The translations under genes and the position numbers were made by a program. Below are positions 1 to 64,000 of a stretch of DNA of 64,000 nucleotides, piece after piece. The stretch covers positions 900,792 through 964,791 of the forward strand of contig VIIQ02000575.1 in assembly GCA_007449985.2 (NCBI GenBank), written 5' to 3'. Source of the stretch: Desmodesmus armatus. Taxonomy: Eukaryota > Chlorophyta > Chlorophyceae > Sphaeropleales > Scenedesmaceae. The notes under the pieces are model-generated. The model ran no database searches, was not told where the DNA came from, and was given only the letters and a program-made list of their open reading frames with translations. The number at the start of each line of letters is the position of its first letter. The stretch's first letter is position 1.

Positions 1-3000
1 AGCTTTGTAGGAGAAGACAGCCCCGCCGCACCTCCAGCAGCTGGATCCACAGGCGGCCCGCTGCATCCTGGCCACGGCCTGCGCCTGCAGCCGTTGCTGC
101 AGCTGCCTGTCATTGTATCCATCCTCCTCCACAGTCCCAAGTGCGCTGAGGGAGTGCTTGACCAGCTTGAAGGTGTGGGAGTCCAGCAGCACCTGGCCGC
201 CATTCGCAACTTCGCTGACATGGTCTGGGGTGTTGATAGTCAGTTGGCGGGTTGGCCAACGTGTTGTTGGCAGGCAGCAAGCAGAAGGCAGCAGGAAGAG
301 TCTCAGGCTGGGTTCTTTTGCCGATATGGCCTCAGGCTAGCAGTTGATGGTCATCTAGCAGGCCGGTGCGACTAGGTAGGTGCACACAGCCTTCCAGCAA
401 TGAACGTTCCACATTGACTACAACTCAGCGACTTACTTTTCGCTCTCAAGAAGACAGCGCTGCTTCGAGGCTACACCCGTACGGGAGCCAGCCAGTCGCG
501 ACGCCGATTCGCACTGACAACCGTAGCTCCTGCGCTGCATGTGCTCCATCGGCTCCAAGCGGCTGCAAAAGACTGCTGTGCAAGCCACCGCGGACGACCT
601 GCGATAGCCGGTGCATGAGCGCACTACCCGCGGATGCCAACCGCGACGCAGGCCGTGAGCTCGCACCGCTGCCTGACCGCGGCACTGCATGCCCGTCGAG
701 CTGCTGCATGCTGGGACTGTCGATCCGGCAAAGGGAGACCCTTCATCGCCGCCAGAGGTGGTTTTGAAGAGCCCAAAGCCTTTGAAGCTGCTGCTGCTAA
801 CTGACTGCTGCGGCGGTCTCAGCTGCAGTTGCACAGGGCTGTCCTTGCTAAGCCGGGTGTCATCCGTGCAGGAGTTCTGCCTAGTTGCCACCTGACGCTG
901 CTCGGGCTGCTGCAGCTGGAAACCCAGCCTGAAACCTGCCTCGATATCAGGCTGTTGGCTGCTGTCAGCGCCCTGCCTGAGGCCTGTCGACGTAAAGCTG
1001 CACTCCTGACTGCGCTGGCCCAGCAAACTGCTGTTCTTGCCCAAGCTGCTCGCCCTGCCATCACTGGCTGCTGAGAAGCTGCCGTGCCTTGCACTGCCCC
1101 CCAGACTTCCCACAGGCTCCTGCCCGGACCCTGGACCGCCACCTGTCAGGGCCGGTGACGATGTGCCAGGCGCCATGAAGCCGTAGCTGGAAGTGGCGCT
1201 GTGGTCGCTGCCCTGGGTAGTGACTGAGCCCATGTGCGCCTGTGTGGTGATGTGGCTTGAGGGTATAGACGTGGGCAGCTTGAGGTTCCAGGACTTCTGC
1301 GCGAGGGCCTGCTGGACCTGCAGGTAGTTGACACCGGTCGCTTTGCGCTCAGCAGAATCAGTACTGGCTGCTAATGTGTACAAAGGGTTTGCAGGCTCTG
1401 TAGCAACAGCTACAGGCCCTGCGCACACGTTTGCTGTGCACAAGGGCGCTTTCACCAGCTGTCTCTGCGCACGCCAACTACATGCTGAGACAAGTCCAAC
1501 TTGGTGATTGCATTCGTAAGTGTGAATGGCACCAGCATGCCGTCTTATAATAACACCAACATTCCGCATGCATGCACAAGTACAGCACTGCCCGCCATGT
1601 CCAGCAGCATATCTCCTACCTGCAGCGCAAACGCAACAGCATCCTCCGCATCATGGAAGGCGATGGTCCAGCTGTCGCCCTCCTGGTCCAACACATGCCC
1701 TGCGTGTGCGTGGCATGCCTTGCGCATCATGTTGTTGTGGCCACCCATGGCCTTGTTTATAACCTCAGGGTACCGCCGGGTCAGGTCGCTAAAGTCCTTC
1801 ATATCGGTGACAACGACGCTGATCAACACCTTGTCGCCTGGCTTTGCCTTGGGCGGGCCCTTGGAGCGCTTGGTCTGCGGCAGGCGGCCGGGGCAATAGC
1901 AGTAGGAGCGCTGAGCATGCCATAGCTGTGTACACAGGACACACTAACCCAGCACTAGGAGCAAAAAGACCAAGTCGATGGTTCAGCGCGCACATGTAAG
2001 TAGCCTTCACAGTGGCCAACTTGCAGACAGACCGGGCTCACAGTGGCCTTCAATATTGGACATGCAGGTCGGAACACAGCGTCAGGACCATTCACCTGCA
2101 GCAGTCGTTCCCTGAGCCAACGGGGGCGCGTCCTCAGGTACTGCCGCCATAGCAGCAGAGCTGCTGCCAGCACTGTTACTGCTGCCACCGCGCATGCAAT
2201 GATGACGCTCTTGTGCTGGGCTGCTTTCTTCTCCTCCACACATGTCAGCACAGTATCGTAATCGCTCCAGACAGCAGTGCATCCCTGCAAGGCAAAACAG
2301 ACATGAAGGCTCAAGGGCGAACACCACATCTGAACCACTGATTTGGCACTTCAGGGTGTATAACCAGGCTTGGGGCTACCATGTAATCAAGTGGGGAAAG
2401 CAGTGGCAAGCCACGGCAGCTGTACCAAGCCAGTCTGTTGCAGTTTGGCATACACCATCTTGTGTGATGGACAACAGTGTGGCACGCCCGGTGAGATTGC
2501 CCCCGCTGTCACCACTGGTTTTTGTTCTATGTGCAAGCTTGCCTGGAGGCACTCGCAGGCTTGGTACTGGTAGTAGGCAGGGTCGATCTCCCACCGCGCC
2601 ATCTGTTTCTTTTCTGGGATAGCTGCAGCCTGCTCGCCCAAGGGCCCTTCGCAGTCTTTGCGAGCCTGCGTCGGGGACTTGCGGACAATCTCCTTGCACT
2701 TCATATTGCTCTCGTCGTCTTTGGGGAGGGCGAAGTCCGTGAATTGGAGAAAGCAAGGCAGCAGCGCATCTGGCGCGCACTTTATGGTGCCTGCCGACGC
2801 ATTGCCAAACTGCTGCGGAGTGCGGCAGAGTGTTGGGTCGGTGCAACTGTAGTTTGTGGTGACGACCTGCGCTTGAAAGACCAGCGGGCAGCACGCATCA
2901 TCCCATAACAATGAGTGCCAGACACAAGCTCGCGGGACATGCAACACTGCCTGGGTTACTGACGTTAGTATACATAGTATGGCTATGTATATGCCTGCAT

Positions 3001-6000
3001 ACCGGTGATATGTGGCAGAAGGCAAGCTGTGTCAAGTGTACGAGGCTGAGTCAAGATGGCTACTTGCTCACAGCCACTCTTTGTCCCTGTTGAACCACCC
3101 ACAGCCAGGCATGTGAAGGAAGCAACTAGTGCATAGCGATTGGCAGGTCTGCCTTGCAAGGCGCATGTGAACTACGCATGTCCTGGGGACTCACATATGG
3201 TTTGGTGATGCCTGCACAGGACGCGTTAGTCTGCAGCATCTTGACCACTGCCAGGCGTGGCAGCAGAGCCATCTCGGCAGGAAGCTCGCCGGTGACGCCA
3301 GTGTTATTGCTGAGGTCCAGCTCCGTTAAACCGTAGGACAAACTGCATGCAAGGCAAAGGCGCAGGGCGCAACACGCAATTTGCAACGCACATACGTGAA
3401 GCAAAGAGATGGAGATGTCCGTCACGGACATGATGCAACCCAGCATCTGTGGCGCGACTCAGCTTGCAGCCTTTCGTCTGTTCCTCTTTGCATGTGTCAC
3501 AGGTCTACAACAGGAAGGTTGCACATATCAGCAAGATTGCACTCGCATGCAAGCAACCGCATGGTGTTCTACAGGTGTCACCTGTCCATGCAGTCAACCC
3601 TAACCCACTAGCACAAAGTGCTGGCTTGATGTGTCCCATCGCCAGTCCCATCGCAACTGGACATCTGCGCATACTTGACACCGTATGGTCTAATATGAGA
3701 AGCGCATGCAGCATGGCGGCCAACTCAATCCCTCACATATAAGATGTCAAGAGGTTTCCCAAAATGCCAAAGGACCATATGGATTGGTGCCTCCCGACAA
3801 CATCGCTCACCCAATAGCGCCAGGCGTTGTCCCGACAAACTGGTTGTCCTGAAGCTCCAGCACTGACAGAGCAGGCATGAAGTAAACGTCTTCCACAACG
3901 GTGCCGGAAAACCGGTTATAAGAGAGCTTCAGGGACTTGAGGTAGGCCAGCAGTGTGATTTTGGGGGGCAGCAGTCCCGTCATGAGGTTGTGGGAAAGGT
4001 CCAGATACTCCAGAATGCGCAGGTGACTGAGGGCAGTTGGCCACTTCCCAGTGAATTGGTTGCCACCGGCAGAGTATGTTGCTAGCTGCTCCCTGTAAGC
4101 ACAAAGGAACACACCCCCAGGCATACGCGTGTTGTCAGCCACACAGGCACACATCTGATGGTGTGCCTAGCTAGCCGCTGCATCTCACGTGCTGCTTTGG
4201 GTGTGCTTGGTGATCCTGGCACGCACACGGTCCCAATGCATCTCAGAGACAATGACATTTTGACACGCAGCAGGCGTTCAAGGGATGAGAGAAGCGTGCC
4301 AGGACACAGCAGTGTGTGCTGCATACCCAAGCACCTCACTTGTGCCTTGCACAGCATACTGTCCTGTGACCCAGATGCCCCCGGCATCATCGCCGAGTAG
4401 GACACCTACTTACGTCCAAGTGCTGCCGCCACCACTTACCAGGCTGTGGTGGCTGGTAGTGAGCCAGTGAACATATTGCCACTCAGATCGAGCTGCACAA
4501 GCTGGGTGCATTGCTCCACTTCCTTGGGACTGCCTGTCAGCAAGTTGCCCCGTACATTGAGCACCAGCAGCGAGCTGTAGCCTGCAACACAGTCAAAAAA
4601 GCAGCACCGGTGTGTCAGTCAGGGTGCTGGGCGCCTCCTGGAAGAGGGGTGTCAGGCGTGTCTCACTGGTGATGCTTTGCCTTCGGCCCCTGGCAGTCGG
4701 TCCGCCTGATTGCTGTGTGGTGGTCAGCCAGTGGGAGTCCGACCACCTTGGTAACTAAGGAAAAGTGACAGTGCTGCACAGCGTGCACGTTGACACAACA
4801 CAAGCATGCACCGTGGGGTATCCAGTCCTAAGTAACACCTGGTGCACATGCGCAGATCAGCTTGCCACCCGTGATTGCACCAGCTTCCCATCCCAACTCT
4901 GGCACCTGCACCCTCAGCCCCCATGCATTTTTGCTCACCAAACCGTTCGGTAGCCTACCACACCATGCAAGCTGAAAGACCTAGGCTGCACACCCACACC
5001 CTACCTAACTCACCCTGGTGGCATAAATCAGGGGGCAGCTGTCCTTCCAAGCTGTTAGCCTCCAGAACCAACTCTTTCAGGTATTCTTGCTCCCCAAAAC
5101 GTGCAGGTATGGTGCCCATGAACCCAGTGCGGTCTGTGCCCTCATTGTGGCCGAATTGCGCGCCCAAATTGAGTACACGGAGGAGCTTCAAGTCAGCAAT
5201 CCAGCTGGGCACTGTGCCATTGAACCAGTTGTTCCCGATGTTTAGAACGGTGAGGTTCTGCATGTTCCGCAGACCTTCGGGTATGGTTCCAGTCACCCAG
5301 CAAGTGCCTGTGGCATACAGAAGTTGGCGGCAACACATATGGCAGCATGATACAGCCTGAACGCCATCCTGAACAAGGAGTGCCAGCATAGGCGGCGGGG
5401 CTGGCGGTGGGGGGGGGGGGTACATGGTTTCCAAAATTGGGTGTGTGAAGCATGCCGTGCCAACTGCAACTTGTGTGACGAACACAGTTGCTGGGTTATA
5501 ACTATAGAACTGCTCTCAACCAATCCACAGTCTGGCTGTAATGATGTAGCATACTGCTGCAAAGCCATGCGGGTCTCCGCCCCCAGCAACGCACCGACAT
5601 TCAGATACTGTAGATGCTTGAGTTGCCCCCACTCCTCTGTCAGCCTGCCAACAACGTTGTTGCTCTGCACATTGAAGATGACGAGCCCGCAGTCGTGCAG
5701 GGTCTTCAGCGACCCTATGAGCACTGGGTTTTCCAGGCTCACGTTGAGGTTGTTCATCTGCTCGTACAAGCCCCTGACGCTTCCCAGCACGTAGCACTGA
5801 TTGTCAGCCTGCCGCCGAGCATCACAGCACTGCACACCGTGCCAGTCACAGTACGCAGGCATGCCATTCCGGCCTTGCTTGGACAGCAGCTGCCGACAGG
5901 GCTGCGTCGTGGTCTGATTCCACCCCTCCTCCTCATCCCATGGGTCTGACACATTATTTGACACCCTGTAGAAGTCCGCAAGGGCCTTGCAGATGCGAAG

Positions 6001-6310
6001 CTGGCACTTGCTGGTGCAGTTCCTGTCAATCACGCCTGGGCACTCTCGTGCTGTGACCACGGCAGGAGCCACGAGGTTGTCCACCAGCTGCATGCACAAA
6101 GCAGCAGGGTGAGGTTGCATGCCCTGAACAGGCTGAGGAAGGGCCACCATGGCCCCAAGCGGGTGTTGAGGAAACTGGTTGTTCCACACTCACCGCATCC
6201 CGGAACTCCGCGTGGCCGTCCTTGAGTCCTTTCACAACAGCAGCAGTAGATGCTGTTGTGAGCAGGATACCCACATGGAGACAGAGCAGCAGCGTAGCCC
6301 AGCTCCTCAT
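1..6310 (-). CDS. LRR receptor-like class III nucleotide cyclase (3' end beyond the window)
   Basis: Single-pass receptor that probably makes cAMP or cGMP at the plasma membrane. The start at 6310 gives a signal peptide (MRSWATLLLCLHVGILLTTA); exon 1 ends at 6194 with a GTGAGT donor. Exon 2 from 6087 is a Cys-rich LRR N-cap (WHGVQCC) leading into LRRs. Further LRR exons lie at about 5310-5014, 4583-4440, 4095-3815 and 3345-3190, with repeats such as LVQLDLSGNMFTGSLP. A Cys-rich juxtamembrane exon (about 2880-2400) and a membrane helix (VIIACAVAAVTVLAAALLLW, about 2220) follow. The cyclase exon at about 1905-1620 has both metal aspartates (VVTDMKDFSDLT, DQEGDSWTIAF); the domain continues at 1316 (VQQALAQKSW), near 510 (LRLSVRIGVATG) and from about 225 to the edge (EVANGGQVLLDSHTFKLVK). 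A Ser/Gly/Gln-rich insert of roughly 200 residues splits the cyclase domain. Asp sits where AC and GC have Lys and Glu, so the substrate is not assigned. The frame change between about 550 and 720 is unresolved. Confidence 0.82.
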
Positions 6311-6952
6311 GCCGGTGTCAAGTCTTTAGTGCTGACATGTTTCTCGACTCCAAATCTGGTGCGGTCACCCGCGGTGCCAGTCGAGCTGATGTGATCAGGG
6401 TGACATTTCACGGAATGCGTCGTAGGAAACTGCGCAGCTCAGATACTGAACGGATAGGTAATATAGACGACCAGGTGCTCCATGGTTTGGTGTGTGCCCC
6501 GATGGGTCGCAACGCAACTGCAACTGTACAAGTGTATATAATGACGGTCCCACTGCCTCCAGAACAGCCCTGCCCTGATTTTAGATAGGAAGAAAATGGT
6601 GAAACTCCAGGATGGTATAGATAGGATGTTTTCGCCCTAACTTCCTGAGAGTTACGGTGAAACGAACCAACCTTGGGTGCACTGCAGACACTTCAAGTAG
6701 CGCTGCCGAGGCTGGTTGTTGAGGCCAAAATGCCACGAGATCAATGCATCGAATCAGATACCTGACAGCACGTGGGCAACTCAGAAGCATTGTCCCGGCC
6801 TTGGAAGCCTGTTCAGGGCTGCTTGCAGCGAATGGTTGACTAGATCAGTTGTGTTTTGGTTTGAAAATTGAAATGGCAGGTGTTTTGCCTGGGAACCAGC
6901 AACTAGCCTTGTTCATATAAAACTACACTGTATTGATACGCTCTCACGCACC
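6311..6952. promoter_or_regulatory. Divergent intergenic region
   Basis: This 642 bp stretch separates the start codons of the receptor cyclase (minus) and the zinc-ribbon gene (plus) and must hold both promoters. A TATA-like CATATAAAA lies at 6914-6922, about 31 bp before the plus-strand ATG; another, TATATAAT, lies near 6536. No coding sequence was recognised. The promoter role is inferred from position only. Confidence 0.45.
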
Positions 6953-9813
6953 ATGCAGCCTGCCACGATGCCTCTGCTGCAGCCTAAAAACCAGACGCAG
7001 TGGAAGGATAGCTTCAGGTCGTATGTGAGGCATGTTTCAGGCAAGCCCACTGCCAAACTCAGCAAGAAAAACCCTTGGACAGACAACATTGTCATTATAG
7101 AGGGGGACCAGCCAGAACACCCCCCAGTCTGGGTGCTACAAACAGCACAAGTGCTCAACAATGCAGTGATACAGAAGGCCGAGCTGCGAGGTGTCCTGGG
7201 CGCCCCTGCTGCCCTGAACAACTCCAACAAGGCGCTGGTGATCCTCAGGGTAGGTGTAGGCAGTGTAGCAGGAGCTGCATCCCAGCAGCGCCAGCAGTCT
7301 AGACTTGAGGCTGCATATCTGCCACCAACCACCGCCTTTGCTGCTGTTTGTGTTCTGTGGCAGGCTGTTGCACGGCACCTGCTGCACGAGCCAGAGAACA
7401 GCAACATGTTCAGCATGTTCCAGGACAAGGACGGGGAGATGCAGGACGAGGAGGAGACAGTGGAGTTTGTAGCAGGGAAACTGGAGGATGCCCTTCCCCA
7501 CTTGCTGGCGCACCTGGAGCACGCAGAGAGTGTCATCACTGCTGGTAGGTTGCTCATAGCCATAGGGAGACAGCTGCACTTGCGCCTGCTGCTTGCTGTT
7601 TGACGCAGCATACGTATGCCCTGACTAGTTTTTGGGTACAATGCTGACATGCAGGCGACCAGGCAGCAACACCAGCTGATATTGGCAGCAACACAGCAGC
7701 AGCAGCAGCAGTAACAGGTGGGCCTCTGGAGCAGCAGCAGCGCCCTACACCTACTGATGGGGCCATGGGAGCTGCACCAGGTGCAACAGCAGCAGCACCC
7801 GCAGCAGCAGGGGCAGCAGCAGGGGCAGGGACAGAAGCAAGGGCGGCAGCAGGCAGGAAGAGGGTCCTGACAGACTCCCAGCGCAGCAACCTGGCCAAAA
7901 AGCGCTGCATTAGGTGTGGGGCAGACCTGCCATGTGCCAGCCAGTCTTGCAAGACATGCAACACTAAGCAGCCGCTCAAGTCCCAGAGTGAGCTGAGTGA
8001 GCTGAAGGCGCGCACCAAGCCTTACTCGCCCGGAGACACACTGCCCGAGGTGCAGGACAGCACACAGGCACTGGCCAATGTGGGCAAGCGGTTTGAGAAG
8101 CCAGATGTACTGAAGCTGGTGAGTGGTGCGGCACGGGCCGTCCCACACGATTGTCAAGTGTGACCAAGGCTGCATTTGCTGACTGTTTGACTGCCATGCT
8201 GCATGCAGTTGGGGGGAAGGGAGGGGGCACAGGGGGAGGCGCTGCATGCACCCTGTTTGTTGAAAATTCTGCGTACTGGCCTGGCCTGTCCTGGCAGTGG
8301 CTGCACACTGGCTGAGTTTGTATCTGTTTGTACTGTACGTCGCACTGCCATGCAGCTTGGCAAACTCTACAAGGACACAGGCTTTGAGGTTGGCATGTTC
8401 GCTGTTGGGCTGGTCAAGTGCAGCGCAGAATCCGGCAAAGCACACCACATCCACCACCACGGGATGCACGTCTCATCACTGGAGGCCCCACCAGGCCACC
8501 GCGTGGTGATCTACAGCGCATCTACTGGGGGTGCGATGCGTGACGCAGCGGAGCAGGAGTGCATTACCCCTGGCTTCACAGCGAACTCAGGGGTCCCGGG
8601 AAAACATCCGCGCCCTGCGTTCCGCCAAGACAAACTTCCTTTACATGGCGCACATGGTAGGTCTAGGTGTCAATGGCATGTCACTAGGTCAACCTCATGA
8701 GCAGTTGGTTGCAAGGTCCAAGTGCAACAGGTGACATGTACATACGCACGGCATGACGAGCCTGCCCTGAAGCCACTCACAGCACAGGCCCTTACAGCAC
8801 AATAGAAACACCTCACTAGAGTCAAACCATAGAAGGAGCGTCAGCAACGCTCCCCACAGGCCTTGCCCACCGCCTTACATGGCCCATGGGGTTGGCAGGA
8901 ATGGGTGGGGTTGTGGTAGACTGGCATGCTGCGGGTGCACACTCCTTTCAGCCGGTTGCGCTCCAAAAGTTTTGATCCTTGCTGACTGGCTTGCGTGTCC
9001 TGGACATGTGGTGCTGCTTGTCCGCCATGTATACAGGAAATGAAGGACCTGTTGAAACCCAAAGCAGACGCATCGGTGCCAAGCACAGCGGCAGCAGCAG
9101 CAGCAGGTGATGGAGCACCATCAGCAGCAGCGGCGGCATCTGGTGCAGGGCTGGGGGCAACAGAAGCAGCGGGGATGGCTGCACCTGCAGCAGCGGCAGG
9201 CGAGGCGGCAGCAGTCGGCGGGGGGGCACCACCAGTGCCAGCAGAGACGCCTGCAGCGGCAGGCGGGGGGGCAGCAGCGGCAGGGGTTCCACCGCCAGCA
9301 CCAGCAGAGACACGGGAGCCTGCAGCAGTGGCAGGCGGGGCAGCTGGTGCAAGTGCAGGTGCAGGTGGGGCAGCGACAGCAGGCGGGGCGGCAGCAGTGG
9401 CTGACAGCATGCCTGGCGCAGGTAGTGTTGATGCAGCAGCGGCTGCAGCAGCAGCACCACGCCCGCAGCCGCCTCCCTCCAAACCCATCCTTGTGAACAA
9501 CATCCCGTGTGATGTCAGCTGTCTGGCGGTGATGTTGAAACAGCACGGGTTCAAAGTCCTGCCTATGGAGATCTGCAACCTAGATGCAGCTGTGTGCAGC
9601 GCCATGCAGCAGCGCTCAGGTTCAGTGGCAGTTGTAGGACGGGGTCCCAACGGGCAGCCAGTTGTCAGCATTGCCACTGGCTGGATGAGCATGTACAGCA
9701 TCACCAGCAGCAGCGGCACACAGGAGGTTGTGTCAGTACCTCAGTGCATTGAGCTGCCCCACACAACGCTGCCGGCAGCTGTCCTGGAGCTGGTGTTGGC
9801 AACCACAGACTGA
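6953..9813 (+). CDS. Ala-rich protein with a four-Cys zinc ribbon, unknown function
   Basis: Five exons: 6953-7249, 7364-7544, 7655-8118, 8356-8656, 9037-9813, all GT-AG, about 670 residues. The N-terminal part resembles no family I can name. Exon 3 has an Ala-rich linker and then a four-Cys ribbon (CIRCGADLP then CKTCNTKQP), a likely zinc site. Exon 4 is compact and charged (LYKDTGFEVGMFAVGLVKC). Exon 5 opens with about 150 residues of Ala/Gly/Pro low complexity and ends in a folded-looking C-terminus (ILVNNIPCDVSCLAVMLKQH). Exon 4 is 301 bp, one base too many: after the GGGG at 8590-8593 the plausible frame is ENIRALRSAKTNFLYMAHM, which joins exon 5 in phase. This may be a homopolymer error or a real lesion. 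The zinc-ribbon reading is inference from cysteine spacing. Confidence 0.6.
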
Positions 9814-10747
9814 CCGTGTGATGGGGTGTGTTTGGAGGTTTGAAGCCTAAATGTTTGGTTGCGCGCACTGTGTCGGCGCTCCTTGCACTGTCACGCACAA
9901 GTTTGGCTGTGTGTTCTGTGGTTTGCCAGCATCGTAGGTTTGAAGCTTAAAATGCTTTAGCACTGTGATGGCTCCGACGCACTCAGTCGCTGGCCACATG
10001 CTTTGTGTGGGGGTGTTGTGTATCACAACTGATAAGTGGTTCACCTGGCACGGTCCCCTAAACCTGTTGCTCTGTGGCAATGTGACAGGTAGTGGTCTGC
10101 CTGAGCATGTCCGTTGTGCCTCACTTCCAGTGTTCAAATGGCCAGAGGCTTGCCCAGCTTTGATTTTGTATGTAGACAGCACTTGCAACAATATTCTTGT
10201 TACTAACAACAAACACCTGCCTCTGTGCGTCCACTGCTTTGACCGGGCTGAACAACAGCGCTGACTACTGACAGACTTTGGCATATATGTATGGCAAAGC
10301 ATAGGTGTGTTCCAACGTGTACCCTGGCAGGACACCGTGCATATATGCCCACCATGCCATACTAATTATGTACACTTGCGCGTTTGGTTGTGACACAATC
10401 TGAACCATTCACTTTCACTTCGAGCATCCCCTGTGTGAGCAAGTCTGATTCCAGCAGCAGACCCAAGTGTGCTGAATCGCCACAACTGCACATCAGGCAC
10501 AGCAAGATGCATACTTGGTGAAAGAGCCAACATCACCCTACCTGCATATTCTTCAGCTGTCTCAGCTTTCAAGCCATGACACCCGCGGCCAGATGGGAGG
10601 CCACACGCATGCCCACAGCACACTACTAGTTTATACAACCCACCATGGGTTGCACTGTGCAATACCCCACCCAACATGCCCAGCAGAAAGCATACTTGGC
10701 CAGCCTCATCAACACCTGCCACCAATTTATAAGGGGGGTGCGGAGCC
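9814..10747. other. Intergenic, no gene recognised
   Basis: The 3' flank of the zinc-ribbon gene up to the 510 bp repeats. Short open frames exist on both strands but show no family resemblance or usable exon structure. I see nothing functional here. Confidence 0.4.
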
Positions 10748-12060
10748 CCCAACACTGCAAATGGTGTCCGGCAGCCAGTGTGAGTTTAGCGCAGGAATGG
10801 GCTGCTGACATGGTTTGTATCACTGCCACAGCTTTGAATGATACAACACTCCCTGTATTGGGTCATTTCCAGCCCTCCAGCCTTCAGCGATTGATGCGGC
10901 AACAGGAGCGCTGCCGCCAAAAGCAACGCATGAGAAGCAATGAGGCTTGCATGTGCTGCTGCAGGCTACGTGCAGGCCTGGACTTTCTTTGTTACCTGCA
11001 CAACCCCACACCTGGGTCACTTCAGGACACATCTTGCAGGGTGAAGCACCCTTGAACTGGCAGCGCTATCGTGTTGGCAAGCGGGTGCATGCTTGAGTCG
11101 GGGTGTTTGGGGGGGGGGGCTGCTGTGGGCAGTGTGACATCCAGTTTTGGCCTGTGTGTTACATGTAGATGCCACTTGGAGCCTGCAGTGGCTAATTGGA
11201 AGTGCTGCATTCTGCTCCGCTTGCGGCTGTGGTCTCGCAAGGGGGGGTTTGAAGGCCCCAAACACTGCAAATGGTGTCCGGCAGCCGGTGTGAGTTTAGC
11301 GCAGGAATGGGCTGCTGACATGGTTTGTATCACTGCCACAGCTTTGAATGATACAACACTCCCTGTATTGGGTCATTTCCAGCCCTCCAGCCTTCAGCGA
11401 TTGATGCGGCAACAGGAGCGTTGCCACCAGAAGCAACGCATGAGAAGCAATGAGGCTTGCATGTGCTGCTGCAGGCTACGTGCAGGCCTGGTCCCTCTTT
11501 GTTACCTGCACAACCCCACACCTGGGTCACTTCAGAACACATCTTGCAGGGTGAAGCACCCTTGAACTGGCAGCGCTATCGTGTTGGCAAGCGGGTGCAT
11601 GCTTGAGTCAGGGTGTTTGGGGGGGGGGGCTGCTGTGGGCAGTGTGACATCCAGTTTTGGCCTGTGTGTTACATGTAGATGCCACTTGGAGCCTGCAGTG
11701 GCTAATTGGAAGTGCTGCATTCTGCTCCGCTTGCGGCTGTGGTCTCGCAAGGGGGGTTTGAAGGCCCCAAACACTGCAAATGGTGTCCGGCAGCCGGTGT
11801 GAGTTTAGCGCAGGAATGGGCTGCTGACATGGTTTGTATCACTGCCACAGCTTTGAATGATACAACACTCCCTGTATTGGGTCATTTCCAGCCCTCCAGC
11901 CTTCAGCGATTGATGCGGCAACAGGAGCGCTGCCGCCAAAAGCAACGCATGAGAAGCAATGAGGCTTGCATGTGCTGCTGCAGGCTACGTGCAGGCCTGG
12001 TCCCTCTTTGTTACCTGCACAACCCCACACCTGGGTCACTTCAGAACACATCTTGCAGGG
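10748..12060. repeat. Tandem repeat of ~510 bp, about 2.6 copies
   Basis: The marker AACACTGCAAATGG recurs at 10751, 11261 and 11770, giving periods of 510 and 509 bp. Copies are nearly identical; differences are a few substitutions (for example GCCGCC/GCCACC) and one-base changes in G runs. Each full unit contains a run of about ten G (near 11110 and 11621). The third copy diverges after about 12060, where a related but rearranged segment (CGCTATCGTGTTGGCAAGCG) follows. The repeats abut the 3' end of the KDZ transposase gene and may belong to that element. Open frames inside are simply repeated and do not look like exons. Confidence 0.85.
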
Positions 12061-12517
12061 TGGCGATCAGTGGAATGGCAACGGTCAGGCCGCTATCGTG
12101 TTGGCAAGCGGGTGCATGTACATGGTGCTGCATGCGCAGGGTAATGGCGGCAGTACTTTGCCATACAGTACAGCTGCAGTATCGTTTGACAAGGGCTGAA
12201 CTGGTTTGCAGTCCAGTTGCTCGCAAGTTACAGCTGCAATTGGCACAAGCTTGTGCAGACCTGGTGATCGCCACAAGCGTGCAGTGCATCACTGTTGAAC
12301 ATGCACCTGGCTGCCTCCGCCCATTCAAGCGCACCCTCCCCCTTGAACGATCAACGGTGTTAACATCCTGATAAGCAATGTCTCACGGTGCATCAGCCCA
12401 TCCACTCAGCAGCAACCTGGCATATGAATTGAGTAGAGGAATACCGTTACATCTGCAGCACATGGTAAAATACGCTCAAAGTAACAACCTGGCCACCCGC
12501 AACATCATGTGAAGATC

Positions 12518-18597
<6,080 letters not shown>

Positions 18598-18642
18598 TGC
18601 AATGAGGTGACCGGAATTACAGCGATCTGAAGCTTGCACCAA

Positions 18643-19721
18643 TGTCGTTTGATGTCCTGAAGATTGGACGTCTTTGCCTTATCTTTCCAGAAGTTGGGCG
18701 AAAATCACCGTAAGTTTGCCCAGACCAAGTTTCGCCAAAATTGCCAAACCCCGTAGGCTGCAGTAGTGCAATAATTCCGATACCTTGGACAGCCCCTTAT
18801 GCAGGATCGTGAACCCAGTGTATGGGAGGCTGGTGCAGAAGTTCGGAGCTTGAGCAGCTGAGCAGAGTGTGCCTACAGTATGCAGGGTGCTGTGCAGCAG
18901 CAGCAAGTACAGACCCCCCAAGGCCAAAACGCACCTGCCTGTGAAATGCCTGTTTTCAGGTACCGCGGAAGCTTGTGGACTGATCTTTGCAGCAAGTCTT
19001 CAGCAGCAGGTGCCCTGCTGGCAACAGCACCAACACAGCGCGTGTGATCACATACAGCAGCGGCACCCCTGCCTGTGAGTGATCTGCAGCAGCTGTGTGG
19101 GTGTGAAATTGTGATGGATTTTTGCATATTGCAGTATTGCACAGGCCCCAGCTGTAACACCCTGCCCCACTGTAACTACCACCCATCACTGGCGCTCCTG
19201 CAGCAACCGCAGCCCCTGGGACAGGTACCAGAAGAACACTTTTCCACGGGGCTCAAATTTCCACCGCTTTCCCAGCCCCCTTACTGCTGTTTTTGCACAG
19301 CGGGCAGTTGAGTGGGAATGTTACTTCTCAGTCTTGCGCTTACACAGGCCAAGCCTTACACCAATAGTATTTGTTGTTACGGAGATATAAGCTTGGCAGG
19401 CCAGGGACCCCCTTGGGGGTGGAATTTATTTTGAGAGGCAGTGTCCGTCACCGTCTGATCTATCAATCTGAAGGGTGCTTGAACAGGCTGTTCATATCTG
19501 TGCGAAAGGAACCATGGCAACACGAGCATCTGTGGCGCGCTGGGGTCGATTGCTCCAGTGGTGCTTGAACTGTACAGGTGGGTTGCTACAACATGAGACC
19601 CCACATGTGGCTAGTCTTGAGTCAGCACACTGCCGCTTACATTACATTAACCCCCTTGTGAGGCTCCAGGGCTGTTGACAAGGCCTCCACGGCAGAAGAT
19701 GCAACCAGAGTTGCCCCCTAA
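18643..19721. other. Upstream flank of the KDZ gene, no gene recognised
   Basis: Contains the presumed KDZ promoter and, by position, possibly the element's right end. No terminal inverted repeat matching the other side (9814-12517) was found by eye. Open frames here are short and of low quality. Confidence 0.4.
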
Positions 19722-20976
19722 CCCTTTACCTGCCAGTAGTACAAATTAATTCAAGGGCCAAAAATGCCCAAACTTGCATAACTTTGCCCACAGGAGCCCT
19801 GTTGGCCTACAATTATGGGAGCATTTTGTTCAGTACACAAGTCAACCCGTGGCAGAGTGTGGTCTGCTCCAGACCCCGGGCCACCCCTTCAATCTCCAAA
19901 ACCAGGGTTTTAGGCTGCAGGCGGGAGTGGTAGTGACAGAGTTACAGCAGTTGTTCTGCCTTCTGCATAAAAGTCATACCTACCACCCAAAAGGTTTATT
20001 TGCATACCATAAGCTTCAGGACTCGGTGCTCTCGGGCAGCTGGCAGTGCAGCAGCAGCACATCACAAATCTGTTCACATACAACTTGCACCACACCGCGA
20101 GACTGATGCCTATCAAATCAGAACGTATTTTATAGACATAAATGCATTATAATTTGGCGGTCTCGCTTACAACGGGAACCCTGTCTATGTTTGCCAACCC
20201 AAGATCGCAGCTGTGGGCATCATTTGGGCGTATAGGGGCAGCCTACAACCGGGAAGGCTATGCACAGGAGGACATGATTGTTTGAAAAGACCATTCAATG
20301 TTGCAGCGGCTGTCCAAGTTGCCCTCTGTGCTGTGACACGCAGTCTGCAGGCAGCAGGGCAGAGTGGTGACCACTAGCGCCCCAGGGCCTGAACTGTGTC
20401 CAAACAAGCTCGCTATGACTGCAGATGCTGTTTGGTGTGATTTGCAGCCCTGCCTGACAGTCCTAATGCGTACCCTATGACTGGAGCAGTAGATGGCAAC
20501 CTCTAGGAGACCGTCCAGCCATACTACAGCGCACGAAGCATCCAAAACTCTCGCAATGACGTTTGTGGTTTCAAGGGTGTCAGTTTGAGGCCTTTCGGAG
20601 CGGTTGCGCCTGGAAAGTCAACGAGGGGGTTCCCGGGCTCCTTCTTGTCTATTGCAATCGTTTTACCCGCACAGCTTCCTGTACGCGCAACCTGGAAGGT
20701 CCAAGTCACTATAAGGAACACTTACAGTGCAGCCAGGCTGTACTTCAAGCAGCTCCAGACTGCCAGGCAATGCCTTTCCAGAGTCCCTGGCAAGCTGTCA
20801 CACCCCTATCACACGTAGAGAGAAGCTTTGGGACCAGCGGGCCCACCCCAGAGTAGGCCCTGCCATAGAGGTTCTACACACCCAAGGTCCCTTGCTGCAG
20901 CTTGCTGCAGGCGTAGCTAGAGCCAGAAAGGCATTTTTGGCTTGGTCCCGAATTCGGGACCGTGGCAGGTAAAGGG
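19722..20976. mobile_element. Non-autonomous DNA transposon with piggyBac-like ends
   Basis: The ends are a perfect 14 bp inverted repeat: CCCTTTACCTGCCA (19722-19735) and TGGCAGGTAAAGGG (20963-20976). A second, inner 12 bp inverted repeat GCCAAAAATGCC lies at 19757-19768, matched by GGCATTTTTGGC at 20930-20941. The right end is followed by TTAA (20977-20980), the piggyBac target site; the left end is preceded by CTAA (19718-19721), one change from TTAA. The right end also holds an 18 bp palindrome (20944-20961). CCCTTT termini, TTAA target and subterminal inverted repeats are typical of piggyBac. The 1.25 kb interior shows no transposase, so it would depend on a copy elsewhere. Confidence 0.72.
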
Positions 20977-20980
20977 TTAA

Positions 20981-21178
20981 GAGGCCCCCTCCAAGCGAGA
21001 ACTCCTTCATTCTGCAAGAGTCGATAGGGCCCGTAGCAGTAAGTCAACTCCAGACTGAAGAGCCCAAGATGTCACAATGTATCGTATTATAGCCGATACC
21101 AAACAAAGCTGCAAGAACCTGCCGAACAAGTGTACCATGCACGACACACACACCCACACACCCACACACCCACACCCA

Positions 21179-21268
<90 letters not shown>

Positions 21269-21276
21269 CCACGCCC
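20981..21276. repeat. (CA)n microsatellite and 3' flank of the OPR gene
   Basis: A CACCCACA-rich lead-in from about 21148 passes into an uninterrupted CA run to about 21267. It lies ten bases beyond the stop codon of the minus-strand OPR gene and so is probably in its 3' UTR. Confidence 0.9.
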
Positions 21277-24200
21277 TCAAAAACGGAAGGTGATGCTTCC
21301 ATCGCTTGCAACAGTCCTGCTGCTCATCATCCCTGCTGCTGTCTCCAGCCCTCCGGCAGCAGCATCACTGCTGCCAACAGCAGCTTCCGAACTTAGAGAC
21401 CTGTCCCCTGCAGCTGCAGCTTTGTGCCCCACTCGCCGCACAACACGCTGCTTGCCACCTGGCCCATGCAGCTCCTCTGCCCCGCTGCTGCTGCTGCTGC
21501 TGAGGACCTTGCTGCTGCTGCTGGTGGGGCCAGTGCTGCTGCTGGCACAGTTCCTGCTGCTGCCATCAAACCCAAGGTCCAGGCAGGAGCACGCCCAGCC
21601 AGTGAGGCCCTGCAGTATGATGCCGCTGAAGTAGCCCGACAGCTGCAGCGGCGACGGAGGCGCCGGCATACCCCCAAGGGTGCCACTGCTGCCGTTGTCG
21701 CTGCTGCTGCCACTAGCGCCACTGCTGCCAGCATCGCCGCTGCTGCTGCCAGCCTCGCTTGCCTGGGGGGTCAACACTGCCACCCTGTCCAGGAACCGAT
21801 TCATCCAGTCAACCCCAGGACGGTGATTGAGCCTTGCCAAGGCCCAAATGACGGCTGACAGCTGCTGGCTAGTCATGGTTGGCACATGCTGCCGCAGGTG
21901 CACCAGGTACGTGTCCATCCAAGAGCTGGGAGGTGGGGCTTCCAACAGCGCTAGCGCCCAGATGGTGTATGCAAAGTCCCGGCCTGTGAAGCACGGCATG
22001 AGGGCAGCTGAAGCAGCATAGAAGCTGTCACGCCACTGCCTCGATGGGCAGTACCCAAGCATTGCCAGCGCGCCCACCGTGTTCGCCAGGGACTGCGGCG
22101 AGTAGAAGTGCGGACCCGCCTTGGCAGCTGCTGCAATGGCTGCACCGGACCGCGCGCGCTCACGCAGCTGCTGCTGCAGCTCGGCATCCTGGCGGTCAGC
22201 CTGCATGCTGCGCCTGCATGCTGCCCTGGCCCTGGCCCCAGCTGCTGCGGTCGCTGCTAGGAGCTGCTCGCTGCGGCTGCAGTAAGCCTGCAGGAAGCTG
22301 TCAGACGGCTGGCAGCGCAAGCGGGCTACGCTGAGCAGGGTGCTGGTGAGTTGCGGGGGTGTCATGGTGGGCAGCCTGTGTGAGGCCTCCACGAGCGCCA
22401 GGCCCAGCCACTGGGAGCCTGCAGGGACAGTACAGCGCAGCGCAGCAAGGGCGATGCCTACAGTGTTGCTGAGGTTACTTTGGGATGGCCTGGCAAAGCA
22501 CAACCCAGCCCGCTTGTGAGATGTTTCCAACCCAAAAATGAAAGCGGGTGATGTCTGCCGTTCTGGTGTGAGCCTCTTCAACCAGTTTGCATGAATGTGC
22601 AGCTACAGCCATACAAATGCCCAAACACAGCTTCACTACCGAGCCGTCACTACCTCCCACACAAGTCCACAGCCACTTCCGTCCACAGGGCTCACCTGGG
22701 TCTAACCGCATCTTGACAGCCCCGACCAGCAGTGTCGCCAAGTCTGCCGACGAAGCTGCAGGCAGCACCCTAAAGCTGTGATACAAGAAGTCATTCAACC
22801 AATGGAAGCTCCATCCCTGCTGAACGTACCCACCACTCCTGCTGACACTGGTGCGGCTCCCAACCATGCTGTGCATGCTGCTGTCCAACACGCTGTCGGT
22901 GCTACCGGCAGCTGCTGCTGTACCTGCTTCCAAAGCTGCTGCTGTCAGCCCCAAGCTACCTAGGCTCCATGCGAGCATGGCCATATCAGTGGCAGTAGCA
23001 GCCGGTAGCAGGGTGCGGCGGCGAGTATGCTGCACCAGCTGCAGCACCAGGGCCCTGGGCGGCTGTAGCTGCAGCCTGGCAAACGACCACAGCAGCGTGC
23101 TGACACCCTGCATGGTCAGCTCCCGTGTGTGGGCCTTGATGGCGGCAAAGCAGCAGGCTTGCCATGCACCCGAAGGCACTTCCTGCCACTTTGCCAGAGC
23201 CCAGACGATGTTCACCACCCCCTGCACCCCTGTGAAGTCAGCTGCTTGGTGCTCCTGCTCAAAAGCAGCACCTGCTGCCTCTTCAGCTGCCTCACCCTCG
23301 CCCTGGCTGCTGTGCCCTTCCCAGGAGGGTGCCGCTGCTGATGCTACTGCTGCTGCGCTAGTCTCCAACCTGCTGCCACTGCCGCCTGCCGCGACAGCAC
23401 CATGCACCAGAGCAGACTGCTGCTGCTGCGCATGGTGCGCATAGTGCACAACAGGGGCTGTTTGCAGCCAGCCTCCTGCTGCACCAGCAGCAACACCCCC
23501 AGCACCTGCCGCTGCAGCAGCATGTGAGAGCTGCATCTGCACCGCATGCAGGAAGGTCTCCAACCACTGCTGGTCCGGCTGGTGCTGCAGCCTGACCAAG
23601 CTGACTGCCAGCATAGACAGCTCCTGCAGAGTGAGGCTGTGCATGTTGGGGAGGCAGGCTGCCAGGAAGCTGGAGCGCCAAGCTGCTGGCAAGGGGGCAT
23701 CTAGCCGAGCCAGTGCGTGGATGAGGATGGCCAACTCCTGTGGCTTGAAGTAGGCCATACGGACCTCTGCAGCCTGTTTGGTGGGCGGGCGAGGCAGTGA
23801 AAAACGTGGGGGGATGGTGTGGGAGCCTGGGTGAACATAGGAACGTATGTATGCATGTGTAAGATACTGGGCTCTGGGTTCCACAGCGGCAGCAGCAGTG
23901 GCAAAAATCGAACAAAGGCATATTGTGAGCTGCACACTGACGTGTTGAGTGCTCGTGCTGACTTGCTCACAAACAAACGGTGAAAGGCCTTCACAGACAG
24001 ACAGCCTCACCTGCACCAGCTGCTGCGCCCACTCAGCACAGTGCGGCCAGCCCATGTTTGCAACAGCAGCTCCCATGACTGCCAAGTGCTGAGGGGCAGC
24101 ATACGGCATCTTGTCCACAAACGCTGTCAGCATCGCATTGCGCAGCTTGCGTGTAAGCAGGCCGTCAGCACCCAGCCTACTGATCGCCCAGAGGCTGTTG

Positions 24201-24853
24201 GAGATCTGCCGGGGACCGAAGTCCGGTATGCATGCGACAACTGCGCCCGTCAGTTCCTGCACCAGATCCTGCAGCCCCTGAGGTGCTACTGCCAGCTGCT
24301 GGGGGGTCAGGGGCTGCCCCTGCAGCTGCGCCAGGTGCGTGATGGCTGCGCTGACATGGATGGGGTTGAACAGCGGCATGAACGCGCTGAACAGCTCCTG
24401 CAAACGGACCCAAGAGGTGCTGCGTTTGATCAGGGTTGTGAGGACGGCAGGCTCACGTCGTATCTGCAGCAGCAGCTGCCGCTTGCGCTGCTGCTGCTGC
24501 AGAAGCACCTGGCGCAGTGCCAGCTGCTGCTGCAGCAGACGCATCTGTGCCAGCTGGTCGGCAGGAGCAGCGGAGCTGCTGCCGCCGCCTGGGGGCTGCT
24601 GCTGCAGCTGCGGCTGCTGCTGTTGCCGTTGCTGTTGTGGCCGTTGCTGTTGGCTAGAAGGCAGCCGTGACCTGCGTTCACGCGGATGCTGGGCCTGCTG
24701 CTGCAGCTGCTGGTGCTGTTGGTGCTGTTGATGTTGTTGCCGCAGGCGCAGTTGGCGTTCATGCTCAGCCATGAGCTGGTCAAACTCCTCTGGTGAGCTG
24801 TCGGCCAACTGGTGCACGCGGAACAATTTTGTGCTGAGCTCCAGTGATGGCAC
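21277..24853 (-). CDS. Octotricopeptide-repeat (OPR) protein, probably organellar RNA factor
   Basis: OPR proteins bind chloroplast or mitochondrial RNA and guide processing or translation in green algae. Exon 1 is 24853-24011, exon 2 23773-22696, exon 3 22489-21277. A Gln-rich N-terminus (residues ~30-140) is followed by repeated OPR-type units with a W-A-L-A-x-L core and P-x-x-W end: ISNSLWAISRLGADG, VNIVWALAKWQEVPSGAW, TIWALALLEAPPPSSWMDTY, AVIWALARLNHRPGVDWMNR. Similar repeats occur in Tbc2-type chloroplast translation factors. The C-terminus is Ser/Gly/Ala-rich. Exons 1 and 2 join in phase; the obvious donor (GTGAGC at 22695) and acceptor (22489) for exon 3 are one base out of phase, so that junction is uncertain. 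An upstream open frame with a transit-peptide-like start (from about 25188) may add an N-terminal exon. The RNA target cannot be inferred. Confidence 0.78.
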
Positions 24854-25804
24854 ATGCTGTCCGTCTGGGCTTGACCCCTACAAGCACACCCGCAGCAGCA
24901 ATGGCGAGTGGAGGTGTTTGTAACTCCAACCGAGGCAGTAAAGACAAGTACCCCTGCAGCGTTTCAGCACGTGTCAAAAACGGTGCCGTTCGCACCTGTT
25001 GTGGGATTTTGCGCCTCACTGCTGTCTGCAGCAGAGCTCGCTGGGTCAAGGTGAGGGGTGGATTTGCTGCAGCAGTGGCCTGCACCTGCACCTGCGGTGC
25101 AGAGATTTGGGGTTGTAAGCCCAGAATACATCGCGACGTCCAGAGCTTCAACACGGCCAAGGCAAAGGTGTCAACCCGAAGCATGTTGCTGTTGCTGCTG
25201 TTGCTGCTGTTGCTGCTGCTGTGGGTGGTGCCTTCTCTTACCCTGCCGCGTGCGTTCCATTCCACACAATTGCGTGCTAAATGACATGTCTGTAGTTGTC
25301 TCAGAGCAAGATCCATCGCGTCTGACCCTTCCTTGGAGGAACCAAAAGCTCTCACAATCGTCTTGTATGCATGCAGCCGCTTACTGCTCAGCGTGTCGCT
25401 ACATGGGGTACGCTGTGGCATGCCCAACAGGTCTCAGAAGCCGTACCAAGGGGAGGATCCTGCAGTTAGCTCCCACACCTGTGCATGTGACAAGTGTGAC
25501 GTCTGGAAGGCAAGCAATGAATGCACTACCTTGGCTTTGTGGGTGTTAACATGCTTGGTAAGCACCGCCACTCACACCAGACTCCCCTTTGACGTGACTT
25601 TGCAGAAAGCACATCAGATCAGTTCTCAGGTTGTCTGTGTTTGTCAAGGTCCCGTGCCTTCGGGGCAACGTGCCCGTGATTGGGCTGCTGGAAGTGTTTG
25701 CAGCAGCCATGGCTGGCTAGTTGGAGGGAGGACAGGCTGTAAACAGCCAGCTGCAGGGAGCAGCAGCAGGAGGTGGTGGTTGCTAGCTTCTAGCTCCAGC
25801 AGCC
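24854..25804. promoter_or_regulatory. Head-to-head intergenic region between OPR and RPB1 genes
   Basis: A 951 bp region between two divergent start codons. Its left third may contain a 5' exon of the OPR gene. It includes a GTT/GCT-rich stretch (about 25185-25225) and no clear TATA box near the RPB1 ATG. The promoter role is inferred from position. Confidence 0.4.
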
Positions 25805-28800
25805 ATGTCGACCATGGACCGCTTCTCGGCCAGTAAGGCCCCCGTGAAGCGTGTCAAGGCCGTGCAGCTTGGTGTATGGAACCCAGAGGAGATTGTGAGT
25901 ACCCTGCGGTCCACATGCATGCAGTGTGCTGCTGTTTGTATATCTGGGGCCATGCATGCAGCATGCATCCACTGCCACCACTGCCAGCAGCAGTATTTGC
26001 CTGCCTCCTTGCAGAGGCATGCTTTTTCAGACTGGCAAAGCTGCATGCTGTGGCAGCAACAGGTATTGCTGTGCCTGCTGCACCGCTGCTGTCCACGTGT
26101 GCACCCACAGAAAAAGTACTCTGTGTGCGAGGTGGAGGCTGCTGAGCTGTTTGAGAAGGGCGTGGCCAAGGCTGGTGGCCTGAGTGATCCTCGCATGGGG
26201 ACAATGGACAAGTTTGGTGGCGTCTGCACCACAGATGGCGCCAACATGCACGACTGCCCCGGCTACTTTGGCCACATCCAGCTTGCACAGCCTGTGTACC
26301 ACTGTAAGCAGCTGCAACGGACGAGCCTGCATGCCGCATGTTGCCAGGCAACTGCACACCAGCAGTTGAACTTGCCATGTGCTTCCCCCACGACTCCTGC
26401 AAGTCCTGCACTAGGCATGGGGGCAAGACTCTCTTCCTTCTGAGGAGCCCAGCATACGCTCTACTGCCCCGCATGTGTGGTTTGCATACCTGTCAACCAC
26501 AAACGGCTGTCAGTGCCAGACATCGCATGGTCCCATTAACGAAAAGGGCTTGCAATGGACTCATGCATCAGGTGTTCTGTAGGCGCATCTGGCCGGGCTG
26601 ACTGTGAGCTTGGCACAGTCACGCTTCAGCAGCTGTGGGTGTCTTAGTGTGCCGAGCTGTGCTATTCCCACCACAGCACACTCCCACTGTTGCCATTTCA
26701 GGCGGCTTCATCAAGACTATCATCCGTGTCCTGCGGTGTGTGGGCCATTTCAACTCCAAGCTTCTGGTCGACAAGGTGATTGCAGTGCTTGCTGTTGGGC
26801 ATGAGGCCAGTACAAGCAGGCAGCTTGCTTTGGTGAAAGAGACTTGATGTCATGTAACTCGCAAGAAACTATGAGGTCCAGCATCCATGTGTCAATGGGA
26901 AGAGATAAGCTGGCTGTACTGAGTAACAGCTGCTGTCTATAATATTGTGGTCCTGCCTCGTCGGCTGTTTGGTTGCAGGATGATCCAAAGTACCGTGCTG
27001 GTCTGGCCATCCGCAAGCCAGCTGCGCGCCTGAGGCACTTCCTGACCGCCTGTGCCCACAAGCGCTGGGATGACGCGGGAGGTGCGCCCCTAGTGTCTGT
27101 GGCAGCTGCTGTAACCTGGTGTGCTTGTCACCTGGGGCAGGCTGAACATACCTGCTGCCCCAGCATAGCCTTTACAGTCCCATTGCTTCGCAAGGTAGGG
27201 GGCTGCCTGCTTTGTTTGCCTACCCGCCTCAGTACAGGCTGGTGGTGTATCGTCAGCTCAGTAGGCCTCATCTCAGGTGGCGGCGGTGTCTACACAGACT
27301 CCAACTCAGGTTCGTTTGTTTTTGTGCGCGTGTGTGTGGCTTGGGGTCTGTGCTGCGGCTGCTGTCGGCTCGCAGGCAACCCCCAGCCTGCATACAAGAT
27401 GGAGGGCATCAAGATCCTTATGGAGTTCCCCAAGCCCAAAGATGAGGAGCAGGCCAATGCCATGCCCGAGGTTGAGCGCAAGCAGGTGTGGTTTGGCCCC
27501 CACCCGTGCAAGGCAGCTTTACCACAGCCGCTGGCGGTTTGACAATTTTTATAGAGATGCTGGAAATGCCTCGGGACAGTTTCAGCAATTCCGGCTGGCA
27601 GCAGGCATCCACATGATTTGCCAAGTGCACTTGGGCAGCACGTCACTGCAACAAATGAACTGCACCTGAACACACACCCCTTCTCACCTCCACGAGCAAG
27701 TGCGCTAGAGTCCCCCCTTGCTCCGGTTCTGCTGGCTTTTGAAGGGCTGCTCACTTTGTATGGGTCTGCTGCCGCGCGCTCGCTTGCTTGCGCACTTCCC
27801 CTACAGGAGTTGTCGGCGCTGCAGTGCTACAAGATCCTGTCCCAGATCAGCGATGAGGACTGCAGGGCGCTGGGCTTTGACACGCGCTTCACTCGCCCAG
27901 ACTGGATGCTGGTATCCATGCTGCCTGTGCCTCCACCACCCGTGCGACCCAGCGTGATGATGGACAGCAGTGCGCGGTGAGGACTGCTGGAATCCCCTTC
28001 TGCTAGCAGAGTCAGCAGTCGGCTGCAGATCCAAAAGGGCTTGCTCGTCTGGCTTGCACTTGAGCGCAGGAGGTAACAGGCACCCTCCTGCTGCCTTTGC
28101 AGTTAGGCACGGCTGCCTTAGAGGCCCTGCAAATGGGGCGTGCATGCTCGACCTGCTGTCATTGTTTTGACGGTTAGGACGGCGAACCTCTAGTCCTGTC
28201 TGGCGCTTTGCATAGCCGCGCCACTCCAGCCGCTAGGGATGTGTTGCTGAAAGCCCTGCTTGGTGCTGGCCACCTGCTTTTGAGCTCAGATGCGAGGATG
28301 ACCTGACCCACAAGCTGGTGGAGATCGTCCGCGCCAACATCACACTGAAGCGCATGATGAGCAACGGCAGCCCGCAGCATATCCTGAACGAGTACGTCAG
28401 CCTGCTGCAGGTAAGCAGGCAGGGGCCCGCACTGTGGGGTCCGCAGTCAGGTCTTGCCAGTCTGCGTTCTTTGTGTGCTGCTGTTCGAGGCAACAACGGT
28501 GCAGCAAGTCAGCAGGCGGCATGCCTTGCCCAGGTCTCTTCATTTGCGGCGTGCAATCTGTGTCATGGTGCCATGTGGCCAGATGTACCAAACGACTGCA
28601 GGACTGCAATACATAAGTACTGAGGTTGGGTTGTCATGTTGCCCATGCAGTTCCATGTGACTACTTACATGGACAACTCCATCCCCGGGGTCAACTCAGC
28701 CACGCAGCGCAGCGGGCGGCCCATCAAGTCCATCAGTCAGGTGGGGAGACTGGGGAGACAAGGAATGCATGGTTCTCATTGGCCTCCACTGCGATGAAAG

Positions 28801-31800
28801 GACAGCTGTGCTGGTCACTTTGAGGGGCATGCGTGAGCTATATGACGTTCGAAGGGGGTTCTGTGGCTCGTTCTCCTGAACCAAGCGGTTAGGCGTTGCT
28901 GGTGCACTTCACTTATCGCCTCCTTGTCTGGGGTTGTGCTCGTGTTTCGCAGAGGCTCAAGGGCAAGTCTGGGCGCATCCGCGGCAACCTGATGGGCAAG
29001 CGTGTGGACTTCTCAGCCCGCACGGTCATCACAGGCGACCCCAACATCGGCATTGATGAGCTAGGCGTGCCCTGGACCATTGCGCAAAACCTGACATTCC
29101 CGGAGTCGGTCACGCCACAGAACAGGGCCAAGTAATTAAGCTGACTTGCGACCAGTCAGCGCACGTGGCTCGCAGCCAAGCAGAGCAGCCATGTGCAGAG
29201 TGCCTTTGTACTGTTGCTGGGCTCAGCAGTGCACTTCTGTGAGGGTGGTCAGTTGTGTGTTGTGAACCAGCGTCGTGAACCAGCGTCGGCAGCAGCGCAT
29301 CATCAATGCAGGCAACCTGGTGATGACTGTTGATCGGTGACCCTTCTATTCCATCTTGCAGGCTGCAGGCGCTGGTGGATGCTGGGCCAACACCGCCACC
29401 GGGAGAGACGGGCGCCAAGTTCATCATCCGCAAGGACGGCCGCCGCATCAACCTGGCTTTCATCAGGGACGGCACCAGCAGGGCCCTGGAGGTGCGTGCG
29501 CCGCATTGTATCATGTTGGCTCGAATGTATCTCCCAGCATATCCTAATTGGTGTTATTCAGTGCGAACTATGGACGTTGCAGGTCGCTACTGCAGTTTCA
29601 CACGAGCACTTTACGGCCGTTTGTTGCTCCTTTGTACAGAGCTCAACATAGGTGGTGCAGCTAGTTTCCTTTGTAGGGTATGTGTTTGGTTGGTCGTCAC
29701 GTGGCCGGGGTCTGCTGTTGCTGCAGATCGGTGACAAGGTGGAGCGCCAGCTGCAGAACGGTGACCTGGTGCTGTTCAACCGGCAGCCCAGTCTGCACAA
29801 GATGAGTATGATGGGCCACAGGATCCGCATCCTGCCATACAGTACATTCAGGTAAGTGGAGCCACTGCTGACCCCTGTCGCTTGTGAACCGAATCAGTGG
29901 CTTTCGTCCATGTCTGTGCCGCCTCGTCCATGGTCTAAAGGCCTGTGCTGGGGCTGCGTAGTGTTGTGCTTGTGAGGAGGTTCGTATTGTACGACATCTG
30001 TGTCCTTGCGTGTTGCTCTGCAGGCTGAACCTGTCGGTCACGTCGCCCTACAACGCTGATTTCGACGGCGACGAGATGAACATGCACGTCGCACAGAGCC
30101 AGGAGACGCGTGCCGAGATGCGACAGATCATGATGGTGCCGCGCAACATCATCTCGCCTCAGGCCAACAAGCCTGTCATCGGCATTGTGCAGGTCAGCCG
30201 GCTCGCTTTGTTCGGCTGGGGTTAGCGCTAGGCCCATCTGCGCAGGCTTGGTACAACAATAAGTGCAGTTGCTTGTCACTAACCACCTAGTAGCTGCCCT
30301 GCAGCCCGCCCTTTTTGCTTTGGATGTGCTGTTGGTGCATGGCAGCCTGGCAATGCACATTACTTGACTGCTGCTGTTGCTGCTGTTGCCTTGCTTGCTC
30401 TGCATTTGTTGCAGGACACGCTGCTGGGCTGCAAGCTGGTCACCCAGCGCGACAGCTTCATCACCAAGGACGTCATGATGAACATCCTCATGAACATCAT
30501 GGTACGCCTGCTGCCTCGCCAGCAGGGACCAGGCTGCTGCCCTATATGCAAAAGTTGTGTTGCGTGTTCGCTTTGCCCATGGCTCCTGGTGGGTTTGGAG
30601 CAGAGCACGTAATGTATGTTTGTGCTGCTGATATGCTGGTGCGTGCTTCATCGTGCAGGACTGGGATGGTGTTGTGCCAGCGCCAACCATCTGGAAGCCA
30701 GAGCCGCTCTGGACTGGCAAACAGGTGAGGGTTTCTTGCATGCATGCGGTCTGTTGGAGGCAGTAGCGAAAACGTCCCGACACACCCCTGTGCGCCTTTG
30801 GCATGCTGTGGGCCATGCAAACATGCCAGGTTGCTGGAGGCAGCGGTGCATAGCATGTATCCTGCAGTTGCAGTGGGTTGATCCACAAACTTTGTGTGTG
30901 CTGCCATGCAGATCTTCAACTGCTTCCTGCCTCCTGTCAACCTGGTGCGCAGCAGCAGCTGGGCCAAGGAGAATGATGACAAGAGCTTCAGCTTTGACGA
31001 CAGCGCCATCCTGATCAAGCGCGGTGTGCTGATCCATGGTGAGCATGTCAGCAGCATGGACAGCCCTGGAGGCTGCACAACATTGCAAGCCACTGGCAAG
31101 ACCTCCATGCCGCTGTCCACAGTGCCACTGTATGCCGCTGTGTTGTATGAGGATACCACGGTGTTCATGCACCTGGTGTGAGCGTCTCGTGTGCTGCCCT
31201 TCCAGGCTGTCTGTGCAAGAAGACGCTGGGGACTGCTGGTGGTGGCCTGGTGCACACCGTGTGGAACGAGCTGGGGCCGGATGTGACCCGCTACACCATC
31301 AACAACATCCAGTTCACAGTCAACTACTGGCTGCTGCAGGTGTGTCATCCTTGCAAGCATCAGCTTGCAGACCTGCACGTTGCACGTCATATCTTATGCT
31401 TGTGTTGATTGGTTGCTGGTGCTGCTTCTGTGCCTGCACTCTCTGCTGCATTATGCTCTGCGCTGAGGTGCATGCGCACGCGTTGAGCGCAGTTGGAAAT
31501 GGACCATATGGCTGCAGTGTGAGTGGAGTGCAGCATGTGACAAGGTCGCTGGTGTGTGCAGCATAAAGCAATCGCACATGAACCTGCCTGTGGATGCGTC
31601 GCTGCCTTGCTCCTGCTGCAGCACGGCATGTCCATCGGCATTGGTGACACGGTGGCTGATTACGCCACTGGCCAAAAGATTGGTGCCATCATCGACGCAG
31701 CAAAGGAGGATGTGCAGCGCATCATTGAGCAGTACCAGGTATGTGAAGCCAGCACGCTGCAAGGGTGAAAGCCTTGTCTACTGCTTCAAATTTGCGATGC

Positions 31801-34800
31801 AGGGCAATCATCTCAGCTCCCTGTACCTTGTAGGGCAGTGCAACTATGGTGGCTGTTGTGAAAGTCGTCCCCGTTGTGCCGACTCACTTGCTATATGATG
31901 TGCCGGTTCATCACCCAGCTTCTTTTGTTGCTGCGACGCATCATCGGCGTCAATCGCGCTGGCAGCTGTGCGGAGCTGGGCCAGCATGCTCATGGGGTCT
32001 GTGCAAAGACAGCTGCGCCTGCTGACAGCAGTTGAACTGCTGCGTGTGTCTTGCAGACTGGCAGGCTGGAGCCGCAGCCAGGTCGCACCCTGATGGAGGC
32101 CTTCGAGGGCAAGGTGAACAGCGTGCTCAACAAGGCCCGTGACGATGCAGGTGAGGGAGGGGGGGCACACATGGGAGGCCCGTGACTTTGATAGGCAGTC
32201 TGCAAAGCACCTGCCTCAAACCGCCTGCTAGCCTTTGGATGCACCACCGTGGGAGTGAGCATGATTGGCTTCTCGTGAGGCTGAGCGCAGAGCGCTAGTT
32301 ATTTGCGGCTATGCGAGTTGATTGGTTGTGAAGGTGCTGTGCTGTGCTGCGTCATGTGCAGGTAAGACCGCGCAGAACAGTCTGAACTGGAACAACAACA
32401 TCATCAAGATGGTCACCAGCGGGAGCAAGGGCTCCTTCATCAACATCTCCCAGATGATGGCCTGTGTGGGGCAGCAGAATGTGGAGGGCAAGCGCATACC
32501 CTTCGGCTTCATTGGGCGCACTTTGCCGCACTTTGCCAAGGATGACTATGGCCCTGAGAGCAGAGGCTTTGTGGAGAACAGCTACCTGCGTGGCCTCAGC
32601 CCACAGGCAAGTTGCGCTGCTGATGGCGCCAATGATGTTGATGGTGCCAACCTAGTCTCAGCAGGCAGCTTGGGTACGAAGTTGCTAAGATGCCTGCAGG
32701 TTGCTACATCGCAGCCGACAGCCCCGATTTGGTGCTTGGGGTGGGGTTGACAAACCTCGCATCACATATGAGCCCTTTGGCGGGGCTGTCGGCTGTCTCG
32801 AGAAATTTGCAGGCATGTGTGGCATGTGCCGATGCCTTTGTGCTAGCAAGCATACATGACATGCAGGGTGTATCATGCTAGCTGTGTCTTACATGAAGTT
32901 GCCATTCATGCCTGCCCACAGGAGTTCTTCTTCCACGCCATGGGTGGTCGTGAGGGTCTGATCGACACGGCTGTGAAGACCAGTTCCACAGGGTACATCC
33001 AGCGCCGCCTGGTGAAGGCCATGGAGGACCTCATCATCAAGTGAGCGGCCAGGGGATGATAATTATAATTCAAAAAGTATATTCTTAAGTAAAAAGTGCA
33101 GAAAGTATAATTCAAAAAATATTATTCATTTTGATAATTCTTTTTGGAACAATTATTGGCATGTGTAGGGGTGGAATGGTAGCCAGCTGGAGCATGTTTG
33201 CATGCGGAGTGTGCATGGAGGAGTCTTGTGCATGTATGCAATCATGTGTGTGTTGTTGCTGTGCAGGTATGATGGCACAGTGCGCAACAGTGCTGGCGAT
33301 GTGGTGCAGTTCCTGTATGGGGAGGATGGCATGGATGGTGTGCGCATTGAGGGGCAGGTGAGGCCGAGGCTGTGCCAACCATACGGCTGTTTGGAAGCTT
33401 GCAGGGCTGACACTCTGCCGGGTGCACAGCTGTTTGCAGCCCTGCAGGGTCGCTCAAGTGGCTTGCGCGGTTGGTACCACGGCACGCGCCACGTACTGCA
33501 CAGGATGGTGACAATGGGCACTGCTTTCTGGTGGCGCTGCAAGGCAAGCAGTTTGTAATGACGAGGTAGCGCCTGTGTTGAAAGATCTGTGTCTTGTAAT
33601 GGCTGCAGAGCATCGAGCACCTGCGCTGGGATGAGCGCAAGCTGGACCGTGTGTTCAACTTCACACACCTGCAGCCTGGTTCAGCCAGCTGGCTGGGCCA
33701 GGAACAGGTGCAGGAGATTCAGCACAACCTGGAAGTGAGGTGAGTCAGTCATCGACTCATCCACATAACGTTGTTTGGCCTTGCTATCTGGCAGCTGGCC
33801 CCCAGGTACAGCCAGCTCCTTTTGACAGCTGTAGGGCACGTCACTCCTGGCATCACCTTCGAACACAGTCCTTGCTCCTCAGTTCTTGTGGGTGTCCTTG
33901 TCTTAGCTCACCTGGCATCTTTGTGCGCGTCATACGTTTACTCTCCGACTGCATCTCCTTGTTCTGCATGTGTGCAGGAACCAGCTTGAGGACGAGTACC
34001 GGACGCTGCGTGACGACCTCAACATCATGCGCATGGAGACCCTCACCCACGGCAACGGCGGCATCAACATCCCAGTCAACCTGCGCCGCCTGATCTGGAA
34101 CGCACAGACACACTACAACTGCGGCCCCAACAAGGTTCCGCCGCCCGGGGAGCTGAGGGCTGTGGAGATCGTGCAGCGCGTCAAGGTGAGCCAGAGGGGC
34201 TGGGTGGCGGGTGGATGCTGCTGAACGATGGGGAGGTACATTTTGGTGTGTTGCCGGTGGTGCGTATGGCCAGCCTGGTTTTTGGCTGGATGAGGAGAAG
34301 GGCACGTCTTTTCTGCGACACACTCACCCGATTTGTGGTGTCAGTCAGAGTGCAGCGTTGTGTTGAAGTATACAGTGTTTACATCATTACATGTGTGCAG
34401 CTTCTCACACCCATCCCAGCATCATGATGTTTTGTTGTCGTTATGTGCTGCAGGAGCTGGTGTCAGCCAGTATCGACATCATCACATCATGCGCAGCTTG
34501 TCTCACACCCTTTTCTGCATGTTGTTTCGTCATTTTTGCTGCAGGAGCTGGCGGAGAAGCTGGTTGTGGTGGTTGGCAATGACGACCTGTCCAAGGAGGC
34601 CCAGCGCAATGCCACCACCACCTTCATGACCAACATGCGTGCACAGCTGGCCAGCAAGAGGGTGCTGGGAGAGTACATGTAAGTGGCTGAGGGGCAGTCC
34701 CCCTCATGAGATGTGATCCATTCCTGCTCCGAGCAGGAATGGATTTCCACAGGACTGAGTCCTGTGGAGTCCTGTGCACTTGTCCACAGAGGTCCTCCTA

Positions 34801-37800
34801 GGAAAGTGGCTTGAGTGCCAGCTGGTGTGCAGACGGTTGTGGGGCGCGCACTGGTGTTGCATGACTAGCATGCAAGGTTGCTGCTGGCTGCTGGCTGCCG
34901 TAGCTTCTAGTGCATGTCGGCTGGTATGTGTCGCAGAGACAGCAAGCTGACCTCCCGCCTCGCCACAGCCACAGAGAGCATGGCCGCTTCATGAACAGCC
35001 ACTGGCTGTTGGCACCAGGTGTATGCATCACCAGGAAAGTCCTCATCGCACACTGGCAAGAGAAACACAAGACGCTGCATGCTGTTGCCACACGCTGTGC
35101 AGGCTCAACCGCCAGGCATTTGACTGGCTGGTGGGTGAGATTGAGGAGCGCTTCAACGCAGCCCTCGCCAACCCTGGAGAGGCTATTGGCACAGTGGCAG
35201 CACAGAGCATTGGGGAGCCCACCACGCAGGTGTGTCTGCATGTCATTGGTTTCGTCACCGTGACACAGCATGCGCACTTGCTGCGTGAACATGCTTTCAA
35301 TTTTGCTGTTGCACCGTCCTGTCGCGTTTATCGTTGCACCCTTCCTGTCACGTGTACCCTTGTGTTAAACCCCCGAGACGACATCCTGACGGCATGTACC
35401 CTTGGCCGCCTGACGATGCTGCTGCCTGCCTGCAGATGACGCTCAACACCTTCCACTTTGCCGGTGTGTCGGCGAAGAACGTCACGCTGGGAGTGCCCCG
35501 CCTGACTGAGATCATCAACCTGGCCAAGAACATCAAGACACCCAGTCTGACCATCTGCCTGGAGGCAAAGCACAGCAAGGACAGGGATGCCGCCAAGGAG
35601 ATCCAGTGCAAGCTGGAGTACACAACACTGGCCAAGATCGTGGCACGCAGCGAAATCTGGTGGGTGGGAGCGACCTGTGCATGCCCCATAGGGTGTCATA
35701 GGGTGTGTGCTTCACCAGCCCCCCCCCCTCCACCACCCCAACCGCATCTGCAGCAGCTCTCCCGCCATCATCCTCACACATGTGGTGCCCTGGTGCCTTG
35801 GGACAGCACGGGGTTTGACTGGTGCTGCCAGGGGAGCAACCGTCAGGCCGTATGGTCACATTGGCTGGTACGGCTGCACCAAGTTGGAAGCTGCATGAGG
35901 ACCAGTGGCGTGGCGTCGCCACAATCATCAAAATCAGGACATTGCTCAACCTGTGCCAAAGGCTTACGTAATCACACTATTCACATCTGCTGTGTGCAGG
36001 TATGACCCCATCGCACCAGATGCTCCCGCTGAGACGGTGATTGAGGAGGACCGTGAGCTGCTGGAGGACTTCTATGGCCTTGAGGAGGAAGTGAACTTCA
36101 ACCAGCTCACACCCTGGCTGCTGCGGCTCATACTGGATGACCGCCTCACTGTGGACAAGAAGCTTGGCATGGGGCAGATCGCTGACAAGCTCAGGGACGA
36201 GTTTGATGTGAGTGCGGGTGTGCTGAACGTAGAGCTTGAGCGGTGGCCTGTGGTGTGATGGGTTTGGGGGAGCTGAGGGAGTGTGTAGAGGCGTGGCCGC
36301 AAGTAGGGTTGTTGCAGCAGGCTGGCAGTTTGGTTGCAAGCATGCACAACGTACTTGTCGTGCTGCCAGTGGGCAGGCAGGGAGGAAGGGTTTGCGTGAG
36401 TTTTCCAGCAGCAAGAGTTGTCTCAACGTTCCATGCGGTTTTGCGTTATGTGTTTCCATGTGCAGGGCCTGCTGGACGTCATTGCTGCTGATGACAACGC
36501 GCCCATCAAGGTGCTGCGGCTGCGCATCAAGGATGAGGCCAGCAACCAGGCGCAGGGCGCCAACATGCTGCAGCCAATGGAGGGCGATGACCCCTCCAGC
36601 TGTGCTCCGGTTGCTGATGACTCCACGGTGCGCGCTCATCAGAGGGAAGCAGTGTTTCTCTTGATACACAGCCATGTTTTTCAGGGTGAACCTGATTGTG
36701 TGTCTGTGTGGGGTGGTACGAGGTGCAGTTCAGCTGCAAGCTATACGGCAAAGTGCCTGGCTGTACTCACACCGCCCTCTGCGCCCATCAGCACCCAAGC
36801 ATCACCAGCAGCTTTTTTCCTGGAGTAGCAATTCGAGTAGCAAAGCATTTGACCATGGGTGAGGAGGCCTGAATTGAAGCCTGTGCGGGCATGTCAGGTG
36901 TCCCTGCCGTGCTCACAAAAGCATCAGGACTCTCTGGTCTGAGCTAGAGTGTGTGTTCTTTCTGGTTTGTTCTGTCATCTCCGTGATACAGTGAACGGCT
37001 GGCATGAGCTCTTGAGCTTCATAGCTACAGGTGTAACCTTGTTTTGATTTGGTTTTTGTGCTGGTCCAGGCTGTGACAGATGAGACCCTGAAGAAGCTGG
37101 ATGCCACATACCTGAGGGACCTAAAGCTGCAGGGCGTTGAGCGCATCCAGAAGGTCTTCCTGCGCCAGTCCAAGGCGTTGTTCCCTGACATCACCGCGCC
37201 CACTGGCTTCCGCAGCGAGGATGAGTGGGTGCTGGATACTGAGGGTGTCAACCTCATGGGGGTGAGTGTTAGTCAGTCCGTCAGTCTTTTTTGTTTCTGG
37301 ATTTGGCTGTGAGTGGTCAAAGGCAAGCCGGGCGTGCTCAGGGACGTGCTGGGCAGTGTGCCCTGTGCATAGGGCCTTTGCGTCCCTGTGGATGGAGGTG
37401 TTTGTCTCCACCACACCACACAGAGATCCACATTGGCCGCAGGGCTGCAGGAAGCATGTTGTGCGCAGTCGCGTGCAGACGCTCTGTAAAGGTTGGATTC
37501 ACTGCTGAGGCATGGCTGACATGTGCTGTGCTGTGCTGTGGTCTGCTTCAGGTGCTGCCTGTCCCTGGTGTGGACCCCACGCGCACCATGAGCAACGACC
37601 TGATTGAGATCATCCAGAACCTGGGTGTGGAGGCCTGCAGGCAGGCGCTGCTCAGGGAGCTGAGGAACGTGATCGAGTTTGACGGCTCATACGTCAACTA
37701 CAGGTGCGCTGTCTGCATGCTGTTCAGCAGCAGACACAGGGAATAGCCAGAGATACAGGGGCCAGAGTGGCCTGCAGCAGGTGTGGTTGTGCCTGTGCCG

Positions 37801-40200
37801 ACTGGACTAGGGCTGAAGGTGGCTGTTGGGGTCAGCGGCTAGTGTGGCAGCAGTACTCAAGTTGTGCACTGCACCTGCAAGTATCAACGTGCTAATGAAC
37901 CAGGAGTGCGACGTACGCTGCGAGGGGGTAACCTTGCTGTAACACCTCCCCTTGTTGCTCCACTGCGCTGCATACCTGTGCAGGCACCTGGCTATCCTGT
38001 GTGACGTGATGACCTGCCGTGGGCACTTGATGGCCATCACTCGCCATGGCATCAACCGGACCGACTCCTCTCCACTGGCTCAGTGCAGCTTTGAGGAGAC
38101 GGTGGACATCCTGCTGAGGGCAGCAATGTACGCGGAGAAGGACCGCATGATGGTGAGTCACACCAGAGTGAAATCAAACAGATGTTGACGCAAAGCCAGT
38201 CGAAGCACAGTGACCGGCAGGTGTGCTGCCGGGTGCAGAGGGCACTGGCAGCTAGAGGTTGGGCTGTGCTCTGTCAGCACAGCCAACATTAGGTGCAAGG
38301 GGCACTGGGCAACTGAGTCTATGTGTGTCCGCGCAACATGGGTCAGTAGGCCTTGTGCTGGCACCTGCAGCTGAATGATGCATAAGGTGCTCCAGAACTC
38401 CTTTCGGCACACTCTGTGGCTTGGTGCTTGGCGCTCATGCTGCCCCTGTCGTGTTTTGATGTCGTGCTGCTCTCAGGGCGTCTCCGAAAACATCATGCTG
38501 GGCCAGCTGTGCCCCCTGGGTACCGGTGCCTTTGACCTGCTGCTGAACGAGGATGAGCTGGCTGCTGCTGTCGACCTGCTGGCTGACGATGAGGAGTACG
38601 AGTATGGGGACGGCTACATGACCCCTGGGCGCATGACACCCGGACACATGACGCCCAGCAGGACGCCGCACTACACACCCAACAGGTAGCTGCATAGTCA
38701 CACACCACCTCAGGCTTGCAGCCTCTCACTGTTAGATGCTGGTTGGCACAATCTTGAGCAGGCTTTTGGGGAGAGAGCTGTACCTGTGTACCTCCAAAAG
38801 GTTGGGTAATATATGCATGACTGTCACACACTTTGTCGCCTGGTGTGCTGCCGTTTTTTGTTCGCCTGCAGGGACCCTGACCAGTTGATGGACAATGTGC
38901 ACTTCTCACCCCTACGGGACATCCAGTTCAGCCCAATGCGCGGCTCACCAATGTCCCCAGGCGCCATCAGCCCAGCTGCAGGTGGGGGCTACAGTCCCAC
39001 CAGCCCTGGCTACAGCCCAACAAGCCCTGGCTACAGCCCGACGAGCCCCACCTACAGTCCTACCAGCCCTGGCTACAGCCCCACGAGCCCTGGCTACAGC
39101 CCAACAAGCCCGGGGTACAGTCCCACAAGTCCGGGGTACAGTCCGACGTCGCCTACGTACAGCCCTACGTCGCCGACTTACAGCCCAACAAGTCCGACGT
39201 ACAGCCCCACGTCGCCAACGTACAGCCCTACAAGTCCGACGTACAGGTGAGCAGGGACCCTGCACAGCATGTAGATCCACAAGCAGTATCAGCATGTGAA
39301 ATTGTTGAACCAGGGGATAGCGGCTTGCTGTGTGAAGGCGTTGAAACAGGCACTTGCGGCTTGTTTTTGTGTTTGCTGGTTCGTCAGCAATACATACCAC
39401 TGGTAGCTCACCTTGACTTGTACTGCTTGGCTGGCTGGTGTTCTTGCAGTCCAACGTCGCCGACATACAGTCCGACGAGTCCCACATACAGTCCGACGTC
39501 GCCAACTTACAGCCCGACGAGCCCAACTTACAGTCCGACGTCGCCGACGTACAGCCCAACGAGCCCTACGTACAGCCCGACGTCGCCAACGTACAGCCCT
39601 ACAAGCCCGACGTACAGCCCAACGAGCCCCACGTACAGGTGGGAGATTGTGGTGCCAAGGGGCAGCTAGTAGCATATGCTTGGACTGACACTCTCGGGTA
39701 GGGTTGGCAGGCAGAGTGAAGGCTCCTTTGGGCATTGTCAGCTCATTGCTGAGGGAAGATCAACATCAAATTCACCTTGCAGTCCTGAAGGCCTTGCCCC
39801 AGCCCCCCAGTTGACCTGGCTTCCTTCTCTTGTGTGCTGCAGCCCGACGTCGCCAACGTACAGCCCTACCTCGCCGCAGTACAGTCCAACGTCCCCGCAG
39901 TTCAGCCCAACGTCGCCGCAGTACAGCCCTACGTCGCCAGCGTACAGCCCGACGTCCCCGGCGTACAGCCCGACCTCGCCGGCGTACAGCCCCGGCAGTC
40001 CAGCAGCAGGAGCAGCAGCAGCAGGTGCAGCAGGAGGGCAGCAGCAGGGCGCAGCAGCGAGTCCAGGGTACAGCCCTCCGGAGCCCAACATCAGCCCCCC
40101 ACATGGTGGGGCGCCTGCAGCGGGTGGCAGCGGTGCAGGGCAGCAAGGCCTAAGTCCAGCAAGGGAGGGCGAGGGGGATGACATGCAGCTTGATGACTGA
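25805..40200 (+). CDS. RPB1: RNA polymerase II largest subunit (RPB1)
   Basis: Forms half of the Pol II active centre and carries the C-terminal domain (CTD). I place 36 exons; the first is 25805-25894, the last 39843-40200, and every phase agrees, giving 5505 coding bases (1834 residues, close to plant RPB1). Landmarks: the Mg-binding [18 protein letters not shown] in exon 13 (30024-30192); the funnel block [19 protein letters not shown] in exon 20 (32362-32606); the bridge helix region [17 protein letters not shown] in exon 21 (32922-33040); the trigger loop [20 protein letters not shown] across exons 26-27. Exons 34-36 encode 29 heptads, mostly YSPTSPT or YSPTSPG, then a tail ending DDMQLDD. 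Oddities: several zinc ligands near the N-terminus are replaced; intron 20 uses a GC donor (32607). The ATG was chosen because [21 protein letters not shown] matches the family start. Confidence 0.98.
33056..33162. other. AT-rich island in an RPB1 intron
   Basis: About 105 bp of strongly AT-rich sequence with TATAATTCAAAAA occurring twice (near 33063 and 33105), in the intron between exons 21 and 22. The surrounding DNA is GC-rich. No coding content. Confidence 0.8.
34716..34768. repeat. Two adjacent perfect hairpins in an RPB1 intron
   Basis: ATCCATTCCTGCT (34716-34728) pairs with AGCAGGAATGGAT (34732-34744) across a 3-base loop, and TCCACAGGACT (34746-34756) pairs with AGTCCTGTGGA (34758-34768) across one base. 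They begin 38 bases after the donor of intron 25. Confidence 0.9.
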
Positions 40201-41073
40201 GCTGCTCTGTGAGGGTAGGGTAGGACTTGAAGTGGGATTGGTGGAAGCTTTTGGATGCAACGGTGGTGAGGGTGGCTTGTCCTGACAACAGGGTTGTTGG
40301 GGTTCCGGGGGGTAAACCACTGTCAGCTGTTCGTCCTGTCTGATATCGTCGGATGTGTGCCCATGCACCTTCAGTGCGCGTGGGTTGGGGTTGCCCTCTC
40401 GCAGGGTGCACAGTTCAGATGCAACACTGATTGCCCTGATGAGCTGACACACCAGCAGGATTCCACAGGCCAGTGGAATCGCCTGCCACAGGTTCCAACG
40501 AGCGGTTTCCTGTTGCAGCATTGTATCGCTGTCAAGGAGTGTGTGATGAGTGTCTAACTTGTTTGCATTTAGTGCACTGTCTTGGGTCTTGGTTAGACGG
40601 TGCTCTGGAGTGGCAGGCGCCCACAAGCCCAGGGTGGACAAGGGCGCTGGTGTGTGACATGCGCAAGCTGCCACTGGGGTGCCATCAATGGCAATATTGC
40701 TGAGTCTTGCCATTCGTCTCATGCTTGCTTGTAAAGTTGTGGTGGCCGTTGTTGTCCTGTGCCAGGAGCGCAGTGCAGCAGGTGCTCCTTTTGTGTGGGC
40801 AAGTTGTGAGCACTGGTGTCCCAGGTGATTACAGTTGCCATTTGTTTGAGTGCTTTGGTATCTGAGCCTGTTCGGATGCTCATCCCATCAAAAGTGTGCT
40901 TTGTCATCTTCTTTCAGTCAGTGCTGACAGCTGGCTGTTGCAAGCCAGCATTGCTTGTGCGTACAAGTAATCTGGTGTCGGTCAGCTGATGGGTGCAGTA
41001 TGTAACTATGCCACCAGATTACCAAAGGCACACAGCAGCAACACAATGCAAAACAAAAGCAACCCTTTCAGTG
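40201..41073. terminator. RPB1 3' UTR and convergent intergenic region
   Basis: The region lies between the stop codons of RPB1 (plus) and the hydrolase gene (minus), which converge. TGTAA, the usual polyadenylation signal in chlorophycean algae, occurs on the plus strand at 40730-40734 and would give an RPB1 3' UTR of about 550 bases. No gene was recognised. Confidence 0.45.
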
Positions 41074-42464
41074 TTACAGTGTTTTGTGCACCTTGTTCAA
41101 CAGCTCACTCAGCATATCTGCAGAGTGGTTTGCCACCAGGGAGAAGTGAGCCTCATCATGCAACAACCTCAGCTCAGCTGCAGGGATCTGCTGCTGCAGC
41201 CAATCGGCCATGTTCACAGTCACATTTACGTCAGCATCACCCTGGAATATGACTGTGGGTGCGCTGATGCTGCTTAGGTCAAAGTCCCAGGGCATAACTG
41301 TCAGCCGCATGTCGGCAAACAATCCCCTACTGCCCTGACAGAATGCATCAGCAAGCACGACAGGCAGGATCCTTAGAAACTTGCGCGGCTGCTGCATGAG
41401 GGCGGCCCTATCAGGGCGAGGCAAGGACACGCCCGCAAGCCACAGAGCTGCCTCCCCAACCCCTGTCGCTATCCTGTACAGCTGTGCACCACCCAGGCTG
41501 CCCCCACCGCTGCTGGAGATGTTGCCGGCTGCTGTTGTGTCAGCTGCTGTCATTATAGCTGAAGCTGCTGCTGAGGCAAATCGCACAGCTGGTGCTGCGA
41601 GTGCTAACCCGAAGCTTGTCAGCAGTGGGGCATATGCAATGCAGCTGAACCCTAGGCGGTTGAACCAGTCCATCCCTTGCACCAGGTGTGAGCTGCCGGG
41701 GCCAGCACAATGGGTCATAGAGGCTACTAGCCCAAGAGCAGAGGTGCTGTGGGGGTACAGTGCGGCACAGGCACATGCGTATGGGCCGCCACCACTGGTG
41801 CCGATGTGGATGACCTTGTTCAACTTGAGGTGACTGCGGAGTTCTGTCACGTCCTCTGCATAGCTGCCAAAGGAGCCTGCAAGGCAAACAGCATGTGGAA
41901 GCAGGCAGTGAGTCAGGAGGCAGCTAAAAAGAGGTGTGACATTGCTTGAATGCTATTTGTTTGTCACTGTTTTATGGCTCAAGGACTCTTGACCTGCAGC
42001 GGAGTGCAGCTGGCTGTACGGGCAGTATCCTTGCATTGGTGGCAGGCATGTGCAGCACCTGACAGGAGCATTGTGTACAACAACACACCAAGCTGGCATA
42101 TGCTGCTGCTGTTGAGATTGAAAGACTGCTGCTGCTTCAAGAGTGTACCTTGTAGGTTGAAGGTGGAGGCAGCGACACCGGGCTTATCAATGGCAACAAG
42201 TTGCACCCGCTGCTCAGCAGCTGCCTGGTGCCAAGCACCAATTTCTGCCGCGCTGCTGGGCCAGCCATGGTGGTAGATGACAGTGGCTGCTGCGGCAGCT
42301 GCTGTTGTCTCGTTGCTCGAGTCTGGCACCGTTGCCCGAGTCTGTGGCCACCCAGCAAGGTGGTAAGACAGTAGCCGGCCATCACGTAACTGCAGCAGCC
42401 GCTTGGTTCCCATTCTGTGCATGACATCTATGGTAGTGGAGCTTCGTGGTTGCTCCTCCAGCAT
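41074..42464 (-). CDS. Alpha/beta hydrolase-fold protein
   Basis: Probable serine hydrolase, substrate unknown. Exon 1 42464-42149 and exon 2 41876-41074 join in phase (STFNLQ to GSFGSYAEDV) for 372 residues. Exon 1 has the oxyanion-side HHGWPSS and the strand AIDKPGVAAS. Exon 2 has the nucleophile elbow HIGTSGGGPYA (G-x-S-x-G), a helical Ala-rich cap, the acid strand FQGDADVNVTV and the catalytic His in LLHDEAHFSL, so the triad is complete. The order and spacing fit the epoxide-hydrolase/haloperoxidase-like branch, but motifs alone do not fix the reaction. There is no clear signal peptide. An internal Met in frame at about 42422 (MHRMGTKRLL) is an alternative start. Confidence 0.85.
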
Positions 42465-42762
42465 AACAGCACACCAGCTCTGCAGTGATGCGTGATTGCA
42501 TCACAGGTGCCAACAGGCCTGCAGGCAATGCAGCTGCATTGCAGGTGTCAGTTCGGGAAAGGCGATTCAGGCATCGACAACGGTGCATAAGACACCGTAA
42601 GTATGTATAAACCTGCTGCACCCATGGGAAATCCCAAACATTGAGTGACAGATTCAGGTCAAAATGTGATCTGGATGAAACTTTGGACGGCTGGCTCACA
42701 ACCGTCAACTTTCGCCACCTTGTAACTCACTCTTTTACTTCATGCTGTAGTTCGGTGACATA

Positions 42763-43855
42763 TTGCAGGCGTTCTACTGCTGCGTCGCACTACTGCCACT
42801 CCTGCAAACTGCTACTGCCTCTATCACACCCCCCTCTGTCCAGACTTTCACAACCCACACCGGTTCCGGCTCAGTCCACACTGGTTCCACTTTCAGAAGT
42901 CTAGGTGGCAGGATTGCATGGGCGGAAAACCCTTCACAGGTCCTGGCGTTGGATTTGGTGAGGGCGCTTGACAGCGCTGTGCTGCTCCTTGCCTTCACAC
43001 CCTTTCTGCTGCCTGAACGCCCTGTCGGTGACATCTGGCTTTCGCTGTGGCTGCAGGGTTTGGCGTGGGGTGCGGGTTTGGCTTTGGTTGGGGCTTTGGC
43101 GGTGAGTCAGGCAGACAAGCTGCTCAGCTGCACCACTGCTTGCTTATCTCACCACCCAAATGTCTGGGGTAGTACTGCCGTAGGGATTCCAGCAATGGGG
43201 CTTTGATCACACACTGGGCTGTGGCCAACAGCAAACCGGTGGGGCTCTGCTGTCGTTGTGCTGCTGCAGGTGGCAGCATAGGCTTTGGCGGGCTAGGCGC
43301 AGGTGAACCAGAGCAGCAGGATTGACAGCAGTGATTATACCACAGTGGTCAGGATGATGCCAGCATACCAGCAGCCCCATCTAGCCAATGCACTACATTT
43401 GCTTCTGCAATCTCACGCTGGTACAGCAGCAGCAGTAGACCCTGAATGTGGGGTGACCCATGGCATTTGGGTGATCAATGGCTTGCACGTCATAAGCCCA
43501 GGGCCGCTGGATGCCGCCAATGGCCGCGAACGCACCATGCTCAACATGCAATGCTCGAAACTCCTGCATGCATGTCGTGCTGTGCTGAGAAATTTGAGCA
43601 GTCGATGCAAAGCGATTGCCCTGATTTCAGGTTGAAACAGTGTCTGGCTGCTTTGCTGTGCATGCTGCAGGTGGCGGGTGTGGTGTTGGCGCAGGACTTG
43701 GCTGGGGCTGGGGAGCAGCATGGGGCAGCAAGTACATCATTGTTGATGCCGAGTTTGAGTCAAAGGAGGGCAGCACGAAACCACATTGGTTGGCGCAGCT
43801 ACAGCAGCAGTTGAGGATCCAGAAGTATGAGAAGTCCCATGAACACAAGCAGTAA
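42763..43855 (+). CDS. Conserved glycine-rich protein of plants and algae
   Basis: Three exons: 42763-43101, 43270-43302 (33 bp) and 43671-43855. Exon 1 contains AWAENPSQVLALDLVRALDS, GDIWLSLWLQGLAWG, a pattern I know from uncharacterised glycine-rich plant proteins. It is followed by alternating Gly/Phe/Trp (CGFGFGWGFGG), then GSIGFGGLGAG and GGGCGVGAGLGWGWGAAWGS, and ends in a charged tail (KYEKSHEHKQ). The Gly-rich frame is one base off the upstream frame; the switch falls at the GGGG at 43067-43070, where one more G would join them, while the rest splices in phase. The true start may lie upstream. Molecular function unknown. Confidence 0.6.
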
Positions 43856-44336
43856 CTTGCAGTTGCATCCATGAGGTTGACCATGTGACCAGCCCTTTGC
43901 TGGCGAGGGTTGAAGCCACTGAACAGCATGTCAATGAGACGTGTATTGACTTTTTCTGGGTGGACCATCCCATGCTACCCCGCTTGCGCATTGTTGAACA
44001 CCCCACTGGGGAAGCAGCAGCAGCACTGCAGCCACACCTAACACACTTGCATCACAGCAGGGACATTACATCGGGGAAGAAACGCCAGTGCAAATGCAGA
44101 AAATCATTTGCTGCGCTCTGTGCCTATCCATGCAGTGCCGCTTCGCATACAGTCATCCATGAAGGCCAACGGATGGTCGGAGGCTCGGTCGGTCGTACGT
44201 TCGGGACCATTAACAACAAAATTTCAGCTCAGTAACCAGTTCCAGCTGACCTATAATTTGTTCAAAACGCTTGCAGCTCGCCGGTCGCCAGACAGGGACA
44301 CATCACCACATTTGTGCAAATCAGCCACACACAGCC
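43856..44336. other. Intergenic, no gene recognised
   Basis: Short open frames only; the longest (from 43885) shows no recognisable family. Probably the 3' flank of the glycine-rich gene and the promoter of the next gene. Confidence 0.35.
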
Positions 44337-45468
44337 ATGTCAGCACAGTGTTGGCATCGTGGTGGGCTGATGTGGGCTCTGCTAGCCCTCTGCCTGACCA
44401 CCCAGATGAACGATGTTCAAGGTGCATGAGCAATCCTTATGTTGATATGTGCATGTGCTCATGCGACGCAACATTAGCTGGCTGGAGCACAGAGCGCACT
44501 CTGGGGCAAAGTATGGAGTCCGGTCGACGGTGGCCCCTCTGAGTCTCATTGTGTGGCCATGAACCTCTCTTTTGTCCCTCCAACCCTTCTCCTGTTGCCA
44601 AGCAGCCCAATCCACACCCCCAGATTCATCTAACCCCTGCCTCGTCTCCAAGGACAGGAAAGGCTGGGCTACATGACCGTCACCAACAAGTGCCCTCATG
44701 ACACCTTCAAGGTCTCATTCGTCCGTAACGACACAGCTGCGGGAGTGATCTATGCAAGAGGCGCAGGTGCACACATGGTGACTGTTAGTAGTTAGAGGAT
44801 GTGCAAGCATATGTTCGCTGTATGGCATCATCACCATGCCACTGCCGCTGACCTGACCCAGGCTGGGCCATTCATACTTGGTCTGCAGCATCAGACTGCC
44901 AGTTGGAGTCTGGGCAGGAATGGACTTCTTTGGTAGACCTAATCTTGATGGGCAGGGCAGCAAGTGTGTTACCCTCATTTCAGTTGCTCCTTCGCTTCAA
45001 CAGCGTGTGTCACCTCTTGCCCCCTGACGCAGATGCAACCTGGGTCCCTGAAGGGGCACAGTATCAGTGGCTGGGGCCTTCCTGAGGTTCACCAACTCCA
45101 CTTCTGTGCCTGATGAGCCTGTGCTGGTGGGTGTCGTCCGGGCTGACGGCAAGCAGGTTGTGCCCAAGGGCTTGAAGGCAGACAACTCCCTACTTGACGT
45201 CAGCAGCACTAAGAAGACCGTCTGTCAGCTGTTTTGGAAGGGCACAGGTGACTTTGCCATTTTCAGGGCTAGCCTCAGTCCAGATGGTAAGAGAGTGATT
45301 GGCAACGATTTTGCAATGGGCGAGCGGTCACAACCCGGAAGGCCCGGAATACCTTGTGAGGAGTACTTTGAAAAAGCTTGGAAGCAGCTGCCAGCTGTGG
45401 AGGGCCGAATGATGCCAGTATATGACATAGGGTCTTGCAGGATTGTCGTGGACGACTGCAGCAAGTAA
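44337..45468 (+). CDS. Hypothetical secreted protein, frame offset
   Basis: I do not recognise this family. A signal-peptide-like start (MSAQCWHRGGLMWALLALCL) at 44337 is followed by an exon at about 44656-44766 (LGYMTVTNKCPHDTFKVSF) and one at 45033-45468. The second junction is in phase (RGA to DATWVPEGAQYQWLG). After the GGGG at 45073-45076 the protein continues in the next frame (FLRFTNSTSVPDEPVLVGVV) to a stop at 45468, ending in DIGSCRIVVDDCSK. Several paired cysteines and the leader suggest an extracellular or vesicular protein. The first junction and the frame offset make the model provisional. Confidence 0.45.
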
Positions 45469-47327
45469 GGGTCTGTGACCCTAGATGAGACGTTTGGACT
45501 GTGCACACAGCCTCTCTTTCTGGTGGAGTACGCACTACTGCTGTCATTGTCACTGCAGAACCACTCACTGAGCAGCTGTGCATGTGCTTTTGCTACAGAT
45601 GTACGCATGGAACATGTATGTTGCCAGGCATCACCGTGGGTCTCCCGCAAGGCGTGCACGTGTGGTGCCGTCTGCAGTGCTTGCACGTACTGCCTATACC
45701 CTTGCTCAAGGCAGTACTTGCTGTGAATTTTGTGAGTGCCTGTTTTCATTTGCAAGGTGTTGGCATCATGCAGCTTCCGAAGCTGCCGCACAATGTTGTC
45801 ATGTGCCGAGGGGGATGTGCATACAGAATACCCCCTAGTCACGGTCACTGGGACCCTGACACCCGACTGTGAGAGCTTGATTGCTCACAGATACGAAAAA
45901 TATACCCCTCCAATTTTTTGATATGTTGTTTATGACATACAAACACAACTTTTTAGTGCTTTTAGACGGGCTGCAGGGCGTGCCCTTGTGGCTAAATATT
46001 ACTTGGCACACTGTGGGCAGGTGCCGTCAACCACTCCAACAGCCATCTCACAAATACGATAAGATACCCCTCCAAAATTTTGATATGTTGTACTTCTTAC
46101 GGCCTTAAATGAATTGAAACATGCAAAACGGGGCTGGGGGCGTGCCCTTGTGGCCAAAATCAGACTTGAAGGTTGGCATGGCATGCTGCAGCAGTACAAC
46201 ACCAAGAAGGCAACTAATGCTGGAAACCATCTTGAAATATATTTATATCAATTGTTTATGCGAGTACATCCAATTACAGCGGCTGCACGGACGTCTAGAA
46301 CCCACATCACTCAAAACTTCCACCAAAGACCAGTCATGCTGTGGCACCTGCACCATGCTTGGCAGGCCCCCAGGCCTCATGAACCGTTGAGAAACAGTTT
46401 ATGTTAGTGTTTAAATGCAAGTTGGAAGCTCTCACAATCCGTGTTCAAAGTTTGCCTTGCCTTCTGACACCGTGACTAGGGGTGATACAGAAGTTGAGTT
46501 GTAACTACTTGTGAGACACCAGGGTCGTCACCAGGGTGTGATGTCATATGCAAACCCCCTTTTGGATACACCTCCTGTACAAAGAACGCTATCTAGCTCA
46601 CAACCAAAACCTGCAGCCTGGTGGGCCCCATTGTTGGACCCTCGAAGACGCTCACACTGTGACAGGTGCTGTACATCTGCCTGGCACTGTGCGGGGTAAT
46701 GCTAAATAGTAAATTTGCGACCCAGCTGTGATCATCAAGTGGCCAGCACGCATTTTTGAAGTAGTGCAGCACAGCAGAGGAGGCTCAACAGAATACTCTC
46801 TCTTGAACTTGACTGCTGATGTTCCGTGTCTTTCTTTTTGCTGCTGTGTGCATTGCCAAGTTGAGGGACATGTTGCAAGTATTCCCTGTGATCCAGTGTT
46901 GCAGTTTCATTGCAACCAAGTGAATGCAAAACTGTTGTGCTGACTCTCCATCGTGCTGCGCCTGGCCTGTTTGTTGATGAGGTGGTGGGGTGGGGGTGGG
47001 GGTGGGGGTTGTCTGCAGCTCCTTTGGATCCTGCCGCTGCAGCTCCTTTGCATCCTCAAGAACACTTCATGAAGAAGAATATGGAAATGTGTTCAAGGGT
47101 GGATGTACTGGTCTGTCAGTGCAAGTAGCCCCTCTGTTTGAACAACATACGAGCTCCGTCAAATGGACGGCGAACAGCAGTGCCTTGCCAGCTGCAATGG
47201 CTTTTTAACATCTGATCGTTGTCCTTGATTTTGAAAGAGGCTTCGTGACCCGTACACCCCCTTACGCTCCTCGGACCGGTCCTGTGGGAGGAGGAAGCAA
47301 CACGCAGAGCACTGGCGGACGATCGCG
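45469..47327. other. Intergenic with repeats, no gene recognised
   Basis: Contains the ~160 bp direct repeat at 45889-46200 and a G-run cluster at 46981-47010 (five runs of G4 or more within 30 bp on the plus strand) that could form a quadruplex. Open frames are short and unlike any family I know. Confidence 0.4.
45889..46200. repeat. Degenerate direct repeat, two units of ~160 bp
   Basis: ATACGAAAAATATACCCCTC followed by a TTTTTTGATATGTTG tract near 45891 recurs as AATACGATAAGATACCCCTC with TTTTGATATGTTG near 46054. GGGCTGCAGGGCGTGCCCTTG (45969) likewise recurs as GGGGCTGGGGGCGTGCCCTTG near 46130. The units are AT-rich at the start and diverged. Confidence 0.75.
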
Positions 47328-48678
47328 GTGTGCTCACTGTACAAGCTGACATTCAGCTACGTCTGCAGTTGTGCCGAAAAGCTGATGTCCAGCAGCAGCA
47401 GCAGCAGCAGCAGCAACCACCCAGGACTAGTCATCCGGCTCAACTGGCTGCTGAGAGCGCAACAGCCCTATGAAGATGCGTACTGGGAGTCCACAGAAGT
47501 GCGCACGTGAGTATTGCACACCCCGTGATTGCTCCCAAGCACAGCAGCTGACTGCTCGTGTCACAAGGCACCACCACTAGTTGTACAGCTCAACTTAGGC
47601 TGGTGTAGGACTGCGCCAACATCAACTGCGCAGTCCAATAATGCATGATGCAAAGTGCAAAGCATGATGCAAAGTGCAGCAGGATTGACTGTCACTCTGC
47701 TGCATCCCGTCATGAGGACTGGCCGCATCTCTTGCTATTTTAGTAATGGTGACCGAGCTGTCACCAAGCACTGAGTGAACGTGCTGCTTCTCTGTGTGCA
47801 GGAGGTTATACAATCTGGATCTATTTGGGCACTTCATGAGCGTGGTTGGCATGGTGATGATGTGGTCTCTGGTAGTAGCCAGAAATGCATTCAGCAGTAA
47901 AATGTCACTAGTGTTGTGCTGCCTCCTGATCACCAGTTCAGGTTTGCAGGTGTGCATGATGCGGCTGCGGCCACAGCTGTATGCAGCCCTGAGGCATCAG
48001 CTGGTGTGGTTCAACCGCATGTCAAGGTTTGTGATGCTTTTGAGCCCCCTTGTCAATCACAACTTTGCATTAGTGCACAAGCTGATACCAACGCACCATT
48101 TACAACACCTGGAGTATGTCTTACTGGCCAGTGTGAGTATAATTCCCTTGACACAGTTCTACGGCAACTTGTGTTTTGTGGTACCAATCAGGGCGCTGCT
48201 GTTCATGCAGCTTCCTGCAGTTGCTGCAAGCATCGCCCTGTCTGCGCCCTCTCACGCCTCTCTGATTCAGATCCCTGGAATGCTCCAACTGGCCGAGAGC
48301 GCATGTGCGCATGTGAGGGGTGTGTTTGAACTTGCGCTGCATGTGTTAGTTGACCAGGGTACTATGCCTGGCGTTCCTGCAGTAGGGTTTAATGCCGGCG
48401 GCATTCCCAGCAGATGTCATGGCAGGGCCTCTGTCATGGTCATGGCACTGTATGCCAACCTGAGCCTTGTATACTTCTTACCGGTTTTCATATCGTTTAC
48501 GGTCGAGCTACGGCACAAGCGGTTGTTCTGGGAGGCTCGCAGTGCGACCGTGAAGGTGCAGGCTTCGCCGTTGTTGCCCTTTCCTGCTCACCACCTGGCT
48601 GCTCACTGCTGTGTGCTGTTGTGCACACAGATACTGCTGTGGTTTGTGGCTGAGCTGCTGGCGGCTGTGCTGGTGTGA
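47328..48678 (+). CDS. Multi-pass membrane protein, unknown function
   Basis: Two exons, 47328-47506 and 47802-48678, join in phase (STEVRT to RLYNLDLFG) for 351 residues. The N-terminal region has a Ser run and a soluble segment (NWLLRAQQPYEDAYWES). Several hydrophobic helices follow: MSVVGMVMMWSLVVA, LVLCCLLITSSGLQV, LEYVLLASVSIIPLT, ASVMVMALYANLSLVYFLPV and LLWFVAELLAAVLV at the C-terminus. The pattern is of a polytopic integral membrane protein; I recognise no transporter or receptor motif. A GTGAAG...CACAG segment near 48550-48630 could be an extra intron that would shorten the last loop. Confidence 0.65.
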
Positions 48679-51538
48679 TGGGGGTGAGGTGGTGTGCCGT
48701 GGGTTGCAGCCGTCCTGACCCCACGCTTGGTTCCTGGCTAAAGCACAGTCTGTGGTTGCGATTTTGAGATCAATGATCTACCTAGCGAGGCAGTACTCCA
48801 TTGTGCCGTGATTGATACCTTGCATGTGCATCGCCTAAGCGGCTGGCACAGCACCATGGCCAGCTGTCGGGAGCCGTTGCTCTATCTGAAGTTGGTGAAA
48901 GCTCAGGCAGTCAGAGCTCTACTCTGTTTGTGCCTATGTAAGATTGTGCCCTGCATTATGAAATGTAGAGGGGCCATTCAGTGGGACAAATGCTATGTGG
49001 CTTCACTGCACCTGTGAGCACCTGCAGTGGTGCAGCGCGTGTTTGGACGCATGACAGGTCTGCCAGTGCGCTGTTTGTACAGCACGCCGCCCCCCACAGC
49101 TGTGCTGCCCAAGCTTGATTGGTATCGGCTTCAGGAGTATGGGGCTGCATGCACTCATACAGCTGTTGGGCCAGAATCTGCCAAGGCATTGGTTGGCACA
49201 GCAACATCAGCAGCATCATTTGTGACAGTACTGCTGTGCTACATTGGTCGATGTTTCCATGAACAGGTTCGCCTGCATGGTCGAAGTGGAAATTATGCAT
49301 GCTGCAGCGCAGCATTCTCGTACCTGCCTGGGTGATTTTGTGGTGTCAGCGCATCCCCTGACATCACGCAGAAAGGATGACAGGTTGCTTTGTGTTGTTG
49401 CACAGTGCGTCTGCGTGGTGCACTTTGATATGTTCGTCAATGAGTCGCGCAACCAAGATGCCATGTGGTGCAGCTCAAGCAGCATGTCCACGCATCTGCT
49501 CGTGTCTGTGCTGGTGCCTGCACAGAGCCTGGCTCCTTGTGCTGCTGTTCGGTGTGTGTAGACACAGGGAGTGCATCCAGCCAATGCAACCATCGTGTGT
49601 TGTGGTATATTGTGTTTGGTGCCCGACACAACATTAGCGCAGTATGTTAGCGCAATTGAGGGGTTCAGCTGTGGTACAGGGTGCTGGCATCAGACCCGGA
49701 ATGGTGCCCTCGCGGCCTGATTTCATGGGATGTGGTGTGCATGCTGTGGCGATGAAGTGCCACTTGCATAAATGTCACAGGTACTAGTTGAGAAGTTTGT
49801 TGTTGTGCCTGAATAGGTGGTCACAGTTGGTTCGATCCCTGGGGTCTGCAATGGCTGTTGGCTGCAGCGTAGTCATATGCCACTGATGGCATGCCAAATG
49901 CCAAGTGGCAAGGTCAACTCTTCCTTGCCACTTGCCAAGTTGAGGATATGCTGATTATGCACCGTGCAACTGGTGGTGCTTACTTGATGGAGACCGTGGG
50001 TTATGACTTTGTAAGATGCCAACTGTTTGGCGCGTGTTCATTGTTGGCAGGGTGCATGGGTTGGCTGCAAGGTAAGCTCAGCAACACCTTGGCTAAGGTG
50101 TGGTAAAGAGGGTGTGCAGAGTGCAGCAGTTGCGGCATGCATACACTCATCAGTGCTGGCCCCCGCCGGGGGCTGCTGTAGCATACAGTGCCTGCAAGAT
50201 GTTACGCGCAACGTGGGGTGGCAGGCTGTGATACGGGGCAAGCGACGGTGCAGGCCGGTGTGCCGTCAGCAGTACACGTGTGCTGCTGGCGCAGGTTGAC
50301 GATATGATGCGTGTGGCCACTTCAGCCTGTTTGGATAGTTGCGTGCAGTGTTTTGTCCAAGTGCCAATCGTGTTGGTTTTGTCCAAGTGCCAATCGTGTT
50401 GGGCATGTGCCTTTGTCTGAATGATATTTGTTTGAATTGGAGGTGTGTGGGTCCAGCAACGGGGGTCTGGTGAGGTGGATTTCATCAATGACATGCTATG
50501 ACAGTGAGCTTGCACTGATCTGCTGGGTATGGGGCTGCACTGGCAGGGAACACGGGAGTGTCTCACTTTGTGCTTTGTGGCATGGAGGAAATGTGTGTGG
50601 GTCTTTCAAGGTGTTTACTCAACATCAGTAATATTCTTTGTATAATTTTCATGGGTGCACTAGGCTTGCACATCAGGGTACCGTCATGAATACTCAGTCT
50701 GTGACAGGCATTCTTTACTTGCACAAGTAGACTTGTAACAAGGCCCAAGTGAGCCCCGTGTCAGGTACTTTTTTGAGTCCGTGACCCTGAGTGCAATCTG
50801 TGTACGACAGACATTGCTTTGAAGCAACACCAACAAGAGCATGAGACCGTGATGGCACCAACCACTCTACTTCACTTCTAGATACTTCATGGCACCAAAT
50901 CCCTTTGTCAAAGTACATGTCTGCAACTGAACCACACCATCTGCACGGTGTTATGAAGCAAATGCAACTGGGGGACACCTTGGGGCTTGCCATGCCGCCG
51001 ATTGCATAGGACTGACAAAAGCAGAAGGTACTACTTTCTGATGGATGCTCCAACACTCTTGACTGCGCAGGCCAAAGCAAATTGCAGTACTGCTTTCTGA
51101 CATGTCACACATCTGTACAGATGTACGCCAGATAACAAGTTCATAGCATGCCACAGCACGATATGCACGGCACCTGCAATGCACATGAATGGTAACACAT
51201 CCCAGATGGCCTGCGCAGGGGTGCATGACCTGCCGCAGTGAATTGAATCGCAGCTGCAGTCACTGCAGCTGCGGCAGGTGTGTGTCCCAAGCGACAGCTT
51301 GAGGCTGACTCAGCGGTGAGCCAGACTGCTGCTAGCTCAAGCCTACATCACCCAAAGTATAGCTGCACCAAAGTGGAGGCTTTGCTGCTCGGGTAGCTTG
51401 AAGCTTGTATCATTGGGATTCAGTTGAACAGGCTGGACCACGCACGGTCCCAATCAGTCACTGCATGGGCGCAATAGGCCACCGTGCAGAGGTTTTCAAT
51501 TATTCTGCTGGGTTTGTTACACCCAATCCACTTTACAA
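48679..51538. other. Long intergenic region without recognised gene
   Basis: About 2.9 kb. An open frame at 49027-49335 (VQRVFGRMTGLPVRCLYS) reads well briefly but has no partner exons I can find. It holds a 12 bp inverted repeat with a 9-base loop (49902-49913 with 49923-49934) and a 26 bp exact tandem duplication (50351-50402). No RNA gene or transposon end was recognised. Confidence 0.4.
50351..50402. repeat. Exact 26 bp tandem duplication
   Basis: The 26-base unit starting TTTTGTCCAAGTGCCAATCG occurs twice head to tail with no differences, in a region without genes. Confidence 0.9.
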
Positions 51539-51609
51539 GAAGGGGGTGACGTAATTTTCCCGTCTATCGTGTCGTGTCGCGATAGACGGTGTGCTACGTC
51601 ATCCCCTTC
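51539..51609. promoter_or_regulatory. Imperfect hairpin with paired TGACGTA boxes upstream of the hydroxylase-acyltransferase gene
   Basis: The left arm (51539-51569) and right arm (51580-51609) are inverted copies with a 10-base loop: CCGTCTATCG pairs with CGATAGACGG, and GGTGACGTA pairs with TACGTCATC apart from one mismatch. Each arm contains TGACGTA, a bZIP-type core, so two sites face each other 50-120 bp before the first ATG of the next gene. It could instead be a remnant of a small mobile element. Confidence 0.55.
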
Positions 51610-51659
51610 GCGAACAGTTAACGGCATCAATTCAAGAACAGGGTCGTCTGTGAAGTGAA

Positions 51660-54554
51660 TTGGTCCACCGAATTGTATATTGGGCCAACGCCGTGCGCTG
51701 GTATTGCCGGATTGCTGCGATGACACCATATCCAGATGGACGTATCGCGATGCTTCATTCCTGCGTCAAGTGGTGGAGTGAGCCACCAATTCATCAATTG
51801 GGCTTTACTGGCAGGGCTGCAGTGCACACAGGTGAGCAGTGAACACCTGGGCCCTTGGGTTGCAGTTGCCTTGCTCGCATGCAAGCATGTGGTGCGCAAC
51901 AGCAGGGAGGGGTGCTGTTGTGCACAGCACGCCATGCGCGCAGGAACGCTCTCAATCAAAAGGCCCCTCTGCTTCCTGCGCTGCCTGCAGGCATTTGGGC
52001 ACTTTGGCTGCTGCTCATGCAGTATGCCGTGCTGGGCCTGGCGGCATTGTGTCAGAAGGCGCACCTCAAGAAGTACCCCGCAAATGTGCCCTCTCCGAAG
52101 GTCTCCCGCCTGCGCATGCTGGCAGAAACCAGCCTGGGCTTGGTCGGCTGGTCCTGGGGGATGGGTCTGGTGGCAGCCTGGATCAAACCAGGGGCAACAG
52201 ATGGCTGGCAGTGGAGCTACGAATGCCCAAACCTGTTGCTGATGGGGTACTATGCAACAGTAGTGCTCATGGCCTATGATGCCTACAGCTACTTCGTCCA
52301 CAAGTGGATGCACAACAACAAGACGGCCTTCAACCTCATGCACAAGAAGCACCACGACCCAAAGGCGGCCCTAGATGCTACAACCTCTGGCTACCAGACC
52401 CTCGCCGAAGGCGTCGTGTCAGGAGCCCTGCCCCTCGCAGCATCGTACATGCTAGGGATGGCGACAGGCAACTGGTGGCTGACTCTGGCAGGTGCGATCA
52501 CACATTGTACACACGTTACAACTGGTCATCATGACATGTACCTGATGGATGCAACTCGTGTGTTCAACAACATGCCTGATTGCCTGCAGAGCAGCGCGCC
52601 TTGCCTGACGCCCTGTGATTGTGCCGCAGCAGTATCGCCTTGCCTAGGCTGTGGCCTGCTACTAGGAAAAGCAGGCGGGCAGCTCATGCTGCTGAGCTTG
52701 CTGTTGCAGAGCCCCTAGCATTGTATGACCCTGCTGCTGCTTGCTATAAGTGACTCGCACCCAGCAATGACAGGCTGTGTCGCATACGGCATGTGATGAC
52801 CCCTCCCTGCAGGCATTTGGAACAGCCAGCTGACCACAATGCTGGGCCACTGTGGTGCCGAGATCACAATGAATGACGCGAGGGATTTACTGGTCACTGC
52901 CATAAACCCCTTTGGCCTCTGGTACTACCTGATTCCCTGCCACTCGACACCCATGAAGCATGCTGACCACCATATGTTCCCAAGGCAAGTTGATCAGTTC
53001 TTGAGTTTGGGTAATGTTCAATCGCCAGGATCTGCACGCTTTCTGATATTGGCTGCTACAGCTAGCCATCTCTGCAGTACAGGTTGTGGGTGTGATGGGC
53101 GCCAGCTGCACAAATTTCAGCTAGCATCTCTGCACCTTCCGTCGCCATACTCACATCCACGTTTGCGCTGCTGGTTTGGGGTGCTGTCGCTTGATCCTCA
53201 CTTGCAGGAGGAACTACAGCTTCTACTTCACGTACTGGGACGACAAGTACGGCAGCAGCTACCCCGCCATGCCACCCTGCACCCTGCTTGTGCTGGCAGC
53301 ACACGCCCTGTACCAGGCAGCCCTCTTTGCAGCCATATACCTCTTCATCACCCGGCCCCTGCCCACCATGGCCGTGTATGTCACAGCCTACCTGCTGATA
53401 CCTGCCTCGGCCGCGTCAGCTGTAGCAGAGCTCCTGCACCTGCCAGACCTCACCCGGCTGCTGCTCGGCAGGCTCATGGACGCCTACAGATCCGACAACT
53501 GCATCACTTACGCAGCAGCAGGCGCCCCGGGGTCCTTCCAGGCAGCTCTCGCACCAGGAAATGCAACAGCAGGGGGTGCCGGGCAGACCGATGCAGACCG
53601 CCCAGCACCCTCTCCGCTGCACATCTTTGCCGTGCACCCAGCAGGCATGATCAGCCGCTCAGCATTCTGCACCTTTGCCGCTCGCGGCTGGTGCAGTCCG
53701 GTGTCCTGCCTGACCCAGATCCGGCTTGCAGTCGGCAGCCAGCTGTTTGCAATGCCGATCCCGTTCCTTCGCGAGTTCCTGCTTGCATGCGGCTGCGTCC
53801 CCGCTGATCGCGGCAGCATGCTGCGTGCACTGGGTGCCGGCCGCAGCTTGGCAGTCACTCCAGGTGGTTGGCGGGAGGGGCAGTTCTACGGCAGCTACAA
53901 GCTGGTGCTGAAGCAGCGCAGGGGCTTTGTGCAACTTGCGCAGCAGAGTGGCGCCGTACTGGTGCCTGTGCTGTGTCTGGGCGAGCAGGAAGTGGCGACA
54001 GCACTAGCACCGGGTCCGCTGCTGTGGGGCTACAGGTTCATGCAGACCTTCAGGCCACACCCTGTCAAGGTTGTGTTCGGCAAGGTGAGGCTGCAGGGCC
54101 ACTTAGATGAGACTGGTGAACTAGTGCACCGTGATGGCATTGGAGGCAATGGCTATCAAGTGGCTCTCCAAACCCTTAACCCCAAACCCTCAGGCTAGCC
54201 ATGTACAGCTAGGCTGTGGCACACCAGCTCACCTTGTGAGCTTGTGGCAAGCAAAGATCCCGTGGGGCGAGGAAGGTAGGAATGGCTCATGCAGTCGAAG
54301 GTGCCATGTCAATTGTCACGGTGGTGGCTAGCAGCCCCATGGGCTTGACCACGCCCTTTGACTTCTGCGACATTTTTGGCACAAAGATTGCCTTGAACAT
54401 TCCTGAAGCTTGCGCATGTTGTCTGCTGTGTGTGTTCCTCTTGCAGGCTGTGCAACCGCAGGTGGCTGAGAGCACTGAGCAGCTGCACAGCCGCTACGTT
54501 CAGGCACTGCTGGCTTTGGGTAAGGAGCACGGCGTGCAGCTGGAACTGGTGTGA
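51660..54554 (+). CDS. Fatty-acid hydroxylase/sterol desaturase fused to a DGAT2-like acyltransferase
   Basis: One gene with two lipid-enzyme domains. Exons 51660-51831, 51991-52491, 52813-52984, 53208-54084 and 54447-54554 total 1830 bp, in phase throughout (609 residues). Residues ~60-290 form a membrane di-iron hydroxylase: helices (IWALWLLLMQYAVLGLAAL), His boxes HKWMH, HKKHH and HADHH, and the typical end SFYFTYWDDKYGSSYP. In the same exon come two hydrophobic helices (LVLAAHALYQAALFAAIYLF) and then a DGAT2/MGAT-type domain: HPAGMISRSAF, TPGGWREGQFYGSYKLVLKQ, RRGFVQLAQQSGAVLVPVL. It closes with the family's C-terminal helix ESTEQLHSRYVQALLAL. HPAG replaces the usual HPHG. Intron 3 has a GC donor (52985). 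Likely ER-bound. A linked hydroxylation and acylation of one lipid is inference. The start is tentative; 51660 fits the phase. Confidence 0.87.
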
Positions 54555-55636
54555 GGTACTACCGCCGGTACTGAGTACGCGTACCGGTTACCGGTACCCT
54601 TGGGTATACCCACCAGATCAGACTACATGCCCCCCGTGGCAGCTGGCATGACAGTTGAGGTGGCCTCGCAGCCTTTGGGCTGTCCTGCAAGGGGCACATG
54701 TTGACGCGAAGCATGTTGTGTTGTGCAGGGTCCTTTTTGCTTGAGGGGTCATACATTTGCAGGACCTTGCATGCAGCGCATTTACTGCGGGGTTGACCAT
54801 GTGGGCTGCAACAATTTGACAACATTTTGATCAGGGGAGTTTACTTGTAGCTTGCCATCCAAAGGTGTTGCTGCAGGGGCTCCTTGCCTAGTGTGCTCTG
54901 CTGGGCAGTCGTCCACCAGTGCGTTGTTTGTGGGTTCTGCTTTGCAGTGGTGATGTACGGAGCTTGTTTGATTTTGCTTGGCAATCAGTGCGTCACCGCA
55001 TGCCAACTGCACAGTTGGCAACCCCACCTGTCTTCACCATTGCCTCTAGGTGTATTGATACTACACGTCTATGTTTGATATGGCATATGCCTTATGGCAT
55101 TCTACATGTCAATGTCTAATATGGCATATGCCATATTGCATGGCATGCCTGCTATGGCATCCACACTTGAAACACAAGCCAGCTTTTGCAGCAGCGCTGC
55201 AAAGCGTGCTGGCATGCCGGACGAGCGGAGGTGTGCCCCAGCGTGTTGCTGTGACAGTGTTTGTCACTGTCAGTCCTTGTGGTGCGGCCATCCATGCATG
55301 TATGGATGGGACACGGCAATTCATTCTGTCGGTCCAGTTTAATGGCTGCAACAGCCAGGGGATTTGAGTGTTTTACTGAGTGTTTCATCAGGGCGAGCCT
55401 GCTGGGATTGATCTTGGTGGTGTGGCGGTTGAGGGCTGAGCGGCAGTTCCTGGCGGCAGTGATGCAGCCACCACAAGGTCTATGCAATCTATTTACAGAG
55501 TGGTGTGAGGTGTCACCATGGTGTGAGGTGTCATCATGGTGTGAGGTGTCATCTTGGCGTGATGTGTCATCATGGCGTGAGGTGTCATCATGGTGTGAGG
55601 TGTCATCATGGCGTGATGGTGGGTGGCACGTTGCCT
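54555..55636. other. Intergenic between the fusion gene and the transposon units
   Basis: Holds TACCGGTTACCGGTACC-type repeats just after the stop (near 54585), a perfect 20 bp palindrome at 55118-55137 within ATATGGCATATGCC-rich sequence, and the 18 bp minisatellite at 55500-55617. No gene was recognised. Confidence 0.45.
55500..55617. repeat. 18 bp minisatellite, about 6.5 units
   Basis: The unit GTGTGAGGTGTCATCATG varies at a few positions (GTGTGA/GCGTGA, CATCATG/CATCTTG). As the period is 18 it stays open in all frames, giving a WCEVSS-type peptide repeat that is probably not translated. It ends 20 bp before the first transposon unit. Confidence 0.9.
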
Positions 55637-56311
55637 CAGTGGGGCAAAAAGTAACTTGGCACAGCCAATAACCTTGACTTTGCTTGTGGTGCAGCCAGCA
55701 GCAGGCAGCAAGCTAGAGCTAGGGGCTGCCAGCATGTTTCAGTAGCAGGCACACACCTGTAACAGCACACCTGTATGAACACGAGTCCTGTGCTGAGGGC
55801 AAGATAGGGCCGTTTGACCAAACTGGGGTCGACTGCTGCACTGCCAGGCTCCACACAAGCAGCTGCAAAAGCCCAACTGTCAGTGTCTGGGGGGACACTG
55901 CCTTGCTGCACACGCAATGCAGCGCTGGCCAGGGGAGATAGCTGATGTACAGGAAAGAATGCAGTAAAGAGACGAATTTGGGGCAGCGCACAGCAGCAGC
56001 TGCAGCGCAGGCAGATCAACCTGTCGATCAAGCAGCAGCTGGCCAACGACCTGCACACTCACACCACGCACTGCCACCAACAGGCGCCCAAGACACTTGA
56101 ACGTTTGCACAGCACCCACGTTCCCCCTTACAGTTCGAATCCTGGAAGTCAAGGTTGTTAGGCGATGTGGACGGATGACCAATAGCCAGCAGCAGCTAGA
56201 GCCCCCGAGCAAAGTCCCAGGGTATCAGATATATCAAGTAGTTTTGCTTGATGCAGCGCAGGTCCCGCCACACGCGCCCTGAAACTAGACAAGTTACTTT
56301 TTGCCCCACTG
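55637..56311. mobile_element. Module bounded by perfect 22 bp inverted repeats (copy 1)
   Basis: The left end CAGTGGGGCAAAAAGTAACT (first 20 of 22 bases, 55637-55658) and its exact complement (56290-56311) bound 675 bp. CAGT ends suit the Tc1/mariner group, but no TA duplication flanks it. A plus-strand segment near 56000 (QRRQINLSIKQQLANDL) resembles a transposase helix-turn-helix start; in copy 2 it is in frame with an ATG at 60232. This is either an inserted MITE or the true 5' part of the transposon. Confidence 0.7.
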
Positions 56312-56415
56312 CACTCTCCAGTGAGAACCGGTCAAAGTTAGGGTTTAGCCAAGTGTACCCTGTACCCTGGTAGTGGCTGACAAGTGCCGCACACTGCACC
56401 TGCTGCTGCCATCTT

Positions 56416-58677
56416 TTGCGCTGCGCTGAGGAATTGCTGCGAGAGCATGTCAGGGGCACCAAGTACGCCCAGGAAAAGACGTGGGTGAGGGTGTTGGGGT
56501 GCATGTTATGCGTCATGTTTCTGGGGCAAGCTGGGCCAGACTTTGCCAAGGCGCACCATGCCCTGAAGGGCATTCTTGACTCTCTCAATCAGCAGCTGCC
56601 AGAGGACGAGCAACAGTTCATTGGTAGCAAGGATTTCAACTACTTGCGCACCTGGTGGGGTCATTGGATTGAGAACGGGAGTGTGGACGATGCACACAGG
56701 TCTGGCCGTAGTCGCAAATGCAACGAGAAGGAGGCTCTTGAAGCAGCTCAGATTTGCAAGGAGGGGAAGCTTGTTGAGGAGAAAGTGAAGGGCAACACAG
56801 TCATGCACAGGGTACACTTCACCAGCCTGGGAGAGGCCATCAGGGAGAGCCCCCGTTTGAAGGAAATTATGACCAACAACGGCCTCAAGTTTTCAGACCA
56901 GCTGCTGCATGCCATGCACGACGCTGACCCCTCCCTTGTGCGCCGCAAGCTGTTCTTCAAGCACTCCTTCACAACACAGGAATTGGAGGAGCGTGTGGAC
57001 TACGCCAAGCACTGTTTGGGCATTCATGAGGATTGGCCAGCATTCTTGAACCACACCATTTACATTGATGAGTCTTCATTCACTGTCGACAGGTACACTG
57101 AGTCTGATGTTTTTGTCTGGTGTGACAAGCATGACCTCAACTTCTCTGATGTGGTGCCGAGGAAGCTGAAAAAGGGCCACAAGCATGTCACTGTGAAGTT
57201 CATTGTTGCAGTGACCGCCCACCCCGCCTTTGCGCACAGAGGGGGTGTGGTGTATATGGAGTTCACCACTGGAACCACCAAGATCCAACGGCACATCAAC
57301 ACAAGGCTGGATGGCAATGCGGTAGAGCGGGACATGGAGTACGAGGTGAGCCTGTTACATTGGGGAAATTGTGTGATTGCCGTAACCGTCAGTGTGACCC
57401 TGGCAGTTGGGAACTAACCACTTCAGCAGCTGCAAATAGGGCACATCAAAGGAACCCCAGCGCACTAGCGCTGTACTATATGAGCGTGTCAGCACAAGGG
57501 TGTAGCCCATTGCCGCAGACTCAAGGGCGGCAGCAATGCAGTCAGCATTACCAAGATCCTCTGTGTGCACCCGCACCAGCCGACCACCTTGCTGCACTGC
57601 TGCCATGTTCTGCATCATGTCGCGCCGCAACACCACCCATGTGCTGTGGTGGTACTTAGCAACCCAATGGCACCTCCCATCCACCTGCACAAAGTACCCC
57701 TGCTGCATGTGGAAGAAGTCCATGGGCCACGGCCAAAAAGCCGGCACCACCTGAAGGCTGAACTCCCTGTCCACCCCCCACCTCCTCAACAGGTCCATGA
57801 AGCTCAGCTCACAGGCTGGTAGCACACGCATGCCCTGCTGCCTCCATGCCTCCTCACTGTACAAACAGAAGGCACACCACAGATCACAGGGGTCCCGCAC
57901 TGTTGTGCTAGTTGCCACCCGCAGGTGGGGGTGCCACGGGGATACCCTTGGAGCCGCCAATGCAACTGGTACTCTCCTGAGTAGTGGCCAACTGGCAGGG
58001 AGGTGCCATCAGGGAACCACAGCTCAGCCCCATCACTGCCATACTTCTCAACCCTGAGCCCCTCCCCCCGCATGGCACGTAGCGCCCTGAACTTCCACTG
58101 AGGCATCTTCCCCGTGCCCCGCCTCCTTTTTGCTTCCCTGCAGATTCAAGACGGCAGCCGCAAGGCAGGGAAGATGACCAGGGAGGAATTTGAGAACAAC
58201 CTCTACCACATAGTCAAGGAGTGGAACAAAGTAACAAAGCTTGCTATCTTCTGGTTGTCTTATGACAATGACGCCGTCCAGGCAACTGCCACGTGGGAAG
58301 TGGTGGTGAACCCCAATGACCCCACCGACACGATTGACGTCCGTGTCAATGGCTGTAAGCTGCCTCTGCCCTCCTACAGCCATGACTTGAACAGGCCTAT
58401 TGAGCACCTGTTTGGTACTGTGAAGCACCACCTCAGGTGCCAGCTGTATGAGGATTGGAGCCTCCTTGATGACCACACCAAGTTGCAGGACATGGTGCGC
58501 AAGGTCTTTTACAATCTGCCTACGTATGGCTGGGCTCAGCATGTGGAGAAGGATGTGGCAGGGCTTCCTCAGCTGTGGCAGATGCTGAAGACCCCACAGG
58601 TTGTTTCTTACTTGGATGAGAAGCACCGTGTGTGTGTGGGGGCTGGGGGCGATTACCCCAACGCCTATGCTCGTTGA
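56416..58677 (+). CDS. Tc1/mariner-like DDE transposase, two exons
   Basis: Cut-and-paste transposase. Exon 1 from about 56416 to 57345 and exon 2 58144-58677 are separated by a 798 bp GT-AG intron (GTGAGC at 57346, CTGCAG to 58143). Exon 1 has a DNA-binding part with the Tc1-type linker NGSVDDAHRSGRSRK, then the first catalytic Asp in TIYIDESSFTVDRY. Exon 2 has the second Asp in FWLSYDNDAVQ and the Glu in YSHDLNRPIEHLFGTVKHHL, the counterpart of SPDLNPIE. About 45 residues separate the second Asp and the Glu, more than in most Tc1/mariner enzymes. The frame is open in both exons, so the copy may be functional; the 5' end is uncertain and may include an upstream exon near 55925-56100. Confidence 0.8.
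57355..58106 (-). CDS. Antisense ORF in the transposase intron, Vsr/PD-(D/E)XK-like nuclease, one frameshift
   Basis: The ATG is at 58106 and the stop at 57355, so about 750 of the intron's 798 bp are coding on the other strand. The N-terminal part is MPQWKFRALRAMRGEGLRVE; then come a Cys-containing segment (CDLWCAFCLYSEEAW) and the core WPWPMDFFHMQQGYFVQVDG followed by RCHW, RRDMMQNMAAVQQGGRLVRV. The acidic strand, VDG-x3-W/H strand and later basic helix with G-x-x-V-R-V match Vsr-like/DUF559 nucleases. Copy 1 shifts frame near 57945 (AAGGG against AAGG in copy 2), where copy 2 reads through. That its frame is conserved over most of its length in both copies argues for real coding. The nuclease role is inferred from motifs. 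Confidence 0.62.
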
Positions 58678-59720
58678 GTGGGGTGAGGGGCACACTAGGG
58701 CACATCTGCAGCACATTTGCAGCTGCACCCAGCTGCTGCTGCTTTCTTGGGTGTGCATGCATGCAAGGTGTTGCTGCTGCTGCGCACTACTCCTGTGCAC
58801 TGTGCTGGGCTTGCCTCAGCCTGTTATGTGCAAGCTTTGCTTGCCTTCTCGACAGGCGTGTATGGGCCCATGGTGTGTGTTTTACTAGTCTTGGGTATAC
58901 TGCCTCCTGGCATGAGGCAGCAGCCTGCTGTTGGTGCTGGCATGCATGCCCAGTCCACGCGCTGCGCGCGCGCGCGTTGGCGCAGCTGCTGTACTGTCAT
59001 TTTTTCAGAGTACGTGCGTGTGGTTGAGCACCTGCTGCTGTGAGAGATTGGGGATCCCAGCAGCTGCATTCCCAGCACTGCAAATGTGCTCAATTCCTTT
59101 CAACCCACCTGGCACGAGGCATCTGCACTGCTTCCTGGTAGTGCTGCTGCTGTCTGTGCTGCGCAGTGGCAGTTGGCGATCTGCAGGCAGTACATAGCAG
59201 TACTGGGCACAGGTCAGCACAGCCCCTGGCTGACAGGGTGCTGATGTGTTTATCACGGTAACTAGAGTGGTTTTTCTGCATTTGTTTAGAATGGGCAACA
59301 TGCTTGTATGTGCATGCCAGGCTGACAGGTGTGAACAGCATGGCAGCTGTTCAGTGTTTCAAAGTGCATGCTGTTACGCAGCACGCACGCAATTCGCAAT
59401 TGCAATTCATAGGTCTGCCATGATTGCGTGTTGCAGATGCATCCTGCTGCCGTTTGCGCACACACAGCCCAACCTCGGACACAATCTGCAACGTGCCCTT
59501 CCTGTGGACTGCACTTCCAGCCTTGATTACGCGCAGCTGGTTCTAATCAATCTCATCAAAACAACCCTACGTTCACGCAGCAGATCAACGCACCTGGCAG
59601 GACGTGCTGTTCCGCAGCTGAATCACCCCCGTCACTTCGATAATTCTGCACACAAGCAGCGGCGTCAAAAGGCCAGGCAAACAGTGGCAAATTGTTCAGC
59701 TTCCAGTGCACTCTGGGCAC

Positions 59721-59923
59721 AAGAAAAGGCACGGGACGCGTTCAGCACTGGGGCATTGCTGCTGCAGATCCTCTAGCAGCAGCACTGGCTTGCAATCATG
59801 GAGCAGGAGGGCACCCTCGACCCAGGTGTGCAGAAAGGACTCTTCAGGGGATACACATCTATGGTGGAGTCCTGCTAGATCCATGCAGCCTGAGCATTTG
59901 CCAGCCTCTCCTTGGTGAAAGTG
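59721..59923. other. 203 bp spacer between the two transposon units
   Basis: Unique sequence between the end of copy 1 homology and the start of copy 2. A minus-strand frame (CLFLCPECTGS at its end) is open throughout, but I cannot link it to a family. Its last bases (GAAAGTG) extend the inverted repeat of the copy 2 module imperfectly. Confidence 0.5.
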
Positions 59924-60701
59924 CAGTGGGGCAAAAAGTAACTTGGCACAGCCAATAACCTTGACTTTGCTTGTGGTGCAGCCAGCAGCAGGCAGCAAGC
60001 TAGAGCTAGGGGCTGCCAGCATGTTTCAGTAGCAGGCACACACCTGTAACAGCACACCTGTATGAACACGAGTCCTGTGCTGAGGGCAAGATAGGGCCGT
60101 TTGACCAAACTGGGGTCGACTGCTGCACTGCCAGGCTCCACACAAGCAGCTGCAAAAGCCCAACTGTCAGTGTCTGGGGGGACACTGCCTTGCTGCACAC
60201 GCAATGCAGCGCTGGCCAGGGGAGATAGCTGATGTACAGGAAAGAATGCAGTAAAGAGACGAATTTGGGCAGCGCACAGCAGCAGCTGCAGCGCAGGCAG
60301 ATCAACCTGTCGATCAAGCAGCAGCTGGCCAACGACCTGCACACTCACACCACGCACTGCCACCAACAGGCGCCCAAGACACTTGAACGTTTGCACAGCA
60401 CCCACGTTCCCCCTTACAGTTCGAATCCTGGAAGTCAAGGTTGTTAGGCGATGTGGACGGATGACCAATAGCCAGCAGCAGCTAGAGCCCCCGAGCAAAG
60501 TCCCAGGGTATCAGATATATCAAGTAGTTTTGCTTGATGCAGCGCAGGTCCCGCCACACGCGCCCTGAAACTAGACAAGTTACTTTTTGCCCCACTGCAC
60601 TCTCCAGTGAGAACCGGTCAAAGTTAGGGTTTAGCCAAGTGTACCCTGTACCCTGGTAGTGGCTGACAAGTGCCGCACACTGCACCTGCTGCTGCCATCT
60701 T

Positions 60702-62953
60702 TTGCGCTGCGCTGAGGAATTGCTGCGAGAGCATGTCAGGGGCACCAAGTACGCCCAGGAAAAGACGTGGGTGAGGGTGTTGGGGTGCATGTTATGCGTC
60801 ATGTTTCTGGGGCAAGCTGGGCCAGACTTTGCCAAGGCGCACCATGCCCTGAAGGGCATTCTTGACTCTCTCAATCAGCAGCTGCCAGAGGACGAGCAAC
60901 AGTTCATTGGTAGCAAGGATTTCAACTACTTGCGCACCTGGTGGGGTCATTGGATTGAGAACGGGAGTGTGGACGATGCACACAGGTCTGGCCGTAGTCG
61001 CAAATGCAACGAGAAGGAGGCTCTTGAAGCAGCTCAGATTTGCAAGGAGGGGAAGCTTGTTGAGGAGAAAGTGAAGGGCAACACAGTCATGCACAGGGTA
61101 CACTTCACCAGCCTGGGAGAGGCCATCAGGGAGAGCCCCCGTTTGAAGGAAATTATGACCAACAACGGCCTCAAGTTTTCAGACCAGCTGCTGCATGCCA
61201 TGCACGACGCTGACCCCTCCCTTGTGCGCCGCAAGCTGTTCTTCAAGCACTCCTTCACAACACAGGAATTGCAGGAGCGTGTGGACTACGCCAAGCACTG
61301 TTTGGGCATTCATGAGGATTGGCCAGCATTCTTGAACCACACCATTACATTGATGAGTCTTCATTCACTGTCGACAGGTACACTGAGTCTGATGTTTTTG
61401 TCTGGTGTGACAAGCATGACCTCAACTTCTCTGATGTGGTGCCGAGGAAGCTGAAAAAGGGCCACAAGCATGTCACTGTGAAGTTCATTGTTGCAGTGAC
61501 CGCCCACCCCGCCTTTGCGCACAGAGGGGGTGTGGTGTATATGGAGTTCACCACTGGAACCACCAAGATCCAACGGCACATCAACACAAGGCTGGATGGC
61601 AATGCGGTAGAGCGGGACATGGAGTACGAGGTGAGCCTGTTACATTGGGGAAATTGTGTGATTGCCGTAACCGTCAGTGTGACCCTGGCAGTTGGGAACT
61701 AACCACTTCAGCAGCTGCAAATAGGGCACATCAAAGGAACCCCAGCGCACTAGCGCTGTACTATATGAGGTGTCAGCACAAGGGTGTAGCCCATTGCCGC
61801 AGACTCAAGGGCGGCAGCAATGCAGTCAGCATTACCAAGATCCTCTGTGTGCACCCGCACCAGCCGACCACCTTGCTGCACTGCTGCCATGTTCTGCATC
61901 ATGTCGCGCCGCAACACCACCCATGTGCTGTGGTGGTACTTAGCAACCAATGGCACCTCCCATCCACCTGCACAAAGTACCCCTGCTGCATGTGGAAGAA
62001 GTCCATGGGCCACGGCCAAAAAGCCGGCACCACCTGAAGGCTGAACTCCCTGTCCACCCCCCACCTCCTCAACAGGTCCATGAAGCTCAGCTCACAGGCT
62101 GGTAGCACACGCATGCCCTGCTGCCTCCATGCCTCCTCACTGTACATACAGAAGGCACACCACAGATCACAGGGGTCCCGCACTGTTGTGCTAGTTGCCC
62201 CCGCAGGTGGGGGTGCCACGGGGATACCTTGGAGCCGCCAATGCAACTGGTACTCTCCTGAGTAGTGGCCAACTGGCAGGGAGGTGCCATCAGGGAACCA
62301 CAGCTCAGCCCCATCACTGCATACTTCTCAACCTGAGCCCCTCCCCCCGCATGGCACGTAGCGCCCGAACTTCCACTGAGGCATCTTCCCCGTGCCCCCC
62401 TCCTTTTTGCTTCCCTGCAGATTCAAGACGGCAGCCGCAAGGCAGGGAAGATGACCAGGGAGAATTTTGAGAACAACCTCTACACATAGTCAAGGAGTGG
62501 AACAAAGTAACCAAGCTTGCTATCGTTCTGGTTGTCTTATGACAATGACGCCGTCCAGGCAACTGCCACGTGGGAAGTGGTGGTGAACCCCAATGACCCC
62601 ACCGACACGATTGACGTCCGTGTCAATGGCTGTAAGCTGCCTCTGCCCTCCTACAGCCATGACTTGAACAGGCCTATTGAGCACCTGTTTGGTACTGTGA
62701 AGCACCACCTCAGGTGCCAGCTGTATGAGGATTGGAGCCTCCTTGATGACCACACCAAGTTGCAGGACATGGTGCGCAAGGTCTTTTACAATCTGCCTAC
62801 GTATGGCTGGGCTCAGCATGTGGAGAAGGATGTGGCAGGGCTTCCTCAGCTGTGGCAGATGCTGAAGACCCCACAGGTTGTTTCTTACTTGGATGAGAAG
62901 CACCGTGTGTGTGGGGGGCTGGGGGCGATTACCCCAACGCCTATGCTCGTTGA
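60702..62953 (+). pseudogene. Tc1/mariner-like transposase, copy 2, frameshifted
   Basis: Same layout as copy 1: exon 1 to 61630, intron 61631-62420, exon 2 from 62421. A lost T near 61345 shifts frame just before the IYIDESSF catalytic strand, so exon 1 reads out of frame until about 61325-61700, where the other frame resumes. Exon 2 has further indels near 62461 and 62485 (GAGAATTTTG, CTACACATAG) that bring an early stop, and one near 62912 that changes the C-terminus. As read, no full transposase can be made, unless these are assembly errors. Confidence 0.75.
61640..62384 (-). pseudogene. Antisense nuclease-like ORF in the transposase intron, copy 2, frameshifted
   Basis: Equivalent of the ORF at 57355-58106. 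Here the middle is continuous (LQGIPVAPPPAGATSTTVRD, where copy 1 is shifted), and the acidic core PMDFFHMQQGYFVQVDGRCH is intact, but one base is missing near 61947 (CCAATGG against CCCAATGG) just after the core, and others near 62316-62366 break the N-terminus. Breaks in the two copies fall at different places. Confidence 0.6.
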
Positions 62954-64000
62954 GTGGGGTGAGGGGCACACTAGGGCACATCTGCAGCACATTTGCAGCT
63001 GCACCCAGCTGCTGCTGCTTTCTTGGGTGTGCATGCATGCAAGGTTTGCTGCTGCTGCGCACTACTCCTGTGCACTGTGCTGGGCTTGCCTCAGCCTGTT
63101 ATGTGCAGCTTTGCTTGCCTTCTCGACAGGCGTGTATGGCCCATGGTGTGTGTTTTACTAGTCTTGGGTATACTGCCTCCTGGCATGAGGCAGCAGCCTG
63201 CTGTTGGTGCTGGCATGCATGCCCAGTCCACGCGCTGCGCGCGCGCGCGTTGTTGGCGCAGCTGCTGTACTGTCATTTTTTCAGAGTACGTGCGTGTGGT
63301 TGAGCACCTGCTGCTGTGAGAGATTGGGGATCCCAGCAGCTGCATTCCCAGCACTGCAAATGTGCTCAATTCCTTTCAACCCACCTGGCACGAGGCATCT
63401 GCACTGCTTCCTGGTAGTGCTGCTGCTGTCTGTGCTGCGCAGTGGCAGTTGCGATCTGCAGGCAGTACATAGCAGTACTGGGCACAGGTCAGCACAGCCC
63501 CTGGCTGACAGGGTGCTGATGTGTTTATCACGGTAACTAGAGTGGTTTTTCTGCATTTGTTTAGAATGGGCAACATGCTTGTTATGTGCATGCCAGGCTG
63601 ACAGGTGTGAACAGCATGGCAGCTGTTCAGTGTTTCAAAGTGCATGCTGTTACGCAGCACGCACGCAATTCGCAATTGCAATTCATAGGTCTGCCATGAT
63701 TGCGTGTTGCAGATGCATCCTGCTGCCGTTTGCGCACACACAGCCCAACCTCGGACACAATCTGCAACGTGCCCTCCTGTGGACTGCACTTCCAGCCTTG
63801 ATTACGCGCAGCTGGTTCTAATCAATCTCATCAAAACAACCCTACGTTCACGCAGCAGATCAACGCACCTGGCAGGACGTGCTGTTCCGCAGCTGAATCA
63901 CCCCCGTCACTTCGATAATTCTGCACACAAGCAGCGGCGTCAAAAAGGCCAGGCAAACAGTGGCAAATGTTCAGCTTCCAGTGCACTCTGGGCACAGCAA

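Follow-up and report, generated by a model that had tools for sequence, protein, structure and literature searches.

Does one gene of the green alga Desmodesmus armatus join a di-iron lipid hydroxylase to a DGAT2-type acyltransferase and, if so, would its product carry out both reactions? Oxygenation and acylation are usually separate steps toward esterified sterols, xanthophylls and storage lipids. The locus lies within the 64,000 bases of DNA that we analysed (the window), which are the terminal part of contig C546 (964,791 bases) in an assembly of 115.8 Mb and 831 contigs; coordinates refer to the window, and all features of the gene are on its plus strand. The genome yields 49 chlorophyll a/b-binding matches, as expected of a green alga; one of these genes, read from two exons, matched light-harvesting chains in the PDB, first a chain of 620 residues (E 1.8e-142), whose score probably adds up repeats, and then chains of ordinary size at 357 bits or below.

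Five exons join in phase into a stop-free coding sequence of 1770 nt (589 aa). Position 51660 carries no ATG, and the earliest in-frame ATG, at 51720, opens exon 1 (51720..51831, delimited by exon joining and by comparison with paralogues). In the paralogues on contigs C74 and C526 the start codon corresponds to Met11 of the window model (51750), and neither has an earlier ATG in frame; the protein is therefore likely to start at the second ATG, 51750, and to be 579 aa long. Exon 2 (51991..52491, supported by paralogue alignments and hydropathy) encodes a hydrophobic N-terminal segment and the first two histidine boxes; exon 3 (52813..52984) encodes GHCGAE and the third histidine box and is followed by a GC donor; exon 4 (53208..54084) holds the hydroxylase end, a hydrophobic hairpin, a linker and the acyltransferase blocks in a single open frame; and exon 5 (54447..54554) ends in the stop codon TGA. 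Three of the four introns are GT-AG and intron 3 is GC-AG (AAG/GCAAGT...TTGCAG).

Exon 5 has a second copy on contig C547 (L055, 13.8 kb), positions 1-3000 of which match window positions 54299-57299 at 99.4%, from the last intron of the gene onward and with exon 5 included; this contig is likely to represent the other haplotype or a duplicate. A stretch of ~1.66 kb is present twice in the window (about 55637-57299 and 59924-61584), its second copy also being matched by C547 1338-3000 (99.9%), and the two copies carry open frames of 347 and 264 codons with like beginnings, the first without a Pfam match. Elsewhere in the window, tandem repeats of the type found in the C-terminal domain of the RNA polymerase II large subunit occupy 38987-39992, with a Pfam RNA_pol_Rpb1_R match in the frame 38881-39663, and an open frame on the minus strand (41080-41952) has an Abhydrolase_1 match (31.1 bits, cut-off 25.8).

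Residues 127-277 of the predicted protein match Pfam FA_hydroxylase (PF04116) with 53.7 bits against a curated cut-off of 31, and the sequence and its alignment reveal the histidine boxes HKWMH (HX3H, residues 141-145) and HKKHH (HX2HH, residues 155-159) at 52299..52355, followed by HADHH (HX2HH, residues 254-258). The histidines H141/H145, H155/H158/H159, H217 and H254/H257/H258 are invariant in all four proteins aligned (those of the window, C74, C560 and C43). The original prediction of a di-iron-type hydroxylase is thus upheld by the boxes and the Pfam match, at the level of sequence only, and since the boxes are intact we infer that the protein would hydroxylate. In its Pfam match and its HX3H/HX2HH/HX2HH pattern it resembles the FA_hydroxylase superfamily of sterol desaturases/oxidases and fatty-acid/sphingolipid hydroxylases, from which it differs by a C-terminal DGAT2-like domain.

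This second domain gives a Pfam DAGAT match (PF03982) at residues 400-525 (53620..53997), with 68.6 bits against a curated cut-off of 22. It is preceded by a candidate hairpin, suggested by hydropathy peaks at residues 287-305 and 316-334 with Pro 327, which lies in a linker (53254..53619, defined by hydropathy and codon comparison) that ends in a variable tail. Across the linker of 119-134 codons, compared among four loci (window, C74, C526 and C560), synonymous change exceeded nonsynonymous change in all six pairs (Fisher p 1.8e-4 to 5.3e-9). By this codon comparison the linker is under purifying selection, and two separate genes are therefore very unlikely. The in-phase exons, the presence of the DGAT2 blocks together with the end of the hydroxylase in the frame of exon 4, and the order hydroxylase then DGAT2-like domain in one gene had all been proposed originally; each was borne out, the last by Pfam, by recurrence of the order and by conservation of the linker, and the predicted join is confirmed as that of one gene. 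The claim that no enzyme with this order is known also found support, in that none of the papers listed by searches of the open-access literature treats a hydroxylase-DGAT2 fusion, judged by title or abstract start; the words hydroxylase, desaturase, fused and fusion are all absent from PMC5343412. The window protein had no match in NCBIfam. Against solved structures, the whole protein gave a single match (E 0.54) that we take as chance, and neither its profile nor its acyltransferase part gave any; an AlphaFold2 model built from the exon 4 sequence alone was unusable (mean pLDDT 37.3).

Places matching FA_hydroxylase number at least 10 in the genome, on 10 contigs, and at six of the 10 listed (C546, C526, C74, C560, C43 and C785) a DAGAT-like sequence follows downstream on the same strand. 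Two others, on C92 and C21, may be a fatty-acid 2-hydroxylase and a sphinganine hydroxylase, respectively. DAGAT matches fall on 14 contigs, five of which are fused loci, C785 being without a DAGAT match among those listed. The domain order of the window gene is repeated in C526, C74, C560, C43 and the damaged C785, and the window gene is demonstrably one member of a small family of predicted fused genes. In the divergent C43, FA_hydroxylase (52.7 bits) and DAGAT (24.0 bits) both exceed their cut-offs within one uninterrupted frame of 489 codons, its hydroxylase being read through where the window clade carries introns. The model for C560 is likewise intact (six exons, 577 aa, GT-AG at all five introns).

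The original prediction overlooked that the DGAT2 motif is altered. Around it the window protein aligns with mouse DGAT2 without gaps (HIFAVHPAGMISRSAFCTF vs YIFGYHPHGIMGLGAFCNF) and reads HPAG (53635..53646, Ala codon GCA at 53641-53643) at the position of HPHG in DGAT2 enzymes. The third residue is Ala in the window, C74 and C526 (HPAG) and Thr in C560 (HPTG, interrupted there by the extra intron), and, of the five fused copies that could be read, the divergent C43 is alone in retaining His (HPHG). Variants at the first position occur on C86 and C545 (YPHG) and on C584 (APHG), none of these contigs being among the listed FA_hydroxylase matches. According to PMC3157451, the third His of HPHG is completely conserved among the DGAT2s compared there, and its table for mouse DGAT2 gives '~50-60%' for H161A and '< 20%' for H163A, which we read as remaining activity. 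In thraustochytrid DGAT2C, as described in PMC10686087, H644A (third position) yielded no detectable sterol ester despite wild-type-like expression, and H642A still produced it, so that the first His is not essential. On this description, the predicted window protein is a natural equivalent of the inactive H644A mutant. Of the 16 conserved DGAT2 residues named in PMC3157451, 15 could be placed (E339 could not, the printed mouse residue 339 being G), and 13 of the 15 are kept: in mouse numbering, H163 is Ala, and of P162, P202, R205, G239, G240, E243, R259, G261, F262, A266, V274, P275, F279 and G280 only F279 is changed, to Leu. The window protein therefore shares with the DGAT2 family its Pfam match, the preceding hydrophobic hairpin and these 13 residues, but is not classed as a DGAT2 enzyme because of HPAG, the Leu at F279 and the hydroxylase in front.

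What these two halves would do together was originally proposed as hydroxylation followed by acylation. For C43, with its HPHG, acylation is plausible and the proposal may hold. For the window copy acylation is doubtful, given the Ala at the third position and the behaviour of the H644A and H163A mutants. The window protein could nonetheless be bifunctional, hydroxylating and also acylating, in which case the base would be the first His of HPAG or some other residue; the 13 of 15 invariant residues that are kept could equally mean an active enzyme with a different base, the acyltransferase half is under strong purifying selection, and HPHG is present in the C43 relative. Set against this are the identical His-to-Ala change in DGAT2C, after which no product was detected, the tolerated loss of the first His in that enzyme and the low value for mouse H163A (PMC10686087 and PMC3157451), and we regard a bifunctional window protein as unlikely, though the best of the alternatives.

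The reading that we prefer, at about even confidence, is a membrane fusion protein that combines a hydroxylase with, in the window gene, a lipid-binding pseudo-acyltransferase, C43 being possibly bifunctional. A nuclear gene would give rise to one membrane protein comprising a di-iron oxygenase of the FA_hydroxylase superfamily, a hydrophobic hairpin and a DGAT2-like domain, in the order read directly from the DNA. The C43 form, because both its halves keep the key residues, could hydroxylate and esterify a lipid in one membrane complex. Ala or Thr takes the place of the His essential in DGAT2 in the window gene and the paralogues close to it, where purifying selection is still strong and most of the remaining invariant residues are kept; here the DGAT2-fold half would bind acyl-CoA or a neutral lipid and present or sense the substrate, with no efficient acyl transfer. 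Such retained, non-catalytic binding is favoured over simple decay, since no other part of the protein is as well conserved as the altered domain (84-88% identity among the window, C74 and C526).

Thraustochytrid DGAT2C/ASAT offers the closest working analogue found. As described in PMC10686087 and PMC8821962, it has a multi-transmembrane N-terminal region before its DGAT2 domain and acts on sterols, transmembrane regions nine to twelve being proposed to recognise the sterol. Compared by description only, the window protein is similar in having a long multi-membrane N-terminal region and then a C-terminal DGAT2 domain, and differs in carrying HPAG where the thraustochytrid protein has HPHG with a required third His. 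The word 'hydroxylase' appears in neither main text and 'desaturase' in one, in another context only. Since this analogue, as those texts describe it, acts on sterols, a sterol-like substrate for the hydroxylase is a reasonable guess, no more. The same precedent would suit a fused protein that acts chiefly as an ester synthase or as the regulator of one, with the hydroxylase half serving as a sterol-binding membrane module; yet the hydroxylase histidines, superfluous for mere binding, are kept in all four aligned proteins, and the essential His is missing from the window acyltransferase, which makes this improbable.

Another arrangement of this kind is known from phytyl ester synthases, which consist of an alpha/beta-hydrolase plus DAGAT. 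The window protein is like them in having another enzyme domain before DAGAT but, unlike them, has no alpha/beta-hydrolase match in Pfam up to E 1.

Some members of the family are damaged as assembled. C526 has a frame change at a 29-base tandem repeat in exon 2. In C74 (L021, about 2568-2901), CAA replaces the expected CAG acceptor before exon 4, at the equivalent of intron 3; exon 3, intron and exon 4 there stay open in a single frame over 571 codons, and read-through would insert residues without a stop. C785 (L023, reverse strand, near the contig end) is a C43-type fused copy with frame changes and two stops, whose match to the fused C43 protein extends into the acyltransferase. These defects may be assembly errors or real decay, and some fused copies may be dying, as the frame change, the lost acceptor and the stops would suggest. 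A decaying family, in which a formerly working fused gene is being lost, the window copy included, would also account for the absence of HPHG from four of the five readable copies. However, the models for the window and C560 are intact, HPAG is common to three loci, and dN/dS (Nei-Gojobori) is below 1 for every segment and pair computed: 0.13-0.32 for the exon-2 hydroxylase segment (later part only for C526), 0.17-0.52 for exon 3, 0.25-0.36 for the hydroxylase end and linker, 0.15-0.24 for the acyltransferase (six pairs of four loci) and 0.15-0.46 for exon 5, values for pairs including C560 being rough, with high dS. We hold decay of the window copy to be quite improbable. Least credible is that two neighbouring genes, or a gene-model artefact, have been taken for one: open-frame length by itself is weak evidence of a gene (in a first-order simulation, the longest frame reached at least 357 codons in five of 30 64-kb windows), but the join falls within one exon, the linker codons are conserved over four loci and C43 carries both domains above cut-off in its single frame, and we reject this explanation.

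The two halves of the fused genes gave different trees. Five fused sequences used in the acyltransferase tree formed one group (86/94; 84% of 200 bootstrap trees), in a data set that left out C785, C547, C1, C81, C116, C153 and C158 and in which C584, C211 and C86 were less than half filled. In the hydroxylase tree, with C227 and C601 less than half filled, the six fused sequences did not group (a single fused group in 2% of 200 bootstrap trees), and C43 and C785 were placed with C227 (82/81). A single clade of fused hydroxylases was not rejected by the AU test (p 0.151). The fusion may have arisen once, long ago, with later loss, or in two separate events. Among viral contigs and among bacterial and archaeal genomes, two scans each (two peptide patterns per scan; 117, 115, 134 and 58 pattern-matching stretches) and two alignments confirmed no relative; because of the two patterns per scan and a collection without eukaryotes, these negatives are silent on other algae.

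Tentatively, and at somewhat less than even confidence, we propose that green algae evolved a polypeptide that oxygenates and esterifies lipids, represented by the C43 form, and that in the sub-branch of the window gene the acyltransferase half became a non-catalytic module, still conserved, that would bind acyl lipids and steer or regulate the hydroxylase. If so, this sub-branch would hold a naturally 'dead' DGAT2 retained for a new job. A family of single proteins in which the acyl-transfer His is kept in one branch and lost in the other is a natural setting in which to test the coupling between hydroxylation and esterification and to see if the DGAT2 fold can act as a lipid-binding regulator; its C43 form could allow yeast or algae to make esterified hydroxy-lipids from a single gene.
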